This document shows positions 1 to 64,000 of a DNA stretch of 64,000 nucleotides, in pieces; the stretch's first letter is position 1, and the number at the start of each line of letters is the position of its first letter. A model generated the notes under the pieces. It worked only from the letters and a program-made list of their open reading frames with translations. It was not told the DNA's origin and did not search any database. Both the position numbers and the translations under genes were made by a program. This DNA comes from Candidatus Lariskella endosymbiont of Epinotia ramella (lineage in GTDB: Bacteria; Pseudomonadota; Alphaproteobacteria; Rickettsiales; Midichloriaceae): the NCBI RefSeq assembly GCF_964019805.1, contig NZ_OZ026472.1:62001-126000 (forward strand), given 5' to 3'.

Positions 1-1110
1 AAGGTAAGAAGCTATGTTTTGAGGGAGTTTATCCACATCGGTTGGACGAATTGCTTCATGCGCCTCTTGTGCATTTTTAGATTTCGTCTTATATATCCTT
101 GGAGACTTTGGAAGGTAACTGTTCTCATAAGTGTTTTTAATCAAGTTGCGTGTTGCGGCTATCGATTCTTGCGATATATTAACGCTATCTGTTCTCATAT
201 ATGTGATGAGTCCAATCATTTCGCCAGCAATATTTATCCCTTCATAAAGTTTTTGAGCTATTTGTGCAGTTCTTTTTGCAGAGAAGCCAAACTTTCTTGA
301 GGCTTCTTGGATCAGTGTTGCTGTAGTAAAAGGTGGGTTAGGATGCCGTTTAATTTGCTTCTTGTTTACTTCTGAGACATGGTAAGCAAATTGCTTTAGC
401 AGATCGTTTATATGATTTGCATCCTTTTGCGTTTTAATACTGAGTTTATCAAGTTTTTCGTTATTAAAAACAGTTAGCTGTGCACTGAACGCTGCCTTTG
501 CCTTTGGTTGGAATATTCCGGTAATCGTCCAATATTCCTCAGTTTTAAATTTTTCTATTTCAGATTCTCTTTCTGCGATCATTCTAAGAGCTACAGATTG
601 AACACGGCCAGCAGAGCGACTTCCAGGCAACTTACGCCAGAGAACTGGAGAGAGAGTGAACCCCACAAGATAATCCAATGCTTGCCTCGCTTTCTGCGCA
701 TTAACAAGATTATCATTCAATGATCTTGCATTTTTTATGGCATCCAGCACAGAATTTTTTGTAATCTCATAAAATACCACTCTTTTTATCGTAGCCTCTT
801 CTTTTAACGCTCCGCGTATTTTTAGCACCTCTATTATATGCCATGAAATTGCCTCTCCTTCTCTATCCGGATCTGTTGCAAGGTATATTTCATCGCTTTT
901 TTTTACATATGATATAATTTCTTCCACTCGTTTTTCTGCGCCATCATTGATTTCATAACGCATTGCAAACCCGTTATCAGGGTCTACAGCGCCTTTTTCA
1001 GAAGGCAGGCCGCGAATATGACCATAGGATGATATAACCTTAAAGTCCTGTCCTAAGTACTTATTGATTGTTTTTGCTTTTGCCGGAGACTCTACTATCA
1101 GTAATTTCAT
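1..1110 (-). CDS. topA: DNA topoisomerase I, N-terminal part (runs off window)
   Basis: Type IA topoisomerase that relaxes negative supercoils behind polymerases. The reading frame is open from an ATG at 1108-1110 to the window edge, giving 370 codons, roughly the first half of the usual protein of about 800 residues. The N-terminus MKLLIVESPAKAKTI is the TOPRIM start. The TOPRIM acidic motif lies in the segment LATDPDREGEAISWH. Further on come the NPPFTT element and the catalytic tyrosine in LITYMRTDS, followed by EAHEAIRPTD. No internal stop or frameshift is visible. The gene is transcribed towards the left edge, and its upstream side faces a long repeat-bearing spacer. The rest of the gene lies outside the window. 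Confidence 0.96.
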   Translation of the reverse strand, partial: MKLLIVESPAKAKTINKYLGQDFKVISSYGHIRGLPSEKGAVDPDNGFAMRYEINDGAEKRVEEIISYVKKSDEIYLATDPDREGEAISWHIIEVLKIRGALKEEATIKRVVFYEITKNSVLDAIKNARSLNDNLVNAQKARQALDYLVGFTLSPVLWRKLPGSRSAGRVQSVALRMIAERESEIEKFKTEEYWTITGIFQPKAKAAFSAQLTVFNNEKLDKLSIKTQKDANHINDLLKQFAYHVSEVNKKQIKRHPNPPFTTATLIQEASRKFGFSAKRTAQIAQKLYEGINIAGEMIGLITYMRTDSVNISQESIAATRNLIKNTYENSYLPKSPRIYKTKSKNAQEAHEAIRPTDVDKLPQNIASYL

Positions 1111-1424
1111 ATAAACTAAAAATATTCTTTAATTTTATTATCCTATAAGTGTTAACATGTCGTTTTTTAGTCGCTGTTTCCTTTAAATGAGACTTGTAAG
1201 TTTCATATTTATACTTGTTATACTTTTCAAAATCGGCACAGTGCGGAATGTTCCTTATGTATTTTTGTATACATTGCGCATTCTTCTTAACTTCTTTTAC
1301 AGTCTAACTTCGTATACTAACTCTTTCTTTATCACAAGAAGTATCAATATATACATGCTATATGTAACGAACAATAAAAAATCCATACCTATTAGCAAAG
1401 CTGCATCAATCCTATAAACATGAG

Positions 1425-1562
1425 TATACTCGCTATATTTTAAAAATTTGTCGCTTGTTATGTATTTATACACTGCTCTCAAGTTCTTTCTGGCTCTTTT
1501 GAAATGGAGCTTCGTATCAAATTCTAAATTACCAACTCTTCATTTGCCTGCAGCATATATTG
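1425..1562 (+). repeat. D-family intergenic repeat, diverged copy
   Basis: This copy begins tatactcgctatatt and ends accaactcttcatttgcctgc, the same ends seen in copies near 19.6, 43.1 and 56.7 kb. The central motif ggctcttttgaaatggagct is a diverged form of the ctctttttgaagtctaa core. Confidence 0.65.
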
Positions 1563-1749
1563 TGCTTCGTATTTGCAAACAAACTAATAAGATGATATAC
1601 AGCACCTTGAAAATTAGGAATTGAATCTTTTATTTGAGCACATAAAGATTATTAATCAAAAGTGCAATTGAATAGAAGAGCAAAGTTTAAAGTTTTAGTT
1701 GTAGTATTTATTGCTTAAATAATATAGAGAGTATCATATGCAACAAAAA

Positions 1750-1998
1750 CTACGAGTTAATAGATGCTAATTTTGCAGCGCACAACTGCACATGTGCTAT
1801 GATATACTGCGCAGCATAAGTAAAGCTTTGGCTTGCAATGTCATGATTTTGAGTCAGCGCTATAACTTTTACGAGTGAGCAAGTAATAAAATCTGCTTGT
1901 ATATTTAATACATGCTGTGTTTCAACATATTTCTTTGTAAAAGAATAGCATTTGAGCTGGCGCGCGCCAAAAGCCTCAGAAAGCGGCATAAAATACAA
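1750..1998 (-). CDS. hypothetical small protein, start inside a C-type repeat (doubtful)
   Basis: An 82-codon ORF whose product I do not recognise. The N-terminal part (MYFMPLSEAFGARQL) is translated from the end of a C-type repeat (gcgcgccaaaagcctcag on the plus strand). The rest, with the run TQNHDIASQSFTYAAQYIIA, is predicted helical and alanine-rich, loosely like a phasin-type helix but without a usable motif. It could be a gene remnant fused to a repeat, or chance. There is no clear ribosome binding site. Confidence 0.22.
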   Translation of the reverse strand: MYFMPLSEAFGARQLKCYSFTKKYVETQHVLNIQADFITCSLVKVIALTQNHDIASQSFTYAAQYIIAHVQLCAAKLASINS

Positions 1999-2150
1999 AA
2001 TAGCATTAAATCAGCGCTTAAATGGACTATATACTTGCAAAATTTGCTGCATAAAAAGCATTGCTTTTGAAAAGCAGGCTTTTAATTAAATTATTGCTGC
2101 TTAAAAAATGTAATTAACAGTAACTGTTAGATAATCAGAGTATTTGTGAT

Positions 2151-2303
2151 ATGAAAAAAATATCAATCAAAAAAGTTTCAATTGTCGTGATTGTGCTGAA
2201 GATCGCTCTATTAATTGTACTGCTGATCAAATTATTTAATTACAAACCAGATGTAAAACAAGTAAAGAAAGTTTTGGAGATAAAATACTCAGAAAGTCTT
2301 TAG
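2151..2303 (+). CDS. possible 50-residue single-pass membrane protein
   Basis: An ATG at 2151 opens a 50-codon frame ending TAG at 2301-2303. It encodes a lysine-rich N-terminus (MKKISIKKVS), a continuous hydrophobic stretch of about 18 residues (IVVIVLKIALLIVLLIKL) and a short basic tail. That layout fits a small inner-membrane protein with the tail outside. Only a weak AG-rich sequence (cagag) lies upstream. It stops just before a C-type repeat. I do not recognise the family, and coding status is uncertain because the frame is short. Confidence 0.35.
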   Translation: MKKISIKKVSIVVIVLKIALLIVLLIKLFNYKPDVKQVKKVLEIKYSESL

Positions 2304-2305
2304 TC

Positions 2306-2510
2306 ACCCGCGTCTCAAACTCTAAGAAGTACCCGCAAAAAGTCTCAGAAGCTGTATCAAATGACCTTTAGAGTTGGAAGATAGTGTTTTAAATCCGTAA
2401 GGTTTTTGCGTTTATTATAACATTTTTTTTGCGGATTTAAGCGCTATTTTTGCGCTCCAGGCACTATTTTATGCTTGTTTTGAGACTTTTTGCGCGCGTG
2501 CCATCTAATG
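2306..2510 (-). repeat. C-type repeat tail
   Basis: Contains the C-tail signature aaatccgtaaggtttttgcg, then ttattataacat, gcggatttaagcgctatt, and the end gagactttttgcgcgcgt. The arms ccgtaa...ttgcgg form an imperfect hairpin. Related copies lie near 26.4, 27.9, 45.3, 51.9 and 58.4 kb. Confidence 0.75.
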
Positions 2511-2527
2511 AAAAAGGCACACTTTGC

Positions 2528-2640
2528 AGACATTTTTCTCATTCTGCCATAAAAAATCACAACAAATTGACACAGATGCCATCAGCTGGGCAATAAAATA
2601 CACAATATCAAGTTGTGCCAAGGAATTTCAAAAGCTAGAA
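2528..2640 (-). repeat. H repeat, intact copy overlapping the ftsY stop
   Basis: About 113 bp that reappear in opposite orientation at 39120-39166 plus 40363-40430, where an IS481 element splits them. Shared anchors on the minus strand are agcttttgaaa, ccttggcacaac, attgtgt, cagctgatgg, atctgtgtcaattt and gttgtgatttttta. The repeat starts within the last two codons of ftsY (agc ttt tga). Confidence 0.8.
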
Positions 2641-3575
2641 TTCATACTTTTGGCGGATGGACTGACTATTGCGCTGGCAAATTCTTCAGGAGAAAATTCC
2701 TGTAGATCATCAAGAGTTTCACCTATGCCGATTGCACATATAGGAATCCCAAACTTTTGTGCAAGTGCAATGGCAATGCCGCCTTTTGAGCTTCCGTCCA
2801 GTTTAGTTAAGATGAGGCTAGATACTCCTACTGCTTTGCCAAATAGTTCGACCTGGTTTATAGCATTCTGCCCTGTAGTAGCATCGAGCGTTAAAATAAT
2901 TTCATGTGGAGTAGACTCATCAAGTTTTTGTAGGACTCGCTTGCATTTTTCGAGCTCTGACATTAAGTTTGCTTGGTTTTGCAATCTACCTGCTGTGTCT
3001 ATAATCAGTACATCAAGTTTCAAGTTTTTAGATTCTTGTAATGCTTTATACGCAACACTTGCAGGATCAGAACCTTCGCTTCCACTTATAAATCTGCATC
3101 CTATTCTATTTGCCCATTCGTTTAGTTGCTCAACTGCAGCAGCTCTAAATGTATCGCAAGCAGCAATTGCTACATTTTTACCAAGATCCTGGAATTTTTT
3201 TGCGAGTTTTGCTACAGTTGTAGTTTTCCCATTACCATTTACCCCACATATCATCAGTACATACGGCTTATACTCAGCAGTATTGTCAAAGATACTTTGC
3301 TGTTTCTTTGCGCGCAGCAAAATTTCTTTAATTTCATTACGTAATAAGGTTTTTATCTCATTTTCGAGGTCAACGCCGCTTGGTTTTGCTGCTGCAAGTT
3401 TAGATACTAGATGTTCTGCACTTGCAACTCCGATATCTGAGGCTATCAAAAGTTCTTCAACTTGCGCTAGTGATTCTTTATCAAATTTGCCTAGTCCGAA
3501 GATTTTCCCTACGCCAGAGCTGATCTTCCCAGAAGTTTTAGCAAGGGTAGAATATAGTTTATTAAAAAATGTCAT
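2628..3575 (-). CDS. ftsY: signal recognition particle receptor FtsY
   Basis: GTPase that docks SRP-ribosome complexes at the inner membrane. The 315-residue protein is the NG core without the long acidic A domain, as is common in alphaproteobacteria. The N domain occupies about 1-95. The G domain follows with the P-loop GVNGNGKTT at 111-119, DTFRAAAVEQ at 141-150, DTAGR at 193-197 and TKLD at 257-260. After the usual end of the G domain (EEFASAIV) there are about 11 extra residues (SPSAKSMNSSF), and the last two codons fall in repeat H. The gene stands alone, and SRP components are not in the window. Confidence 0.97.
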   Translation of the reverse strand: MTFFNKLYSTLAKTSGKISSGVGKIFGLGKFDKESLAQVEELLIASDIGVASAEHLVSKLAAAKPSGVDLENEIKTLLRNEIKEILLRAKKQQSIFDNTAEYKPYVLMICGVNGNGKTTTVAKLAKKFQDLGKNVAIAACDTFRAAAVEQLNEWANRIGCRFISGSEGSDPASVAYKALQESKNLKLDVLIIDTAGRLQNQANLMSELEKCKRVLQKLDESTPHEIILTLDATTGQNAINQVELFGKAVGVSSLILTKLDGSSKGGIAIALAQKFGIPICAIGIGETLDDLQEFSPEEFASAIVSPSAKSMNSSF

Positions 3576-3921
3576 TAAATTGTCTCCGCTTCATTTTAAA
3601 ATTAGCAATATATTGATTGATTAATAACACGGACAAAAAAGAAGTATAGACAAAGTGTTATGTCTCAGAATTGATATATAGCTAAAGCGCTATAAAATAG
3701 GCATGGCAAACGAGTATTTAGAATAATTTTCATTCGTATGCTGCTTTAGCCATATGTAATACATTCTGTAGCATACTTATTATTACTAATTGTTTTTTTA
3801 GATGATACTAGGCACTGCCGGCAGCACCTAGCACTACTATAACATCTATTGGCATAGACTAGACATTAGCACAGCTTCTTTTGCAACAAATTTAAATCTA
3901 TCTTTAAAAGAAATTTTAGGA
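3576..3921. other. spacer with I repeat and a collapsed B-repeat end pair
   Basis: Between ftsY and the CBS-protein gene. It holds the I repeat (3674-3755) and, at about 3810-3835, the short palindromic stretch taggcactgccggcagcacc. That stretch looks like the two ends of a B repeat joined after loss of the middle. Nothing coding is seen. Confidence 0.6.
3674..3755 (+). repeat. I repeat, miniature element with inverted ends
   Basis: About 82 bp beginning tatagctaaagcgctataaa and ending gctgctttagccatat, so the ends are inverted copies of atatggctaaagc. The internal motif catggcaaacgagtatttag recurs in the copies at 15270-15442 and 39046-39108. Confidence 0.65.
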
Positions 3922-5220
3922 CTAATCAGCTATTATCTTTTCTATCAACACTCTAGCTATTCTACGGTTTTCCATTCCTATAACTGTGAATCTCCAGCCA
4001 ACTGCAATGAAACTATCACCAAGCTTAGGAAAATTCAGCATTTGCTTTAAGATAAAGCTTGCGAGTGTTCTATACTCATGCTCATCTTCTCCAGGAAGCT
4101 TTGTAATATTAAGTAGCGTCATTATCTCTTCTATCAGAGTGTTGCCTTGAACATGATATACACCATCTTTTTGCTTAATAATATTTGGTTGTATACTAGG
4201 AACACCTATAGCAATATCTCCAACTAGAATTTTTAATATATCATTTAAAGTGACTAGCCCTTCTATATCACCATATTCATCAAGTACTACTGCTATTCTA
4301 GCACGCTTTTGCCGGAAAATTTCAATTAACTTGCTAACCTTAGCAACCTCAGGTATGTATAAGATTTTAGATTTTTTAGCTATGTGTTCAAGCGTATCAT
4401 TTGTTACTCTTACATTTAATAATTTCTTTACAGGTACGATTCCTATTAGATCATTCAATTCTTTGTTAATCACTGGAAAGTAATTAAACGGATATGCAGA
4501 TAACTTATACACATTTGTTTTATTATCATCATGAAGATTAATACATACCATCTTACTTCTTGGTGTCATTATTGCACCTACTTTTGCATTACTTAGATGC
4601 AATATTCTTTTGAAGATATCCTGCTCAGTTGCTGCAAACATACCAGAAGCTTCAGTGTGCTGGATTAGAAAACGTACTTCATCAAGCGAGACTTGTGTTT
4701 GAGGTTTTTTCACTCTAATTATATACAGCACAGCTTTTGTGGATACTGTAATTAGCCAAACAAAAGGGTATAGTACTTGCGTCACAATAATCATGCTGTG
4801 AGAAACAATTGATGCTACCTTTTCAGGATAAAGCATTGCTATACGCTTTGGTGCAACTTCTCCCAGAACTGTAAAATATGTTACCACTATCATCACACTA
4901 GCATAACTTACGGCTTGATGATATTCTCCTATCACTGGTAATTCCGCAACAAAATTGTCTACGTCTTTGATTATAGAAGTTCCTCCATAAAGCCCTATCA
5001 AAATGTTTAGAAATGTTATGCCTACCTGTACAGTAGATAGAAATACCTCTGGAGTTGAGGATAACTTCATTGCAAGTCTAGAGCCTCTATTTCCTTTTCT
5101 AGACAGTTCTTCTAATTTGGGTTGTTTGGAGGTGATTATAGCAATTTCTGCCATGACAAAAAGCGCGTTTAGCATCAAAATTGCAAGCAACACAAGAACA
5201 TCTAAAGAGAAATTAATCAT
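3922..5220 (-). CDS. CNNM/DUF21-CBS-CorC_HlyC family membrane protein (TlyC-like)
   Basis: A 432-residue protein with three parts in order. An N-terminal CNNM/DUF21 membrane domain (about 1-190) has several hydrophobic segments and the conserved TVLGEVAPKRIA turn. A CBS pair (about 205-325) includes IMTPRSKM and the second-CBS element VVLDEYGDIEGLVTLNDIL. A C-terminal CorC_HlyC domain (about 340-430) includes HVQGNTLIEEI. The family is linked to Mg2+ or Co2+ efflux; rickettsial relatives are called hemolysin C or TlyC, but lytic activity cannot be inferred here. It overlaps the upstream trhO by 4 bp (5217-5220), so the two are probably co-translated. Confidence 0.88.
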   Translation of the reverse strand: MINFSLDVLVLLAILMLNALFVMAEIAIITSKQPKLEELSRKGNRGSRLAMKLSSTPEVFLSTVQVGITFLNILIGLYGGTSIIKDVDNFVAELPVIGEYHQAVSYASVMIVVTYFTVLGEVAPKRIAMLYPEKVASIVSHSMIIVTQVLYPFVWLITVSTKAVLYIIRVKKPQTQVSLDEVRFLIQHTEASGMFAATEQDIFKRILHLSNAKVGAIMTPRSKMVCINLHDDNKTNVYKLSAYPFNYFPVINKELNDLIGIVPVKKLLNVRVTNDTLEHIAKKSKILYIPEVAKVSKLIEIFRQKRARIAVVLDEYGDIEGLVTLNDILKILVGDIAIGVPSIQPNIIKQKDGVYHVQGNTLIEEIMTLLNITKLPGEDEHEYRTLASFILKQMLNFPKLGDSFIAVGWRFTVIGMENRRIARVLIEKIIAD

Positions 5221-5963
5221 GTTCTTTTATACATGTGAGCATTATTATATTGCGGTTGCAAATCTGTGTCTAAGGCTCTCCTGTCATCAAATGTGAAACA
5301 AGCGCCTTGCCACATGCCACTTTTATTACTTGTTTTTGCTAGATAGTTAATAATGCCACCCTTAAGTTGGTAAACATTTTTATACCCTAGAGATTTCATA
5401 TATGCGGTAGATTTTTCACACCGAATGCCACCAGTACAAAACATTGCTATGTTTTTTTTGTGTCCTATATCCAAAGAGTGTAGCCAATTTTTAAGCTCTG
5501 TGAAATTTTTGATATTTGGGTTAATTGAGTTTGCAAACGTACCGACCTCAACCTCATAATCATTGCGAGTGTCAATTACTAGAAATTCCTCTTTGTTTTG
5601 CAACAATGAATCCCACTCTTCTGGCTCAACATGTATTCCTGTTTGTGCAATGTCTAACTCTTGTTCACGAAATGTCACTATTTCATTTTTAGCCTTTACC
5701 TTGAGCTTATGAAATGGCATAAAGTCGACTTTGCTTCTCTGTACGTAAAGATCAGAAAACAATTTTTGCTTGAGCAAGCTGTTTAGAAATAGTTCAATAT
5801 TATTTTCTTTGCCAACGAGTGTTGAATTAATTCCTTCTTTTGCAATTAAGATTGTTCCTTTTATAGAATGCTTTTTGCAGATCTTTAATAGTTGAATCTG
5901 TAGTTCAGGAATATTTTCTATGTTAATGAATTTGTAGAACGTTATTACAGTATATTGTTCCAT
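5217..5963 (-). CDS. trhO: tRNA uridine(34) hydroxylase TrhO (rhodanese family)
   Basis: Rhodanese-domain enzyme that oxygen-dependently forms 5-hydroxyuridine at wobble position 34 of tRNAs. The 248-residue protein has the N-terminal acylphosphatase-like domain with KGTILIAKEGIN (35-46), the linker VDFMPFHKLKVKAKNEIVT, and a rhodanese domain with VIDTRNDYEVEVGTF and the active loop FCTGGIRCEKS. C176 is the catalytic cysteine and C182 the second conserved one. The FDDR segment near the C-terminus is also typical. It lies first in a two-gene unit with the CBS protein, sharing a 4-bp overlap. Function is assigned by family. Confidence 0.92.
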   Translation of the reverse strand: MEQYTVITFYKFINIENIPELQIQLLKICKKHSIKGTILIAKEGINSTLVGKENNIELFLNSLLKQKLFSDLYVQRSKVDFMPFHKLKVKAKNEIVTFREQELDIAQTGIHVEPEEWDSLLQNKEEFLVIDTRNDYEVEVGTFANSINPNIKNFTELKNWLHSLDIGHKKNIAMFCTGGIRCEKSTAYMKSLGYKNVYQLKGGIINYLAKTSNKSGMWQGACFTFDDRRALDTDLQPQYNNAHMYKRT

Positions 5964-6140
5964 TATAATCTCTCTATGGTTTCTCGAATTTTATCCTATA
6001 TATTCCCCAAAAACATTAATAGTGCTGTTGCTGTGAACAGAGCTATACAATTATTATATACCCATACAGTTTTGAACGATACATTCAATCTGAATCTAAT
6101 TTATACTAAAGGAAATAACAACTTTGCTTTTATATATGCA

Positions 6141-6692
6141 CTACGATCTGCTGTGTTGCTGCGCTTTAAAGTTAGCTGCTCCTGATTGTATGATTTGTTG
6201 CGCGTAAGCAACACCTTCCCAGCCCTTTATATTAACCCATTTGCCTTTTTCAAGAGCTTTATAATGTGTAAAAAAGTGATTTATCTGTTGTATCAGACTT
6301 TCCGGGAGATCTAGATAAGATTTTACTTTCTCAAAAAATGGATCTAATTTTGTAATAGGGACAGCTAAAATTTTCTCATCTTGACCTTTTTCGTCTTCTG
6401 TAAGCAGAACTCCAAGCGGTCTTACTGTCACTACAGCGCCTGATATGATGGGGTAATTTGCATATACTAGAACATCAACAGGGTCTCCGTCACCGCTGAG
6501 TGTTTTTGGTATGAAGCCGTAATTGCATGGATAACGCATACCTGTGTGTATAAACCTATCGACAAACATAACACCTACATCAGAGTTGAACTCATATTTT
6601 GTAGGCTCGGCGTTCATTGGCACTTCCACTAGGACATTAACCTCATGTGGCAGATTGCTACCAGCGCTCAATTTTTCGTAATTAACTATCAT
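6141..6692 (-). CDS. ppa: inorganic pyrophosphatase (family I)
   Basis: Hydrolyses pyrophosphate from biosynthetic reactions in the cytosol. I place the start at the ATG at 6690-6692, giving MIVNYEKLSAGSNLPHEVNV and 183 residues. It matches the usual family start and has a GCGAGA sequence upstream. The frame could open 15 codons earlier (6737), but that stretch (MPVFHVLKIAKRDNI) has no family counterpart. Metal and substrate residues are visible in RYPCNYGFIPKTLSGDGDPV followed by DVLV, and in HFFTHYKALEKGKWV. The gene is monocistronic. Confidence 0.95.
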   Translation of the reverse strand: MIVNYEKLSAGSNLPHEVNVLVEVPMNAEPTKYEFNSDVGVMFVDRFIHTGMRYPCNYGFIPKTLSGDGDPVDVLVYANYPIISGAVVTVRPLGVLLTEDEKGQDEKILAVPITKLDPFFEKVKSYLDLPESLIQQINHFFTHYKALEKGKWVNIKGWEGVAYAQQIIQSGAANFKAQQHSRS

Positions 6693-6891
6693 AATATTAT
6701 CTCGCTTTGCGATTTTTAAAACATGAAAAACGGGCACGCGCTAATGCTAAACAATTTTTTATTAATGTCAAGAAACTGAATGAAGTGTTTTGCTGATAAA
6801 AATGATTTGATGGATGCTAATATTTTTTGTTAAACTAAAAGATGTTACACTGTTGTTTGTAGTTTTTTAACTTTCTTTACATACTAACAAT

Positions 6892-7212
6892 ATGCCTGAG
6901 CTCAATAGCACGCCACAAATTGATACAGATCGTAATGAGAGTTTCAATAATATAAAAACATATGAGTTGAATTCTAACTTTGACAATACACTGAGAGAGT
7001 TTACTTCTATCGATTATATGGGCAGGTATAGATATAAGCATAAGGGTTATTATATGGTATATGTAGGTCTTGACTTTCAATTGGTAGAGGCCATCACTGC
7101 ACTTGAGGCTATTAAAAAACAACAAAATAGTGCAGCAGCTCCAACAAAGGTTGTAATTTGCCTATCTGGTTTGCCTATGTTTCCGCCAGAATCACTAGAG
7201 ATTGCATCATAA
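6892..7212 (+). CDS. hypothetical protein, 106 residues
   Basis: Unrecognised, apparently soluble protein. The N-terminal 40 residues are polar and probably disordered (MPELNSTPQIDTDRNESFN). The middle is aromatic and basic (YMGRYRYKHKGYYMVYVGLD), and the end carries TKVVICLSGLPMFPPESLEI, with a short hydrophobic strand. No signal peptide or transmembrane helix. No strong ribosome binding site precedes the ATG. It stands alone between ppa and dapE on the opposite strand to ppa. The protein-like composition and the absence of repeat overlap argue for a real lineage-specific gene. Confidence 0.5.
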   Translation: MPELNSTPQIDTDRNESFNNIKTYELNSNFDNTLREFTSIDYMGRYRYKHKGYYMVYVGLDFQLVEAITALEAIKKQQNSAAAPTKVVICLSGLPMFPPESLEIAS

Positions 7213-7535
7213 ATCTTTTTCTCTTCTTGCTATATTAGTATTGCACTGCCTGCAAAGTTATTGTACAAGCCTTTGTGGATTCCTCATTTTTCATATTACT
7301 TTGTTCATGCTTTTGCAAATATGTTAAAACATTAGGTGCGGCAATTAACTTGGGCTCTAAAAGAGCATTTCCTCAAAATCCTCCAACTTGTGTTGCATTA
7401 ATTAATGATTTGCACTGTTTAATGGTATTGGAATTTATTATTTTTGTTGCAAAGTTGTGCGCTTTTATTTAAAATCCACCCGCAGACGCTTATGATTTTT
7501 TAAAATTCAGTGTTTTTATCGTGTTAGGACGTCAT
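7213..7535. other. spacer with decayed B-type repeat
   Basis: A strongly diverged reverse copy of repeat B can be followed from about 7243 to 7420: cactgcctgcaaag, ttactttgttcatgc, tttgcaaatatgtt, caattaacttgggctctaaa. A 65-codon frame here is repeat-derived and not taken as a gene. Confidence 0.5.
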
Positions 7536-8687
7536 ATGATGGATTGTTTAGAGTTGTTAAGATCTTTAATTAGATTTCGGAGCATTACTCCGCTTGATGA
7601 TGGAGCTATAGATTTTTTATATGAAACTTTGATAAACGCTGGGTTTAAATGTGAAATTCTCGAATTTGGTGGAGATCTATCCGCAAGGATTAAAAATCTT
7701 TATGCATGGATAGGAGATTCCGGGCCAAACTTATGTTTTGCTGCTCATACAGATGTTGTGCCAGTTGGTGAAATATCTAAATGGAAATTTCATCCATTTG
7801 AAGCGGCGCTGGAAGATGGCGTTATTTATGGTAGAGGCTGTGTTGATATGAAAGGAGCAATAGCAGCTTTCATATCAGCTGCAGGTGAATATCTCAAGGA
7901 ATGTGCTGGACGCCAGAGTGGCATGATAAGCCTGTTGATAACGGGTGATGAGGAGGGGCCAGCAATTCATGGCACAAGAGATGTCATTGCATGGCTTAGG
8001 CACCGCAATATCAAGATAGATGCTTGTATCATAGGGGAGCCTACTAGCAATGCGCGTGTTGGAGATATAATTAAGGTTGGCGCAAGAGGTAGTGTCACAT
8101 TTTCTCTAATGATTTATGGAAAGCAAGGACATGTCGCGTATCATCGTATGGCAGATAATGCTGTGGATATAATGCTGCCGATTCTGCAGTCTATTAAATC
8201 ATACAAACTTGATAATGGATCTGATAAATTTGAGCCTTCAAATCTAGAGTTTACTGATATAAATATAGGAAATAGTGCGGAAAATATAATCCCTGGAGCT
8301 GTTCGTGTACAATTTAATGTAAGATTTAATGATCGTCATACATGTGAGAGTCTCTATGAGCTAATACGAGACATATGTTCTCAGCATATCAATAATTTTT
8401 CTCTAGATTATAATATGAATAGCATGCCATTTTGCACAGATCATAGCGCAATTTCAGATATGCTTTCAGATTCAATATTTGAAGTAACAAAGATCAAACC
8501 TGATATCAATACTTTTGGTGGCTCATCTGATGCAAGGTTTATAATGCATCATTGTCCAACGCTGGAATTTGGTTTGCTTAATAAAACGGCACATCAAGTT
8601 GATGAACATGTAAGCGTGTCAGATATCATGATATTGAAAGCAATATATAAAAATTTCTTGCATAAATTTTTTAATACAAAAATATAG
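7536..8687 (+). CDS. dapE: succinyl-diaminopimelate desuccinylase
   Basis: Zinc hydrolase of the lysine/meso-diaminopimelate pathway that cleaves N-succinyl-LL-DAP. It shows that DAP for peptidoglycan is made. The frame is open from a GTG at 7521, but the sequence ttaggac at 7523-7529 is a good ribosome binding site for the ATG at 7536, so 383 residues are called. M20 peptidase features by that start: H71 in FAAHTDVVPVG, D104 in RGCVDMKGA, the catalytic glutamate pair in TGDEEGPA (139-140), and a C-terminal zinc ligand in TAHQVDEHV. The dimerisation lid lies between about 175 and 290. No other dap gene is adjacent. Confidence 0.95.
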   Translation: MMDCLELLRSLIRFRSITPLDDGAIDFLYETLINAGFKCEILEFGGDLSARIKNLYAWIGDSGPNLCFAAHTDVVPVGEISKWKFHPFEAALEDGVIYGRGCVDMKGAIAAFISAAGEYLKECAGRQSGMISLLITGDEEGPAIHGTRDVIAWLRHRNIKIDACIIGEPTSNARVGDIIKVGARGSVTFSLMIYGKQGHVAYHRMADNAVDIMLPILQSIKSYKLDNGSDKFEPSNLEFTDINIGNSAENIIPGAVRVQFNVRFNDRHTCESLYELIRDICSQHINNFSLDYNMNSMPFCTDHSAISDMLSDSIFEVTKIKPDINTFGGSSDARFIMHHCPTLEFGLLNKTAHQVDEHVSVSDIMILKAIYKNFLHKFFNTKI

Positions 8688-8779
8688 ATATCTTCTGATA
8701 TTTAAGTTTGCTTTATATGGGCTGCATGCGAGAAAAATATAATTTATAGCACAAAGAACAGTGGGAATATTTGATTATT

Positions 8780-9361
8780 ATGGCTAGAAAGTGGATTATG
8801 TGCGCAGGTTGTGTGAAGTCACAGGTGTTTTTCATAATATCCTCTGTATTTACTTTTTTATACGCAAACTTAAATATTGGCAAAGCAAACATATGGGTGT
8901 ATAAGTCTCTCATCGCTTTGCTTTTGTTATTAACATGTTGTTCGTCACATAGACCTACATCTGGAAGTATGCAGGGAATAATAATCTCTTCTGCTCAAAA
9001 GGTTTCTATTCAATACAAGAAATTGGATCAGAGTACGTGGTTGACACTTTATATGCCAGATGGTTCTGTGTTCCAAGGAAGAGTAATACACTCAGGTCGA
9101 ATTCTTAAGACAGATACTATGACAGGACTTCGCATGGATGGGGCTGTAGTGGGTCGCAGCAGAAATGCTGCTCGCACAGGCTTCTTGAAAAATGGGAAAA
9201 GATCTGAGCATACATCTGGTAAGATGTCTGGCAAATTGATTGCAGATGATGGTCTTCTGATGGAGTGCAATTTGCAATATGCAGATGCAAGTGGAGATCC
9301 ATCATATGGCGGATTTGGAGTTTGTATTACAGGTGATACCAAGGTAGACATATCTTGGTGA
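8780..9361 (+). CDS. putative lipoprotein or membrane-anchored hypothetical protein
   Basis: Function not recognised. From the ATG at 8780 the protein has 193 residues with two hydrophobic stretches near the N-terminus. The second (KSLIALLLLLTCCSS) looks like a lipoprotein signal ending in a Cys pair, so the mature protein may begin there. If so, the first 40 residues would be an over-long leader and the true start may lie further in, although no better in-frame start codon is obvious. The mature part is beta-rich and glycine-rich (DGSVFQGRVIHSGRI) and ends with GGFGVCITGDTKVDI, a small motif found in several short outer-membrane or periplasmic proteins. Confidence 0.6.
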   Translation: MARKWIMCAGCVKSQVFFIISSVFTFLYANLNIGKANIWVYKSLIALLLLLTCCSSHRPTSGSMQGIIISSAQKVSIQYKKLDQSTWLTLYMPDGSVFQGRVIHSGRILKTDTMTGLRMDGAVVGRSRNAARTGFLKNGKRSEHTSGKMSGKLIADDGLLMECNLQYADASGDPSYGGFGVCITGDTKVDISW

Positions 9362-9451
9362 TGTTTGCATTCTGTTTTTCTTGCAGCTTTTTAGTGAGAT
9401 TAAGGGCTTATTTTATGGATTATGACCTAAAGATACATCTAACTTATAGCA

Positions 9452-9597
9452 CATACCTCCTATAGGTGAAGAGTTGTTATTTATTAATTATGCACATACG
9501 AAGTTAGACTTCAAAAAGAGCCAAGAAGAATGAGGGTGCATATGTATACATAAGGAGCATTTTAAAGGCGTCAATTTTAAAAAGTATGTTGAGTATA
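9452..9597 (-). repeat. D-family repeat
   Basis: Reverse copy. It runs from catacctcctataggtgaagag through atacgaagttagacttc, then aaaaagagccaagaagaatg, to ttaaaaagtatgttgagtata. The A repeat begins at the very next base. Confidence 0.8.
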
Positions 9598-9853
9598 GTC
9601 GCCTGCGTCATAACTCTAAGAAGCAGAAGGTTTATATTGGCCTGCAAGCAATTATAATGCAACGAAAGTCATGCAGGAAAAGTGGCAAAGTTGCCAAAAA
9701 CCTTATGGCTTTTGTTAAGTAATATTTGTTAGTATTGGACAAATTATATATCCGAAAATTAGCGCAAGGCCGCGCCTAAAAGCTAATTTTTGTACATTGC
9801 ACTTTCGGCAAGATATTTATTTGCAGAGCAAATCGATTTTTGATGGACAGATT
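9598..9853 (+). repeat. A-family repeat
   Basis: Full-length copy: it starts gtcgcctgcgtcataactct, contains gtggcaaagttgccaaaaac, atatccgaaaattagcg and agctaatttttgtacatt, and ends aaatcgatttttgatggaca. Three internal hairpins are possible: GGCAAA/TTGCC; AAATTAGC/GCTAATTT; and a terminal one at ATTTGC/GCAAAT. Confidence 0.85.
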
Positions 9854-10031
9854 ATATAACTTAAATTCTTAGTGTTTGTTGGGTGTATTTCTGATCACTC
9901 TAAGCCCAGTACCTATATGGATTTCATATTACATAGAAGATTTTTTTGCAAAGAAAAGATACGTCTGAATGCTGAAAAGTCAATTTGAGTGAATGTTTTA
10001 ATTTATTATTATTTAATTATTATTAATAGTT

Positions 10032-11333
10032 ATGGATCTATTCTTTGATTTTTTATCTTTGCTTGATGATCTGCTGTGGACGTATATTTCACTGGCGGTG
10101 ATATTGTTCTCTGGTATATATTTTACGATTTCTTCTAAGTTTTTCCAATTTCGTTCGGTCTTTAAAATTAGCAGTCATGTAAAAGAACTTATACAGTGTG
10201 CAGAGAAGGGAAAAGAAGGTCTGCACCCAATAAAGCTATACTTCGCATCGGTTGGTGGCATGGTCGGTATTGGTAATATTGTGACTGTAATGGCTGCAGT
10301 TACTATGGGTGGTCCTGGAAGCCTGGTGTGGCTTTGGATGGCATCATTTTGTGGGATGCTTGTTAAGTATTCTGAAATATATCTTGGGATTAAATATAGA
10401 GTTTCAGATAATAAAGGTGGGTATAATGGTGGCCCGATGTATTACCTGCAAACCGCATTTGGAAATAAATTTTTGTCTTATATAGTTTGCATACTGCTTT
10501 GCATATATGGGGCTGAGGTCGCACAGTTCTTAATTGTCACAGATACGATAGTTAGCACAACTGGTAGCAATCGTTATTTGGTGATTGGTGTATTGCTTGT
10601 GCTAGTAATGCTTGCTGCAGTTGGCGGGGTTTCCAGACTTGCAAATATATGTTCTACTTTGATGCCTCCTTTTATAATATGTTACGTTTTGATCGGTCTT
10701 TGGGTTATATTTGATCATGCAGCTGAATTGCCATCAGTGCTGAAGGTGATTGTGCAGTCTGCATTCTCAGGTCATGCACCAGTTGGAGGATTCGTTGGCA
10801 GCACAATATTACTTGCTGCGCACTATGGAGTTTCCAGAGCAGTTTATTCTGGAGATATTGGAATAGGTTATGATTCTACTGTGCAAAGTGAAACACAAAC
10901 GCTATATCCTGAAAGACAGGCAAGAATGGCTATATTTGGTCTGTTTACTGATTCATTCATTTGTACGATTACTATTTTGATAGCGTTGCTAACTGGTGTG
11001 TGGCAAGCTGAAAATCTTCAGCCTTCGGAGTATATATCAGTAGCGCTTTCAGATTATATAGCTCACATAGATATTTTTACAATGTGCTTATTTTTTGTTG
11101 CTGCATATACTACTATTGTGGGTTATCTTGTAGTAGGACAAAAATGTGCGCAGTTTATCAGTCCTAAATTTGGAAAAGTTGTTTACATAATATACTCTAT
11201 GTTTGCTTTCATAGTGTTTTCCTTTCAAACGCAGGAGAAAGTGATCCTTGTAATGAGTGTTTCCGGTGGGTTATTGATGTTAATCAACATTTTAGGTGTG
11301 TTCAAGCTTCGTAAAGATATAAAGTTTTTATAG
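10032..11333 (+). CDS. AGCS-family sodium:alanine/glycine symporter
   Basis: A 433-residue integral membrane protein of the alanine-or-glycine:cation symporter family (AlsT/DagA/AgcS). It would import alanine or glycine with Na+. Family marks are SVGGMVGIGNIVTVMAAVT near residue 75, GGPGSLVWLWMASFCGMLVK, the segment YNGGPMYYL, and GDIGIGYDSTVQSETQ around 277-292. About ten hydrophobic helices are visible. Ends agree with the family length. Only 5 bp separate it from thrS, so the two are probably co-transcribed. Amino-acid uptake fits a host-dependent life. The exact substrate is not fixed by sequence. Confidence 0.9.
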   Translation: MDLFFDFLSLLDDLLWTYISLAVILFSGIYFTISSKFFQFRSVFKISSHVKELIQCAEKGKEGLHPIKLYFASVGGMVGIGNIVTVMAAVTMGGPGSLVWLWMASFCGMLVKYSEIYLGIKYRVSDNKGGYNGGPMYYLQTAFGNKFLSYIVCILLCIYGAEVAQFLIVTDTIVSTTGSNRYLVIGVLLVLVMLAAVGGVSRLANICSTLMPPFIICYVLIGLWVIFDHAAELPSVLKVIVQSAFSGHAPVGGFVGSTILLAAHYGVSRAVYSGDIGIGYDSTVQSETQTLYPERQARMAIFGLFTDSFICTITILIALLTGVWQAENLQPSEYISVALSDYIAHIDIFTMCLFFVAAYTTIVGYLVVGQKCAQFISPKFGKVVYIIYSMFAFIVFSFQTQEKVILVMSVSGGLLMLINILGVFKLRKDIKFL

Positions 11334-11338
11334 TAATT

Positions 11339-13249
11339 ATGATAAACATTACGTTACAAGATGGCAGTGTAAGAAGTTTTAATTCTCCTGTTACAGGTTT
11401 TACAATTGCGGAAAATATTAGCAAGAGTCTTGGAAAAAAGGCCATTGCGATTGGAGTGAATGGTGTCATTAAAGATTTAAGTCATACCTTAAACGATGAT
11501 GCTATTATATCAATTATCACCGAGGATAGTATTGAAGCTTTGGATATAGTAAGGCATAGCGCAGCACATATCCTTGCACAGGCTGTGAAGAAGCTTTATC
11601 CTGACGTGCAGGTTACTATAGGGCCTGTAGTTGAGAACGGCTTTTATTATGATTTTGTGAGGACGGATGCGTTTACTACTGACGATTTAATTGCGATTGA
11701 ATCTGAAATGCGTAGTATAGTGAAGCAAAATGAGAAAATCACTCGTGTTGTCATGACAAGAGCAGAGGCCATAAAGTATTTTCAGGATAAAGGAGAAAAT
11801 TATAAGGTCGAAATTATAAAAGATATTCCAGCTCATGAGGAATTAAGTGTTTATTTTCAAGGTGATTTTGCTGATCTTTGTAGAGGGCCACACTGTCCTT
11901 CCACAGGCAAAGTGAAAGCTTTTAAGTTAATGAAGGTTGCTGGTGCTTACTGGCGTGGTGATAGCAAAAATCAGATGCTGCAAAGGATATATGGCACTGC
12001 ATTCTCTAAAGAAGAACAACTGCAAGAATATCTAAATTTTTTGGAAGAAGCAAAGCTGCGTGATCATAGAAAAATAGGTCAAGAGATGGGCTTATTCCAC
12101 CTTCAAGAAGAGGCACCAGGGGCTGTATTCTGGCATCCAAAAGGTTGGACATTATTTCAGCTTTTGGTAAATTATATGAGAGAAAAGCAGAATGCTGCTG
12201 GATATAACGAGATCAGTACTCCAGAAATTATTGACAGAAGTCTTTGGGAGAAATCAGGACACTGGGAAAAGTTTAGCGAGAATATGTTTACTGCCAGTGC
12301 TGCAGACGAAAGAACTTATGCTGTACGTCCAATGAATTGTCCAGGCGGTGTGCAAGTTTTTAAATGTGGGTTGACTAGTTATAAAGATTTGCCGCTACGT
12401 CTTTCGGAATTTGGGAAAGTGCATAGATATGAACCATCCGGCGCCTTGCATGGCTTAATGAGAGTTAGAGCATTTACTCAAGATGATGCACACATATTCT
12501 GCACGCCAGAACAAATGCATGAGGAGTGTCTCTCTGTTTGTCGTTTGGTCCTTAGTATTTATAGAGATTTTGGATTCAAAGATGTTAGAATTAAACTTTC
12601 TGACAGACCATCAAAAAGAATAGGATCTGATGAGAGTTGGGATAATGCAGAAACTGCACTGCTTGCTGCGATTCAAGAACTGAATCTGGACTATGTAATT
12701 AACAGTGGAGAAGGAGCATTTTATGGCCCTAAAATAGAATTCGTTTTGAAGGATGCAATTGGTCGTGACTGGCAACTTGGAACATTGCAAGTAGATTTTA
12801 ACTTGCCATATAGACTTGGAGCTAGTTATATAGGACAAGATGGGCAGAAGCATACTCCCGTCATGTTACATAGAGCTGTTTTTGGTTCTTTAGAGCGGTT
12901 TATAGGAATTTTGCTTGAACATTATATAGGGAAATTACCAATTTGGCTTGCACCGATCCAAGTAGTGATTGCTACTGTATCAAGCAGTGCTGAAAATTAT
13001 GCCGAAGAAGTATTTTCATTTTTGCGAGAACACAAGATACGTGCTATATTAGACTCCAGCGCCGAAACCCTCGGTTATAAAGTTAGATTGCACTCGCTTG
13101 CTAAAGTTCCAGTGATTCTCACCATTGGAAACAAAGAGGCAGTAAATCGTACAGTATGTATGAGACGACTTGGAGAAGATTCTAACATAGAGCTTTCGTT
13201 GGATGATTTTATGTTGCAATTTATTGAAATGAGCAATATACCCAGGTAA
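11339..13249 (+). CDS. thrS: threonyl-tRNA synthetase
   Basis: Charges tRNA-Thr. The 636-residue protein carries the full set of domains. TGS is at about 1-60. The editing domain has HSAAHILAQAVKKLYPDVQ and the second metal motif LCRGPHCPSTG. The class II catalytic core has motif 2 RLSEFGKVHRYEPSGALHGL and motif 3 within PVMLHRAVFGSLERF. The C-terminal anticodon-binding domain begins at about 535. It starts 5 bp after the symporter stop without a visible ribosome binding site. infC follows 64 bp downstream, preserving the thrS-infC order known from enterobacteria. tRNA-Thr(GGT) is also in this window at 48.2 kb. Confidence 0.97.
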   Translation: MINITLQDGSVRSFNSPVTGFTIAENISKSLGKKAIAIGVNGVIKDLSHTLNDDAIISIITEDSIEALDIVRHSAAHILAQAVKKLYPDVQVTIGPVVENGFYYDFVRTDAFTTDDLIAIESEMRSIVKQNEKITRVVMTRAEAIKYFQDKGENYKVEIIKDIPAHEELSVYFQGDFADLCRGPHCPSTGKVKAFKLMKVAGAYWRGDSKNQMLQRIYGTAFSKEEQLQEYLNFLEEAKLRDHRKIGQEMGLFHLQEEAPGAVFWHPKGWTLFQLLVNYMREKQNAAGYNEISTPEIIDRSLWEKSGHWEKFSENMFTASAADERTYAVRPMNCPGGVQVFKCGLTSYKDLPLRLSEFGKVHRYEPSGALHGLMRVRAFTQDDAHIFCTPEQMHEECLSVCRLVLSIYRDFGFKDVRIKLSDRPSKRIGSDESWDNAETALLAAIQELNLDYVINSGEGAFYGPKIEFVLKDAIGRDWQLGTLQVDFNLPYRLGASYIGQDGQKHTPVMLHRAVFGSLERFIGILLEHYIGKLPIWLAPIQVVIATVSSSAENYAEEVFSFLREHKIRAILDSSAETLGYKVRLHSLAKVPVILTIGNKEAVNRTVCMRRLGEDSNIELSLDDFMLQFIEMSNIPR

Positions 13250-13300
13250 ATAGCTTGTTATTTGACATAATGTTTATAGCTGAAGTTTTTAATTTAAATA

Positions 13301-13316
13301 ATGAGAGGAAGTCATA
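13301..13316 (+). promoter_or_regulatory. infC ribosome binding site and rare ATA start
   Basis: A purine-rich gagaggaa lies 4 to 5 bases before ATA at 13314. An overlapping ATG at 13301 opens only an eight-codon frame ending TAA, in another frame. The arrangement implies the start codon is discriminated by IF-3 itself, as in the known autoregulation of infC by AUU starts. Confidence 0.65.
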
Positions 13317-13826
13317 AGCAGTAAACTGGATATCCGCGTTAACGAGCAGATTAAGGCTGATGAAGTGCGGTTGATAGATGAAAATGGAGATATGGTAGGT
13401 GTGATTGCACCGCGTGAAGCTCTAAATATTGCAAGACAAAGAGGATTGGATCTTGTGGAGATTTCGCCAAATGCTTCTCCTCCTGTCTGCAGGCTGATAA
13501 ATTACGGTAAATATCGATATGAGCAGCAGAAGAAATTTCATGAAGCCAAGAAGCATCAAAAGGTGGTGTTGGTGAAGGAATTAAAGCTGAGGCCAAATAT
13601 AGATATTGGCGATTACGCAGTGAAGATCCGCAGTGCGCAGAAGTTTATCAAGGAAGGAAACAAAGTGAAGATTTCGCTCATGTTTAAAGGGCGTGAAATT
13701 ACTCACCAAGAGGTGGGATTTAGCTTGATGCAAAGGTTCCAAAATGACGTTGATGAATTTGCGAAAATAGAGTCTACACCTAAGATGGAAGGAAAACAGA
13801 TATATATGATTATCGTTCCTAAGTAA
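13314..13826 (+). CDS. infC: translation initiation factor IF-3, apparent ATA start
   Basis: IF-3 binds the 30S subunit, keeps ribosomes apart and proofreads start codons. Family homology runs upstream of the first in-frame GTG (13365) as KLDIRVNEQIKADE. In that frame the nearest stops are at 13299-13304, and no ATG, GTG or TTG lies between them and 13365. The ATA at 13314-13316, placed 4 to 5 bases after gagaggaa (13303-13310), is the best start. It gives 170 residues beginning (I)SKLDIRVNEQ. Rare starts such as AUU are known for infC and allow IF-3 to repress its own synthesis. The N domain includes LVEISPNASPPVCRLINYGK; the C domain includes KISLMFKGREITHQE. rpmI and rplT do not follow. 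Confidence 0.9.
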   Translation: MSSKLDIRVNEQIKADEVRLIDENGDMVGVIAPREALNIARQRGLDLVEISPNASPPVCRLINYGKYRYEQQKKFHEAKKHQKVVLVKELKLRPNIDIGDYAVKIRSAQKFIKEGNKVKISLMFKGREITHQEVGFSLMQRFQNDVDEFAKIESTPKMEGKQIYMIIVPK

Positions 13827-13993
13827 TACTTAAGATGTAAAGCTATATATGAGATCTGAGCATGATATTGCTTATAAGTTCGTTGTTATGTCTTTAATAA
13901 TGAGTCATAACTAACCTTAAGTTACTGTGTTTTGTAGTTTTAGAATAAGCCTAGAAACTCAAAGAAGTCTAGTGAATGTATTGTAAATAGAAA

Positions 13994-14412
13994 GTCGCCT
14001 GCGTTATAACTCTCGAATGTAGGGATTTATGTTCTGGTTGCAAGCAATTATGATGCACCGAAAGTCCAGCAGAAAAAGTGGCAAAATTGCCAAAAACCTT
14101 ATGGCTTTTGTTAGATACTGCTTATAAAGTGCACGCACGTGAATTTGAAGGGCATGATTTTTTAGAGTACAAGTTAATTTCTAAGTCAAATATTATATAT
14201 CTTTGCGAAGGAATCAATGAAGTAATACTTGAAAATTAGGCCGCAAAGGTCTGCACAAGTGGCTTTGCAGGCAGTACCTAAGTTGTATTTGCAAGTACGG
14301 AATTAATATATCCAAAAATTAGAGCAGGGTCGCGCCTAAAAGCTAATTTTTGTATATTTAACTTTCCACAAAAATTTATTTGCGTAGCAAATCGATTTTT
14401 GACGAGCAAACC
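13994..14412 (+). repeat. A-family repeat with nested B element
   Basis: The left half runs gtcgcctgcgttataactct to ccttatggcttttgtta, and the right half from tgtatttgcaag to aaatcgatttttgacg. Between them lies about 170 bp of B sequence. The right half keeps the AAAAATTAG/GCTAATTTTT hairpin and the ATTTGCgtaGCAAAT hairpin. Confidence 0.85.
14113..14283 (+). repeat. B-family element nested in an A repeat
   Basis: Runs from gatactgcttataaagtgca through catgattttttagagtac, atttctaagtcaaatatta and gaagtaatacttgaaaa to ggcagtacctaagt. The insertion point matches that of the partial B in the A repeat at 23717-24053. Confidence 0.8.
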
Positions 14413-14564
14413 AGAAAGTCTTATTTCTTTAGTATGTAAAAAATTACATCAAGTATGATATCAATTTTGTCTAAAATATACTCTTAATATATTTATGTAT
14501 ATTAGTGAAAATAGATCAATTTCTTGTAGGTTGCCACGTTTTTTAAATCTTTTTAAGAGGTCGT

Positions 14565-15245
14565 ATGTTTGATAGCATTAAAGATTATATTCCAAGTATA
14601 CATAAAGAGGGATATATATTTATCATACTCTTCTTGCTAGGAACAGTTATATTATTTGCAATCTCGAGTACATTAGGGTATTGCGGATTGATTCTTACTT
14701 TATGGTGTGTATTTTTCTTTAGAGATCCCGAACGTATAACGTTTGAAGATCCTGATATTGTAGTCAGTCCAGCTGATGGTGTTGTGCAAAAGATAACTCA
14801 ATCTATTCCTCCAAAAGAATTAGACATGGGAGATCATATGATGACAAGAATTAGCATTTTTCTGAATGTTTTTGATGTACATGTAAATCGCGTACCAATC
14901 GCAGGAAGAGTAAAGGAGTTGCATTATAATCCTGGAAAGTTTTTCAACGCATCGCTAGACAAAGCAAGCGAATATAATGAGCGTCAATCAATACTTATAG
15001 AAACTAAAGATGGGAATGAAATCGCTATAGTGCAGATAGCAGGGCTAATTGCTCGTAGAATAGTATGTGACTTGAAAAAGGATGATGCTGTAGATACTGG
15101 TCAAAGATTTGGAATCATTAGGTTTGGTAGTAGAGTTGATATTTATCTTCCGATTGATGTTCAACTGCAAGTGTTAGAAAAACAAAGAATGACTGGCGGC
15201 GAGACTATTATAGCAGACTTCAAAAATAGATTAGCTAAAAAGTAG
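14565..15245 (+). CDS. psd: phosphatidylserine decarboxylase
   Basis: Makes phosphatidylethanolamine at the inner membrane. The 226-residue proenzyme is of the short alphaproteobacterial/archaeal type. One or two N-terminal hydrophobic segments (GYIFIILFLLGTVILFAISS) are followed by FFRDPER, the VVSPADGVVQ motif, and ISIFLNVFDVHVNRVPIAG with the catalytic histidine. The self-cleavage and pyruvoyl site is in IIRFGSRVDIYLP, where the serine of GS becomes the pyruvoyl group. A good aagaggt precedes the ATG. The usual partner pssA does not follow; instead the next 300 bp are repeat sequence. Confidence 0.94.
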   Translation: MFDSIKDYIPSIHKEGYIFIILFLLGTVILFAISSTLGYCGLILTLWCVFFFRDPERITFEDPDIVVSPADGVVQKITQSIPPKELDMGDHMMTRISIFLNVFDVHVNRVPIAGRVKELHYNPGKFFNASLDKASEYNERQSILIETKDGNEIAIVQIAGLIARRIVCDLKKDDAVDTGQRFGIIRFGSRVDIYLPIDVQLQVLEKQRMTGGETIIADFKNRLAKK

Positions 15246-15269
15246 AAAATGACTAATAATACTCGTCAT

Positions 15270-15442
15270 ATTTCAAAATGCCATAGCAAGCACTATAAAG
15301 TATGTATGGCAAGCAGTATTTAGAATAAGTTTTTATTCATTTGAAATCGGCAATATAACTCTATTTTAGTGGAGAGGCTGACTTAAAATTTATCAAAAGT
15401 ACAAAGTATAACATGACTTTTTTATGCTGCTTTAGCCATATC
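15270..15442 (+). repeat. I repeat, expanded copy
   Basis: This is the main content of the 326-bp spacer between psd and the next gene. The left part (catagcaagcactataaag, tatggcaagcagtatttag) and the right inverted end (tatgctgctttagccatat) match the I repeats at 3.7 and 39.0 kb. About 90 bp of extra sequence lies between them. The spacer around it holds no gene. Confidence 0.55.
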
Positions 15443-15571
15443 TTTAGCTCATAAATTCCAAATTGTTTAACACGTTGCCGATTTTGCTTTTAATATATAA
15501 TCTCTCCACCTTCTTTGGCCATATACTTCCACACTCTCTCAAGCTTTATATGTGAGAAATGGTATTTGGGA

Positions 15572-16621
15572 TTAGTGGATGAGATTTCTTAATCTCATTG
15601 CAGCTTCCTGTTTTTTAGCAAAAAATAATTGATGATTAGGAATGAATATATCGCTAGAGTTAAATTTACTTTTTTGATCATCTAAAGAAGTGTCATTATC
15701 TGCTTGTATAGGAGATTTCTTAGGATCAATTAGATAATTTAGTATGTGAGTAAGCAATTTATGATTTTTTTGCACAATCTCTAAATGTGTTTTGCCTTTA
15801 GTCAAGTGAGAAAACTTTGTTATTAAATCTGGCATATCTATAAATCTTTTATAAATCTGTCGCAATTCAGGAAACATGTATAGTAAGTCTATTTTCTGTT
15901 CTTGAATAGGCAATTCTTCTGCAATTGAACAGCTCCATAATATATGATCAAAGATGCAAATACAGGCCTGTATGAAGTTGACCCAAAAATACTTTTGATT
16001 ATCTATAGTTAACTCTTGATAGAAGTACATTAATTTATTTGCGGCGACTTCCGAGGAGGCAACTTGAGCAGCCAATGCTAAGCACTTATATAGCGATACA
16101 GTGAGTTTTGCCAAGATATTTTCTGCGCATAATGTAAATTCCTCATCAAGTGGTGAGATTGTGTACAGAATGACTAGTTCATGCATTACTGTCATAATAT
16201 CAGATACTCCAGAGCGTATATTCTGAATGAACAATAGCTCGTCTGAGAGGCCGGTATATGAACGAATACGAGCATTTTGCGGGTTGAAAATTGTATAGTG
16301 TAATATAGTATCTCTAGGTGGAAAATCTGTGTCTTTTGCAAATTTCATCAGTACATCAGGTAGCCCTGGTAAAATATTACATGGTTGTATGTCTAGTCTT
16401 ATTAAAGAGCCTAGCAAGATACCAATATCACGTATGGCTGCTATTTTTTCATAATAATTAAAATCTCTGATAGCAGCTCTCTCTGCTAGAGTTTTTAGTA
16501 TTCTAATGAGTTCACTTGAGTTTTTTTGTGCATTAGAATCGTGTATTAGAGAAACAAGCTCATCAAAGTAAAGTGGATCGAGAGATGATACATATTTAGA
16601 GTAAGTTAATGCCGTCTCCAT
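15572..16621 (-). CDS. hypothetical protein resembling the PrnB/DUF1864 family
   Basis: A 349-residue protein, mostly alpha-helical, without signal peptide. The segment DFPPRDTILHYTIFNPQNAR followed by IRSYTGLSDE (about 115-145) and the downstream LTIDNQKYFWVNFIQ recall the PrnB family, relatives of indoleamine 2,3-dioxygenase found in pyrrolnitrin synthesis and in many uncharacterised bacterial genes. This link is made from memory of family motifs and is tentative. If right, the protein would be a heme-binding enzyme acting on an indole or other amine. The last 70 residues are polar. It stands alone, opposite in strand to psd, with repeats on both sides. Confidence 0.55.
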   Translation of the reverse strand: METALTYSKYVSSLDPLYFDELVSLIHDSNAQKNSSELIRILKTLAERAAIRDFNYYEKIAAIRDIGILLGSLIRLDIQPCNILPGLPDVLMKFAKDTDFPPRDTILHYTIFNPQNARIRSYTGLSDELLFIQNIRSGVSDIMTVMHELVILYTISPLDEEFTLCAENILAKLTVSLYKCLALAAQVASSEVAANKLMYFYQELTIDNQKYFWVNFIQACICIFDHILWSCSIAEELPIQEQKIDLLYMFPELRQIYKRFIDMPDLITKFSHLTKGKTHLEIVQKNHKLLTHILNYLIDPKKSPIQADNDTSLDDQKSKFNSSDIFIPNHQLFFAKKQEAAMRLRNLIH

Positions 16622-16740
16622 ACAAATAACCTATAGCTATGCAGTTGACTAAATCTTTATGAAAGCATTGGTATTATGACTTTTTATCAAACTAATCTTT
16701 TTTTATAATTTAATTTTTCACCTTAAGTTTTCAAGTGTTG

Positions 16741-16860
16741 TCTTTTTTGAAGATTTAAGCGCGCATGGCCACTGTACTTCTAGTATAGCTAAACTCAAAT
16801 CTCATCTTAAATTTTCTAGAAAATAAACAGCAAATATATGTTGTTATTTGTGGTAGTTGA
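16741..16860 (-). repeat. F-family repeat joined to B
   Basis: Shared blocks are gatttaagcgcgcatggcca, ctgtacttctagtatagcta, aactcaaatctcatcttaaa, ttttctagaaaata and cagcaaatatatg. The end ttatttgtggtagtt abuts a B repeat at attacttcgtcaa. The same junction recurs at 44.33 kb. Confidence 0.8.
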
Positions 16861-16861
16861 T

Positions 16862-16985
16862 ATTACTTCGTCAATTTTTTCGCAAATATATAATATTTGA
16901 CTCGAAAATTCACTTGCGCTCTAGAAAATCATGCCATTCAAATTCATGCGCGTGCACTTACTTAATGCAGCGCCTAGGACATAAT
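16862..16985 (-). repeat. B-family element, truncated
   Basis: Reverse copy from attacttcgtcaattttttc through aaatcatgccattcaaattc to ttaatgcagcgcctagg. The half beyond the F junction is missing or unrecognisable. Confidence 0.7.
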
Positions 16986-17496
16986 TTGCTTGCTTAGATA
17001 TCAAAACAAGCAAGGATTCTATGATTCTTGTGAAAACAGGCGGTAATCGAGGCTAATTCCGAGATTATGCAGAATTTTGCAATTCTCATTCGTATTTTTA
17101 GCGAAAATTGGCAAAGATCACGCTTTTAAGCATTATCTTGCTGATAAGCTTCGCTGTACTCGATTCTATACAACCATAATTTGATTATAGCATCTTATTA
17201 TAATACTACATAATTATTTATTGTTAAATTGCGCATTGTCACCTAAATTTTAAATTTGGCGTCGCGATATATAATAAATTTATTGATTTATTCGATAAAA
17301 AGTCATTTATGCTGCTTTGATAATATAAGAGCAATTTTTATGATCATAATATAATATAATTTCCAATAGCATTTCCTATAAAACTAAAAAATTTTGAAGT
17401 TAAGCTGTTATATATGGCGCTGGCATTCTAAAAAATCATGCTCTTAAAATCCTCGCGCGAGCACTGACCTTGAGCGCGGCATCTAGGAAATTAGTA

Positions 17497-19521
17497 TTAT
17501 TCTTCTACGCCAGCTTCTATCAAGAACTGTTGCAGAGTAATTATTTTATCTCTAAGTCCAGCCGCGAGCTCAAAATCAAGGTCTTTAGCTGCAGCAAGCA
17601 TCTGAGATCTAATGCGCTCTATACTTCTCTCTATTTCTCTTACACTAAGTTTTTTAAAGTCTAAAGAATCATCTTTGTAAATTTTTGCGCCATTTTCAGT
17701 TGCTCCAAGAATCTCAAGCGCTTCATTGATAGCGTCACTTACTTTTTTCTTGACAGAAACTGGTGTTATACCATGCACTTCATTATATGTTTCTTGTATT
17801 TTTCTCCTCCTTTCAGTTTCGCTCAAAGCTTTCTCCAAAGAGTTTGTAATGCGATCTGCATAGAGTATTACTCTTCCTTTAGCATTTCGTGCAGCTCTTC
17901 CGATAGTTTGTATGAGCGATGTCTCTGAGCGTAAAAAGCCCTCTTTATCTGCATCAAGTATGGCAACTAGTGAACATTCAGGGATATCCAAGCCTTCTCT
18001 TAATAAATTTACTCCAACTAATACATCTACAATGCCAATACGTAACTTATTTATAATTTCTACTCTTTCAAGAGTCTGTATTTCAGAGTGAAGATATATA
18101 GCCTTTACACCTATATTTGCTAGATAGTCTGCAAGATCTTCTGCCATTTTTTTTGTAAGCGTAGTGACCATAACACGCTCGTTATTTTCAGCAGCAATTC
18201 TACATTCATTTAATAAATCATCAACCTGCGTCTCAATCGGTCTGATTATACATACAGGGTCTAAAAGTCCTGTTGGTCTTATTACCTGCTCTATACATTT
18301 GTCTCCAGCTAATTCAAGTTCTATTTTTCCTGGAGTTGCTGAGACAAAAATAGTTTGAGGGCGCATTGTATCCCATTCTTCAAATTTCAGAGGTCTATTA
18401 TCTTTTGCAGATGGTAACCTGAAACCATATTCAACTAAATTTGCTTTACGCACTTTATCGCCATTAAACATTGCGGCGACTTGTGGAAGAGTCACATGAC
18501 TTTCATCCACAAACAATAATGCATTTTTAGGTAAATATTCAAAAAGAGTTGGAGGTGGCTCTCCTGGCTCTTTACCAGACAAATACCTTGAATAATGCTC
18601 TATTCCCTTGCAACTACCAGTTTCTAGCATCATCTCCAAGTCAAATTTCACTCTTTGTTCAATACGAAACGCTTCAGCCATCCTATTTTGATTTTCAAAA
18701 TATTTTACTCTTTGCTGCATCTCATGCTTGATAAGGCGAGTTGCCTGTTGAAGGGTTGGTCTCGGTGTTACATAGTGGCTATTGGCAAATATAGTTATCT
18801 CAGATAAAGTGTTTGTACGTTTATTATTAATTGGATCAAATTCATTAATTTTCTCTATTTCATTGCCAAAAAATGTAACTTTCCAAGCCCTATCTTGATA
18901 GTGCGATGGGAAAATGTCTATATTTTCTCCTCTAACCCTAAATGTGCCGCGTTCAAAGCTGGTATCATTTCTCTTATAGTGCAGCTCCACTAACTTTTCT
19001 ATCAATGCTTCTCTAGAAAGCTTCATACCAGCTTCAAGCTTTTGAGTCATTTTTAGATAGAGCTCTGGCGCACCAAGTCCATATATGCAGGAAACAGAAG
19101 CAACTACTATGACATCTTGTCTTTCAAGTAATGCTCTGGTCGCAGAGTGCCTAAGTAAATCTAACCTATCATTTATACTTGCATCCTTCTCTATATATAG
19201 ATCTCTCTTTGGAATATATGCCTCAGGTTGATAATAGTCGTAATATGAAACAAAATATTCTACTGCATTATTAGGAAAAAAACCTTTCATCTCAGAATAT
19301 AACTGTGCCGCCAATGTTTTATTATGAGCCATAATGATGGTAGGCCTATTTGTTTTCGCTATCACATTTGCCATAGTAAATGTTTTGCCAGAACCAGTGA
19401 TTCCAAGTAATACCTGATCTTTTGCTTCTTGGTCTATATTTTTTACCAAATAGTCTATGGCTTTTTGTTGATCGCCTGCTGGTAAAAATTCTGTATGTAG
19501 ATGAAATGTGTTTTTTTGCAT
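17497..19521 (-). CDS. uvrB: excinuclease ABC subunit B
   Basis: Damage-verifying helicase-like subunit of nucleotide excision repair. The 674-residue protein is complete. Walker A is [14 protein letters not shown] (about 41-54), the beta-hairpin that inserts between strands is [20 protein letters not shown] (about 92-111), and [10 protein letters not shown] is motif II. Motif VI lies in [19 protein letters not shown] domain closes the protein ([14 protein letters not shown]) and would contact UvrA or UvrC. uvrA and uvrC are not in the window. It is monocistronic, with repeats on both sides. Confidence 0.97.
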
Positions 19522-19875
19522 GTGAAGTTTTTGCTACTTATCGCTTTTTAATATGCTATATTGATGAAATGTTGAGCCGTTTTTATGGCAAATCTTTGCA
19601 AAGAAGTTTGGCATTGCTTTGTATATACTAGTCATACTTTTCAAAATTGGCGTTGTCAAAATACTCCTTATGTTATTTTATGTGTGTACACATATGCCAG
19701 CATTCTTCCTGGCTCTTTTTGAAGTTTAATTTAGTATGTACATAATAAACACCAACTCTTCATTTGCATGCCGGTATATGTACTACAAGCTTTCTACTTC
19801 TGTTGCCACATAGTTTATGGAGGTGGGTCGCTTACTGGTTTTTGTTACGCATTATTATTACTTTAAAAACATTCT
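19522..19875. other. spacer with a full D repeat
   Basis: Mostly occupied by the D repeat at 19623-19782. The remaining sequence is AT-rich without a recognised signal. Confidence 0.65.
19623..19782 (+). repeat. D-family repeat, full copy
   Basis: Begins atatactagtcatacttttc and aaaattggcgttg, has the core ggctctttttgaagtttaat, and ends accaactcttcatttgcatg and ccggtatatg. The outer ends TATAC/GTATA are short inverted repeats. Confidence 0.85.
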
Positions 19876-20145
19876 ATGATCTCATTTAACAGCAAAATTG
19901 TGAATATAGGTGCATTGCTGCTCATAATTTACTTGTACTGTCAATACAACAAGGAAAGAAAAAAAGTGGATAATGATTTATTTTCTTCTTTTCAATTTAT
20001 GCAACACGGTTCAAGTAGTGCAATGCACTACTTCTCTATACCAAGTGGTAAAAAATACAAAGATTTCAGTCTATACGAAAAATTCATGTATAACTTATAT
20101 AAGGATAACATTCCAGATGATATCCGAAAAAAAATAGAAGAATAA
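19876..20145 (+). CDS. hypothetical small membrane-anchored protein, 89 residues
   Basis: Unrecognised. A single hydrophobic segment near the N-terminus (VNIGALLLIIYLYCQY, about 9-24) is followed by a charged, probably cytoplasmic tail (NKERKKVDNDLF) ending in a lysine- and glutamate-rich helix (YKDNIPDDIRKKIEE). No ribosome binding site is evident. It is outside all the repeats I could define and reads like a real protein, so I keep it with moderate confidence. Confidence 0.45.
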   Translation: MISFNSKIVNIGALLLIIYLYCQYNKERKKVDNDLFSSFQFMQHGSSSAMHYFSIPSGKKYKDFSLYEKFMYNLYKDNIPDDIRKKIEE

Positions 20146-20249
20146 TCGGTCGTTTCAATCTATAATCGCTTATGCGATATCAATAGAGGAAAGTAAATAT
20201 ATTCGTCGTACTTTTCAAAATTGGCATCTTTAAAATGCTTCTTATGTAG

Positions 20250-20370
20250 ACGCTGCCGGCAAAGCCACTTGCGCAGGACTCCTTTGGCCTGATTTTCTCA
20301 TGCACTCTAAAAAATTATGCCATTAAAATCCTCACGCGCAACTTATGAAGGCAGCGCTACTTGCGCACCC
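20250..20370 (-). repeat. B-family element, internally deleted
   Basis: The right end (gacgctgccggcaaagccac, ttgcgcaggactcctttggc) is joined after ctgatttt to the left part (actctaaaaaattatgccat, taaaatcctcacgcg). The central AT-rich part is missing. Confidence 0.7.
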
Positions 20371-20383
20371 TGCATTCTTCTGA

Positions 20384-20625
20384 GTCACCTGCGTCATCAC
20401 TCTAAGACTTGAGGATTTATATCGGTTTCAAGTTATTATGATGCACCGAAAGTCCAGCAGAAAAAAATGGCAAAATTGCCAAAAACCTTATGGACGTTGT
20501 TAAGTAGTATTTGCTAGGTACAGGACAAATTACATACCAGAAAATTAGCGTATGTGTGCTTTCAAGCTAACTTTCGTATATTTAACTTTCCGAAAAATTA
20601 ATGTGCGTAGCAAATCGACGAAATA
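20384..20625 (+). repeat. A-family repeat
   Basis: Starts gtcacctgcgtcatcactct, contains gatgcaccgaaagtccagca, tggcaaaattgccaaaaacc and gtagtatttgctaggtacag, and ends gtgcgtagcaaatcg. The central stem is AAAATTAGC/GCTAACTTT. Confidence 0.85.
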
Positions 20626-20683
20626 GCAACTCTTTTTATTTATCGGAGATATATTATTTATATATGTCTTGCAGCTAATCATG

Positions 20684-21856
20684 CTAAGAAGAGCGTAATT
20701 TTACGATTAGCATTACAATGCCACAATATACACAAGATAAGGCTGAGCCTAACATTACACCAATTTTGGCGCTAGACAAATACATCTGATTTTCAAAAGA
20801 TAGTATTCCAATGAACAGGCTCATTGTAAAGCCTATGCCACACATTATAGATACAACATAGTAATGCAGCATTGAAACCTTCTGCTGTAGCTTCACTACT
20901 CCACACTTCACCAAGAGAAATATAGTGCCAAAAATACCAATCTGTTTTCCAAAAAATAATCCAAATATTATACCAAGAGTAATTGAGTTAAATATACTAT
21001 TGAATGAAAGGTCTGACAATAAAATGCCGCTATTTGCAAATGCAAACATAGGTAAAATAATATAAGAAACAAACGGTGTGAGTGCATGTTCTAAAGATCT
21101 AAGTGGTGAATAATTTTCATCAATATAAAGCGGGATGGAAAATCCAAGGATGACACCAGCGATTGTTGCATGTATGCCAGACATATAGCAGCAGTACCAC
21201 ATAATGAGTCCAACAAGCAAGTAAACTGGAATATACGCTACTTTATAGCGATTTAAAAGCAATAGAACCAGCACGCAAACTGCTACACAAGCTAGATAAT
21301 ACCAGACTATCGTCTCTGTATAAAAGAAAGCAATCATCACTATTGCAATCAGATCATCTATTATTGCAAGGGCTGTCAGAAAAATCTTGAGCTGAGCTGG
21401 AAGAGATTTTCCAAAGAGTAGCAGTACACCAAGCGCAAAAGCTATATCAGTAGCGGCGGGGATAGCCCAACCCCTTACTTTCACGTGGTCATTATAGTTA
21501 AAGGTCAAATATATTAAAATAGGAACCAGCACGCCCCCAATAGCAGCAACGACAGGAAGTAACCTTTGCTCAGGATTTGCAAGATGACCGGCAATTAACT
21601 CTCGTTTTATCTCAGTACCAACAACTAAAAAGAATATTGCCATTAAGAAGTCATTTATCCAATACTCTAATGATAATTTAAAAGCATGGTTGCCAAAAGA
21701 AAGAGTAAAGTGTTCGTGCAAAATCGCATTATAAATGTCAAAATAATGAGAATTCGCAATTAGAAGTGCAAATATAGCCGAGCCAAATAATAATACACCT
21801 TTTTCGACTGCTCTATGTAGAATGAGTCCAAAATTTGCCAATCTAGCTACTACCAT
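20684..21856 (-). CDS. nhaA: Na+/H+ antiporter NhaA
   Basis: Electrogenic antiporter exporting Na+ in exchange for protons. The 390-residue protein matches the family length. Visible marks are NDFLMAIFFLVVGTEIKREL, PVVAAIGGVLVPILIYL, the TDIAFALGVLLLFG segment (discontinuous helix TM IV) and AIIDDLIAIVMIAFFY, which holds the essential paired aspartates of the transport site. About twelve hydrophobic helices are present. A sodium-coupled alanine/glycine carrier is encoded about 10 kb away, so NhaA may help keep the Na+ gradient it uses; that link is inference. Confidence 0.96.
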   Translation of the reverse strand: MVVARLANFGLILHRAVEKGVLLFGSAIFALLIANSHYFDIYNAILHEHFTLSFGNHAFKLSLEYWINDFLMAIFFLVVGTEIKRELIAGHLANPEQRLLPVVAAIGGVLVPILIYLTFNYNDHVKVRGWAIPAATDIAFALGVLLLFGKSLPAQLKIFLTALAIIDDLIAIVMIAFFYTETIVWYYLACVAVCVLVLLLLNRYKVAYIPVYLLVGLIMWYCCYMSGIHATIAGVILGFSIPLYIDENYSPLRSLEHALTPFVSYIILPMFAFANSGILLSDLSFNSIFNSITLGIIFGLFFGKQIGIFGTIFLLVKCGVVKLQQKVSMLHYYVVSIMCGIGFTMSLFIGILSFENQMYLSSAKIGVMLGSALSCVYCGIVMLIVKLRSS

Positions 21857-21974
21857 ATGCTCAAGTGTGATATGAATTATTAGATATTAATTAAATAGCT
21901 GACCTATCACATTTCTTATCACAATCTTCGGTATTCAAAACCAAGTCAGCAAAAGTAAAAGTCAAATATTAAGA

Positions 21975-22051
<77 letters not shown>

Positions 22052-22920
22052 ATCTAAAATTTATCTCCAATTGACGCTCTAACATCTTCTACTATACGCC
22101 AAGATTCTTCTTAGCAACTTTCTAATAAAAAATCAACTATATATACTTCATGACATCATTCTATTTATCTTACTGTAACAGATTAATGAATTATTTCTCT
22201 AAAGTTTGAAGTGATAAGTAAAAAGTACTTAAAGATATTTTAATGCAATTATACACTCTCATACTTTGCAAAATTGGCGTCGTCAGGTTCCTATAGCGTT
22301 ATGTATTGATTATACAAATTCTCCTTTGACTCTTCCCACCTCTTTTTGCAGTCTAACTTCATATGTGCAAAAGTTAAATACCAACTCTTCATTTCTTATA
22401 GGCAGACAAAACTAGTCATACTTCAAAAATCATCACGCAAGCACCTTTATTAACAGTATAATGTGCGAAAATTGAGTCAGGAGCAACATTTCTAAAGTTT
22501 TTGAAATATAAAATTCAACGCTTTTTGCAAGTGGATATGTTGTAAGCAACTACTAAAGTTGTAAAATGGCATATGTCAAGGCAGTATAAAAATATCATGT
22601 AAGGTAGAATTGAAAAATCTAGCCTACTGAACAAAAAATCTTATTTCTCAAGTTTAGCTTATGATACATTAGCTCTCTATTGCTAGCTTAATATAAAAAA
22701 TCTATAATATGTATTATCTTTTTACTATAGTGATAGATGAGTAGATTCAGGATATATGAAGGCATTCAAAGGAAATGATTCCATAAGAATAGATCTATAT
22801 TACTCATGGTAGGATTTAAATTGACAAAGTGGACTCTTAAATTTAAAATCTTCTCCGTCATTCCTTGGTAGAAGGGAGGATTTTAAGTGCAATTATCAAT
22901 CAGTTTTATCTTGAGGTGCT
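22052..22920. other. spacer upstream of rpsD with a D repeat and promoter
   Basis: A diverged D repeat covers about 22251-22410 (actctcatactttgcaaaat, ccacctctttttgcagtcta, accaactcttcatttc). The 22430-22800 stretch is unremarkable AT-rich sequence. A strong promoter precedes rpsD (listed separately). Confidence 0.65.
22821..22849 (+). promoter_or_regulatory. rpsD promoter
   Basis: TTGACA at 22821-22826, a 17-bp spacer, and TAAAAT at 22844-22849: a near-consensus sigma-70 promoter about 70 bp before the rpsD GTG. The leader overlaps inverted arms (taaaatc at 22844 and gattttaag at 22880). They could form a hairpin in DNA, but only the right part would be transcribed. Confidence 0.75.
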
Positions 22921-23538
22921 GTGTCTAAGCGTCATAATAGAAAGTTCGGAATTAGCCGTAGGCTAGGGGCAAGTCTCTGGGGTTCTGTAAAAGACCCTGT
23001 AAACAACAATAAAAATTATCCGCCAGGTGTTCACGGCTCCATGGGATATAGAAAGCTCAGCGATTACGGAGAGCAGCTTAAAGCGAAGCAAAAGCTCAGG
23101 AAGTATTATGGAGATATTACTGAGAGCCAGTTCCGTGGCATATATGCAGAAGCGGTTAGAAGAAAGGGAGATACTGGGCAGAATTTAGTAGGTCTCCTTG
23201 AGTCTAGGCTTGATGCATTTATTTATAGAATGGGAGTTGTTCCTACTATATTTGCTGCGCGCCAGTTTGTGAACCATAAGCATGTCATGGTAAACGGAAA
23301 AGTGGTGAACATAGCCAGCTACAGACTTAAAGTAGGAGATGTTGTTGAAGTTAGAGAATGCTCAAAAAATCTTCTAATAATTCAATCTGCTTTGCAAAGC
23401 GTTGGATCTGTTCCTGATTATATAGAGTTTGATCAAAGTAAACTATCTGGAAGATATGTAAGGATACCTGTGCTTGAGGAAATTCCATATGCATTGCAGA
23501 TGGAGCCACATCTTGTCATTGAATTTTACTCAAGATAA
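22921..23538 (+). CDS. rpsD: 30S ribosomal protein S4
   Basis: Primary 16S-binding protein of the small subunit and also a translational regulator in many bacteria. The 205-residue protein starts at GTG 22921 behind a gagg ribosome binding site. The N-terminus reads [20 protein letters not shown], of the zinc-free alphaproteobacterial type. The S4 RNA-binding domain carries [17 protein letters not shown] and [17 protein letters not shown], and the C-terminus is the basic VIEFYSR. It stands alone, away from the alpha operon, as is common in alphaproteobacteria, and has its own strong promoter. Confidence 0.97.
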
Positions 23539-24207
23539 TAGCTGATTTTACTTGCACGCCAAGAGTATGTAAATACTGCATATATATTGATGTATTATGT
23601 ATACATGTGCATCACATTCTGCCTAGCTTTTTTGAAATCTCACTTCGTATATACTTAATAAATGCTAAATCGTCATCTATCATGGGTAGATATTTAAGTA
23701 GCATGGACCTTACTAAGTCGCCTGCGTCATAACTTTCGAAGCGGAGGATTGATATTAGCTGCAAGCGATTATGGCGCCCCGAGAATCCAGCAGAAAAAGT
23801 GGTAAAATTGCCAAAAATCTTAAGGATTTTATGGTATATTTGCGAAGAAATTAATGAAGTAATACTTGAAAATCAGGCCAAAAAGTTTTGCGCAAGAGGC
23901 TTTGTCGGCAGTACCTAAGTAGTATTTGCTAGGTACAGGACAAATGAGATCTCAGGAAGTGAGCGCAGAGCTGCTGTCAAGCTCATTTTTGTACATTTAA
24001 CTTTGCACAAAAATTGATTTGCTTACGCAAATCAATTTTTGACGGATGGGCTACATAATGAGCAATCTTTAATGCGCTAATTTTGCAATATAGCGAGTAT
24101 ATATAATGAATTCCATACTAAACACCGTCACTTTTCTCTGCATTGGAAGCTTTTTAGTCAGTGATAACTTATAATGTAGCATCCAATATCCAATCAAAAC
24201 AACAAAT
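23539..24207. other. spacer with D remnant and an A repeat carrying part of B
   Basis: A partial D repeat lies at about 23585-23690 (tatacatgtgcatcacattc, ctagcttttttgaaatctc). It is followed by an A repeat (23717-24053) with a partial B insert. The rest runs up to gltX without recognisable genes. Confidence 0.7.
23717..24053 (+). repeat. A-family repeat with partial B insert and covarying stems
   Basis: Left part gtcgcctgcgtcataacttt; B remnant at 23835-23930 (gcgaagaaattaatgaagta to ggcagtacctaagt); right part agtatttgctaggtacagga onward. The central stem here reads TGAGC/GCTCA instead of the usual TTAGC/GCTAA. The last hairpin (24009-24040) is a perfect 14-bp palindrome with loop ttac. 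Confidence 0.85.
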
Positions 24208-25596
24208 ATGACATCTAACCAAGTAGTAACTAGATTTGCTCCATCTCCTACGGGTTTCCTTCATGTCGGGGGAGCACGTACTGCACTTTTTAACTGGCTT
24301 TTTAGCAAGTCTGTTGGTGGTAGATTTTTGCTTCGTATTGAGGATACTGATAAAGAAAGATCTACAAAGCAGGCTATTGATGCGATTTTGAGTGGAATGG
24401 AATGGCTTGGTCTATTTTGGGATGGAGAGTATGTAATGCAGTCTACCCGCATAGAGCGTCACAGAGAAGTGGTTGAGATGATGCTTAGTATGGGGAAAGC
24501 TTACCGTTGCTATATGAGTCCACAAGAAATAGAAGATGCAAAAATACGTAATCCATCCATTAGGTTTCGTAGTGTATGGCGAGATAAAGATAGTAATGTT
24601 TCTAGTGGTAAATATACCATAAGACTAAAAGCACCGCTAAATGGCTCAACTGAAATGGAAGATGCTGTGCACGGAAGAGTTTCTGTGCCTAACGACAGCT
24701 TAGATGATGTGGTTCTACTTAGGTCAGATGGGACTCCAACATACATGCTTGCTGTAGTTGTTGATGACTATGATTCTGGCGTAAATCATATTATTCGTGG
24801 AGATGATCATTTTACAAACACGTTTCGTCAGCTCCAGATATATGATACACTAGGCTGGCAAAGACCATCTTACGCACATATACCGCTAATACACGGTAGC
24901 GATGGTACTAAACTCTCAAAGCGGCATGGAGCTCTTGGAATAGATGTATACAGAGAAATGGGTTATCTACCAGAAGCTATGTGCAATTATTTGTTAAGGC
25001 TTGGTTGGAGCAAAGGAAATATAGAATTAATTACCAAAGAAGATGTGTCAGAAATCTTTCAGCTCTCTGACATTACTCAGTCTCCAGCTAGGTTTGATTT
25101 AGAAAAATTAAATTACGTTAATGCACATTATATCAAGCATAAAGATGATTTTGAGCTTCTAGGTTTACTCAAAGAAAGGTTGGAAAAAATCGGTATGTTA
25201 CTTGAAAACAGTTCTGTAAGTGATAAGATTTTATCCGGAATGCAACTAATCAAGACAAGAGCAAATACCTTGAAGCAATTAACAGACCTTGCATGTTTAT
25301 ATATTGAGAAAAAAAGTCCTACTGATCCAAGATCGCAAGAGTTGATCGATGCATATAGGGGATCTGAGCTTATACAGAAGCTTATTGCTGAATACACAGA
25401 GTGTAAACAGTGGGATGCTGGGAATTTGAAGTCAATTGGTGTGAATGTTGCGGTGATTTTATCCATAAAACCAGCACTAGTTATGCAAGTTTTGAGAGCA
25501 TTTATTATTGCCACTTTTGAGTCGCCAGGAATTTATGAATTTATGGAAGTTCTCGGAAAAGAGGAGGTATTGCGTAGAATTAATGAGTTAAAGTGA
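24208..25596 (+). CDS. gltX: glutamyl-tRNA synthetase
   Basis: Class I synthetase that charges tRNA-Glu and, in organisms without GlnRS, often also tRNA-Gln, which an amidotransferase then corrects. The 462-residue protein carries the HIGH-type motif in APSPTGFLHVGGARTALFNW, then FLLRIEDTDKERS, and the KMSKS-type loop GTKLSKRHGALGI. The alpha-helical anticodon-binding part follows from about residue 300. Rickettsiales usually have two gltX copies; this window shows one. recR starts on the last base of its stop codon (TGATG), so the pair is translationally coupled. Confidence 0.96.
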   Translation: MTSNQVVTRFAPSPTGFLHVGGARTALFNWLFSKSVGGRFLLRIEDTDKERSTKQAIDAILSGMEWLGLFWDGEYVMQSTRIERHREVVEMMLSMGKAYRCYMSPQEIEDAKIRNPSIRFRSVWRDKDSNVSSGKYTIRLKAPLNGSTEMEDAVHGRVSVPNDSLDDVVLLRSDGTPTYMLAVVVDDYDSGVNHIIRGDDHFTNTFRQLQIYDTLGWQRPSYAHIPLIHGSDGTKLSKRHGALGIDVYREMGYLPEAMCNYLLRLGWSKGNIELITKEDVSEIFQLSDITQSPARFDLEKLNYVNAHYIKHKDDFELLGLLKERLEKIGMLLENSSVSDKILSGMQLIKTRANTLKQLTDLACLYIEKKSPTDPRSQELIDAYRGSELIQKLIAEYTECKQWDAGNLKSIGVNVAVILSIKPALVMQVLRAFIIATFESPGIYEFMEVLGKEEVLRRINELK

Positions 25597-26183
25597 TGCC
25601 TCAGATTATAGATAACACAATTGCATTAATATCAAAATTGCCTGGGCTTGGCCCGAGGTCTGCTAGAAGATTATTCATTTACCTACTACAAAACCCAGAA
25701 AAGATGATGCGTCTTTCAGAACTCTTTGCTAGTTCCTCTCAAGACATTAAAAGATGCGTAGAATGTAATAATTTTGATGATGTTTCGCCTTGTGGAATTT
25801 GCAGTGATATGGAGAGAGATGCTGAAGTGCTATGTGTTGTAGAGAGTATATCGGAACTTTGGGCGATAGAACGCAGCAAGCTGTATAACGGTCATTATCA
25901 TGTACTTGGCGGTAATTTATCAATAATTGATAATCGTACTCCAGAAACTCTCAACATGTTTGCAATTAAAAATAAAGTTGTGGAGAAAGAGATCAAAGAA
26001 GTCATACTCGCCACAAACTCAACACTAGAGGGGCAAACAACTGCTCATTACATAGCAGAAATGCTAACTGGGCTCAATATAAAAATCACAAAACTGGCTC
26101 ATGGAATTCCAATAGGCGCAGAATTAGAATATATGGATGATGGTACGCTAAATGTTGCATTTCAACTTAGGCAAAATTTTTAA
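25596..26183 (+). CDS. recR: recombination mediator RecR
   Basis: Works with RecF/RecO to load RecA at gapped DNA. The ATG at 25596 shares its A with the gltX stop; a GTG three bases earlier is possible but less likely. The 195-residue protein has the N-terminal helix-hairpin-helix (LISKLPGLGPRSARR), the four-cysteine zinc finger (CVECNNFDDVSPCGICSDME), a TOPRIM domain beginning LCVVES, and the C-terminal Walker-B-like region with LAHGIPIGAELEYMDDGTL. Complete and normal for the family. Confidence 0.95.
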   Translation: MPQIIDNTIALISKLPGLGPRSARRLFIYLLQNPEKMMRLSELFASSSQDIKRCVECNNFDDVSPCGICSDMERDAEVLCVVESISELWAIERSKLYNGHYHVLGGNLSIIDNRTPETLNMFAIKNKVVEKEIKEVILATNSTLEGQTTAHYIAEMLTGLNIKITKLAHGIPIGAELEYMDDGTLNVAFQLRQNF

Positions 26184-26531
26184 TTTCACAAAGTCGCCTG
26201 CGGCAACTATAAAGGATATAGAATTTATCTTGATTGCAAGCAATTATGGTGCGCATAAATCCAGCAGGAAAAGTGGTAAAATTGCCGAAAATCTTATGGA
26301 TTTTGTTAAGTAATAATTTTTGCGTAGAAGTTAAATGCACAAAAATTAGCTTTTAGATCTGCCCTGCGCTAATTTTTGGATATATTAATTGGCTCTATGC
26401 TAAATGCTACTTTCACAAAATCCGTAAGTTTTTTGCGCTTATTCTAACATTTTCTTACGGACTTAAAACACTATTTTCCAACTCTAAACACTATTTGATA
26501 CAGCTTCTGAGACTTTTAGTGTGCGTATAAA
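26184..26531 (+). repeat. A/C hybrid repeat
   Basis: The whole spacer is repeat sequence. It opens as an A repeat (gtcgcctgcggcaactataa, aaagtggtaaaattgccgaa, cttatggattttgttaagta). It then switches to the inverted common module (agaagttaaatgcacaaaaa, gctaatttttggatatatta) and finishes with a C tail (cacaaaatccgtaagttttt to gagacttttagtgtgcgta). Two element types have therefore been joined, or their shared module has inverted. Confidence 0.8.
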
Positions 26532-27656
26532 TTATCTGGTAAAGCATCGTGGTATAGAGCGGTAAACAAGAGGTGTCTTAGAATATAAATGTTTTACAGC
26601 CTCTTCTATTACTTTGCTGTTCACTGTAATATTCAGAGTTGCTAATACTTTAGGTGTTGCTGCCCATATATATGCACTAAGCCCCTCTATTATACTTTGC
26701 ACTTGATCAATGTCTGCAGATGCGCCGACAACTTCGTGTGGCATGTCACATCCTTGTTCATTAAAAACTGTGTCTATAATACAGTTTTGATACTTTACAT
26801 GTGGTTGATTAGAGATAAAGATAATGCTTTGTATTTCATCGTGCAGCTTTAGCCATGAAACTAACTCCAGCGCTGTTGTTTGGGTAGTAGGTCTAGGTAG
26901 ATCTTGTCTTGGTGTGTCTATAACATGAAGTGTTAAACCTTTGTCATGCAAATCAGATTGATTATATAAATCCTGCATTAAGTGTGTCTCTGTTACTTCG
27001 CGCCAACTACTGAGTGCGAATTTATCAGCTATTTCTGCTAATTCTTCCTCAGTGCCATCAACACTTGTATTTACATAGCGTTCTCCTGTAAGTAATATTA
27101 CAGAACTAGCCTTCAAGCCAGACTCCAGAAGCGAGTTGGCATATTCAATTCTACTTAACATAGTTGGGCCAGTTGCTCCTAGAATGCACAGAGCCTCAGC
27201 TTTTTTCATGACTGGGACGATAGCATTAATAAAACCTAGAATTTTGAGATTTTGAATATTATGCGTTTTATTTTCTGTCATCCATTCAGCAGATTGCATC
27301 TCCCAGCGTTCTTTTGTTCCTACTCTCATTGATAGATTACTTTGAGTTCCTTTAACCATTGTTAGAATATCTAAAGCTAGCTGATCTTTGGTACTTCTCG
27401 GTGGAAATGCAGCAAGCAATGATTGGTCACTTGGAATTATCGATGATTGTTGTAGAAGATCTTGCATTGCACTTTTTTGTTCAGTGCTGTCAAATCCGTA
27501 GTAAGATAATGCATCATTTAGTGAGTATCGCATCTCTCGGTCACTGTAATACATAATAATCACCAATAAAATCACAATAATTGATAGCAGTATACAAATC
27601 TTTTTATAGCGACGCTTAACGATATTTAATATATTTAACAAAAACACAAGTTGCAC
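26532..27656 (-). CDS. membrane-anchored hypothetical protein with a YdcF/DUF218-like core
   Basis: A 374-residue protein of unknown function. A basic N-terminus and one strong transmembrane helix (KICILLSIIVILLVIIMYYS, about 19-38) anchor a large domain that is probably periplasmic. The core has CILGATGPTMLSRIEYANSL, SVILLTGERYVN, then RPTTQTTALELVSWL and IIFISNQPHVKYQN. This order resembles the DUF218/YdcF fold, which binds nucleotide-type cofactors. The likeness is by pattern only and I am not sure of it. It stands alone on the minus strand between repeats. Confidence 0.6.
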   Translation of the reverse strand: MQLVFLLNILNIVKRRYKKICILLSIIVILLVIIMYYSDREMRYSLNDALSYYGFDSTEQKSAMQDLLQQSSIIPSDQSLLAAFPPRSTKDQLALDILTMVKGTQSNLSMRVGTKERWEMQSAEWMTENKTHNIQNLKILGFINAIVPVMKKAEALCILGATGPTMLSRIEYANSLLESGLKASSVILLTGERYVNTSVDGTEEELAEIADKFALSSWREVTETHLMQDLYNQSDLHDKGLTLHVIDTPRQDLPRPTTQTTALELVSWLKLHDEIQSIIFISNQPHVKYQNCIIDTVFNEQGCDMPHEVVGASADIDQVQSIIEGLSAYIWAATPKVLATLNITVNSKVIEEAVKHLYSKTPLVYRSIPRCFTR

Positions 27657-28203
27657 ACCTAATAAGATTATAAATTTGTTTGCATTTATTCAACTATAAA
27701 TTGCGCCGTGTTAAACATTGGAGCATGCTTACCTAAGATCGTCATACTGTTCAAAATTAATGCTTTTAGAATGTGCCTTATGTATTTTACACTTGTGTAC
27801 CATTCTTCTTAGCTCTTTTTGAAGTCTAATTTCGTATCTAGTCTGTCCGTCAAAAATCAATTTGCTGCGCGAATAAATTTTTGCCGAAAGTTCAATGTAC
27901 AAAATTAGCTTGTAGGTGTGGCCCTATGCTAATTTTTGGATATATTCATTGGTCCCATGCCGCGCGCAAACACTATTTTCACAAAATCCGTAAGGTTTTT
28001 GCATTTATTATGACATTTCCTTACGGATTTAAAGCGCTATTTTGACGCTCGGGGCACTATTTCATGCGCACTTTTGAGACTTTTGGCGCGCGTACTATAT
28101 AATATTTTACTCAGAAAATTAAATACTAACTATTACTGGAAGTATAAATGCAAATAGTGATTTTTAAAACAAAATCAGAGATGTCAATTACAGCGCAAAA
28201 TCA
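27657..28203. other. spacer with D and C repeats, then the old ychF downstream sequence
   Basis: A truncated D repeat (27738-27836) runs straight into a C repeat (27847-28105). The 28106-28203 stretch was once the sequence immediately downstream of ychF; its last three bases (tca, 28201-28203) are the original ychF stop codon on the minus strand. Confidence 0.7.
27847..28105 (-). repeat. C-family repeat, full copy
   Basis: Common module (gtccgtcaaaaatcaatttg, aaattagcttg, gctaatttttggatatattc), then the C tail: cacaaaatccgtaaggtttt, ttattatgacatttccttac, ggatttaaagcgctatt, gcgcacttttgagacttttg, ending ggcgcgcgtac. The arms tccgtaag/cttacgga form a hairpin. Confidence 0.85.
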
Positions 28204-29546
28204 AATATTGAGGGTTTATCCCATTGATTGTGTAAATTTTTTAGAGCCATTAAAATCTCCCATCAAATTTGATTATAAAATGAGCCATAGCTTCATTCCA
28301 GTTAGAGATAGGCATGGTCCATTTTTTGGTAATATAATCAATCGTTAGGTATAAAACCTTGAATACCGAATCATCATTTGGGAAAACACGCTTATTTCTT
28401 GTAACTTTTCTCAACTGACTATTCAGCGATTCTATAGCATTTGTAGTGTAAATTATCTTACGGATACTCTCTGGATATTGCAGAAATATTACAAGATTCT
28501 CCCAATTATTATACCAGGATTTTGCTATATGTGGATATCGTTTACTCCATTTCTTATCAAAAGATTCTAGGGCAAGATGCGCTTCATCTTCAGTAGCAGA
28601 GCTATAAATAAGCTTTAAATCTGATGCCAATAATTTTCTGTCTTTATATGATACATACTTCAGGCTATTTCTAATTTGATGTACTATACAAAGCTGATGC
28701 TCAGTTTTGGGATAACTTGCGCATATAGCTTCAGACATACCAGTCAGGTTATCACTACAGGCAATTAATATATCTTTTAATCCTCGATTCTTCAATTCAG
28801 TAAAATTACTAAGCCAGAATTTAGATCCTTCATTCTCACTTATCCATAATCCTAAAATATCTTTCCGGCCCTGTAAATCTATACCCAGCGCAACATATAC
28901 TGATTTATTAATTATCTGTTTATCTTGCCTTACCTTAACTATTAAACAATCAAAATATACTATAGGATATAATGGTTCAAGAGGTCTACTCTGCCAAATT
29001 CTAACCTCATCAATTACATCATCTGTAACCCTACTAATTAAACTCTCACTAACTTCTGCTCCATATAATTCTTGTAATTGGATCTTGATATCAGACAAAC
29101 TCATCCCCTTGGCATACAGAGATATTATCTTTTGATCTAAACCATCTATTCTTGTTTGATTCTTGGAGACAATTACAGGTGCAAATTTACCTTCTCTATC
29201 TCGCGGAATATTTAACTCGATACTGCCATTCTCAGTAATCAAATTCTTATTATAATGACCATTCCTGCAATTCTCAGTTTCAGACCTATCATATTTGTTA
29301 TAACCTAAGTGTTCAGACATTTCTGCCTGCAAGGCTCTCTCCAAAATACTCTTCGTTAATTCCTTAATCAATCCATCCTGCTTCAGTACTGTCTTTAAAT
29401 CCGCTCCTCCTTCTATCAGTAAATCTATCGCTTCATTTATTTTCTTATTCTTTTCTGTCTTCATTCTAATTACCTATATTCTTTATTAATTCCAAATATA
29501 GGCTCTACTATAATTTACACAATCTTTGATAAAGACTCAATATTGA
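28204..29546 (-). mobile_element. IS256-family insertion sequence with 8-bp target duplication
   Basis: The element proper is 28212-29538 (1,327 bp). Its inverted ends share tttatc and gattgtgtaaatt and the inner tagagcc, with mismatches between. It is flanked by the direct repeat AATATTGA (28204-28211 and 29539-29546), the 8-bp duplication expected of IS256. Joining the flanks with one duplication copy removed restores the ychF end ...RFNI followed by TGA. The element is therefore an insertion into the last codons of ychF. Confidence 0.92.
28250..29464 (-). CDS. IS256-family (Mutator) transposase
   Basis: A 404-residue transposase, full length. The catalytic triad is visible as D172 (VYFDCLIV), D238 (ACSDNLTG) and E345 (TTNAIESLN). 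The family's C/H signature is in LCIVHQIRNS (259-268), and the N-terminal zinc-like CRNGHYNK is present. No stop or frameshift is seen, so the enzyme may still be active. It reads in the same direction as ychF, within the IS bounded by an 8-bp duplication. Confidence 0.95.
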   Translation of the reverse strand: MKTEKNKKINEAIDLLIEGGADLKTVLKQDGLIKELTKSILERALQAEMSEHLGYNKYDRSETENCRNGHYNKNLITENGSIELNIPRDREGKFAPVIVSKNQTRIDGLDQKIISLYAKGMSLSDIKIQLQELYGAEVSESLISRVTDDVIDEVRIWQSRPLEPLYPIVYFDCLIVKVRQDKQIINKSVYVALGIDLQGRKDILGLWISENEGSKFWLSNFTELKNRGLKDILIACSDNLTGMSEAICASYPKTEHQLCIVHQIRNSLKYVSYKDRKLLASDLKLIYSSATEDEAHLALESFDKKWSKRYPHIAKSWYNNWENLVIFLQYPESIRKIIYTTNAIESLNSQLRKVTRNKRVFPNDDSVFKVLYLTIDYITKKWTMPISNWNEAMAHFIIKFDGRF

Positions 29547-30636
29547 ATCTGAAGTGCATTACATCGCCGTCTCGTATAATATATTCTCTTCCTTCAAGGC
29601 GCATTTTCCCTGCTTCTTTTGCCCCAATTTCGCCACTATGTTTTATGTAGTCATCATAAGATATTGTTTCTGCGCATATAAAGCCTCTAGTAAAATCTGT
29701 GTGGATTACTCCAGCTGCGTCTGGCGCTGTGGTATTTTCTTTGACATTCCACGCGTGCGCTTCTTTAGGTCCTATTGTAAAGAAAGTGATTAAATCGAGT
29801 GCTTTGTAACTGCTCTTTATTAATTTGCTCAAAGCACTCTCTGTAAGTCCAATACTACTAAGGAATTCTTCCTTTTCAGCTTGATTCTGAAGAAGAGCTA
29901 TCTCAGCTTCAATTTGAGCTGATATAAGGATAATTTCTGCACCTAGCGGACCAATCTTATCTGATACGCTTTGTGTATAGATATTACCACTATTGACATC
30001 TTTCTCTGGGACGTTACATGCATATAAAATTGGCTTGGAAGTAAGTAATTGTAGGATATTGACATCATTTTTTGATATTCCTTCTTTTTTCAATATCTCT
30101 CTTGCTGGTTTTCCATCATTGAGTAGCTTAATAATCTCTTCTATTAACTGAAGTTGAGTTGCTGCACCTTTATCTTGCTTTGCTTTTTTTTCTAGGTTAA
30201 GTCGCCTTTTTTGAAGACTTTCTAAGTCTGCCAGCATTAGCTCTGTTTCTATTATTTCAGCATCTCTTAGAGGGTCTACGTTTCCCGCGACATGGATAAT
30301 GTCATCGTTATCGAAGCATCGTAAAACATATATTATGGCGTCGACTTCTCTAATATGCCCTAAGAACTGATTTCCAAGTCCCTCTCCTTTACTTGCACCT
30401 TTAACAAGACCTGCGATATCAACAAAATCTATTTGAGTATGTATGATTTCCTTAGAGCCAGCAATTTCCGCTAGTGCCATTAGCCTATCATCTGGGACAG
30501 CAACTCGTCCGATATTTGGTTCAATAGTGCAAAAAGGGTAATTTGCAGCTTCTGCTGCCATAGTGCTGGTCAGTGCGTTGAAAAGAGTTGATTTTCCAAC
30601 ATTGGGAAGGCCAACAATGCCACATTTTAAACTCAT
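29515..30636 (-). CDS. ychF: ribosome-binding ATPase YchF, 3' end rewritten by an IS
   Basis: Obg-related P-loop protein that prefers ATP and binds ribosomes. The 373-residue protein starts MSLKCGIVGLPNVGKSTLFN, with the P-loop GLPNVGKST at 8-16. It continues with the switch region DIAGLVKGASKGEGLGNQFL, a coiled-coil arm around 130-190, and the TGS domain ending REYIIRDGDVMHFRFNI. The normal family end is at this point. Here seven extra residues (ESLSKIV) and the TAA at 29515 are read from the end of the adjacent IS256 element. The original TGA is now at 28201-28203. The TGS core looks intact, so the protein probably still works. Confidence 0.96.
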   Translation of the reverse strand: MSLKCGIVGLPNVGKSTLFNALTSTMAAEAANYPFCTIEPNIGRVAVPDDRLMALAEIAGSKEIIHTQIDFVDIAGLVKGASKGEGLGNQFLGHIREVDAIIYVLRCFDNDDIIHVAGNVDPLRDAEIIETELMLADLESLQKRRLNLEKKAKQDKGAATQLQLIEEIIKLLNDGKPAREILKKEGISKNDVNILQLLTSKPILYACNVPEKDVNSGNIYTQSVSDKIGPLGAEIILISAQIEAEIALLQNQAEKEEFLSSIGLTESALSKLIKSSYKALDLITFFTIGPKEAHAWNVKENTTAPDAAGVIHTDFTRGFICAETISYDDYIKHSGEIGAKEAGKMRLEGREYIIRDGDVMHFRFNIESLSKIV

Positions 30637-31398
30637 ATCTAATTGCTATATATATATTTAATAAAAACGTGCTATTTCTTATTCATTCATATAGTTTTCG
30701 TAGTTAAGTGAACAAGTCACTTAACTGTGACTTTAGTAGGAATTCTATATGATATATTAATTGGTGAATAAAACCGCATTTGTAGTAATGTATGTGATGC
30801 TTTTCAAAATTTGCGTCTTCAAAACGCGTTTTATGTGTTTTGTATACAGCTCTGTTAATCAAGTCATTGTATAGGATTTTAGCTTAAGTATTACATTATT
30901 ACTTCGTTAATTTTTTTCAAATATGTAAAAGTATTCGATATAGAAAGTAAACTTGTACTCTAAAAAAATCATACTCAAAACCCCTTGCGCAAAACACTTA
31001 TATCAGTAGTGTTACACATGCAACTAAATTCTTCCTAACTCTTTTTGAATTCTAATACCAACTCCCACAAATAATAGAACACTTTAACTTCGCCTTTTTA
31101 GGAAATTTAAGCGCATTCCTTTTCGCTGTACTTTTAGTGCCGCTAAATTCAAATCTCATCTTAAATTTTCTAAAAATACGCAGCAAATATATGCTATTAT
31201 TTATGAGATTTTGTATAATTTCGTATGTACACAAGCTAAATACCAGCTCTGCATTTACCTACGGTATATATGCATAGCAAATTCTATTACTATTTATTCC
31301 TTTCCTTTGAAAACTAAAGGTTTATATGCTGTAGCATAGGTATAACAGATGTTACAGCACGCATTTTACTAAATTTTTATAGGCGATTTACAGCAAAT
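30637..31398. repeat. D repeat interrupted by both a B and an F element
   Basis: The D sequence starts at about 30792 (tgatgcttttcaaaatttgc, gttttatgtgttttgtatac). It is broken by a B element (about 30893-31017), resumes (aaattcttcctaactctttt), is broken again by an F element (31052-31215), and ends at about 31270 (atttcgtatgtacacaagct, catttacctacggtatatat). No gene lies in this spacer; a 60-codon frame at 31052-31234 is inside F. Confidence 0.8.
31052..31215 (-). repeat. F-family element nested in D
   Basis: Bounded by loosely inverted ends, cccacaaataatag and ctattatttatgaga. Internal blocks are ggaaatttaagcgcattcct, gctgtacttttagtgccgct, caaatctcatcttaaatttt and acgcagcaaatatatgc. It sits between tctaa and tttcgtatg of a D repeat. 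Confidence 0.8.
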
Positions 31399-31968
31399 CT
31401 AATCAAAGCTTGCTCCTCTTGCTATGAAATCATAACTGCGCATGGTTTCTATTCCAAGGACTTCACTTGTGGCTTTTAATACTGATACAACACGTCCAAT
31501 ATCTCGGATTGTTGTCATTGCAATTCCATCGTCTGTCAACTTTTTTTTATGTATGTTGACGCAGTATTGGCATCCATTTAGGATAGATGCTGCCAAGCAA
31601 TATATCTCAAAATCGCTTTTTGTAACTTCTATATTGAATATGCTATCCATGTAAAGTTCTAATGGCATATTGATTAGCTCTGGATCACATGTGTAATGAG
31701 CAAATCTATAATACGTGTTGTTCATAGACATCATCACTGCTGCGATTTTGCAGGCTTTTGCATCTACTTCTTCAAGATGAAGCTTTGCTTCAGCGCGGAT
31801 TGCATTTAGCAACTGCTCGTTTCCTAGCAAGTAGCCAACAGTTAGTGCAACACCATAAAGTTGCGGATTTGCTAAAGATGTATTTCCGTTCACAAAGATT
31901 GAAAGAAGATTTTGCTTTATGTTCAACGCATACTCTGGTAGTTTCTTTGCTACGCTAGATACAGACAT
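31399..31968 (-). CDS. AhpD/carboxymuconolactone decarboxylase-like protein
   Basis: A 189-residue protein with the AhpD fold. The redox motif is NGCQYCVNIHKKKL (about 139-152), a CxxC followed three residues later by histidine, as in the alkylhydroperoxidase AhpD active site. An N-terminal helical repeat (NPQLYGVALTVGYLLGNEQL) also fits. The likely role is reduction of organic peroxides by a thiol cycle. AhpC is not adjacent, so the partner is unknown. Other members of this superfamily lack peroxidase activity, but the intact CxxC and histidine favour it. Confidence 0.85.
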   Translation of the reverse strand: MSVSSVAKKLPEYALNIKQNLLSIFVNGNTSLANPQLYGVALTVGYLLGNEQLLNAIRAEAKLHLEEVDAKACKIAAVMMSMNNTYYRFAHYTCDPELINMPLELYMDSIFNIEVTKSDFEIYCLAASILNGCQYCVNIHKKKLTDDGIAMTTIRDIGRVVSVLKATSEVLGIETMRSYDFIARGASFD

Positions 31969-32467
31969 AATTAATATTCCCTAAAAAGTGTATTGATCTC
32001 TTGTATTTAAGTAATTTTATCAAAAAGACGCTAAAAATTTTTATATGCATGTAAAGGCATGTGGTGTAGTTCAGAATATGTATCACCTAATTTTAATATA
32101 AAAAATCAAAAGTGGACATAATTTTGAATTGCACATAGCTCAACCTGGCTAAATAAAGCATTGCAAAAATTAACTAACTACAACCTTCTTGAGTCAAAAG
32201 TGCTTAGTTTGCATGCGATATCCTTTAATTACACGGCATATAGGTTAATACTAATAGTAGTCTGACATCTTTTATAGTTCTTTAATTGGTTATGCAACAT
32301 TATTTTTGCACTTGGCAAAATATATTATAAGCGTCTTTGCTCATAAAGATTTTTCTAAAAATTCTTGTAAAGCAAAAATTGCAAAAATAAAGAGAAAAAT
32401 GTATATTGCTATTTGTAAGCCTAATTTGCAACATGTAATCTTAATAATAAATCCAGCAAGTGCAGTC
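31969..32467. other. spacer before nuoC
   Basis: No repeat family or RNA gene is recognised in 31969-32300. The open frame of nuoC extends back to 32306, but that 54-codon extension is not like the family, so this stretch is treated as leader. Confidence 0.5.
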
Positions 32468-33067
32468 ATGCAGAAACTTAGTAAAATAAAACAACTTCTT
32501 ACTTCTGACATTTCTCCTCCTGTCATCTCAGCTCAAGAGGTACATGGCGAACTTGTTGTTCTTGTGGATACAGAAGATTTGCTTACATTAATGCAATTTT
32601 TAAGGGATGACAAGAACTGCAGATTCTCAGCGCTTATGGATATATGCGCCGTAGATTACCCAAGTCGTACTGAGAGATTTGAAGTAGTGTACCACATGTT
32701 AAGTGTTGAGCATAATCTTAGAGTAAGAGTGAAATTGTGTGCCGGCATAGAAGACATAGTTCCTAGTTTAACTGATTTATTTGGGTCAGCTGGATGGTAT
32801 GAAAGAGAGGTTTGGGATTTGTATGGAGTTTATTTCAAAGGCAACACAGACTTGAGAAGAATATTGACAGATTACGGCTTTGTAGGGCATCCTATGCGGA
32901 AAGATTTTCCCTTAACTGGATACACTGAAGTTAGATATGATCTTATCCAGGAAAAGGTGGTCTATGAGCCTGTTAAACTAAGTCAAGAATTTAGGAACTT
33001 TGATTTCTCAAGTCCTTGGTATGGACCAAATTATATATTACCTGGAGATGAAAAAGCATCAAAATAG
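32468..33067 (+). CDS. nuoC: NADH-quinone oxidoreductase subunit C
   Basis: 30-kDa subunit in the peripheral arm of complex I. I place the start at ATG 32468 (MQKLSKIKQLLTSDI), giving 199 residues, the normal length. The frame is open from 32306, and an ATG at 32399 with agaga upstream is an alternative. The family signature is intact: GWYEREVWDLYGVYFKGNTD, LRRILTDYGFVGHPMRKDFP, TGYTEVRYD, and a C-terminal FRNFDFSSPWYG. nuoB and nuoD, usually adjacent, are absent. nuoI and nuoH are elsewhere in this window, so the operon is scattered. ubiA, needed for the quinone this complex reduces, follows directly. Confidence 0.93.
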   Translation: MQKLSKIKQLLTSDISPPVISAQEVHGELVVLVDTEDLLTLMQFLRDDKNCRFSALMDICAVDYPSRTERFEVVYHMLSVEHNLRVRVKLCAGIEDIVPSLTDLFGSAGWYEREVWDLYGVYFKGNTDLRRILTDYGFVGHPMRKDFPLTGYTEVRYDLIQEKVVYEPVKLSQEFRNFDFSSPWYGPNYILPGDEKASK

Positions 33068-33110
33068 CATAGTACGTTTACAAATATTTCTATCAAATTT
33101 TTTTGATAGG

Positions 33111-34004
33111 ATGTCAAAAAGACGCTTGCTGATACCTAAAATTTACGATAATTTCATAAATTCTTCTAAAATAGCGCGCCTGATGCGCCTAGATAAGCCT
33201 GTGGCTTGTGTGTTGCTTATCCTTCCAGTTTTGTGGGTGATTGCCTTCAATCTGAAAGATGTATTTAAACTTATATACTTCTTCTTGCTGTTTTCAGTCG
33301 GTGCTCTTGTTATGAGGAGTGCTGGTTGTATCATCAATGATATAGCAGATCGCAAATTTGATCATAGTGTAGAAAGAACAAAAAATAGACCACTTACATC
33401 TGGGGAAGTCAGTTTAGGTATGTCTTTATGCGTTCTTGCAATACTTCTTTTGTTAGGTATGATCATATTGATGCAATTGCCGGATGCTGCTATTTATATC
33501 GGTTTTGCTGCAGTGCTGCCAATTATCGTATATCCATTTATGAAGCGCTTCACACACTTTGCACAGTTTTTTCTTGGATTTACTTTTAATATTGGTGTAG
33601 TAATTGCTTGGATTGCTGCAACAGGATATTTTTCAATTCATGGCTTGTTGTTATATGTAGCATCTGCAATGTGGACTGCTGGATATGATACGATTTATGC
33701 ACATCAGGACAGGACTGATGATGTTTTGCTGGGGCTCAAGTCAACTGCTATAAAATTTGGAGATAATACACCGCTATTTGTTTGGCGTATATATCAGGTG
33801 GCAATTACTGCTATATGTATCGTTGGTCTTGCGCTACATATGAATATTATTTTTTATGCTTTTATGGGTATTGCTGCTTACCATTTATATTGGCAAACTG
33901 AAACTTTAGATATTCATGATGCTAAGAGTTGTGGTATTAAGTTCAAATCAAATATTGAATTTGGTGTGATAGTTTTACTTGGAATTTTGCTCGGTCACAT
34001 ATAA
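33111..34004 (+). CDS. ubiA: 4-hydroxybenzoate polyprenyltransferase
   Basis: Attaches the polyprenyl tail to 4-hydroxybenzoate in ubiquinone synthesis, in the inner membrane. The start is uncertain. The ATG at 33111 gives 297 residues, matching the family; ATG 33048 or the frame opening at 33000 would overlap nuoC. Two Mg-pyrophosphate motifs are present: NDIADRKFDHSVERTKNRPL, and DTIYAHQDRTDDVLLGLKST in the second half. About eight hydrophobic helices are seen. The nuoC-ubiA pairing places a quinone gene next to a complex I gene. Confidence 0.93.
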   Translation: MSKRRLLIPKIYDNFINSSKIARLMRLDKPVACVLLILPVLWVIAFNLKDVFKLIYFFLLFSVGALVMRSAGCIINDIADRKFDHSVERTKNRPLTSGEVSLGMSLCVLAILLLLGMIILMQLPDAAIYIGFAAVLPIIVYPFMKRFTHFAQFFLGFTFNIGVVIAWIAATGYFSIHGLLLYVASAMWTAGYDTIYAHQDRTDDVLLGLKSTAIKFGDNTPLFVWRIYQVAITAICIVGLALHMNIIFYAFMGIAAYHLYWQTETLDIHDAKSCGIKFKSNIEFGVIVLLGILLGHI

Positions 34005-34065
34005 GTATATTTCAAATGAGAATTATACAATACTGAGTTGTGAGATAATAGATTTCTTCTTTAAA

Positions 34066-34200
34066 CTCAAGCTTCAAGTGATGCAAGTGCAAGAAGCACA
34101 ACTTGCATCACATGAAGGCTCAATGATACGACAAAGCAATTTGCTGCCAGAACAAACGTTTTTTAGAAGAAGTCTAATGAGGCGCTTGGCCGGTAGTTAG
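34066..34200 (+). repeat. G-type sequence shared with 63.2 kb
   Basis: Blocks gcttcaagtgatgcaagtgc, aagaagca, aaagcaatttgctgccagaa, caaacgt and agaagaagtctaat match the insert at 63187-63351 with substitutions and one large indel. Only two copies are seen. Confidence 0.5.
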
Positions 34201-34261
34201 ATGTGCTGTGTGAGGACTAGTTTATATAAATTATCTAGGCACTGCGGGTAGAGCCTTAGTT

Positions 34262-34515
34262 TGTCCGTCAAAAATCGATTTGCTGCGCAAATAAATTTTT
34301 GTGGAAAGTTAAATGTACAAAAATTAGCTTTTAGCCCTGGCTCTGCCATAATTTTTGGATATATTAATTTGTCCTGTACCTAGCAAACACTACCTAACAA
34401 AATCCATAAGGTTTTTGGCAATTTTGCTACTTTTTCTGCTGGGCTTTCGGTGCGCCATAATTACTTGCAGGCCAAGATAAATACTGCGCTCCTTAGAGTT
34501 ATGACGCAAGCGACT
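34262..34515 (-). repeat. A-family repeat, reverse copy
   Basis: From gtccgtcaaaaatcgatttg through acaaaaattagcttttagcc, taatttttggatatattaat, ggcaattttgctactttttc and tgctgggctttcggtgcgcc to gagttatgacgcaagcgact. Confidence 0.85.
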
Positions 34516-34580
34516 ATCTATAGTGTTTTTCGCATATTATAAGATCATTGTATTTTTACGCAAATTAGGAGGTTAATAAC

Positions 34581-35243
34581 TTGAATAAGATCAATAAAAG
34601 TGTATTGAAGGACGTTATGCAAAATACTACTAATTTCTATGAATGGCGCACGTTTCGTGCTGTTTTAATGTGTATAACTCTTTCTTTTACTTTAATCAGC
34701 GCTGGTTGTGCACTTTTTATTCCAGTTGCTGCTGTTACGGCTGGTGCTGTCATGATGGATCAGAGATCTATAGGAGCTGTTGTTGATGATAATGTGATAT
34801 TTACAAAGATTAAGGGAGAGTTTGGTAGGTTTGCTGTAAAGGATGTATTCACTAAAGTAGCCGTTAATGTTAAAGAAGGACGTGTTATGCTTACAGGCGC
34901 AGTAAAAGAGGAGTACTACAAGCATGAAGCAGTCAGAATTGTTTGGGGCGTTATGGGTGTCAAAGAAGTCATAGATGAAATTATTGTCTCAAGTGAGGTA
35001 ATTAATAGTGCAAATGATACTTGGATCGCTAATCAGGTTAGAAGTAAGTTTTTATTCAGAAAAAATATGGATTCTGTAAACTATACAACTGCTGTAAATA
35101 ATTCTGTTGTGTTCCTCTTTGGAATAGCTCAAGATCAGGCAGAATTAGATTTAGCAATAGAAATTGCTAGTTCTGTGAAAGGTGTTAGAAAGGTAATTAA
35201 TCATGTTTTGTTATCTAATGATCAAAGACGAAGAGTTCCTTAA
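34581..35243 (+). CDS. BON-domain lipoprotein (DolP/OsmY-like)
   Basis: A 220-residue outer-membrane-type lipoprotein. A perfect AGGAGG at 34567-34572 sits 8 bases before TTG 34581 and supports this unusual start, although ATG 34617 is in frame. A hydrophobic signal ends in the lipobox LISAGC with Cys43. Two BON domains follow: about 70-140 (TKVAVNVKEGRVMLTGAVKE) and about 145-213 (NNSVVFLFGIAQDQAELDLA, SVKGVRKVINHVLL). BON proteins bind phospholipids and support envelope integrity. It lies between two A repeats, with its own leader. Confidence 0.88.
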   Translation: MNKINKSVLKDVMQNTTNFYEWRTFRAVLMCITLSFTLISAGCALFIPVAAVTAGAVMMDQRSIGAVVDDNVIFTKIKGEFGRFAVKDVFTKVAVNVKEGRVMLTGAVKEEYYKHEAVRIVWGVMGVKEVIDEIIVSSEVINSANDTWIANQVRSKFLFRKNMDSVNYTTAVNNSVVFLFGIAQDQAELDLAIEIASSVKGVRKVINHVLLSNDQRRRVP

Positions 35244-35880
35244 ATATATCGGTTAAGCACTTGTAAATAGCACTAGCACGTTTGTTTTATAAGATGAACG
35301 TTATGAATTTTTTTGTATGTTTAGTGCCTGCTGCGTATTTTGGCAAAATTAGAATACTTCGTAAGTATATCCGCTAAAAATTGCTTTGCTACGCAAATAA
35401 ATTTTTGCAGAAAATTAAATGTACAAAAATTAGCCTAAAGCCAAAGGTCCCAGCACTAATTTTCAGATATTATTTGTCCTGTACCTAGCAAATACTATTT
35501 AACAAAATACATAAGATTTTGGATAAATTTGCCATTTTCTACTGGACTTTTGGTGCACCATAATTGCTTGCATGTCAATATCAATCCTCTAGTTTCTTGT
35601 AAGTTATGACGCAAAAACTCATAAATTCTAAGGAGGTAAGAGCATTATTTTAGTATTATATGTTCCAATCCTTATTCGAGATTCTCCTTTGATATTTCAA
35701 ATGTAGCTTATTCATCTAAGATAATATACAAAGACGTAATAATTCCATCGTTCTTTCGGGCGCATATGAGGATTTTTAGGTATTTTGTGATTTGCAAACT
35801 CTATTTATCATGTCTATAATCATTCTAGAAGGTGTTGCACAGTTTGTGTTTTTAACTTGTTTTAGATCTTTGGAGAGCAG
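35244..35880. other. spacer with reverse A repeat
   Basis: An A repeat covers 35366-35618. The remaining 260 bp before the RND gene contain no recognised gene or repeat. Confidence 0.65.
35366..35618 (-). repeat. A-family repeat, diverged reverse copy
   Basis: Recognised by aattgctttgctacgcaaat, gtacaaaaattagcctaaag, gcactaattttcagatatta, gtcctgtacctagcaaatac, attttctactggacttttgg and aagttatgacgcaaa. Confidence 0.8.
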
Positions 35881-38800
35881 GTGGGGCGTATAATACAATC
35901 TTTTGTAGATAGAAAGAGAGCAAGCATAATGTTATTAATTATGGTTGCTCTATGTGGTTACGTCGCTTTCTTAAAAATTCCAAAAGAAAGCAATCCAGAC
36001 GTAAAAGTTCCGATGATTTATGTGCTTATAACCTATGAAGGAATTTCTCCTGAAGATGGGCAGAGGCTACTTTTAAAACCAATGGAGAATGCGCTTAGAA
36101 ACATCTCTGGGATTAAAGAGATGACGGCATATGCAATGGAAGGTTCTGCATCAATAATAGTCGAGTTTGAAGCTGGTAAGGATGTAGATCAAGCTTTGAC
36201 CGATGTTAGAAATGAAGTTAATGATCATGAGCATGAACTGCCCACTGATGCAGACAGGCCAATAGTTAAAGAAGTTGACCTTAGTCTTGAGCCAGTTCTT
36301 AATGTTATTTTGCTCGGAGATATCCCTGATAGAACTTTGCTTCAAGCTGCAAGAGATTTAAAGGATGCAATAGAGAATGTGCAGGGGGTTTTGGATGTCA
36401 ATATAAGAGGTGACAGAGAAGAAGCTCTAGAAATAATAGTTGAGCCAAAAGTACTAGAAAATTACGGACTTCCACTACAGCTATTGGGCAATGCAGTAGA
36501 CAGTAATAACCAGCTGGTACCAGCTGGTACCATACAAAATCAAAACGGCTCTTTCCCATTAAAAATCCCGAGTCTTGTGAAGGATTTTCATGAATTAATG
36601 GAGTTTCCAGTCTTCGCCAAGGGAGACATGGTATTGAAACTAAAGGATATAGCAGAAGTCAGAAATACATATAAGGATATTAAAAACACAGCTAGAGTAA
36701 ATGGAAAATCTGCACTGGTTTTGGAGATCTCAAAACGTACAGGATACAATATAATATTGACTGTTGAAGCTGTAAAAGCTGAAATTGATAACATGAGAGA
36801 TTCCCTGCCAAACAACTTAGAAATTGTTTATTCGCAGGATAAATCAGATGATATTAAAGATATATTGTCAGATCTTGAAAATACTATTCTTATAGCTTCA
36901 ATCCTTGTTGTGATTGTCATCATGAAAGCCGTTGGTACAAGGGCTTCTTTTTTGATAGCATTTTCTATTCCATCTTCGTTTTTATCTGGAATCTTGATAC
37001 TGCAACTAATGGGTTATACGCTAAACATAGTTGTGTTATTTAGCTTAATACTGACCGTTGGAATGATCGTAGATGATGCAATAGTAGTAAGTGAGTATGC
37101 TGATCGCAAAATAATTGAGGGGGCCCCTCTACAAGAGGCATTTACTACTGCTGCAACACGTATGTTTTGGCCGATTTTTACATCTACACTGGTAAAAATC
37201 ATAGTGTTTTCTCCTCTTCTATTTTGGCCTGGAGTTCTCGGACAATTTATGCAGTATTTGCCAATTACTGCTATTTTCATATTAGGTAATTCTCTGCTTT
37301 TTGCGCTTTTCTTCCAACCATCCCTTGGTCCATTATTTGGAAAGAGTGAGTCTATACATGAAGATGAAATAGCGGCAATGAAGGCTTCAGAGGAAGGAGA
37401 TATGGAGAATTTAGGAACATTCTCCAAGTTATATATGAAGTGTCTATTATACGTCTTAGATCATGCCAAAATTTTTGTATATGCAGTAATCGCAGGGATA
37501 ATTGGAGTATATATATTCTTCTTCAAATTTGGCACTGGGATAGAGTTTTTCCCTAAGATAGAGCCAAGTTCAGCTGTTATTACTATAGGTTCCCCAGGAA
37601 ATATTTCGATTACACAAGCAGATGAGATCATGAAACGGATCGAAGAGAAAGTTGTAGATATGTCGCTTGGAGTGAAGATATTTTATGTCAAAGCTGGAAA
37701 TGTTAATGACAATAACCAATTTCCAGAAGATACGATAGGTGTCATAGAGATGGAGTTTGATGATTGGAAACGTAGACCAAAAGCCGAAGTAATTATAGAA
37801 GAGATTAAAAAAAGATTAGATACTGTAGGAGGCGTTTCATATCAGGTGCTTGAAGAGCGCGTAGGACCTCCATCACAGAAGCCTATCGAGATAGATTTTT
37901 CTGCGCCAGATTATGATAAATTGCTTTTGTTCGTAGATAAGTTTCGCAGTGCTATGGACGAGATTGGAGGGATGGAAGATATAGAAGATTCAAGGCCTGT
38001 TCCAGCAATAGAGTGGCACTTGTTAATTGATAGAGAGAAAGCCGCAAAATACTCTGTAGATGTTGGTTCAATTGGGTCTATGCTTAGACTTTTGACAGAT
38101 GGTGTGAAAATCTCTTCATATAGGCCAGATGATACGGATGATGAGGTTGATATCATGGTCAGATTGCCAAAGGAGAAACGTTTTATTACTACAATTGAAA
38201 GTCTAAAAATTGTTAATACAAATGGCGTTGCTATTCCATTAAACACTTTTGTAAAAAGAATTCCAGATAGACAGGTGAGTCAGATCAAGAGAGTAGATAA
38301 AAAAAACGTTATAACTGTCAAAGCAAATGTTGAAAAAGGGGTTTTAGCTGATACAAAAGTAAAGGAATTGGGGGCTTGGTTTAAGCAAAATGCACAGGAC
38401 GGAGTAAAAGTTAAATTCAAGGGTGATAATCAAGATCAGCAAGAAACTGGGACATTTTTAATTAATGCTTTCGTACTTGCGCTCTTTGCTATGTTTATAG
38501 TGATGTTGATACAGTTCAACAGTTTTTATCAAACTCTCATAGTAATGAGTGCAGTTTTTCTCTCAACAGTTGGGGTTTTGTTAGGATTGCTTATTGCATG
38601 GCAGCCTTTCGGAGTAGTTATGTGTGGCATAGGGATAATAGCGCTCTCTGGCATAGTATTGAACAATAATATTATATTTGTTGATACATATCAGCACTTA
38701 AGAAGAGATGGTTTTGATGTAAAGAAAGCTGTTATCACAACTGGAGTTCAAAGGTTGCGGCCAATTTGTCTTACAGCAAGTACTGCGATCCTTGGTCTTG

Positions 38801-39003
38801 TGCCAATGGTGCTTGGGATAACTATTAACTTTTTTGAAAGAGAAATTACATATGATGCACCTGCCAGCCAATGGTGGAGACAGCTTTCTACAGCAATAGC
38901 AGGTGGCCTTGCTTTTGCAACAGTATTGACATTATTTTTTACTCCTTGCCTGCTATTACTTTTAAAGAAATATGATAGCATAGGTAAGAAGTCTGAATCC
39001 TGA
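35881..39003 (+). CDS. RND-family efflux transporter, AcrB/HAE1-like
   Basis: A 1,040-residue inner-membrane pump subunit of the resistance-nodulation-division superfamily. It starts at GTG 35881, about 7 bases after ggagagc. The usual twofold layout is clear: TM1 at the N-terminus, a large periplasmic loop (about 35-330), TM2-7 with VGMIVDDAIVVSEYADRK (paired Asp of the proton relay in TM4), a second loop (about 560-850), and TM8-12 ending in a basic tail. No membrane fusion protein or TolC gene is adjacent, so the complex must be completed from elsewhere, or the protein acts in another RND role. Substrate unknown. Confidence 0.9.
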   Translation: MGRIIQSFVDRKRASIMLLIMVALCGYVAFLKIPKESNPDVKVPMIYVLITYEGISPEDGQRLLLKPMENALRNISGIKEMTAYAMEGSASIIVEFEAGKDVDQALTDVRNEVNDHEHELPTDADRPIVKEVDLSLEPVLNVILLGDIPDRTLLQAARDLKDAIENVQGVLDVNIRGDREEALEIIVEPKVLENYGLPLQLLGNAVDSNNQLVPAGTIQNQNGSFPLKIPSLVKDFHELMEFPVFAKGDMVLKLKDIAEVRNTYKDIKNTARVNGKSALVLEISKRTGYNIILTVEAVKAEIDNMRDSLPNNLEIVYSQDKSDDIKDILSDLENTILIASILVVIVIMKAVGTRASFLIAFSIPSSFLSGILILQLMGYTLNIVVLFSLILTVGMIVDDAIVVSEYADRKIIEGAPLQEAFTTAATRMFWPIFTSTLVKIIVFSPLLFWPGVLGQFMQYLPITAIFILGNSLLFALFFQPSLGPLFGKSESIHEDEIAAMKASEEGDMENLGTFSKLYMKCLLYVLDHAKIFVYAVIAGIIGVYIFFFKFGTGIEFFPKIEPSSAVITIGSPGNISITQADEIMKRIEEKVVDMSLGVKIFYVKAGNVNDNNQFPEDTIGVIEMEFDDWKRRPKAEVIIEEIKKRLDTVGGVSYQVLEERVGPPSQKPIEIDFSAPDYDKLLLFVDKFRSAMDEIGGMEDIEDSRPVPAIEWHLLIDREKAAKYSVDVGSIGSMLRLLTDGVKISSYRPDDTDDEVDIMVRLPKEKRFITTIESLKIVNTNGVAIPLNTFVKRIPDRQVSQIKRVDKKNVITVKANVEKGVLADTKVKELGAWFKQNAQDGVKVKFKGDNQDQQETGTFLINAFVLALFAMFIVMLIQFNSFYQTLIVMSAVFLSTVGVLLGLLIAWQPFGVVMCGIGIIALSGIVLNNNIIFVDTYQHLRRDGFDVKKAVITTGVQRLRPICLTASTAILGLVPMVLGITINFFEREITYDAPASQWWRQLSTAIAGGLAFATVLTLFFTPCLLLLLKKYDSIGKKSES

Positions 39004-39045
39004 TATGGAGCCTTGTGGTTTGATCAAGGATGGCAAGAGATATGA

Positions 39046-39108
39046 TATGGCTAAAGCGCCATAAAATAGCCATGGCAAACAAGCATTTAGAATAAGTCCA
39101 TCTGCCAG
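39046..39108 (+). repeat. I repeat, partial
   Basis: atatggctaaagcgccataa, aatagccatggcaaacaagc and atttagaataagtcc match the left part of the I repeats near 3.7 and 15.3 kb. The right inverted end is missing. The H repeat starts about 10 bp later. Confidence 0.65.
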
Positions 39109-39119
39109 AAATATGCATT

Positions 39120-39166
39120 ATAGCTTTTGAAATGCCTTGGCACAACTGTGTATTGTGTGGTTTATT
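39120..39166 (+). repeat. H repeat, left part (interrupted by IS481)
   Basis: atagcttttgaaatgccttg, gcacaac and attgtgtggtttatt match the intact copy at the ftsY end on the opposite strand. The H sequence resumes at 40363 after the IS481 element and its target duplication. Confidence 0.8.
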
Positions 39167-40362
39167 TGTATTAGTCGACATTTTATCTTACATTTAGTAA
39201 ATTAAATTAGTTATTAAATGGAGATAATCAATGAACTTAAATCAAAAAATCATCAAACCGAAACTAGGTTTACTTGAATTGGCAAAAAGCCTTGGTAGTA
39301 TATCATCTGCATGTAAGGCAATGGGTTATAGTAGAGATAGCTATTACAGATTTAAAGAACTATATGAAACAGGAGGAGAAGAAGCGCTATACGAGATAAG
39401 TCGCAAGAAGCCAATAATCGCTAATAGAGTAGATCCTGCAGTAGAAAAAGCAGTAGTTGATATGGCGATAGAGTACCCAGCATATGGACAACTTAGAGTA
39501 TCAAATGAGCTGCAGAAGAGTGGTATACTTGTTTCTCCTGGAGGAGTAAGATCGATTTGGTTACGTAATGATTTGAATAATATCAATAAAAGATTGAAAG
39601 CCTTAGAAGCTAAGATGGCCCAAGATGGTATTATATTGACCGAAGCACAGCTGCAAGTACTAGAGAAACGCCGTAATGAAAAAGAAGCACATGGAGAAAT
39701 TGAGACACAACATCCAGGTTATTTAGGTTGCCAAGATACATATTATGTAGGCAATTTCAAAGGGATAGGAAAGGTTTATGCTCAGGTGTTTATTGATAGC
39801 TACAGTAGATTTGCTGATGCTAAACTGTATACTGACAAAACTGCAATTACTGCTGCTGATATGCTAAATGATCGAGTGTTACCATGGTATGAGAGTCAAG
39901 GGATACCGATGCTTCGTATTCTGACAGATCGTGGAGGAGAATATAAGGGAAATATAGAACATCATGCTTTTGAGTTATTTCTCAGTATAGAAGGTAAGAG
40001 CATACCACAACTAAAGCATATTCACCTCAAACTAATGGTATGTGTGAACGTTTTAATAAAACTATGAAACAAGAATTCTTTGATACCGCTATGCGTAAAA
40101 AGATTTATACATCATTGGATGACTTGCAATTAGATCTTGATATTTGGTTAGAATATTTCAACAATGAAAGACCTCATTCTGGTAAATATTGTTATGGAAA
40201 AACACCTATGCAAACTTTTCTGGATAGTAAAAAGTTAGCTGTTGAAAAGAATAATGAAATCTTGTATCTCAGTTACATATCTGACAGTCAAAACTTAAAT
40301 GACAAGCAGATATAAATTTTATAACTGTCTGTAAGATCAAATCTTGACTTCTACAGTTTATT
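39160..40362 (+). mobile_element. IS481-family insertion sequence, frameshifted, with 7-bp target duplication
   Basis: The element proper is 39167-40355 (1,189 bp). Its imperfect inverted ends begin TGTA and share AGTC, ATTT and ATCTTACA over 26 bp. GTTTATT flanks it directly at 39160-39166 and 40356-40362. Removing the element and one copy of the duplication rebuilds an H repeat that aligns with the uninterrupted copy at 2528-2640. Confidence 0.9.
39231..40315 (+). pseudogene. IS481-family transposase, broken by a one-base frameshift
   Basis: The first frame (39231 to about 39995) has the helix-turn-helix part [20 protein letters not shown] and the first two catalytic acids: D169 in GCQDTYYVG and D233 in [11 protein letters not shown]. 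After IEG at about 39996 one base is missing relative to the expected sequence. Reading then continues in another frame as [20 protein letters not shown], with the third acid, E, in CERFNKT, to a stop at 40313-40315. The family normally has one uninterrupted ORF, so the enzyme is probably inactive unless frameshifting rescues it. Confidence 0.9.
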
Positions 40363-41551
40363 GCTCAGCTGATGGTATCTGTGTCAATTTATTGTGATTT
40401 TTTACGGCAGAATGGGAAAAATGTTTGTAAGGCACGCAAAATGCTGCGTTTGAAGCATACGTCCTCTATTGCCACTTTGTGGCATTTGATTTTTATCTAT
40501 TTAAATTCAGGTGATTAGCCAGATATGGTGCGTCCTATCGCCTTCAGATTCATGCTTATGGCTGATATAAATGGGTTTATTATATCTCATAGTCCGTCCC
40601 TTGAATTCTAAAACGAAGTGCAACAATCATGGCCGAATCCTGAGCTAATTTTTGCACATTTAATTTTCTGCAAAAATTTATTTGCGCGGCAAACCTATTT
40701 TTGATGGATAGACTAAGAAGAGTGCTTGTGGCATGCTGTATAATCAATATATAACAAGCGACCTCACAAGGTGCTAATTTTAAACAGTATGACTGGTATA
40801 TTTCTCAAATTTGGTTGCAACCATACACCTGCAGCGCAAATTTATCTAATCAATATTCATATATTAATTATTAATTGAGCAATAACTTGCCGTATGCTTT
40901 GCATATTTTCGCTCAAAACACAATATTTTAGCGAAAATAAATAAATACTATTGCATGCTTAGAATATAATTGGTATCATTACACGGCAAAAAGGGTACTT
41001 AACAGCATATGCTTAATCTTTCGCTTTGTCTTTGCTCTACATATTATAGATTGCGTTATTGGCATGCTATCTTCAGAGCCCCGCCGCATGTTATGCTCCT
41101 CTAAAAATTCCTTTCTTTACTGCCTTTACCAGATAGTACAAAAACAAGAAAGTTAGATCTCATATCTATTTTACAAATTGTGTTGGTATATGGCGCTGCC
41201 TTAAGTAAGTACACGCGCGAGTATTTTCATGGCATGATTTTTTATGGTACCAGTTAATTTCTGAATCAAACATTATATACATTTTTGCGAAGAAATTGAC
41301 GAAGTAATACTTTAGAATCAGGCAAAAAGGTCTGTACAATGACTTTTCCGGCAGCGCCATATTAGTCAAGTAGTTGGTAAAGGTGGCACGCGCTTTGTGT
41401 ATGCTACTCAAAAATCGCATTCTCTACATATGTTGCAAGTTATCCAACCAACATCAGAGTGCTTTTATGAGTTCGTTCTAAAAACACAAAGCGTCATTTC
41501 TAATTTGTTCATAAATTCAACAAATCTTTTTTTAGGGGTCTCATAATACAT
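40363..41551. other. long repeat-rich spacer between IS481 and the DMT transporter
   Basis: Holds the right part of the H repeat (40363-40430), an A-module remnant (about 40642-40716: gctaatttttgcacatttaa, tttgcgcggcaaacc), a D end (about 40746-40800, reverse), and a complete B element (41189-41361). The 40430-40640 and 40810-41180 stretches show no gene, tRNA or repeat that I recognise. Confidence 0.65.
41189..41361 (+). repeat. B-family miniature element with perfect inverted ends
   Basis: The clearest B copy: 173 bp from TATGGCGCTGCC to GGCAGCGCCATA, a perfect 12-bp inverted repeat. If the outer TA is read as target, the element would be TGGCGCTGCC to GGCAGCGCCA flanked by TA on both sides. 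It has no coding capacity. The interior contains catgattttttatggtacca, gttaatttctgaatcaaaca and gaagtaatactttagaatca. Confidence 0.85.
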
Positions 41552-42595
41552 ATGTTCATGATCAACAAGAGTAACAGTACCATTTACGGAATTATATTTA
41601 TGCTGATTAATACAATGGCTCTTGCAGGGCTTGACATATCAGCAAAGACACTCAGAGGCACTATTGACGCTCCGCTTATAGTTTTCATGTATAAATTCAG
41701 CTTGTTTCTGATAATTTTGCCTTGGGTCTGTATGGAAGGGATATTACGCCTCAAGACTAAAAAGGCACATCTGCATATGTTTCGTAGTCTACTCAGTGTA
41801 GCTGGGTCATTCTCATTCATACATGGGCTTGGGCTTGTAAATATGTCAGATGCCGCTGCACTAGAAAACATACAGTATGTCCTAGTTGCAATAGTTGGAA
41901 TGATATTTTTTAAAGAACGTTGTACAAAAATCAAGATAGCTGCAGTAATAGTAGGGTTTGCAGGAGCTGTGATAGTTGTAAAACCCGATATTTTTAACTC
42001 ACTGTCAAATACTTCATTCAATAAAGATTATTGGTTTATAATACTTGCTATATGTTTTTGGTCTTTAAATACAATTCTTGTGAAGCTTCTTGGAAACACA
42101 GAGCACAATAAAACTCAGATGTTCTACCTGCTGCTATTTGCTTCTATATTCTCTTTCCTAGGTGCATTTATAAACTACAAGTCTTTACAAATAATGGGCT
42201 TGCCATTGAAAATCATCCCTATTTCCTTCAGACAATTTGGACCGCTAGAAATAGGAATAAAATCATTACTACTACTTGCAACTATGGCTAGCTGTTATTT
42301 TATACACGGTGTTGCATATTTTAACGCGCTAAAATCTGAATTATCTATAGTCATTCCGTTTAGATACACAAAATTATTATTCAGCGGAATACTGGGCTAT
42401 ACCATTTTTGCAGAAATTGTGAGTAATCATTTCTCATATGTTGGATACGCTTTAATTATTGCAAGTGGTTTGTTATTATTCAGCACACAAGTGCGCAAAA
42501 AAAAGGAAGAAATTCAGACTTCAGTGGATAACAATGATGCAGCAGTGAATATAGGGATTACAAGAAAAAAATTACTTAATATTTTGCAATCATAA
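41552..42595 (+). CDS. DMT-superfamily (EamA) transporter
   Basis: A 347-residue permease with ten hydrophobic helices in two EamA halves (about 10-150 and 165-320). The first half has MSDAAALENIQYVLVAIVGM followed by FFKERCTKIKIAAVIVGFAG, the typical end of an EamA repeat. Rickettsial members of this family import S-adenosylmethionine, but others move amino acids or nucleotide sugars, so the substrate is open. A 45-residue charged tail (KKKEEIQTSVDNNDAAVNIG) is longer than usual. An agggg lies about 14 bases upstream. Confidence 0.85.
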   Translation: MFMINKSNSTIYGIIFMLINTMALAGLDISAKTLRGTIDAPLIVFMYKFSLFLIILPWVCMEGILRLKTKKAHLHMFRSLLSVAGSFSFIHGLGLVNMSDAAALENIQYVLVAIVGMIFFKERCTKIKIAAVIVGFAGAVIVVKPDIFNSLSNTSFNKDYWFIILAICFWSLNTILVKLLGNTEHNKTQMFYLLLFASIFSFLGAFINYKSLQIMGLPLKIIPISFRQFGPLEIGIKSLLLLATMASCYFIHGVAYFNALKSELSIVIPFRYTKLLFSGILGYTIFAEIVSNHFSYVGYALIIASGLLLFSTQVRKKKEEIQTSVDNNDAAVNIGITRKKLLNILQS

Positions 42596-42709
42596 CATAT
42601 AGACAATTATCAGAGGTATATTACTAAACCCTGCGTATAGCAAAAATCTTAGTCTAAATCACATCAGTAAGATGCAATCAAACATCTCGATAGCAACATA
42701 GACAAAAGT

Positions 42710-42882
42710 TATGCCACTACCGGCAAAGCCGCTTGCGCAGATTTTTTTGGCCTGATTTTCAAGTATTACTTCGTTCATTTCTGCGCAAATATATATAGTA
42801 TTTGATTCAGAAATTAACTGCTCCTCTAAAAGATCATATCATTAAAATCTTCGTGCATGCATTTACTTAAAGCAGTGCCATA
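42710..42882 (-). repeat. B-family element
   Basis: Reverse copy of similar length to the 41.2-kb element. Ends are tatgccactaccggc and gcagtgccatag; internal blocks are gattttcaagtattacttcg, gatcatatcattaaaatc and catttacttaaa. Confidence 0.8.
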
Positions 42883-43085
42883 GCATAATTGCTATGTATT
42901 TTATCTTTCAGACAGCAGAAATATTTTGACAAACGCAATATTATAAGATCTATTGTTGCTAACTACTTACTGTATATTAAGTCAAAGGTTATTCAAATAT
43001 TGCTTTGCTTGTTTGCGCAACAAAGTCTTTATGTTTTGAAAATCAAAATTGACTGAAACATAAAGCGCTGTACTTATAAGACGTA

Positions 43086-43238
43086 TATACCGCAGGTAAA
43101 ATGAAGAGTTGGTATTTGATTTATGCATACGAAGTTATACTTCAAAAAGAGCTAGGAAGAGCTAATGCGGCATGTGTATAAACCAATACATAACGAGCGG
43201 TCTTTCAGGCGCCAATTTTGAAAAGTATGACTAGTATA
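43086..43238 (-). repeat. D-family repeat, full reverse copy
   Basis: From tataccgcaggtaaaatgaa, gagttggtatttga, catacgaagttatacttcaa and aaagagctaggaagagctaa to gccaattttgaaaagtatga, ending ctagtata. Confidence 0.85.
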
Positions 43239-43401
43239 TGAGTTGCAGTATGCACTCATCCACTAATCGTTTTGCAAGTACTAACGCGTAAGACTTTATA
43301 ACTGGCTCAAATTTTTAGAGATACTAATTCGAGCACTGAGCTAAAACGGATAATTCTTAATTTATTCGACCATAAAGCAAACTAAAACTAAAAGGAATCA
43401 T

Positions 43402-44070
43402 ATGAGTAAATTTTCGAAAAATGCTAAGACTGCTATTTCTGGAGTGCTCGGCTATCTTTTCTTCTTTGCAATTATTTCACTACCACTTTTTACACAATCT
43501 GCTCTAGGCGTTGATACTACTGCAATTTCTCAATCAAATTGCAAAATAGCTATCATAGATACGCGACAATTTATGGAGAAATCTCTAGCTTCTCAGAGCA
43601 TGAATAAGCAAGTTGAGCAAAAAGCAGACGAATATAAGAAGAACGCAATTAAGATACAAGAAAAACTTCAAAAGAAGTTTCAGGAACTTGAAGCCCAAAA
43701 GTCTACCCTTTCAAAAGAAGCTTTAACAAAAAAGAACGAAGCACTTGCTCAAGAAGCTGAGTCTTACCAAAAATCTGTTTATGCAGAGAGAATTAGTCTC
43801 GACAAAGCTTTTAATGATGCAATGGTCATTTATGAGAACAAAATTCACGATATAGTCGCAAAGTATGCTGAAGAGAATGGTATAATGCTCGTCATAACAA
43901 AAGAAGCAGCTCTCTACAATGTAAATAGCATTGAAATCACAGATGTCATACTAGAACAACTAAACAAAGAAATGACAGACATAAAAGTGAATTTCGAACC
44001 TTCTCCTACACATGAAAAGACATCACAGCCTACTAAAAAAGAAGGTGATAAGGCGAAGCAAACAAAGTAG
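43402..44070 (+). CDS. Skp/OmpH-family periplasmic chaperone
   Basis: A 222-residue secreted protein. A signal peptide (about 1-35) with the hydrophobic core YLFFFAIISLPLFTQSALG is followed by the Skp head strand CKIAIIDTRQFMEKS. A long charged coiled-coil (about 70-150, rich in K, E and Q) comes next, then the returning strand MLVITKEAALYN. Skp holds unfolded outer-membrane proteins for the BAM complex. The last 30 residues (KTSQPTKKEGDKAKQTK) are a polar extension. A good aaaggaa precedes the ATG. The usual bamA/lpxD neighbours are absent. Confidence 0.88.
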   Translation: MSKFSKNAKTAISGVLGYLFFFAIISLPLFTQSALGVDTTAISQSNCKIAIIDTRQFMEKSLASQSMNKQVEQKADEYKKNAIKIQEKLQKKFQELEAQKSTLSKEALTKKNEALAQEAESYQKSVYAERISLDKAFNDAMVIYENKIHDIVAKYAEENGIMLVITKEAALYNVNSIEITDVILEQLNKEMTDIKVNFEPSPTHEKTSQPTKKEGDKAKQTK

Positions 44071-44581
44071 TGTCCGTGATTGCTGAAATGCACCATAGGT
44101 GACACATTGCAGACCTCAATTTCTCTTTAAAGTGCGAAATACATTAAACAATTTCGATTGTAGAGAGCATGATGATGCAGTGTGTTGCCACACTTTTTGT
44201 GTTTTACAGAAAAATTAGGCGCGGCCTTCATAAATGTATGCACAAGGATTTTAATGGCATGATTTTTTAGAGTACCAGTTAATTTCTGAACCAAATATTA
44301 TATATGTTTGCGCAGAAATTAATGAAGTAATACAAACTCCACAAATAACAGCATATATTTGCTGCGTATTTTTTAGAAAATTTAAGATGAGATTTGAGTT
44401 TAACTGTACTTCTAGCACAGTGACCATGGGCGCGCTTAAATTTTAAAAGAAAGACGAAGCTAAAGTATTCTGTGATTTAGGAAGTCGGTATTATATGGAA
44501 AATCATGCCAAAAAGGTCTGCGCAAGTAACTTTGGTGAGCAGTGCCATAGTGAGTATATAAACTCTTTATTCAGAGGTAAT
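44071..44581. other. spacer made of a B element interrupted by an F element
   Basis: After about 140 bp of plain sequence, a B repeat starts at about 44219 and breaks at gaagtaata (44333). An F repeat follows (44334-44492), then B resumes (aaatcatgccaaaaaggtct, ctgcgcaag) and ends near 44550, 30 bp before the DUF2155 start. Confidence 0.75.
44219..44550 (+). repeat. B-family element split by an F element
   Basis: Left B part ggcgcggccttcataaatg, atgcacaaggattttaatgg, gttaatttctgaaccaaata to gaagtaata; right B part gccaaaaaggtctgcgcaag to gcagtgccatagt. The F insert (44334-44492) begins actccacaaataacagca and contains aaatttaagatgagatttga and gtgaccatgggcgcgcttaa. Confidence 0.8.
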
Positions 44582-45127
44582 ATGCAATTACACAATTTAA
44601 CTCGCTATCTAGTAATTATTTTCTGCTGCTTTTGCTATAACTACACAGAAGCAGAAGCCAAAGAATCTAAATCAATTTTCGACTTCTTATTTGGCAAAAA
44701 CAAAAAACAAGATGAAGTAGATACTTCACCACAAAACTTACTACCACCTGGGTATGATAATGGAGATACTTACTCAATTTTAACGGATGGCTCATTCAGG
44801 AGCTCTGCAAAATTAAGAATTCTTAATATTAACACTGGCAAATCGCAATACCACACAGTTGGCATGAGCGATGTTAAAAAACTCGATAGCTTTTCCATAC
44901 ATGTGCTATCTTGTTGGCAAGAAGAAAAGGTAAAGATACATCCAGAAAGCATGAGTTTAGTTGCACTTTATAAAAATCAAGATATAGATGGAGAAGATGT
45001 ATATATTGATGATGAACAATCGTCTATACAAGATCTTATTTTTTATGGCTGGATATTCGGAAATCACAAATCTATTGCGCAGCCACGTTACAAAAACTAC
45101 TACATACAACTTGACAAATGTGAATAA
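44582..45127 (+). CDS. DUF2155 family protein, secreted
   Basis: An alphaproteobacterial conserved protein of unknown role. I place the start at ATG 44582, four bases after agagg, giving 181 residues with a signal peptide (YLVIIFCCFCYNYTEAEA). The frame is open 29 codons further upstream, but that part (MENHAKKVCASNFGEQC) is translated repeat B sequence. The DUF2155 core runs from SAKLRILNINTGKSQYHTVG through FSIHVLSCWQEEKVKIHPES to IFYGWIFGNHKSIAQPRYKN, ending with a cysteine (QLDKCE). The C of VLSCW and the last C may pair in the periplasm. In other genomes this gene often lies near cell-division or nuo loci. Confidence 0.82.
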   Translation: MQLHNLTRYLVIIFCCFCYNYTEAEAKESKSIFDFLFGKNKKQDEVDTSPQNLLPPGYDNGDTYSILTDGSFRSSAKLRILNINTGKSQYHTVGMSDVKKLDSFSIHVLSCWQEEKVKIHPESMSLVALYKNQDIDGEDVYIDDEQSSIQDLIFYGWIFGNHKSIAQPRYKNYYIQLDKCE

Positions 45128-45436
45128 ACTTTCTGCAATGATTTGTGATATCAAGTCGCCTGCGCAATAACTCTAAGAAGCTGAGGATTTATGTTGGTTG
45201 CAAGTGATTATGAGGCATAGAAAGTCTAGCAGAAAAAATTGCAAAGTTGCTACAAATCTTATGGATATATAATTTGTCCTGCGCCGCGCGCAAACACTAC
45301 TTTCACAAAATCAGTAAGGTTTTTGCATAACATTTGCTTACGGATTTAAAGCGCTATTTCATGCGCACTTTCGAGACTTTTGGCGCGCGTACTATAAAAA
45401 AATCCTCAAACATAAGCACTTTGTTATCAGTTCCTA
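45128..45436 (+). repeat. A/C hybrid repeat filling the spacer
   Basis: From about 45153 an A start (gtcgcctgcgcaataactct, gattatgaggcatagaaagt, ttgcaaagttgctacaaatc) switches at atggatatataatttgtcct to a C tail: gcgcgcaaacactactttca, caaaatcagtaaggtttttg, ggatttaaagcgctatttca, gagacttttggcgcgcgtac. It ends near 45400. This repeats the hybrid plan at 26.2 kb. Confidence 0.75.
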
Positions 45437-46510
45437 TTATAAAGTTGGTCGCATCTTCATTATATAGGCAATTACATCTGCTACTGCCCTGTAGTGCTCG
45501 TAAGGAATTATGTCATCTAGCTCAACTGACTCGAATAAAGCCCGTGCTAAAGCCTTGTTTTCCACTATCGGCACACCATTTTCTTTAGCGACTTCTCTGA
45601 TCTTTAGCGCTAAGTGATCTTGTCCTTTTGCAACAACCTGCGGAGCCTTCATAGATTCTGGAAGATAAAAAAGTGCTACTGCATAATGTGTTGGATTTGT
45701 AATTACAACTGTAGCTTTTGGCACAGCAGCAAGCATTCTTCTCTTCATCCTTTGTATACGAATGCTTTTCATCTTAGCTTTAATCTCTTGATCTCCTTCA
45801 GATTGCTTCATTTCATCCTTTACTTCTTGTTTTGTCATACGCATTTTTTGCATGTATGTATGTCTTTGATAAAAGTAATCAAAAAGCGCAAGCAATGCCA
45901 TTATAATAGAAACTGTAATAAACATCTTAAGAATGATGTTAGAAAGCAGTTTCAATATCCCAGACCAACTATGCAAATAAAGCTCCGTAAAAGACTGTAT
46001 TTCTGGTATGATCACTATAAATATGGAAAAACCAACCAGCGATATCTTCAAAATATTCTTAATTAGCTCAACAATTGAGCGCATAGAAAATAACTTGCCA
46101 AAACCTTTGAGAGGAGAAATTCGACTTAAATCGAACTTTAGAGCTTTAGTAGAAAAAATAAAGCCACCACGCTGTATCCAATATCCTAATATAATTGCTG
46201 TTATAACTGATAAAACTGGAATTGCTCCAATTACAGCAAAAATTATTACACTTCTTGCATATAAATTCTTTATGCTAAAAGCATCTATATGCATATCATG
46301 TATACTATACGTATATGGAGCTAGCATTTTTGTAGCACTCTTCATAATCAGAGGCATTCCAAAATAAAGAGAGAGAGTAAAAAACGTAAATAACAGAAAC
46401 GTAATAGTTTCTCTAGAAGTCACTACATCTCCTTCTTCCCTAGCCTTTTCAAGCTTTCTGGAAGTGGGCTCTTCAGTCTTTTGTGATGGATCTTTTTGAT
46501 CTTCCGACAT
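45437..46510 (-). CDS. flhB: flagellar export switch protein FlhB
   Basis: Inner-membrane part of the flagellar type III export gate that switches substrate from rod/hook to filament. The 357-residue protein has a charged N-terminus (SEDQKDPSQKTEEPTSRKLE), four transmembrane helices (about 30-215), and a cytoplasmic domain with the self-cleavage motif NPTH in TVVITNPTHYAVALFYLP. The Asn-Pro peptide bond is cut during the switch. YscU-type proteins of injectisomes share this design, but the pairing with fliR and the FlhB-like start favour flagella. It follows fliR by 14 bp with a taggact ribosome binding site. Confidence 0.94.
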   Translation of the reverse strand: MSEDQKDPSQKTEEPTSRKLEKAREEGDVVTSRETITFLLFTFFTLSLYFGMPLIMKSATKMLAPYTYSIHDMHIDAFSIKNLYARSVIIFAVIGAIPVLSVITAIILGYWIQRGGFIFSTKALKFDLSRISPLKGFGKLFSMRSIVELIKNILKISLVGFSIFIVIIPEIQSFTELYLHSWSGILKLLSNIILKMFITVSIIMALLALFDYFYQRHTYMQKMRMTKQEVKDEMKQSEGDQEIKAKMKSIRIQRMKRRMLAAVPKATVVITNPTHYAVALFYLPESMKAPQVVAKGQDHLALKIREVAKENGVPIVENKALARALFESVELDDIIPYEHYRAVADVIAYIMKMRPTL

Positions 46511-46524
46511 AAAGTCCTACCAAA

Positions 46525-47307
46525 CTAGAATATCCCAAATAAACCGGCCATTATCTCATGATATTGCTCTAAAAACCACACAACACTACTAGATATCACC
46601 ATGTAAAATATAATAATAAATACAGCAATCTGCGCAGGTAACATCAGGAAAAACATTTGAAGCTGCGGCATAAGCCTAGACATGATACCCATTGCTATAA
46701 ACATTACAAGACCTGCAATAACAAATGGCATAGAGAGACGCAGCCCAACAGACCACACATTAGAGACAGTCTTCACAAAAATCTCAGCAAAATCGTTATA
46801 ATGCGTCGAGAAACTCATAAAGCTTATCACATCATAGCTATTTGCAAGCGTTCTCACAAAATCCAAATGCAAATTTGCAAGCAAAAGCAATACTATTACT
46901 ATATTATAAAGAAAATTTCCAATTATACTGCTCTGTGTATCTTGAATATTACTAAACATCATAGCTGCAGATAATCCGGATTGCATACTAACCACCATTC
47001 CAGTAACGTGCAACGCAGATAACACAAGTTTGCTAATCAGCCCTAAACAGAGACCTACCAAAACCTCATGAGCTATTAATAAAAATAGTCCAATTATAGA
47101 CGCTGGCATTTTTGGAAATTGAAAAGAGGCCGCATTGTATATAATTATGCTAAGACATATAGAAATAAGTAATTTCCACCTTGATGGAACATTCACCTCA
47201 CCAACCCCTGGCATTAGCATGCAAGCACTACCTACTCTTGCAAAAACCAAAAAAACTGAAAATACGGTATTTGTCGAGATTGTTGTTACGACCACTGTTT
47301 TACTCAC
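46525..47307 (-). CDS. fliR: flagellar export protein FliR
   Basis: Component of the FliPQR export channel at the base of the flagellum. I place the start at GTG 47307, with atagg just upstream, for 260 residues, the family norm. The frame is open back to 47373, but the added 22 residues (MYTRSIFSLVCSCYRKHISI) are unlike FliR. Typical elements are VFLVFARVGSACMLMPGVGE, VPSRWKLLISICLSI and GLSAAMMFSNIQDTQSSIIG; six hydrophobic helices are present. fliR-flhB is a common order. Other flagellar genes are not in the window, so motility cannot be judged. Confidence 0.92.
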   Translation of the reverse strand: MSKTVVVTTISTNTVFSVFLVFARVGSACMLMPGVGEVNVPSRWKLLISICLSIIIYNAASFQFPKMPASIIGLFLLIAHEVLVGLCLGLISKLVLSALHVTGMVVSMQSGLSAAMMFSNIQDTQSSIIGNFLYNIVIVLLLLANLHLDFVRTLANSYDVISFMSFSTHYNDFAEIFVKTVSNVWSVGLRLSMPFVIAGLVMFIAMGIMSRLMPQLQMFFLMLPAQIAVFIIIFYMVISSSVVWFLEQYHEIMAGLFGIF

Positions 47308-47394
47308 CAAACCTATGCTTATATGTTTTCGATAACAACTACATACTAAACTAAAAATTGATCGAGTATACACTACATTTTCATTTCTTTGTAG

Positions 47395-47445
47395 AATGCC
47401 TATGGCACTGTCGGCAAAGTCACTTGCGCAGACCTTTGAATAATT
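47395..47445 (-). repeat. B-family end fragment
   Basis: ctatggcactgtcggcaaag followed by tcacttgcgcagacctttga: the outer end of a reverse B element between fliR and nuoI. The rest is missing. Confidence 0.6.
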
Positions 47446-47452
47446 GACAAAA

Positions 47453-48004
47453 TTACTTTCCTTCTTCCTGATTTATATTTGCACAAATGCTTGTCTCCCA
47501 TTTCAAGCCATTCTGCAGGAGCTTTGCTTTATTAAATATCAGCTCAACGTGAGTTTCTGTTGCATATTCAAAGTTAGGCCCCTCCACTATTGCATCTACA
47601 GGACAAGCTTCTTGACACATTCCACAGTAAATACACTTGGTCATATCTATGTCATACTTAGTCGTCCTCCTACTAGCATCTAATCTAGCTTCAGCCTCTA
47701 TTGTAATTGCTTGCGCAGGACAAATAGCTTCACAAAGCTTACACGCTATACATCTTTCTTCCTCTATATCATTTGCATAACGTCTCAGAGCGTGTTCTCC
47801 TCTGAACCTCGGACTCATATAGCCCTTCTCGTATGGATAATTTAAAGTGACCTTCTTCCTCACCATATGCTTCAGTACTCTAATCATGCCAACTATAATA
47901 TCGACCATTAGGTAGGCTCTCAACCAGAATATCAAACTTTTTATAGGAGACGTTTGCATAAAATTAATCGACACATCTGAATTAATATGTAGAATCGCTT
48001 GCAA
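47453..48004 (-). CDS. nuoI: NADH-quinone oxidoreductase subunit I
   Basis: The 8Fe ferredoxin-like subunit of complex I, carrying clusters N6a and N6b. The 183-residue protein has an N-terminal amphipathic region and two CxxCxxCxxxCP motifs: [20 protein letters not shown] and [20 protein letters not shown]. The following [19 protein letters not shown] is characteristic of NuoI. It stands alone; nuoG/H and nuoJ are not adjacent, whereas nuoH is 9 kb away on the same strand and nuoC 15 kb away on the other strand. Confidence 0.96.
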
Positions 48005-48230
48005 TAAACATGCTATCCATATTATATAAATTATATCACAATAAAAGGCGAAAGTTTTTTATGATTTTAGCCTTTTGGATTGTGAAATACTAGTTCTTTG
48101 ATAGCGCATTACTACATCTGGAAATTTTTATTTGCGTAATTTGCAAGCTTGTTTTATATAAGGAATGCTGTCGACGCTTTGAAGCTTTCTTAGAAATGCG
48201 TATGTCTTTAAAGTGAGAACTGCAGTACAT

Positions 48231-48302
48231 GCCGTTATAGCACAGTGGTAGTGCACTTCATTGGTAATGAAGAGGTCGCAGGTTCAATTCCTGCTAACGG
48301 CA
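48231..48302 (+). tRNA. tRNA-Thr (anticodon GGT)
   Basis: Complete cloverleaf: acceptor GCCGTTA with TAACGGC, D arm GCACAGTGGTAGTGC, anticodon stem CTTCA/TGAAG with loop TTGGTAA (GGT), T arm GCAGGTTCAATTCCTGC. The discriminator is A; the next bases are CCG, so CCA must be added after transcription. It sits between nuoI and dnaN. Confidence 0.96.
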
Positions 48303-48546
48303 CCGCGAAGATGTAATAAAAGCAATTCTTGCGCTTTATAAACTTAAGCTCGCGCGGCATAAATTTTTGCTTACGCAGCTCTGCTTCGAGCAATCTGATG
48401 AGCGCTATGTAACAAGTATTAAAGGTTGACTATGATCTGTTATAATTTAAGTATTGTTCAGTGTCTGTATTTACTCTGAAAAACGCCAATAGCCGCTGCC
48501 ACTGCGCTTCAATTTTTACGCCATGAGCAACATAAGAGATGATAAA

Positions 48547-49677
48547 ATGCATATCCAAGTAGAAAAAAAATTATTTTTGAAGGCTCTAAATAAAGTACAA
48601 GGTGTTGTAGATAAAAAACATGCTCTGCCTATTTTGGCAAACGTTAAAATCACTGCTAAAGATGATAAAATAGAGCTATACACCACCGATACTGAAATGT
48701 CTGTTATCAGTACTACTGCTGGAGAAATTATATCACCTGGCGTTGCAACTGCCCCAGCTCAAATGCTTTGTGAAATCATAAAGAAAATGCCAGATGATCT
48801 AAAAATTCAGATTAGCAAAGTTGGAACTACAGATAGTTTATTAATTAAAACAGAAGTGAACGAGTTTGTGATACCTTCACTACCTGCAGATACATTTCCG
48901 GATTTTGATGCTGGAAACTGCTTGTGGAAATTAAATCTAGATGCAAATTCACTATATATGTTACTTTCCTTTGTAAGGCATGCTATGTCAACAGAGGAAA
49001 TTAGGTATTATCTAAACGGCATATACCTTCACATAGAAAGTGTGCATAATGAGAAGAGATTATTTGCTGTTGCAACAGATAGTCACAGGATGGCGGTTGT
49101 TGACATTGCAATCCAAGATACCGCAGAGGAATTTTCTGGGATAATATTGCCGAAAAAAACTGTAGCTGAGATATTAAATATCTTGTCTGAAGCTGAAGAA
49201 GAAGTTGAATTAGAATTTTGTGATAACAAAATTGCTCTAGTAACAAACGGCACAAAGCTGATATCTAAACTAATAGATGGTAAATTTCCCGAGTATAAAA
49301 AAGCTATCCCACCACAAAGTACAATTACCGCAACTGTGCCTGCGCAAGATTTAAGTCGCGCTATAGATCTTGTAACTACTATCACGATAGATAAAAAAAA
49401 ATCAGTAAAACTATTATTTGATAAGCAAAAACTTCAGGTGACTGTAAATACTCAGAACAACTCGCATGCTCTACAAAACATAAGCGGTATTACATATAAT
49501 GGTGATAGTATGCTTGAGATTGCTTTTAATTCTAGATATATCATGGATATACTATCCCTCTTAAATGGTTTTGACATAGAATTTTCACTGAGCTCTTCAA
49601 ACCCTGCTGTATCGATCCGCTGTAGTAATTATACAAATGTATTTTTTATCTTAATGCCTATGGAAGTCACTGCATAA
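48547..49677 (+). CDS. dnaN: DNA polymerase III beta subunit (sliding clamp)
   Basis: The ring-shaped clamp that tethers DNA polymerase III to the template. The start is placed at ATG 48547 (MHIQVEKKLFLKALNKVQGV), 376 residues, because it matches the family N-terminus and has agagat upstream. ATG 48523 would add eight residues. The three clamp domains are complete. Recognised pieces are KKHALPILANVKI, YYLNGIYLHIE, FAVATDSHRMAVVDI and the C-terminal VFFILMPMEV, of the form that ends most DnaN proteins. dnaA, recF and gyrB are not adjacent, so this is not a classic oriC neighbourhood. Confidence 0.96.
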   Translation: MHIQVEKKLFLKALNKVQGVVDKKHALPILANVKITAKDDKIELYTTDTEMSVISTTAGEIISPGVATAPAQMLCEIIKKMPDDLKIQISKVGTTDSLLIKTEVNEFVIPSLPADTFPDFDAGNCLWKLNLDANSLYMLLSFVRHAMSTEEIRYYLNGIYLHIESVHNEKRLFAVATDSHRMAVVDIAIQDTAEEFSGIILPKKTVAEILNILSEAEEEVELEFCDNKIALVTNGTKLISKLIDGKFPEYKKAIPPQSTITATVPAQDLSRAIDLVTTITIDKKKSVKLLFDKQKLQVTVNTQNNSHALQNISGITYNGDSMLEIAFNSRYIMDILSLLNGFDIEFSLSSSNPAVSIRCSNYTNVFFILMPMEVTA

Positions 49678-50125
49678 GCTTGAGAATAAATGACTATACT
49701 CAAGTTCGTTAGTCTGTCCGTCAAAAATTAATTTGCTATATAAATAAATTTTTGCGGAAAGTGAAATGTACAAAAATTAGCTTAAAACCACAGCCCTGTG
49801 CTAATTTTCGGATATATAATTTGTCTGATACTTAAAAATACTACTTAACAAAATCCATAAGATTGTTGGCAATTTTACCACTTTTGCTGCGGGATTTTTG
49901 GTGTATCATAATTGCTTGCAGGCCAATATATAAACCACTCAGCTTCTTAGAGTTATGACGCATGCGACTAGTTCAAGTATAATGACAAATGTATTTTGTG
50001 TTATCCGCTGATTATGCAAAAAGTAACCTGAATGATGCCGCAGTTATTAATTAAGTTGCACTTTAGTTCTATTTTGTGTTATCTTCACTTCTCACTAAAG
50101 TTTGTTTTACATGGAGTGTTTTTTC
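49678..50125 (-). repeat. spacer mostly occupied by a reverse A repeat
   Basis: The A repeat covers 49710-49972: gtctgtccgtcaaaaattaa, gtacaaaaattagcttaaaa, gctaattttcggatatataa, ggcaattttaccacttttgc, cataattgcttgcaggccaa, gagttatgacgcatgcgact. The remaining 150 bp lead into fabH. Confidence 0.8.
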
Positions 50126-51082
50126 GTGCTTTCATCTCGTATTCTAGCTTGTGGCTCCTTTCTTCCTGAAAAAATTTTATCTAATGACGAGATCACAACT
50201 TTTCTTGATACAAGCGACGCTTGGATTTCAGAAAGAACTGGAATAAAAAGCAGACATATTATCTCAAAGCATCATAACACTTCTGATCTTGCTACCTTTG
50301 CACTTTCTGATGCACTTAACTCAGCAAAACTAGGCCCAGAAGACCTAGATGGAATAGTTCTTGCAACAACCACACCTGATCTTGTATTTCCATCAACAGC
50401 AGTGCAAGTGCAGTCCAAAATACGTATGCCTAGAGGTTTTGCCTTTGATATTCAAGCAGTATGCTCAGGATTTTTGTATGCACTCTCTATTGCACATAAC
50501 TTCATCATTTCAGGCTCCGCAAAACGAATAGCTGTAATAGGAGCAGAATCCATGTCAAGAATACTGGATTGGAATGATAGATCAACTTGCATACTTTTTG
50601 GCGATGGAGCAGGTTGTGTGATACTGGAAAGATCCGATATAATCGAAGGTATTCTTGAAATCCAGCTGTTTTCTGATATGAATACAATAGATTTACTAAA
50701 AGTAGATGGAGGAGTCTCGAAAGGTAATTTAGGTGCTAAATTACAGATGTCTGGTCGTGAAGTATTTAGAATTGCAGTGCTCAAAATGTGCGAATCTTTC
50801 CTTTCGCTACTTGAAAAATTAAATATACCAATAGAGGCATTGGATTGGTTCATTCCTCACCAAGCAAACTCTAGAATCTTATCTGCAGTTGCTGAAAAAT
50901 TAGCACTACCAACACATAAAATAGTTTCAACAATTGCAACTCATGGCAACACTTCTGCAGCATCGATTCCACTTGCCTTTGATTCTTATGTAAAATCAGG
51001 CAGAATAAAACGTGGACAACTCATTGGGGTGTCAGCAGTTGGCGCAGGAATGACATGGGCAAGCGGCCTTATTAGGTTTTAA
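50126..51082 (+). CDS. fabH: 3-oxoacyl-ACP synthase III (KAS III)
   Basis: Starts fatty-acid synthesis by condensing acetyl-CoA with malonyl-ACP. The GTG at 50126, nine bases after ggag, gives (M)LSSRILACGSFLPEKILS and 318 residues, matching the family. Earlier starts (TTG 50102, ATG 50111) would add unlike residues. The catalytic triad is visible: C113 in DIQAVCSGFLYAL, His in WFIPHQANSRIL and Asn in IATHGNTSAASIP. folP follows 42 bp downstream on the same strand. plsX, the usual upstream partner, is absent. Confidence 0.95.
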   Translation: MLSSRILACGSFLPEKILSNDEITTFLDTSDAWISERTGIKSRHIISKHHNTSDLATFALSDALNSAKLGPEDLDGIVLATTTPDLVFPSTAVQVQSKIRMPRGFAFDIQAVCSGFLYALSIAHNFIISGSAKRIAVIGAESMSRILDWNDRSTCILFGDGAGCVILERSDIIEGILEIQLFSDMNTIDLLKVDGGVSKGNLGAKLQMSGREVFRIAVLKMCESFLSLLEKLNIPIEALDWFIPHQANSRILSAVAEKLALPTHKIVSTIATHGNTSAASIPLAFDSYVKSGRIKRGQLIGVSAVGAGMTWASGLIRF

Positions 51083-51124
51083 AAAATGCTTGTTATAAAA
51101 AACCAACATACATAAACCAAATAT

Positions 51125-51907
51125 ATGACTAAGCTTGTTGGCGTATTGAATTATAATAATATATCATTTTCAGATGGTGGACGCTTTAGTACTCCACAAG
51201 CTGCAGCTGAAGGTGCAGCACAGATGTTGCAAGAAGGCGCCGATATAGTTGATATAGGTATTACCTCAACTTCTTATGGAGCAAAGCTTCTATCACAAGA
51301 AGAAGAATGGGAAAAACTAGAAGCGCTGTTAAATTTATGCACAGAATATGAAATTAGTGTAGATACTTTTTATCCAGAAAATGCACTGCGTTCTATAATG
51401 CTTGGAGCTTCCATGATAAACGACGTATCAGGAGGAAAAGATCCAAGAATGCTTGAGATCATTGCAAACAATCCAAGTATCAAATATGTATTAATGCAAA
51501 GCTTAGTACTTCCCGCAGACAAAAAAGTAAGAGTTAAAGATATTTCAGAGATATATAGCTTTGGAGAACGTAAGATAGAGGAATGTTTAAGATATGGAAT
51601 ACAAAAAGCTCAGATTATTTTTGATCCAGGAATAGGATTTACAACAAATCCTGAACAATCATTAGAACTAATTGCAAACATTAAACACTATAAAAGACTG
51701 GGCGTGCCTATATACGTTGGACACTCTAGAAAGTCTTTTCTACAAGAATTAACATATTATCCACCAGAACAAAGAGATATAGAAACAACAGCAGCTTCCG
51801 TATACCTTATGCTAGAAAATGTGGACTATTTGCGAGTACATAATGTTCATATGCATAAAAGAGCCTTGTCTGTAATCGAAGCTATTCTTAAATATAAAAT
51901 CAATTAG
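51125..51907 (+). CDS. folP: dihydropteroate synthase, divergent
   Basis: Condenses p-aminobenzoate with the pterin pyrophosphate in folate synthesis. The 260-residue TIM barrel is the right length. Conserved parts are SFSDGGRFSTPQAA, DTFYPENALRSIMLGASMIN, DVSGGKDPRM, FDPGIGFTTN, GHSRKSFLQEL and LRVHNVHMHKRA. Two substrate loops differ from the norm: the usual NVTPDSFSDGG is NYNNISFSDGG, and the usual GGESTRPGA is GITSTSYGA. The loop Thr-Pro-Asp and Arg that help bind pterin and pABA are thus replaced. Enzyme activity is plausible but less certain than the fold. It is probably in one transcript with fabH. Confidence 0.85.
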   Translation: MTKLVGVLNYNNISFSDGGRFSTPQAAAEGAAQMLQEGADIVDIGITSTSYGAKLLSQEEEWEKLEALLNLCTEYEISVDTFYPENALRSIMLGASMINDVSGGKDPRMLEIIANNPSIKYVLMQSLVLPADKKVRVKDISEIYSFGERKIEECLRYGIQKAQIIFDPGIGFTTNPEQSLELIANIKHYKRLGVPIYVGHSRKSFLQELTYYPPEQRDIETTAASVYLMLENVDYLRVHNVHMHKRALSVIEAILKYKIN

Positions 51908-52109
51908 TACGCGCGCCAAAAGTCTTGGAAGAGGCATAAAATGATGCCACGAGTGTCAAAATAGCACTCTCAATTCGTAAGAAAATGTTATAATGAACGC
52001 AAAAACCTTATGGATTTTATGAAAGTAGCGTTGCAGTACAGGGCCAATGAATATATTTGGCGGATGGACCAATTAATAAAATAATGTGTCCATCAGAAAT
52101 CGATTAGTA
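51908..52109 (+). repeat. C-family repeat, internally deleted
   Basis: gcgcgccaaaagtcttggaa, gcataaaatgatgccac, aagaaaatgttataatgaac and gcaaaaaccttatggatttt, then gcggatggacc at about 52062-52072. Most of the common module is missing. Confidence 0.7.
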
Positions 52110-53645
52110 TTACACATTCTTTACCTTGCAACGCCAAATTTGAGTTGTAATAAATTTATGTGCATAAAATATCGCAAAATACGACACTATATAGCATATC
52201 GCAGCAGAAGCTAGCAAAAATAACATTTCTAATATCTTAGAATTTACAATTTGTAACAATTGCAAAACATATAATGATATTACCATTATCAGTGCTGCTA
52301 TCATGTTATATATGAGACTAAAAATCGATCTAACGTCTATTTTATAACCACTGTACTTATAACAACCTCTCATAAGCATAGCAGCGTTTATAAACGCAAC
52401 AATAGATGACGACAGCGCGATCCCAGAATGCTGAAGAGGAATGACAAGCGCTACGCTAAAACAGGCGTTTAAAATAAGACAAATCGCTCCTATTGTCACA
52501 GGTGTCTTTACATCCCCTTTGCTGTGAAGATAACTAATAAAAATTTTATTTAAAACATAAGCTGGCAATCCAAGAGCAAAAAACTGTAGCGCAGCAGCAG
52601 TTTTAAGAGTGTCTGAATGTGTAAATGCTCCACGATGGAAAAGCAAATCAACTATTTCAAACGCTAAGTATATAATACCAAAGCAAGATGGAATGGCAAA
52701 AAACATTGTAAATTTCAACATAGAATTCTGAGTAGCATTCGCAGCTTCGAAATTACTTACTTGAAAACTTTTCGCAAGTGTCGGAAGAAGTGTCAATGAT
52801 GATGCTGTGCCTATCACAGCAAGAGGGAGTTGCATTATTTTATCTGCAAAATATAAAAATGAAATACCGCCAGGAATAAATGAAGCAATCACCATATCTA
52901 TCCAAACATTCACTTGCAATATTCCAGCCCCGAACATCCCAGCCGTCATTCTCTTTAACATGGTTTTTATTTTACTATTTATTTTTGGCTTCTTAATTGG
53001 AATAATTACATCATTCCTTTTTGCGAAATAAATCATCCAAATTAACTCGATAATGCCAGCAAGCAGCAGTCCATAACACAATGCATGAGCAGTAGTTTTG
53101 AATACAGATCTACACAATAAAAATATAATTAGTGTGATGTTGAATAGAATAGATATAGAAGCAAATGGAAAAAATTTGCCTATACTATTTAATACTCCAC
53201 CATAAAAGGCCACCATTGAGATAAGTAATAGATAAGGAAATGTGATTCTTGCAAGTTCTGTGATGAAATTTAAATACTCAGGATTATCAAATGTCAGTCC
53301 TGGAGTTGTGATTTCTACGATAAATCTCATAGATAACAATGCAACCACACAAAAACAAAATAATGACAGAAATAATAAAGACTGTACTCTCGACGCAAAG
53401 GCTTTTGCATAGTGGATGCTCCTGCGTTTTATCATACCTGCAAATATTGGAATAAATGCACTGTGAAAGGCTCCTTCTCCAAATAAACTACGAAATAAGT
53501 TTGCTAGTCTAAATGCTACCAAAAAAGCATCATTCATAGACCCTGCACCTAGGATACTAGCGATCATAACGTCTCTTAAATACCCAATTATCCTAGATGC
53601 AAAAGTGACTATACTAACTATTAACGTTGATCTAACAATATGCAC
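52110..53645 (-). CDS. murJ: lipid II flippase MurJ
   Basis: MOP-superfamily transporter that flips lipid II across the inner membrane for peptidoglycan. The 511-residue protein starts at GTG 53645. The N-terminus has the conserved SRIIGYLRDVMIASILGAGS followed by NDAFLVAFRLANLFRSLFGE and GAFHSAFIPIF. Fourteen hydrophobic helices are expected and fit. With dapE, glmM and pal in the window it supports retained peptidoglycan synthesis. Monocistronic; the next 600 bp upstream hold repeats. Confidence 0.95.
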   Translation of the reverse strand: MHIVRSTLIVSIVTFASRIIGYLRDVMIASILGAGSMNDAFLVAFRLANLFRSLFGEGAFHSAFIPIFAGMIKRRSIHYAKAFASRVQSLLFLSLFCFCVVALLSMRFIVEITTPGLTFDNPEYLNFITELARITFPYLLLISMVAFYGGVLNSIGKFFPFASISILFNITLIIFLLCRSVFKTTAHALCYGLLLAGIIELIWMIYFAKRNDVIIPIKKPKINSKIKTMLKRMTAGMFGAGILQVNVWIDMVIASFIPGGISFLYFADKIMQLPLAVIGTASSLTLLPTLAKSFQVSNFEAANATQNSMLKFTMFFAIPSCFGIIYLAFEIVDLLFHRGAFTHSDTLKTAAALQFFALGLPAYVLNKIFISYLHSKGDVKTPVTIGAICLILNACFSVALVIPLQHSGIALSSSIVAFINAAMLMRGCYKYSGYKIDVRSIFSLIYNMIAALIMVISLYVLQLLQIVNSKILEMLFLLASAAICYIVSYFAIFYAHKFITTQIWRCKVKNV

Positions 53646-54251
53646 AAAAAAATTTGAATTTGATGTTAAAAGTATGTGAACCGCTGCTATGAATAGCGTA
53701 TAATCACTGATCTCTGCATTTCACTTTTTTGGAGCTCAAGCTGCCGCTTCCTTCATTTAAAAACTGCATTATAAATTGCAACAATCACCTATTTATCTAG
53801 ATTACTCTTATAAAATCACCTTTTAGTCTTTCCATCAAAAATCGATTTGCTGTGCAAATAAATTTTTGCAGAAAGTTAAATAGACCTCTTTCGAAACTCT
53901 ACTTATGACAAGAATTTGTGCGTCGATTTTGTGTTCGCAGCTCCTCATGTATACCAAATATACTCTTGTCTTGCCGTATCTAAATCTTCTACCACTTTTT
54001 TGCCAGAAGCTAGTTTCGAAAGAGGTCTAATGTACAAAAATTAGCCTGAAGCCTCTGCAATGCGCTAATTTTGGGATATATTAATTGACCCTATGCTGCA
54101 AATGCTACTTTCACAAAATCCATAAGTTTTTTGCGCTTATTATAACATTTCCTTACGGTGCGTACTAAGTATATGCTATATACACCATAATATAAATTCA
54201 AAAGTTTTGTGCCACATAATACCAACTCCCGTAAGACACAATTCTATTAAA
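53646..54251 (-). repeat. spacer with an A/C repeat carrying a miniature IS5-like insertion
   Basis: The common module starts at about 53825 (gtctttccatcaaaaatcga, gtgcaaataaatttttgcag) and is broken after gaaagttaaat. It resumes at 54029 (aatgtacaaaaattagcctg, gcgctaattttgggatatat) and ends in a short C tail (cacaaaatccataagttttt, ttataacatttccttacggt). The remaining sequence holds no gene. Confidence 0.8.
53882..54028. mobile_element. 147-bp miniature inverted-repeat element, IS5-like ends
   Basis: Perfect 17-bp inverted ends, agacctctttcgaaact and agtttcgaaagaggtct. The interior (about 113 bp) has no coding capacity. The flanking module reads gttaaat|element|aatgtac, where other copies read gttaaatgtac, so AAT is duplicated. 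Ends of this type occur in IS5-group elements. No other copy or parent IS is in the window. Confidence 0.85.
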
Positions 54252-55187
54252 CTATTTAGCAAGAGGATGTTTTGTAAAAACTATTTCTGCCGCTCTATTG
54301 CTGGTAATTTTTGTATATATCTGTGTAGATGATATATCAGAGTGACCCATCAGCTCTTGTAAAATCCTAAGATTTGCTCCATTTTCTAACATGTGTGTTG
54401 CGAACGAATGTCTTATCTTATGTGGAGACACAAGATGTAGTGGAACCCCTGATTGTATAGCTAAGCTTTTTAATATCTGACCAAACCTCTGCCTGGTAAT
54501 ATGAGATATATTGCCTTTTTTATCAACAGATGGAAAGAGCCAATCTGTTTTTTGCTTACCTTTTATGAATACAGATCTAATTTCTAAATATTTGTCTAGT
54601 ATATCGACCGCTTCCAGGTTTAGAAGTACTATACGCTCTTTGCCACCCTTTCCTCTAATTAGTATATGTCTTGCAACTTCTTTACTCTTTAAATCCCTTT
54701 CAATTACCTGCATTTTAAGCGTTACAAGCTCAGATATCCTCATTCCAGTTGCATATAACATCTCAAGCATAGCAGACGTTCTAATACCTTCATTAGATGT
54801 ATCTTTACTTGCAGCCTCTATTAATAGAAAAACATTATCTTGAGATAATGCTTTAGGAAGAGAACTAGATATCTTAGGATTTTTTATTGATATGATAGGG
54901 TTATGATTACACCTTTTTTCACTAACTAAAAAGTCGAATATCTGTCTTGCTACAGAAAGCTTTCTTGCCAATGTCCTTGTGCTAAGATTTTTCACCTGAA
55001 GATATGAAAAATATTCTATAACATCAGACTTAGAAGCATACACAATTGAGATATTGCGGAAATTCATATATGCAACTAACTCCAGAGCATCGTTTTGATA
55101 AGCAAGTAGCGTATTATCAGACGCAGCTCTTTCAGCAGCTAACATCTCTATGAACTGTTCTACATATAATGTATCATCACATAACAT
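54252..55187 (-). CDS. xerD: site-specific tyrosine recombinase XerD
   Basis: Resolves chromosome dimers at dif together with XerC. The 311-residue protein has the N-terminal SAM-like core-binding domain (about 1-95). In the catalytic domain, the first active Arg is in YATGMRISELVTL, the Lys is in IRGKGGKERIV, HKIRHSFATHMLENGANLRI carries the His/Arg box, LMGHSDISSTQIYT follows, and the Tyr nucleophile is in the last motif. Details such as VSPHKIRHSFATHMLENGAN and the ending KHPLAK favour XerD over XerC. Monocistronic. Confidence 0.93.
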   Translation of the reverse strand: MLCDDTLYVEQFIEMLAAERAASDNTLLAYQNDALELVAYMNFRNISIVYASKSDVIEYFSYLQVKNLSTRTLARKLSVARQIFDFLVSEKRCNHNPIISIKNPKISSSLPKALSQDNVFLLIEAASKDTSNEGIRTSAMLEMLYATGMRISELVTLKMQVIERDLKSKEVARHILIRGKGGKERIVLLNLEAVDILDKYLEIRSVFIKGKQKTDWLFPSVDKKGNISHITRQRFGQILKSLAIQSGVPLHLVSPHKIRHSFATHMLENGANLRILQELMGHSDISSTQIYTKITSNRAAEIVFTKHPLAK

Positions 55188-55678
55188 AAGCTAGTTGAAA
55201 CCTTCCGCGAAGCACATTACTACATATGGCACTGCTCACTAAATCAGTGTGCAGGTCTTGTTTGTCTCATTTTCCATATTTATAGTCAAGGAAGTTAAAA
55301 GTGTTATAGAGTGTTTATAACTCTAAAGATTGATATTTATACGGATTTCAAGCAAATGTAAGCTATAACAAGCAATCATATTTTAGATATCCAAATACTG
55401 TTTTGCACCTTTAATACATGTTTAAAAGCGCTTGTGAAAAAGCAAGGCTTTTTTCATATAGTCAGTACACTGGAGAGTGCTTTTGCTATTTTGACTAACA
55501 GTTCTGAACTATAAAATCTTTCAACCTTACAACCAGCAGTATAAAGCTTTGGAAGCCTGCGCACTTATGACAACATGCTTCCAAATTTTGGACGCAAAAC
55601 AACTTCCACAGTACTCAAGTGCAAGTCCATACCTTACAGCAGCATCTACAGCTTAGGCGCTTGTACATGCACGTGAAA
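55188..55678. other. spacer with B and A remnants
   Basis: A B end fragment lies at about 55222-55260 (atatggcactgctcactaaa) and an A-start remnant at about 55318-55360 (ataactctaaagattgatat, ttatacggatttcaagcaa). The rest is unassigned sequence without a recognised gene. Confidence 0.5.
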
Positions 55679-56158
55679 TTAGTCTCTCACAACCGTGATA
55701 GCAACACGATTCTGTGCCCAAGCTTCTTCGTTACTACCTTGAACCACTGGTCTTTCTTTACCATAGCTTACAGTGCTGAGTCTTTGACAATCTACACCAA
55801 GCTCTTTTAGATACTTCTTAGCGCTATTTGCACGACGCTCACCAAGTGCAAGATTGTATTCTCTTGTTCCTCTTTCATCTGCATGCCCCTCGATTGTTGC
55901 AGTCATACTAGGATTTTCTTTGAAGAAACGTGCTTGTCTTCTTAGTGTATCTTGCTGTACTTGATCTAAGCTAGACTTATCAAATGAAAAGAATACCCTA
56001 TCTCCAGCTTTTGCATTAAACTCATCTTGTAAAGTTGTTTGCATAGCAGTTCCCGAGCTATCAACATTTGCGCTATCAGATACAGTCTTCTTCCCACCGC
56101 AAGCTGTCAATGCTACTAGAGAGCAAGTGGTTAATAAAAATTTTGTAGCAATTTTCAT
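55679..56158 (-). CDS. pal: peptidoglycan-associated lipoprotein Pal
   Basis: Outer-membrane lipoprotein that binds diaminopimelate in peptidoglycan and belongs to the Tol-Pal system. The 159-residue protein has a lipoprotein signal with lipobox LTAC (Cys20), a short linker and an OmpA-like domain (about 50-155). The DAP-binding region is in TIEGHADERGTREYNLALGE followed by RRANSAKKYL; the ending AQNRVAITV is typical. An aggag lies eight bases before the ATG. tolA, tolB, tolQ and tolR are not adjacent. The gene again implies a peptidoglycan-like wall. Confidence 0.96.
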   Translation of the reverse strand: MKIATKFLLTTCSLVALTACGGKKTVSDSANVDSSGTAMQTTLQDEFNAKAGDRVFFSFDKSSLDQVQQDTLRRQARFFKENPSMTATIEGHADERGTREYNLALGERRANSAKKYLKELGVDCQRLSTVSYGKERPVVQGSNEEAWAQNRVAITVVRD

Positions 56159-56822
56159 AAAATTAACTCCTGAAGTAATATAAAATAGTTACGCATCACT
56201 ATAAATTTTACCATTACATTTTTTTTGTATAATGGTCAAACATTTTGAGTTTCTAAGCTGGGAATCATGCAAGCCATTTAACCGAAATCAACAAGCTTTC
56301 AGCTTTCATTTTACAACTTATGAAAGTACCACTCAAAATCTTACAACACTGCGTTAGAACAACAACAAAAGCGGTTAAAACTAGTGCGCTTCGATATATA
56401 CATTAGAGCGCAATACTTACAAGCAAAAGCCATATTTCGCACTAAATAAAGTATGAAAATTCTACATCCATAACATTTTGCCTGCAAAATAGTGTATTTA
56501 CACTCACTTTAATACATACCGAAACGCACAAAACAAAGAATCATGATATTTTGATATGCTCCAGCTTATTAGGATACAACAAAGACATTAGAAGATCTAA
56601 CTTATTTTGCTATGACTTACTATAATTAACATTTAGCATTTAGCCATACGTTTTGACATAGTATACTCGCTATATTTCATATTGTTATGTATTCGTATAC
56701 ACCATCCATGGGCTCCCAAGTTTTTCCTCGCTCTTTTCGAAGTCTAGCTTCATATGCAACGCAAAGTTAATACCAACTCTTCATTTACCCTGCGGTATAC
56801 ACTCTCTAGCAACACTCCACAC
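56159..56822. other. spacer with a D repeat
   Basis: A D repeat covers 56662-56800 (tatactcgctatatttcata, cctcgctcttttcgaagtct, accaactcttcatttaccct). No gene, tRNA or other family is recognised between 56159 and 56660. Confidence 0.65.
56662..56800 (+). repeat. D-family repeat
   Basis: Near-complete copy. It resembles the 1.43-kb copy in its start (tatactcgctatattt), so these two form a subgroup. Confidence 0.75.
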
Positions 56823-57827
56823 TTATATAACTGGAGTATATCCATTAATGGTGATTACAAATGAAATCAAAACAAGCCAAACAAAAGTGAGCGGAAGAAA
56901 AACTTTCCAGCCAAGCCTCATCAACTGATCGTAACGATACCTCGGCAGTGCAGCTCTAACCCATATGAACATAAATAAACAGAAACAAATTTTCAATACT
57001 AACCAAAGCGGACCAGGTATGAAACTCAGCCAATCAAAACCGAATGGAGGAAGCCATCCCCCCATAAAAAAGATTGCAGTAATAGCGCTCATTAGTATCA
57101 TGTTCGCATATTCTCCTAGAAAGAAAAGAGCAAAGGCCATAGAGGAATATTCAACATGATAACCAGCAACAAGTTCTGCTTCCGCCTCTGGCATGTCAAA
57201 TGGATGTCTATTGGTTTCAGCAAGTACTGAAATGAAAAATATTACAAATACAGGTAATAAAAGCAAATCTAGATAAAATGGCGCATTAGACTTTATTATG
57301 ACGACTTCTCTAAGATTCAAAGACTGCGTTACAAGTAGAACACAAACTACACAACAACCCATGGCAAGTTCATAAGAAATCATCTGAGCTGCTGATCGCA
57401 TTGCACCAAGAAAAGCATACTGTGAATTACTTGCCCAACCAGCTATTATAATTCCATATACACCAAGCGAAGATGTCGCCAACAAATAGATTACACCAAC
57501 GTTAATATCTGCTATTACAAAATCTCCTATTGGAATCACAGCCCACCCTATCATTGCTATGCTAAATGTAATGATTGGAGCAAGTAGGAACAAGATTTTA
57601 TCTGCATTTCTTGGAATAAGCTGTTCCTTAAACATCAGCTTTAAAGCATCAGCCAATGGCTGCAGAAGACCGAATGGCCCAACTATATTAGGACCAAGCC
57701 TTAATTGCATCCACCCTATTATTTTACGCTCCGCATACGTTAAATAAGCAACGCATATAATGAGTGGCACAAGCAAAATAACTATATTCTTTAAATTTGG
57801 TATAATCAGCTGATATAAGACTTCCAT
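56823..57827 (-). CDS. nuoH: NADH-quinone oxidoreductase subunit H
   Basis: Membrane subunit (ND1) at the quinone-binding junction of complex I. The 334-residue protein has about eight hydrophobic helices and the family motifs [59 protein letters not shown] and the C-terminal [20 protein letters not shown]. The acidic loop after PFD that lines the quinone chamber is intact. nuoG and nuoI are not adjacent; nuoI lies about 9 kb to the left. Confidence 0.97.
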
Positions 57828-58717
57828 ATCTTTCCAAAAAACATGAGAAAAAGGATAAACTATATGCTGTAGGATACAACTGACATCCTATATTATCAAG
57901 TAACAAAAAAGCTTTATTATGCTTTCATATATAAGTCAGTACTCGCTGTTTTTTAGATATTGATTGAGTGGTTTAGTAAACAACTATGCAAACTTTGTAA
58001 GGAAGAATAAGGACCGCTCACCAAGTTATTTTGCAGGCTTCTTTGGCTTAATTCTACATATTACTTTATTCATTTCTTTGCAAATATGCGCTTTCTGAGA
58101 AATGAAGAATTATTATTTATCAGAGTATATAGTGTATGTCCGTCAAAAATCGATTTGCTTGCGCTAATTTTTGGATATGATACTGTTCACAAAAATCCAC
58201 AAGGGTTTTGGTAGTGTTGCCATTTTTTCTGCTGGACTTTCAGCGCATCATAACTGCTTACAACAGAAATAAATCCTCTGCTTCTTATAAGTGATGACAC
58301 AAGGCTGCCATATAAAGACTAGCAAGTCACGCGCGCTAAAAGTCTCGGAAGCAAGTATGAAATGGCGCTTGGAGCGCAAAAATAGCGCTTTAAATCCGTA
58401 AGAAAGTGTTATAATAAGCGCAAGAAACTTACGGATTTTGTGAAAGTAGTATTTTTATGCACATAAGTAATAATATATCCAAAAATTAGCGCAAGACCGA
58501 ATCCTATGCTAATTTTTACACATTTCACTTCTCCACAAAAATTTTAGCGGATGGACTAGCAAGCTTCTAGTACTCGAGACACAACTTTTTATTTACTTTC
58601 ACAAATAATATCACCGCTAATATACACCTAAAAGCAAGTGCCGGCTCCTTACCTTCAAAACCCCAGCACTAAAATAGAACTACAAGCCCTCTTCCCTAAA
58701 TAACTTAAGGTGTAACG
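57828..58717. other. spacer with B remnant and head-to-head A and C repeats
   Basis: A decayed reverse B repeat lies at about 58010-58100 (gcaggcttctttggcttaat, tattactttattcatttctt). It is followed by a deleted reverse A repeat (58138-58315) and a forward C repeat (58332-58557). No gene is seen. Confidence 0.65.
58138..58557. repeat. A (reverse, deleted) and C (forward) repeats head to head
   Basis: Reverse A: atgtccgtcaaaaatcgatt, tgcgctaatttttggatatg, gtgttgccattttttctgct, cataactgcttacaacagaa. Forward C: cgcgctaaaagtctcggaag, gcgctttaaatccgtaagaa, agtgttataataagcgcaag, atatccaaaaattagcgcaa, gctaatttttacacatttca, ending gcggatggac. Confidence 0.8.
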
Positions 58718-59917
58718 CTACTTGAGGCCACTTATAACTATGCCAAAACTCTCAGCAAGACGCTCTATAGAACGCAACTTCTTATTTGCTTTCATTACAA
58801 TCTCATCACTGATATTCATTTCAGCAGCATAACTTCTAACCTTCAACGCTAGATTTAAAGCAGAGCTTTCAAGAAGCTTCATTTTCTCTCTTACATTCTC
58901 AGCAATTTCATGAGCAGATTTCTCAGCATTTAATACATATGACCTTGCGCCATCTGCTATACGCTGAGCCGCAGCTTCAATGAATTTGAGATTAGCTTGG
59001 AGCCTGCTCATCGCACGACTTTGCGCTTCCTGCTCTTTTGCTTCTATTCTCTCAACAGGTGTCTTGATTAGATCCCAAGCAAGACCAAGTTTTGACATAG
59101 CATATATTATCCACTTATGCACATCAAATTGATACCACTTCCATCCATTCCTATAATCCCTTGCAAATGCATGGTGGAAATTATGCCAATTTTCACCGAG
59201 CAGCAGGAAAAACATCCACCAAATATCTCCAGCTGTTCCATCAGTATATTTTCTAGCTCCAAGGTAGTGACAAAGTGAGTTGACACAAAATGTCATATGT
59301 TGTTGAAATGCTCTACCAAGACCTAAAAAGATGTAAGCAGCAATAGCACCTTGTAAACTAAACGTCAGCAAATAACCAAGCACTAGCGGCACCACAACAT
59401 TCATGAAAATAGCGAGCTTATAATAATGCTTCAGCTGCCAAAGCAACGGACTAACAGGCTTTCCTAACTTCCTCATTGTCATAGTATCTATATGAAAGTC
59501 ACTACGTATTAGCATCCAGCCCATATGAGACCATAAGAAACCAAGCCATCTATTTTTATATTTTAATGGAGAATGTGGATCAAGCTCTGTATCAGTATAT
59601 GCATGATGCCTCTGATGATCAGAAGCCCACATCAAAGCAGGACCTTGAAGCACACCAGCTGTAAAAAGTGCTAAGAACCATTCAACCCATTTGCTTGTTT
59701 TAAAAGCTCCATGTGCCCAAAGTCTATGCAGCCCAACACCAACAGATATATTCGTGCAGTAATGCCCCATCAGCAACATAGAAAGTTCAAATATCCCAAA
59801 CTGACGATTTCTTAAATACACAAATGCCATGGAAGCAAGAATAATTGGATAGACTATTAAAATGAACGCAACAAGCCAATTAATGCGTCCAGCTACGCCA
59901 GATCCAGCATACTTCAT
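58718..59917 (-). CDS. acyl-CoA/fatty-acid delta-9 desaturase with helical C-terminal tail
   Basis: Di-iron membrane desaturase that would introduce a double bond into saturated acyl chains. The 399-residue protein has the three histidine boxes in order: HRLWAH, HQRHHAYTDTELDPHSP and ENWHNFHHAF, with four hydrophobic helices between them. Such bacterial desaturases are usually about 300 residues. Here about 120 more residues (from roughly 280) form an alanine- and glutamate-rich amphipathic helix (RIEAKEQEAQSRAMSRLQAN) with no known domain. A strong aaaggggg precedes the ATG. It stands alone. Confidence 0.92.
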   Translation of the reverse strand: MKYAGSGVAGRINWLVAFILIVYPIILASMAFVYLRNRQFGIFELSMLLMGHYCTNISVGVGLHRLWAHGAFKTSKWVEWFLALFTAGVLQGPALMWASDHQRHHAYTDTELDPHSPLKYKNRWLGFLWSHMGWMLIRSDFHIDTMTMRKLGKPVSPLLWQLKHYYKLAIFMNVVVPLVLGYLLTFSLQGAIAAYIFLGLGRAFQQHMTFCVNSLCHYLGARKYTDGTAGDIWWMFFLLLGENWHNFHHAFARDYRNGWKWYQFDVHKWIIYAMSKLGLAWDLIKTPVERIEAKEQEAQSRAMSRLQANLKFIEAAAQRIADGARSYVLNAEKSAHEIAENVREKMKLLESSALNLALKVRSYAAEMNISDEIVMKANKKLRSIERLAESFGIVISGLK

Positions 59918-60334
59918 AAGGATAAACCCCCTTTAGATCAAAATATATTATATATGACCAACTAATCAAAATTAGAGCTGCACAGCTACACCATTTTCAA
60001 CTGAAAGTAAAGCTGGTATGACACTGCTCACCAAGCTATTTCCGTATCAACTTAAGCACTTTGTTATCAGTATCATATGCTTCCTACACAGTATACAAGC
60101 AGCTGCTGAAAATTGCACGCAATCAATCAAGACTACTCTTTTGATATTTATTAGCGGAGCTTATAACACGAGCTAGCAGTTACATAAGGAAGCAGATGCA
60201 GCAAAACATGGCTTAAGAACACTAAATTAAGGCAATATAAGACTACACCCATGCAAACACACGACGCAATTATAATAGAACAACAACTGCTTCTCACGCA
60301 CCTGCAAAACACATGAAACAACAGAACAAAATTT
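59918..60334. other. spacer without recognised genes
   Basis: Only a short B-like end (ggtatgacactgctcaccaa, about 60011-60030) and a motif shared with 45.4 kb (taagcactttgttatcagt, about 60052-60070) are visible. Nothing coding is seen. Confidence 0.5.
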
Positions 60335-60895
60335 TCAAAGCTTCACTGCATCCTGTCTACCATATTTAGAAGAATGCGTCAAACTACAAAATCGATATGA
60401 TAAAGCAAGCAAACATATAGCAAGCGAAACTGCAGAGTAGATAATATGCCAAACAACCATAGAAATTCCCAAAAACACTCCTTGTTTCGCATCGCATGTT
60501 ACAATGCCAACATTCTCAATAATATTCTTTATGTCTAGTAATGAACGTGCGTCGCTAAAATCACTGATGCACTTAGACTTATATGATATCAAGCCACTCT
60601 CAACGCAAAAATGAAATATTGCGATTGAAAAACCAGAGAAAATTACAACGGTACAAATTACAACATACCAGGAATATAGAAAATGCCACCTACTGTGCAT
60701 AAGCATAGCAAAAAGTGTCAGAAACATTAATAGATAATAAGGAATCCTTTGATATATGCACAAATTACACGGCATCATCCCACCGAAAAATTCTATTGTA
60801 TATGCAACGAGTAGTGCTACAGCACTTATTGTCAGAGCTATAAAATAAAAGTGTCGATAAAGAAGTTCTAGGTAAATAACCTTTTTATTATTCAT
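60335..60895 (-). CDS. disulfide bond formation protein B
   Basis: A DsbB-family membrane protein that would reoxidise DsbA and pass electrons to quinone. The 186-residue protein has four hydrophobic helices. The first redox pair lies in MPCNLCIYQRIPYYLLM (CxxC with the QR motif next to it). In the periplasmic loop, a second cysteine set is in FCVESGLISYKSKCISDFSD and VTCDAKQG. The spacing is of the alphaproteobacterial DsbB type and less standard than E. coli DsbB. DsbA is not nearby. Confidence 0.88.
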   Translation of the reverse strand: MNNKKVIYLELLYRHFYFIALTISAVALLVAYTIEFFGGMMPCNLCIYQRIPYYLLMFLTLFAMLMHSRWHFLYSWYVVICTVVIFSGFSIAIFHFCVESGLISYKSKCISDFSDARSLLDIKNIIENVGIVTCDAKQGVFLGISMVVWHIIYSAVSLAICLLALSYRFCSLTHSSKYGRQDAVKL

Positions 60896-61124
60896 GATAC
60901 AACCATATTGTTAAAATCTAAACCTATGATATAAATACTACTATTAGTAATCATATATATATGTAATGATATTGCAAATTTTAGAAGACCACACACATAT
61001 ATAGTATAAAATTATAGAACAATTAAGCTCTCTAAATTTATCTGCAGTCTTACAACTTTTCTATATACAGCAATTGACGACGTTACTTAGCAAATTGTTT
61101 GCGCTGCTTTAAAACGAAGGGCGC
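60896..61124. other. short AT-rich spacer
   Basis: Nothing recognised between dsbB and glmM; runs such as tatatatatatg are simple sequence. Confidence 0.5.
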
Positions 61125-62468
61125 TTATACGCTTTGCGATAAGATATTTTCAATGGATTCAAGCACTCCCACCATCCTAGAGGAATTCTGTCCCTCTACC
61201 ATAATACGTATCAATTTCTCAGTCCCAGAAGGACGAACTATGATTCTAACATCTGAACTATCATTTTGAATCTTGCTTAACTTCTCTATAATTTCTTTAT
61301 CTTCAAGCGGACTGGATCCCAAAAACCCTATATCTTTTCTTATCTGAGGACGTAATTTAAAAATATCACTTATGTCGCTTGCTTTGCAATTTTTTTCAAT
61401 TAGAAGTGTGAGGATCTGAAGTGCAGCAAGTATTCCATCTCCAGTTGTGCTATGATCGCTAAATACTATGTGACCAGATTGTTCAGCGCCAAAATTGCAA
61501 CCTGAATTTTTCATCCTCTCTGAAACATGCTTGTCTCCTACTTTACAGCGATACACAGAAATTCCATTCTGAGCAAGAAATTCGTCGAGCGCACTGTTTG
61601 ACATATGAGTAACAACAATACTGCTTCCATTCAATAGCGCCCTTTCCTTTAGAGATAACGCAATCGCTGCAATCACATGATCGACATGTACAACTTGCCC
61701 AAGCTCATCACATATAATCACTCTATCTGCATCACCATCCAATGCTATCCCTATATCTGCTCTAGTCTCTATAACTTTAGCAGATAGCAAAGCCATATGA
61801 ACAGCTCCACAGCCCTCATTTATATTAAAACCATTTGGCTCACATCCGATAGAGATAACTTCAGCACCAAGCTCCCAAAGTATAGCAGGCGCAAGTCTAT
61901 AAGCTCCTCCATTTGCACAATCCAAAACTATGCGCATGCCGTTTAAAGTCTTATCTTTTGGAAAAGAATTTTTTACATGTTCAACATACCTGCCAGGCGC
62001 ATCATCAAGACGTTTAGCTCTGCCTAATTTCTCTGGCAGCGCAAGGTGTTCTTCAAAGTCATTACAAATGATTAGCTGCTGCAGTTTATCCTCACAATGT
62101 TCTCCAAGCTTATAGCCATCATTACCAAATAATTTAAGTCCATTATCATAGTAAGGATTGTGTGAAGCTGAAATCATAATGCCAAAGTCTGCTCTTAGTG
62201 ACTTTATTAACATTGGTACTGCAGGAGTTGGCATCGGACCGACTAAAGTAACATCAACACCTACTGAGATTAGACCTGCTGTTACTGCTGGTTCTATTAA
62301 ATAACCTGAAAGTCTAGTGTCTTTTGCTATTAATGCACGATTTCTATAACCAGCACGATGTAGGTAAACACCGGCAGCCATACCAAACTTGAGTGCAACC
62401 TCAGCTGTCATAGGATACTGATTTACTTTTCCTCGTATACCATCAGTGCCAAATAGTTTTTTTGTCAT
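61125..62468 (-). CDS. glmM: phosphoglucosamine mutase
   Basis: Converts glucosamine-6-phosphate to glucosamine-1-phosphate for UDP-GlcNAc, feeding peptidoglycan. The 447-residue protein begins KKLFGTDGIRGKVN, has the phosphoserine loop ISASHNPYYDNGLKLFG, the metal-binding ALDGDADRVIICDE, the sugar-binding GAEQSGHIVFSDHSTTGDGI, and the phosphate-binding VRPSGTEKLIRIMVEG near the end. Complete. An FMN reductase gene lies 565 bp-scale upstream on the same strand, its stop only 10 bp before the glmM start, so the two probably share a transcript. Confidence 0.96.
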   Translation of the reverse strand: MTKKLFGTDGIRGKVNQYPMTAEVALKFGMAAGVYLHRAGYRNRALIAKDTRLSGYLIEPAVTAGLISVGVDVTLVGPMPTPAVPMLIKSLRADFGIMISASHNPYYDNGLKLFGNDGYKLGEHCEDKLQQLIICNDFEEHLALPEKLGRAKRLDDAPGRYVEHVKNSFPKDKTLNGMRIVLDCANGGAYRLAPAILWELGAEVISIGCEPNGFNINEGCGAVHMALLSAKVIETRADIGIALDGDADRVIICDELGQVVHVDHVIAAIALSLKERALLNGSSIVVTHMSNSALDEFLAQNGISVYRCKVGDKHVSERMKNSGCNFGAEQSGHIVFSDHSTTGDGILAALQILTLLIEKNCKASDISDIFKLRPQIRKDIGFLGSSPLEDKEIIEKLSKIQNDSSDVRIIVRPSGTEKLIRIMVEGQNSSRMVGVLESIENILSQSV

Positions 62469-62478
62469 TTTTAAGATA

Positions 62479-63036
62479 TCAGGATTTATGCTTTCTTATA
62501 AAATTTATAAAATTATTGGAATATGAGTGCAGCGCCATTATATCACTCTCAGAAATCTTACCAACTGCAGCGCGAGGTAAACACAGATATTCTGGCATCA
62601 CAACACTTTTTAGATGCACCAGAATATCATGTAGATGAAGCACTGCTCTAACTGCACCAAATTGGCTAGGACTTGCACTTAAAACTCCACAAATCTTTCC
62701 AACGAATGGTTGAATATAACCTTCTTCCTGAAAAATGTTGAACGATAACCAGTCTATCAGATTCTTTAAACAGCCTGGTATCGAGCCATTATATTCAGGA
62801 CATGCGATCAAGATTGCATCAGCTGAATGCGTCATTTCCAGCAGCTTTAGTATGTCAGCATTTCTCTCCAACTTGCTAAGCGCTATGTCATTAAACATCG
62901 GAATGTCAAAATCTGCCAGTCTGAAATTCTCTAATGCATAACCTTCTTTTTTGCGTATATTGTCTAAAGCAAAATCAAGCACATGCTCAGTCAAAGAACC
63001 AGATCGTATGCTACCGGCAAAAGCTAAAATCTTCAT
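62479..63036 (-). CDS. NADPH-dependent FMN reductase-like flavoprotein
   Basis: A flavodoxin-fold protein of the NADPH-dependent FMN/azo/chromate reductase group. The start is placed at ATG 63036 (MKILAFAGSIRSGSL, 185 residues). The ATG at 63048 lies in the ribosome binding site gggaga. Motifs are the FMN phosphate loop AGSIRSGSLTEH, then ILIACPEYNGSIPGCLKNLI and KICGVLSASPSQFGAVRAVL. The likely role is quinone, FMN or metal reduction by two-electron transfer; the true substrate is unknown. It precedes glmM by 10 bp. Confidence 0.85.
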   Translation of the reverse strand: MKILAFAGSIRSGSLTEHVLDFALDNIRKKEGYALENFRLADFDIPMFNDIALSKLERNADILKLLEMTHSADAILIACPEYNGSIPGCLKNLIDWLSFNIFQEEGYIQPFVGKICGVLSASPSQFGAVRAVLHLHDILVHLKSVVMPEYLCLPRAAVGKISESDIMALHSYSNNFINFIRKHKS

Positions 63037-63474
63037 ATATTCTCCCATAAATAACGTATATTCATCCTTCCCTTTGGTAACAAAGTCATACTTTTCAAAA
63101 CTGGCACTGTCAAAGTACTTCTATGTATTTGGTATACACATGCACCAAAATTCTTCCTAGCTTTTTTGAAGTCTAACTTCGTATACATATAACAGACTTC
63201 TTATTAAAACTCGCTTCCAGTTTAGGCAAGCGCAAGAAGCATACGAAAGCGCGAGGAAGCGCAAGTGTACAAGAAATACATAAGCATCCAAAACACGGAT
63301 GCGGCCAAGCAACTGGCTGCCGAAACAAGCGTCTGAAGAAAGGATCTAATAAATACCAACTCTTCATTTACCTGTGGTATATATCCTTTTGCACGACCAT
63401 TTTTCCTATACGATTATCAGTTAAATAAAAGTCAAAATCGCTTTAAGGAATATGAACTTTATATTTGCTGGATA
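63037..63474. other. spacer with a D repeat split by a G-type insert
   Basis: A D repeat from about 63085 to 63382 is broken at 63187-63351 by sequence with a higher GC content than its surroundings. A 64-codon minus-strand frame (63173-63367) runs across the insert and is not called. Confidence 0.7.
63085..63382 (+). repeat. D-family repeat interrupted by a G-type segment
   Basis: Left part gtcatacttttcaaaactgg, gtatttggtatacacatgca, gaagtctaacttcgtataca; right part ataccaactcttcatttacc and tgtggtatatat. The insert carries gcttccagtttaggcaagcg, caagaagcatacg, ccaagcaactggctgccgaa and acaagcgtctgaagaaagga, related to the G sequence at 34.1 kb. Confidence 0.75.
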
Positions 63475-63885
63475 TTACACAATATCACCAAAAAAGAATC
63501 GGATTTCTTGCATAGCATTTTCTTTTGAATCAGAGCCATGTACTGCATTGATTCCTATACTTTCTCCGAAATCCCTCCTAATTGTTCCTGGCTCAGCCTG
63601 ACTTGGATCTGTAGCGCCCATAACATGCCTATTCTTCTCAACAGCACCAGGCCCTGAGAGAACCTGCACAACAACAGGTCCAGAAGTCATATACTCAACA
63701 AGTTCGCCGAAAAATGGCCTTTCTTTATGCACAGCATAAAAATCTTCCGCTTGCTTTTGCGTCATATGCAATTCTTTTGCAGCGACAATTTCCAGCCCAA
63801 CATCTAAGAATCTTTGATTGATTGCAGATCTTAAATTCTTCCTGATTGCATCAGGTTTAATAATGGATAACGTTTGTTCTATCAT
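63475..63885 (-). CDS. ndk: nucleoside diphosphate kinase
   Basis: Transfers the gamma phosphate between nucleoside triphosphates and diphosphates. The start is placed at ATG 63885 ([18 protein letters not shown]), 136 residues, the family length. The frame opens at a TTG ten codons earlier, but that part is not conserved. The phosphohistidine is in [13 protein letters not shown]. Supporting motifs are [20 protein letters not shown] and [19 protein letters not shown]. Monocistronic. A possible B end begins near 63984 (taggtactgcc). Confidence 0.96.
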
Positions 63886-64000
63886 TAGATTTAGTAAAAT
63901 TTTAATTTTAATCAATAACTTTTTGATGTTTCTGCCGCGTTTATAGCATAAATCTCATGCTACTTGCATTAAAAACGCTCTAGGTACTGCCGAACTACTT

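Follow-up and report, generated by a model that had tools for sequence, protein, structure and literature searches.

The window, by which is meant the whole stretch of 64,000 nucleotides that was analysed, comprises bases 62001–126000 of a single-contig genome of 1.59 Mb, and its spacers are filled by diverged dispersed repeats (40 nt or longer) that belong to at least 24 families. Spacers so filled with repeats are unusual in a symbiont genome of 1.6 Mb. Among the named contigs returned, the GltX of this genome comes nearest to Candidatus Midichloria, at 52–54% identity, and the bacterium is accordingly taken as a Midichloriaceae-like member of the Rickettsiales. The A repeat is a MITE-like sequence of about 256 nt, and every one of its copies listed for the window is intergenic relative to the open reading frames of 120 aa or more. 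The copy studied here lies at 23.7 kb; its parts, and the other A copies of the window, are as follows.

23716–24052, plus strand: the A copy at 23.7 kb, from AGTC to a GGCT end, of the B-containing subfamily
23712–23715, plus strand: left flank ACTA, where the 4-bp target duplication lies, preceded by T (from the family-wide flank logo and duplication test)
24053–24056, plus strand: right flank ACAT, where the 4-bp target duplication lies, followed by A (from the same logo and test)
23800–23813, plus strand: hairpin H1, TGGTAAAATTGCCA, double changes at background
23835–23912, plus strand: B segment within the 23.7-kb copy, which also occurs alone elsewhere
23954–23964, plus strand: H2 5′ arm, AGGAAGTGAGC, containing TGAGC
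23981–23991, plus strand: H2 3′ arm, GCTCATTTTTG, containing GCTCA
24008–24022, plus strand: H3 5′ arm, CAAAAATTGATTTGC
24023–24026, plus strand: H3 loop, TTAC
24027–24041, plus strand: H3 3′ arm, GCAAATCAATTTTTG
9597–9851, plus strand: A copy
13993–14411, plus strand: A copy interrupted by B plus further sequence
20383–20618, plus strand: A copy with an incomplete right end
27840–28092, minus strand: A-type copy of the TTATAATAA-like subfamily
34258–34515, minus strand: A copy
35364–35613, minus strand: A copy
49711–49969, minus strand: A copy

At 26192–26519 of the window, two A-related stretches of opposite orientation overlap around one central hairpin.

The A Repeat as Mobile DNA

A sequence-only model of the A repeat gave at least 162 matches in the genome (E of 0.01 or better), a number obtained with 150 of 1445 candidates scored and in which some copies are counted twice, as two partial matches; a DNA search with a single A copy gave no match in 52 related genomes, where no more than 14 candidates were scored per genome. 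The termini read AGTC…GACT and lie in terminal inverted repeats that are present and imperfect (AGTCGCCTGCGTCATAA and AGTCTGTCCGTCAAAA), and the common pattern of the A ends is found at 65 sites, against 1 for the reversed control pattern. The flank logo shows T-ANNT preceding AGTC on the left (48 ends) and ANNT-A following GACT on the right (60 ends). Among the 26 copies with two ends, the 4-bp flanks are identical in 6, where 0.73 would be expected, and alike at three or more positions in 17, where 4.8 would be expected, and neither value was reached in any of 5000 flank shuffles; this identity above the shuffles indicates that the A repeat makes a 4-bp target duplication at a T-ANNT-A target. 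The flanks of the 23.7-kb copy itself, ACTA and ACAT, agree at only two of the four positions.

The A repeat is MITE-like mobile DNA that has spread by transposition with a 4-bp target duplication, and it is apparently non-autonomous. It shares with the bacterial MITEs many short, repeated and intergenic copies, terminal inverted repeats and a target duplication of fixed length, and it differs from them in having at least three internal hairpins, no match in the 52 related genomes, and no autonomous partner, that is, no element with A ends and a transposase, in a search by the exact end pattern; when the 65 exact-pattern sites were read by eye, no inward-facing pair of ends 1–3 kb apart was seen.

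Matches to IS630-type transposases are present in the genome. The IS630 family and its MITEs have a TA target and other ends, in contrast to the 4-bp ANNT duplication and AGTC ends of the A repeat, and flanks that match over 2 bp occur in only 3 of the 26 copies, so that no TA target duplication is seen. An IS630 source for the A repeat was rejected, since both of the IS630-type elements that were read have other ends. One of these elements, at about 1440–2400 of locus L144 on the minus strand (genome about 383574–384534), has CAGCAT...ATGCTG ends, stands between TA repeats and is inserted in the left end of an A copy; the other, at 1040–1975 of locus L145, has inverted ends of its own and directly adjoins an A copy. 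An element of the REP or IS200–IS605 type, which has neither terminal inverted repeats nor a target duplication, was likewise rejected because the A repeat has inverted ends and a 4-bp duplication; one Y1 transposase gene is found in the genome.

By their centre, 151 classifiable copies fall into two subfamilies, 89 being TGGCAAAATTGCCA-like (TGGCAA-like) and 62 TTATAATAA-like. The statement, made from the letters alone, that a GGCAAA/TTGCC hairpin is kept in most copies needs correction, GGCAA/TTGCC being exact in 30 of 153. In the tree, the 23.7-kb copy falls in a 12-copy clade (SH-aLRT 99) together with others that are likewise divided by the B segment.

Paired Changes in the Hairpins

The original prediction held that both arms of the central stem, H2, had changed together in the 23.7-kb copy, that the last hairpin, H3, differed in step, and that such compensatory change would suggest that the folded RNA, or single-stranded DNA, is what matters. 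The two structural statements are confirmed by the sequence: TGAGC is read at 23960–23964 and GCTCA at 23981–23985, and H3 is a perfect stem of 15 bp (24008–24022 with 24027–24041) around the loop TTAC. The form TTAGC/GCTAA, given as that of most copies, is read in the 9.6-kb copy and is exact in 75 of the 135 scored, a majority; the 14.3-kb copy, named as a further example, has TTAGA in its 5′ arm. The double change to TGAGC/GCTCA occurs in the 23.7-kb copy only, out of 135, and in four other copies of the 135 either TGAGC or GCTCA stands with a partner that does not match; for this H2 pair (columns 164–189) there is 1 double change against 0.11 expected (n = 118). The arms of H2 in this copy retain three G-T positions, and its H2 loop is not inverted. 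The perfect H3 stem is shared with five other copies among 88 scored, and the G.C pair that completes it is not a preferred one, columns 221 and 237 holding T.C in 59 copies, G.A in 13, G.C in 13, T.A in 10 and T.T in 9 (n = 106). An earlier set of 165 rows was used for the H2-pair count, columns 221/237, the perfect-stem score and the listing of double changes.

Covariation was measured by column shuffles, in which Watson–Crick changes on both sides were counted, by sliding the partners against each other, and by a tree-based count. From 403 matches, the removal of overlaps and of scores below 40 left 209 rows, of which 135 had a complete H3 core, and 99 of these had enough body for a tree. 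In H3 there are 14 double changes, against 4.8 expected, a value reached in none of 2000 shuffles, and its slid controls give 0–4, at or below expectation except at +3 (4 against 3.4). H2 has 7 against 3.9, which 173 of 2000 shuffles reach, and with its 3′ partner slid by one column the count is 8 against 3.1; H2 is thus not distinguished from background. The other hairpins are also at background: O1 with 6 (7.7 expected), H1 with 15 (18.5) and H1b with 3 (3.3). When the substitutions were re-placed on the branches of the tree, H3 had 6 double changes against 2.2 (13 of 1000) and H2 had 5 against 2.5 (99 of 1000), with 4 against 1.9 for H2 slid by +1, and the remaining hairpins were at the null. 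Paired change above background is found in H3, and it is not distinguishable in the central stem that the original prediction stressed.

When H2 and H3 are taken together, their 18 conserved pairs have 6 double changes against 1.4 (15 of 10,000 shuffles). Five of the six are of the type A-T to C-G or T-A to G-C, for which passage through a G.U step is impossible, and the sixth is A-T to G-C; these pairs hold 46 G.U and 33 A.C cells, which is no significant excess (p = 0.18). For the total pairing, 73 of 98 listed copies were aligned separately with MAFFT; it amounts to 90.9% in H2 and H3 against 90.7% in shuffles (125 of 500) and is thus not kept above chance. In the same alignment the pairs changed on both sides number 9 against 4.6 (3 of 500), with 6–11 in the slid versions, and the covariation score lies above that of each of the 500 shuffles and of each slid version. 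The paired changes of H3 are thus in small excess, and pairing as a whole is not maintained.

Inversion of the H3 Loop

The loop of H3 occurs in two orientations. Among 135 copies, the three-base loops and their reverse complements number 31 GCA and 4 TGC, 15 GTA and 5 TAC, 12 ATA and 3 TAT, and 2 ACA and 2 TGT, and the 4-nt loops 17 TTGC and 10 GCAA. Inverted loops make up 14 of the 92 of three bases, where the column frequencies lead one to expect 0.62 and 20,000 column shuffles gave 5 at most. The mismatch in the arms is swapped along with the flip, copies with G.A having 6 inverted and 3 forward loops and copies with T.C having 2 and 34 (p = 0.00025); for 4-nt loops this link is a tendency only (p = 0.10). 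The flips are scattered over the copies: on a tree made without H3 (99 copies), the 11 inverted loops among 53 classifiable copies need 11 changes, a count of independent flips that leans high given that 62 of the 96 inner branches are unresolved, and two sister copies only 0.57 kb apart have the loops GTA and TAC.

The inversions are linked to the paired changes. Where a paired change affects the outer H3 pairs 214–220, a range picked after inspection, the loop is inverted in 5 of 10 copies and not in the other five, as compared with 9 of 82 in the remaining copies whose loop has 3 nt (p = 0.0065). With every paired change of H3 included, inversion is seen in 5 of 14 copies against 9 of 78 (p = 0.035), and one-sided changes show no link with inversion (2 of 24 against 12 of 68).

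No clear flip was seen among 135 loops of H2, a hairpin whose loop is long. Five score better when reversed, two by palindromic inserts in opposite orientations, two by 3–4 points and one by a partial match to the minus strand; the insert, of about 20 nt, is carried by the H2 loops of loci L205 and L197 (genome 60367–60501 and 1462997–1463147). For O1, none of 147 interiors scores better reversed. A control hairpin from a different dispersed repeat, GAAGT-CTA-ACTTC, with arms of 5 bp and a loop of 3 nt and unlike H3 in more than the length of its arms, shows no TAG loop and one TAA loop over 79 genome sites. These sites were taken at two mismatches or fewer and include window positions 9496–9516 and 63164–63184. 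A route to the inverted loops by two indels was rejected, since its intermediates are nearly absent from the 135 loops (one TA, and no GC, CA, GTAC or TGCA).

Discussion

A functional RNA structure is ordinarily argued from covariation. In the A repeat, however, covariation is found in mobile DNA and alongside inverted loops, so that a mutational source is indicated, and we consider it probable, at roughly 0.7, that the H3 paired changes come mainly from polymerase template switching in a DNA hairpin and not from selection on RNA. The A copies would have decayed separately after transposition, and in H3, with arms of about 15 bp and a loop of 3–4 nt, the polymerase would sometimes have switched template between the arms during replication. 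If only one arm were copied, both sides would be made to match, which would read as a paired base change; if the copying ran through the loop, the loop would be inverted and the arm mismatch swapped. With template switching as the best account, the paired changes say little in favour of a functional RNA. For the one H2 change at 23.7 kb, the same process or coincidence may be responsible, and as one event it has no explanation of its own. Of the two molecules that had been proposed, single-stranded DNA was the better guess, as the probable site of a copying error and not as a demonstrated target of selection.

Selection on a folded RNA would suppose that the A copies are transcribed and that their hairpins act as RNA, as terminators, RNase sites or stabilizers of mRNA, with mutations being compensated. 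The excess of H3 double changes over shuffles and tree, the covariation score above all shuffles and the pairs changed on both sides would agree with this, as would the relatively good conservation of the H2 and H3 arms, the A- and T-tracts that border both stems, the one terminator-like site of the 23.7-kb copy and the fold z-scores of two copies (−2.82 and −3.98). However, two further copies fold no better than shuffles (−0.65 and −1.05), terminator-like sites show no excess (10 against 8.6 in shuffles), the RNAalifold covariation term is unfavourable (+0.55, 18 copies), the total pairing of H2 and H3 is not above the shuffles, the slid versions reach as many both-side changes or more (up to 11), G.U does not significantly exceed A.C, and O1, H1 and H1b are at background; such selection does not predict loop inversions. 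Rfam at gathering scores returns two tRNAs in the whole window and no RNA family at the A copies. Selection on RNA would thus have played little part, we judge it improbable as the source of the paired changes, and the analysis does not support the proposal of a folded RNA as the thing that matters.

Other routes can be imagined by which the hairpin would be flipped as DNA, either by recombination between the arms in a cruciform or by hairpin processing linked to transposition, the latter being considered because 11 nt separate H3 from the element's right end. Recombination predicts the exchange of the arms together with the inversion of the loop, as in the G.A copies with inverted loops, and the flips do occur copy by copy; but it swaps the arms without making them alike, and so gives none of the paired Watson–Crick changes that accompany the flips, and we think these routes unlikely and replication template switching the more probable cause. 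Coincident separate mutations, or subfamily differences that were inherited, would be enough for O1, H1 and H1b and possibly for the H2 pair at 23.7 kb, and a strong subfamily structure inflates some of the slid controls (62 against 27 for H1 slid by −3). Chance or inheritance cannot, however, give 14 inverted loops against 0.62, and explains neither the scatter of the flips over the tree nor the H3 excess on it, which makes it very improbable as a general account.

Template switching could be extended in two ways. More tentatively, and with more doubt than confidence on our part, H3 might owe its palindromic form chiefly to self-templating that recurs as often as point mutation or more often, so that covariation would arise without selection on RNA; the basis for such a rate is that 15% of the three-base loops are inverted while the median end branch has 0.12 changes per column. 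In a bolder form, the flips would be made during transposition itself.

Quasipalindrome correction is a template-switch mutation of inverted repeats; what is compared here are the dispersed copies of a single bacterial repeat and not orthologues. In the yeast genes treated in one report, template switching homogenized the arms and inverted the spacers, with inversion only where arms exceeded 9 bp and with a preference for short spacers (PMC8604942). For rRNA, a second report describes loop inversion alone as enriched, and paired change with loop inversion as rare and not enriched (PMC8794818). H3 resembles the cases presented in these sources in arm homogenization, spacer inversion, long arms and a short loop (PMC8604942; PMC8794818), and differs from that account of rRNA in that its paired changes occur together with loop inversion; unlike in the published template-switch cases, the ancestral states of the A family are not known copy by copy.

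In the open literature, nothing on point was met with for repeats of this bacterial group, nor for bacterial repeats that undergo template switching or invert their loops, or in connection with R-scape, which does not imply that there is none. Minute hairpin inversions are known from chloroplast spacers such as trnH-psbA (PMC2903610, which cites Kelchner and Wendel 1996). Such an inversion in the trnH-psbA spacer, as described in PMC2903610, is like that of H3 in being non-coding, homoplasious and found in both loop orientations, and differs in affecting a loop of 25–27 bp between 18-bp repeats at one locus, where H3 has a loop of 3–4 nt in a dispersed repeat.

Because the genome carries the same hairpin many times over, arm copying, loop inversion and point mutation can be compared directly, and the A family, if the self-templating reading is true, would be a natural mutation-accumulation experiment on template switching within a single genome. 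RNA searches in repeat-rich genomes could be checked for covariation artefacts by means of this family.

The arms of H2 and H3 are among the better conserved parts of the A repeat, and not alone in that: at A/T columns their divergence is 0.045–0.067, against 0.021–0.163 in other parts and 0.27–0.48 in the loops. Arm copying, selection and the method by which the copies were found could each contribute to this conservation, the first of these being proposed for proteobacterial inverted repeats in a passage of PMC8604942.
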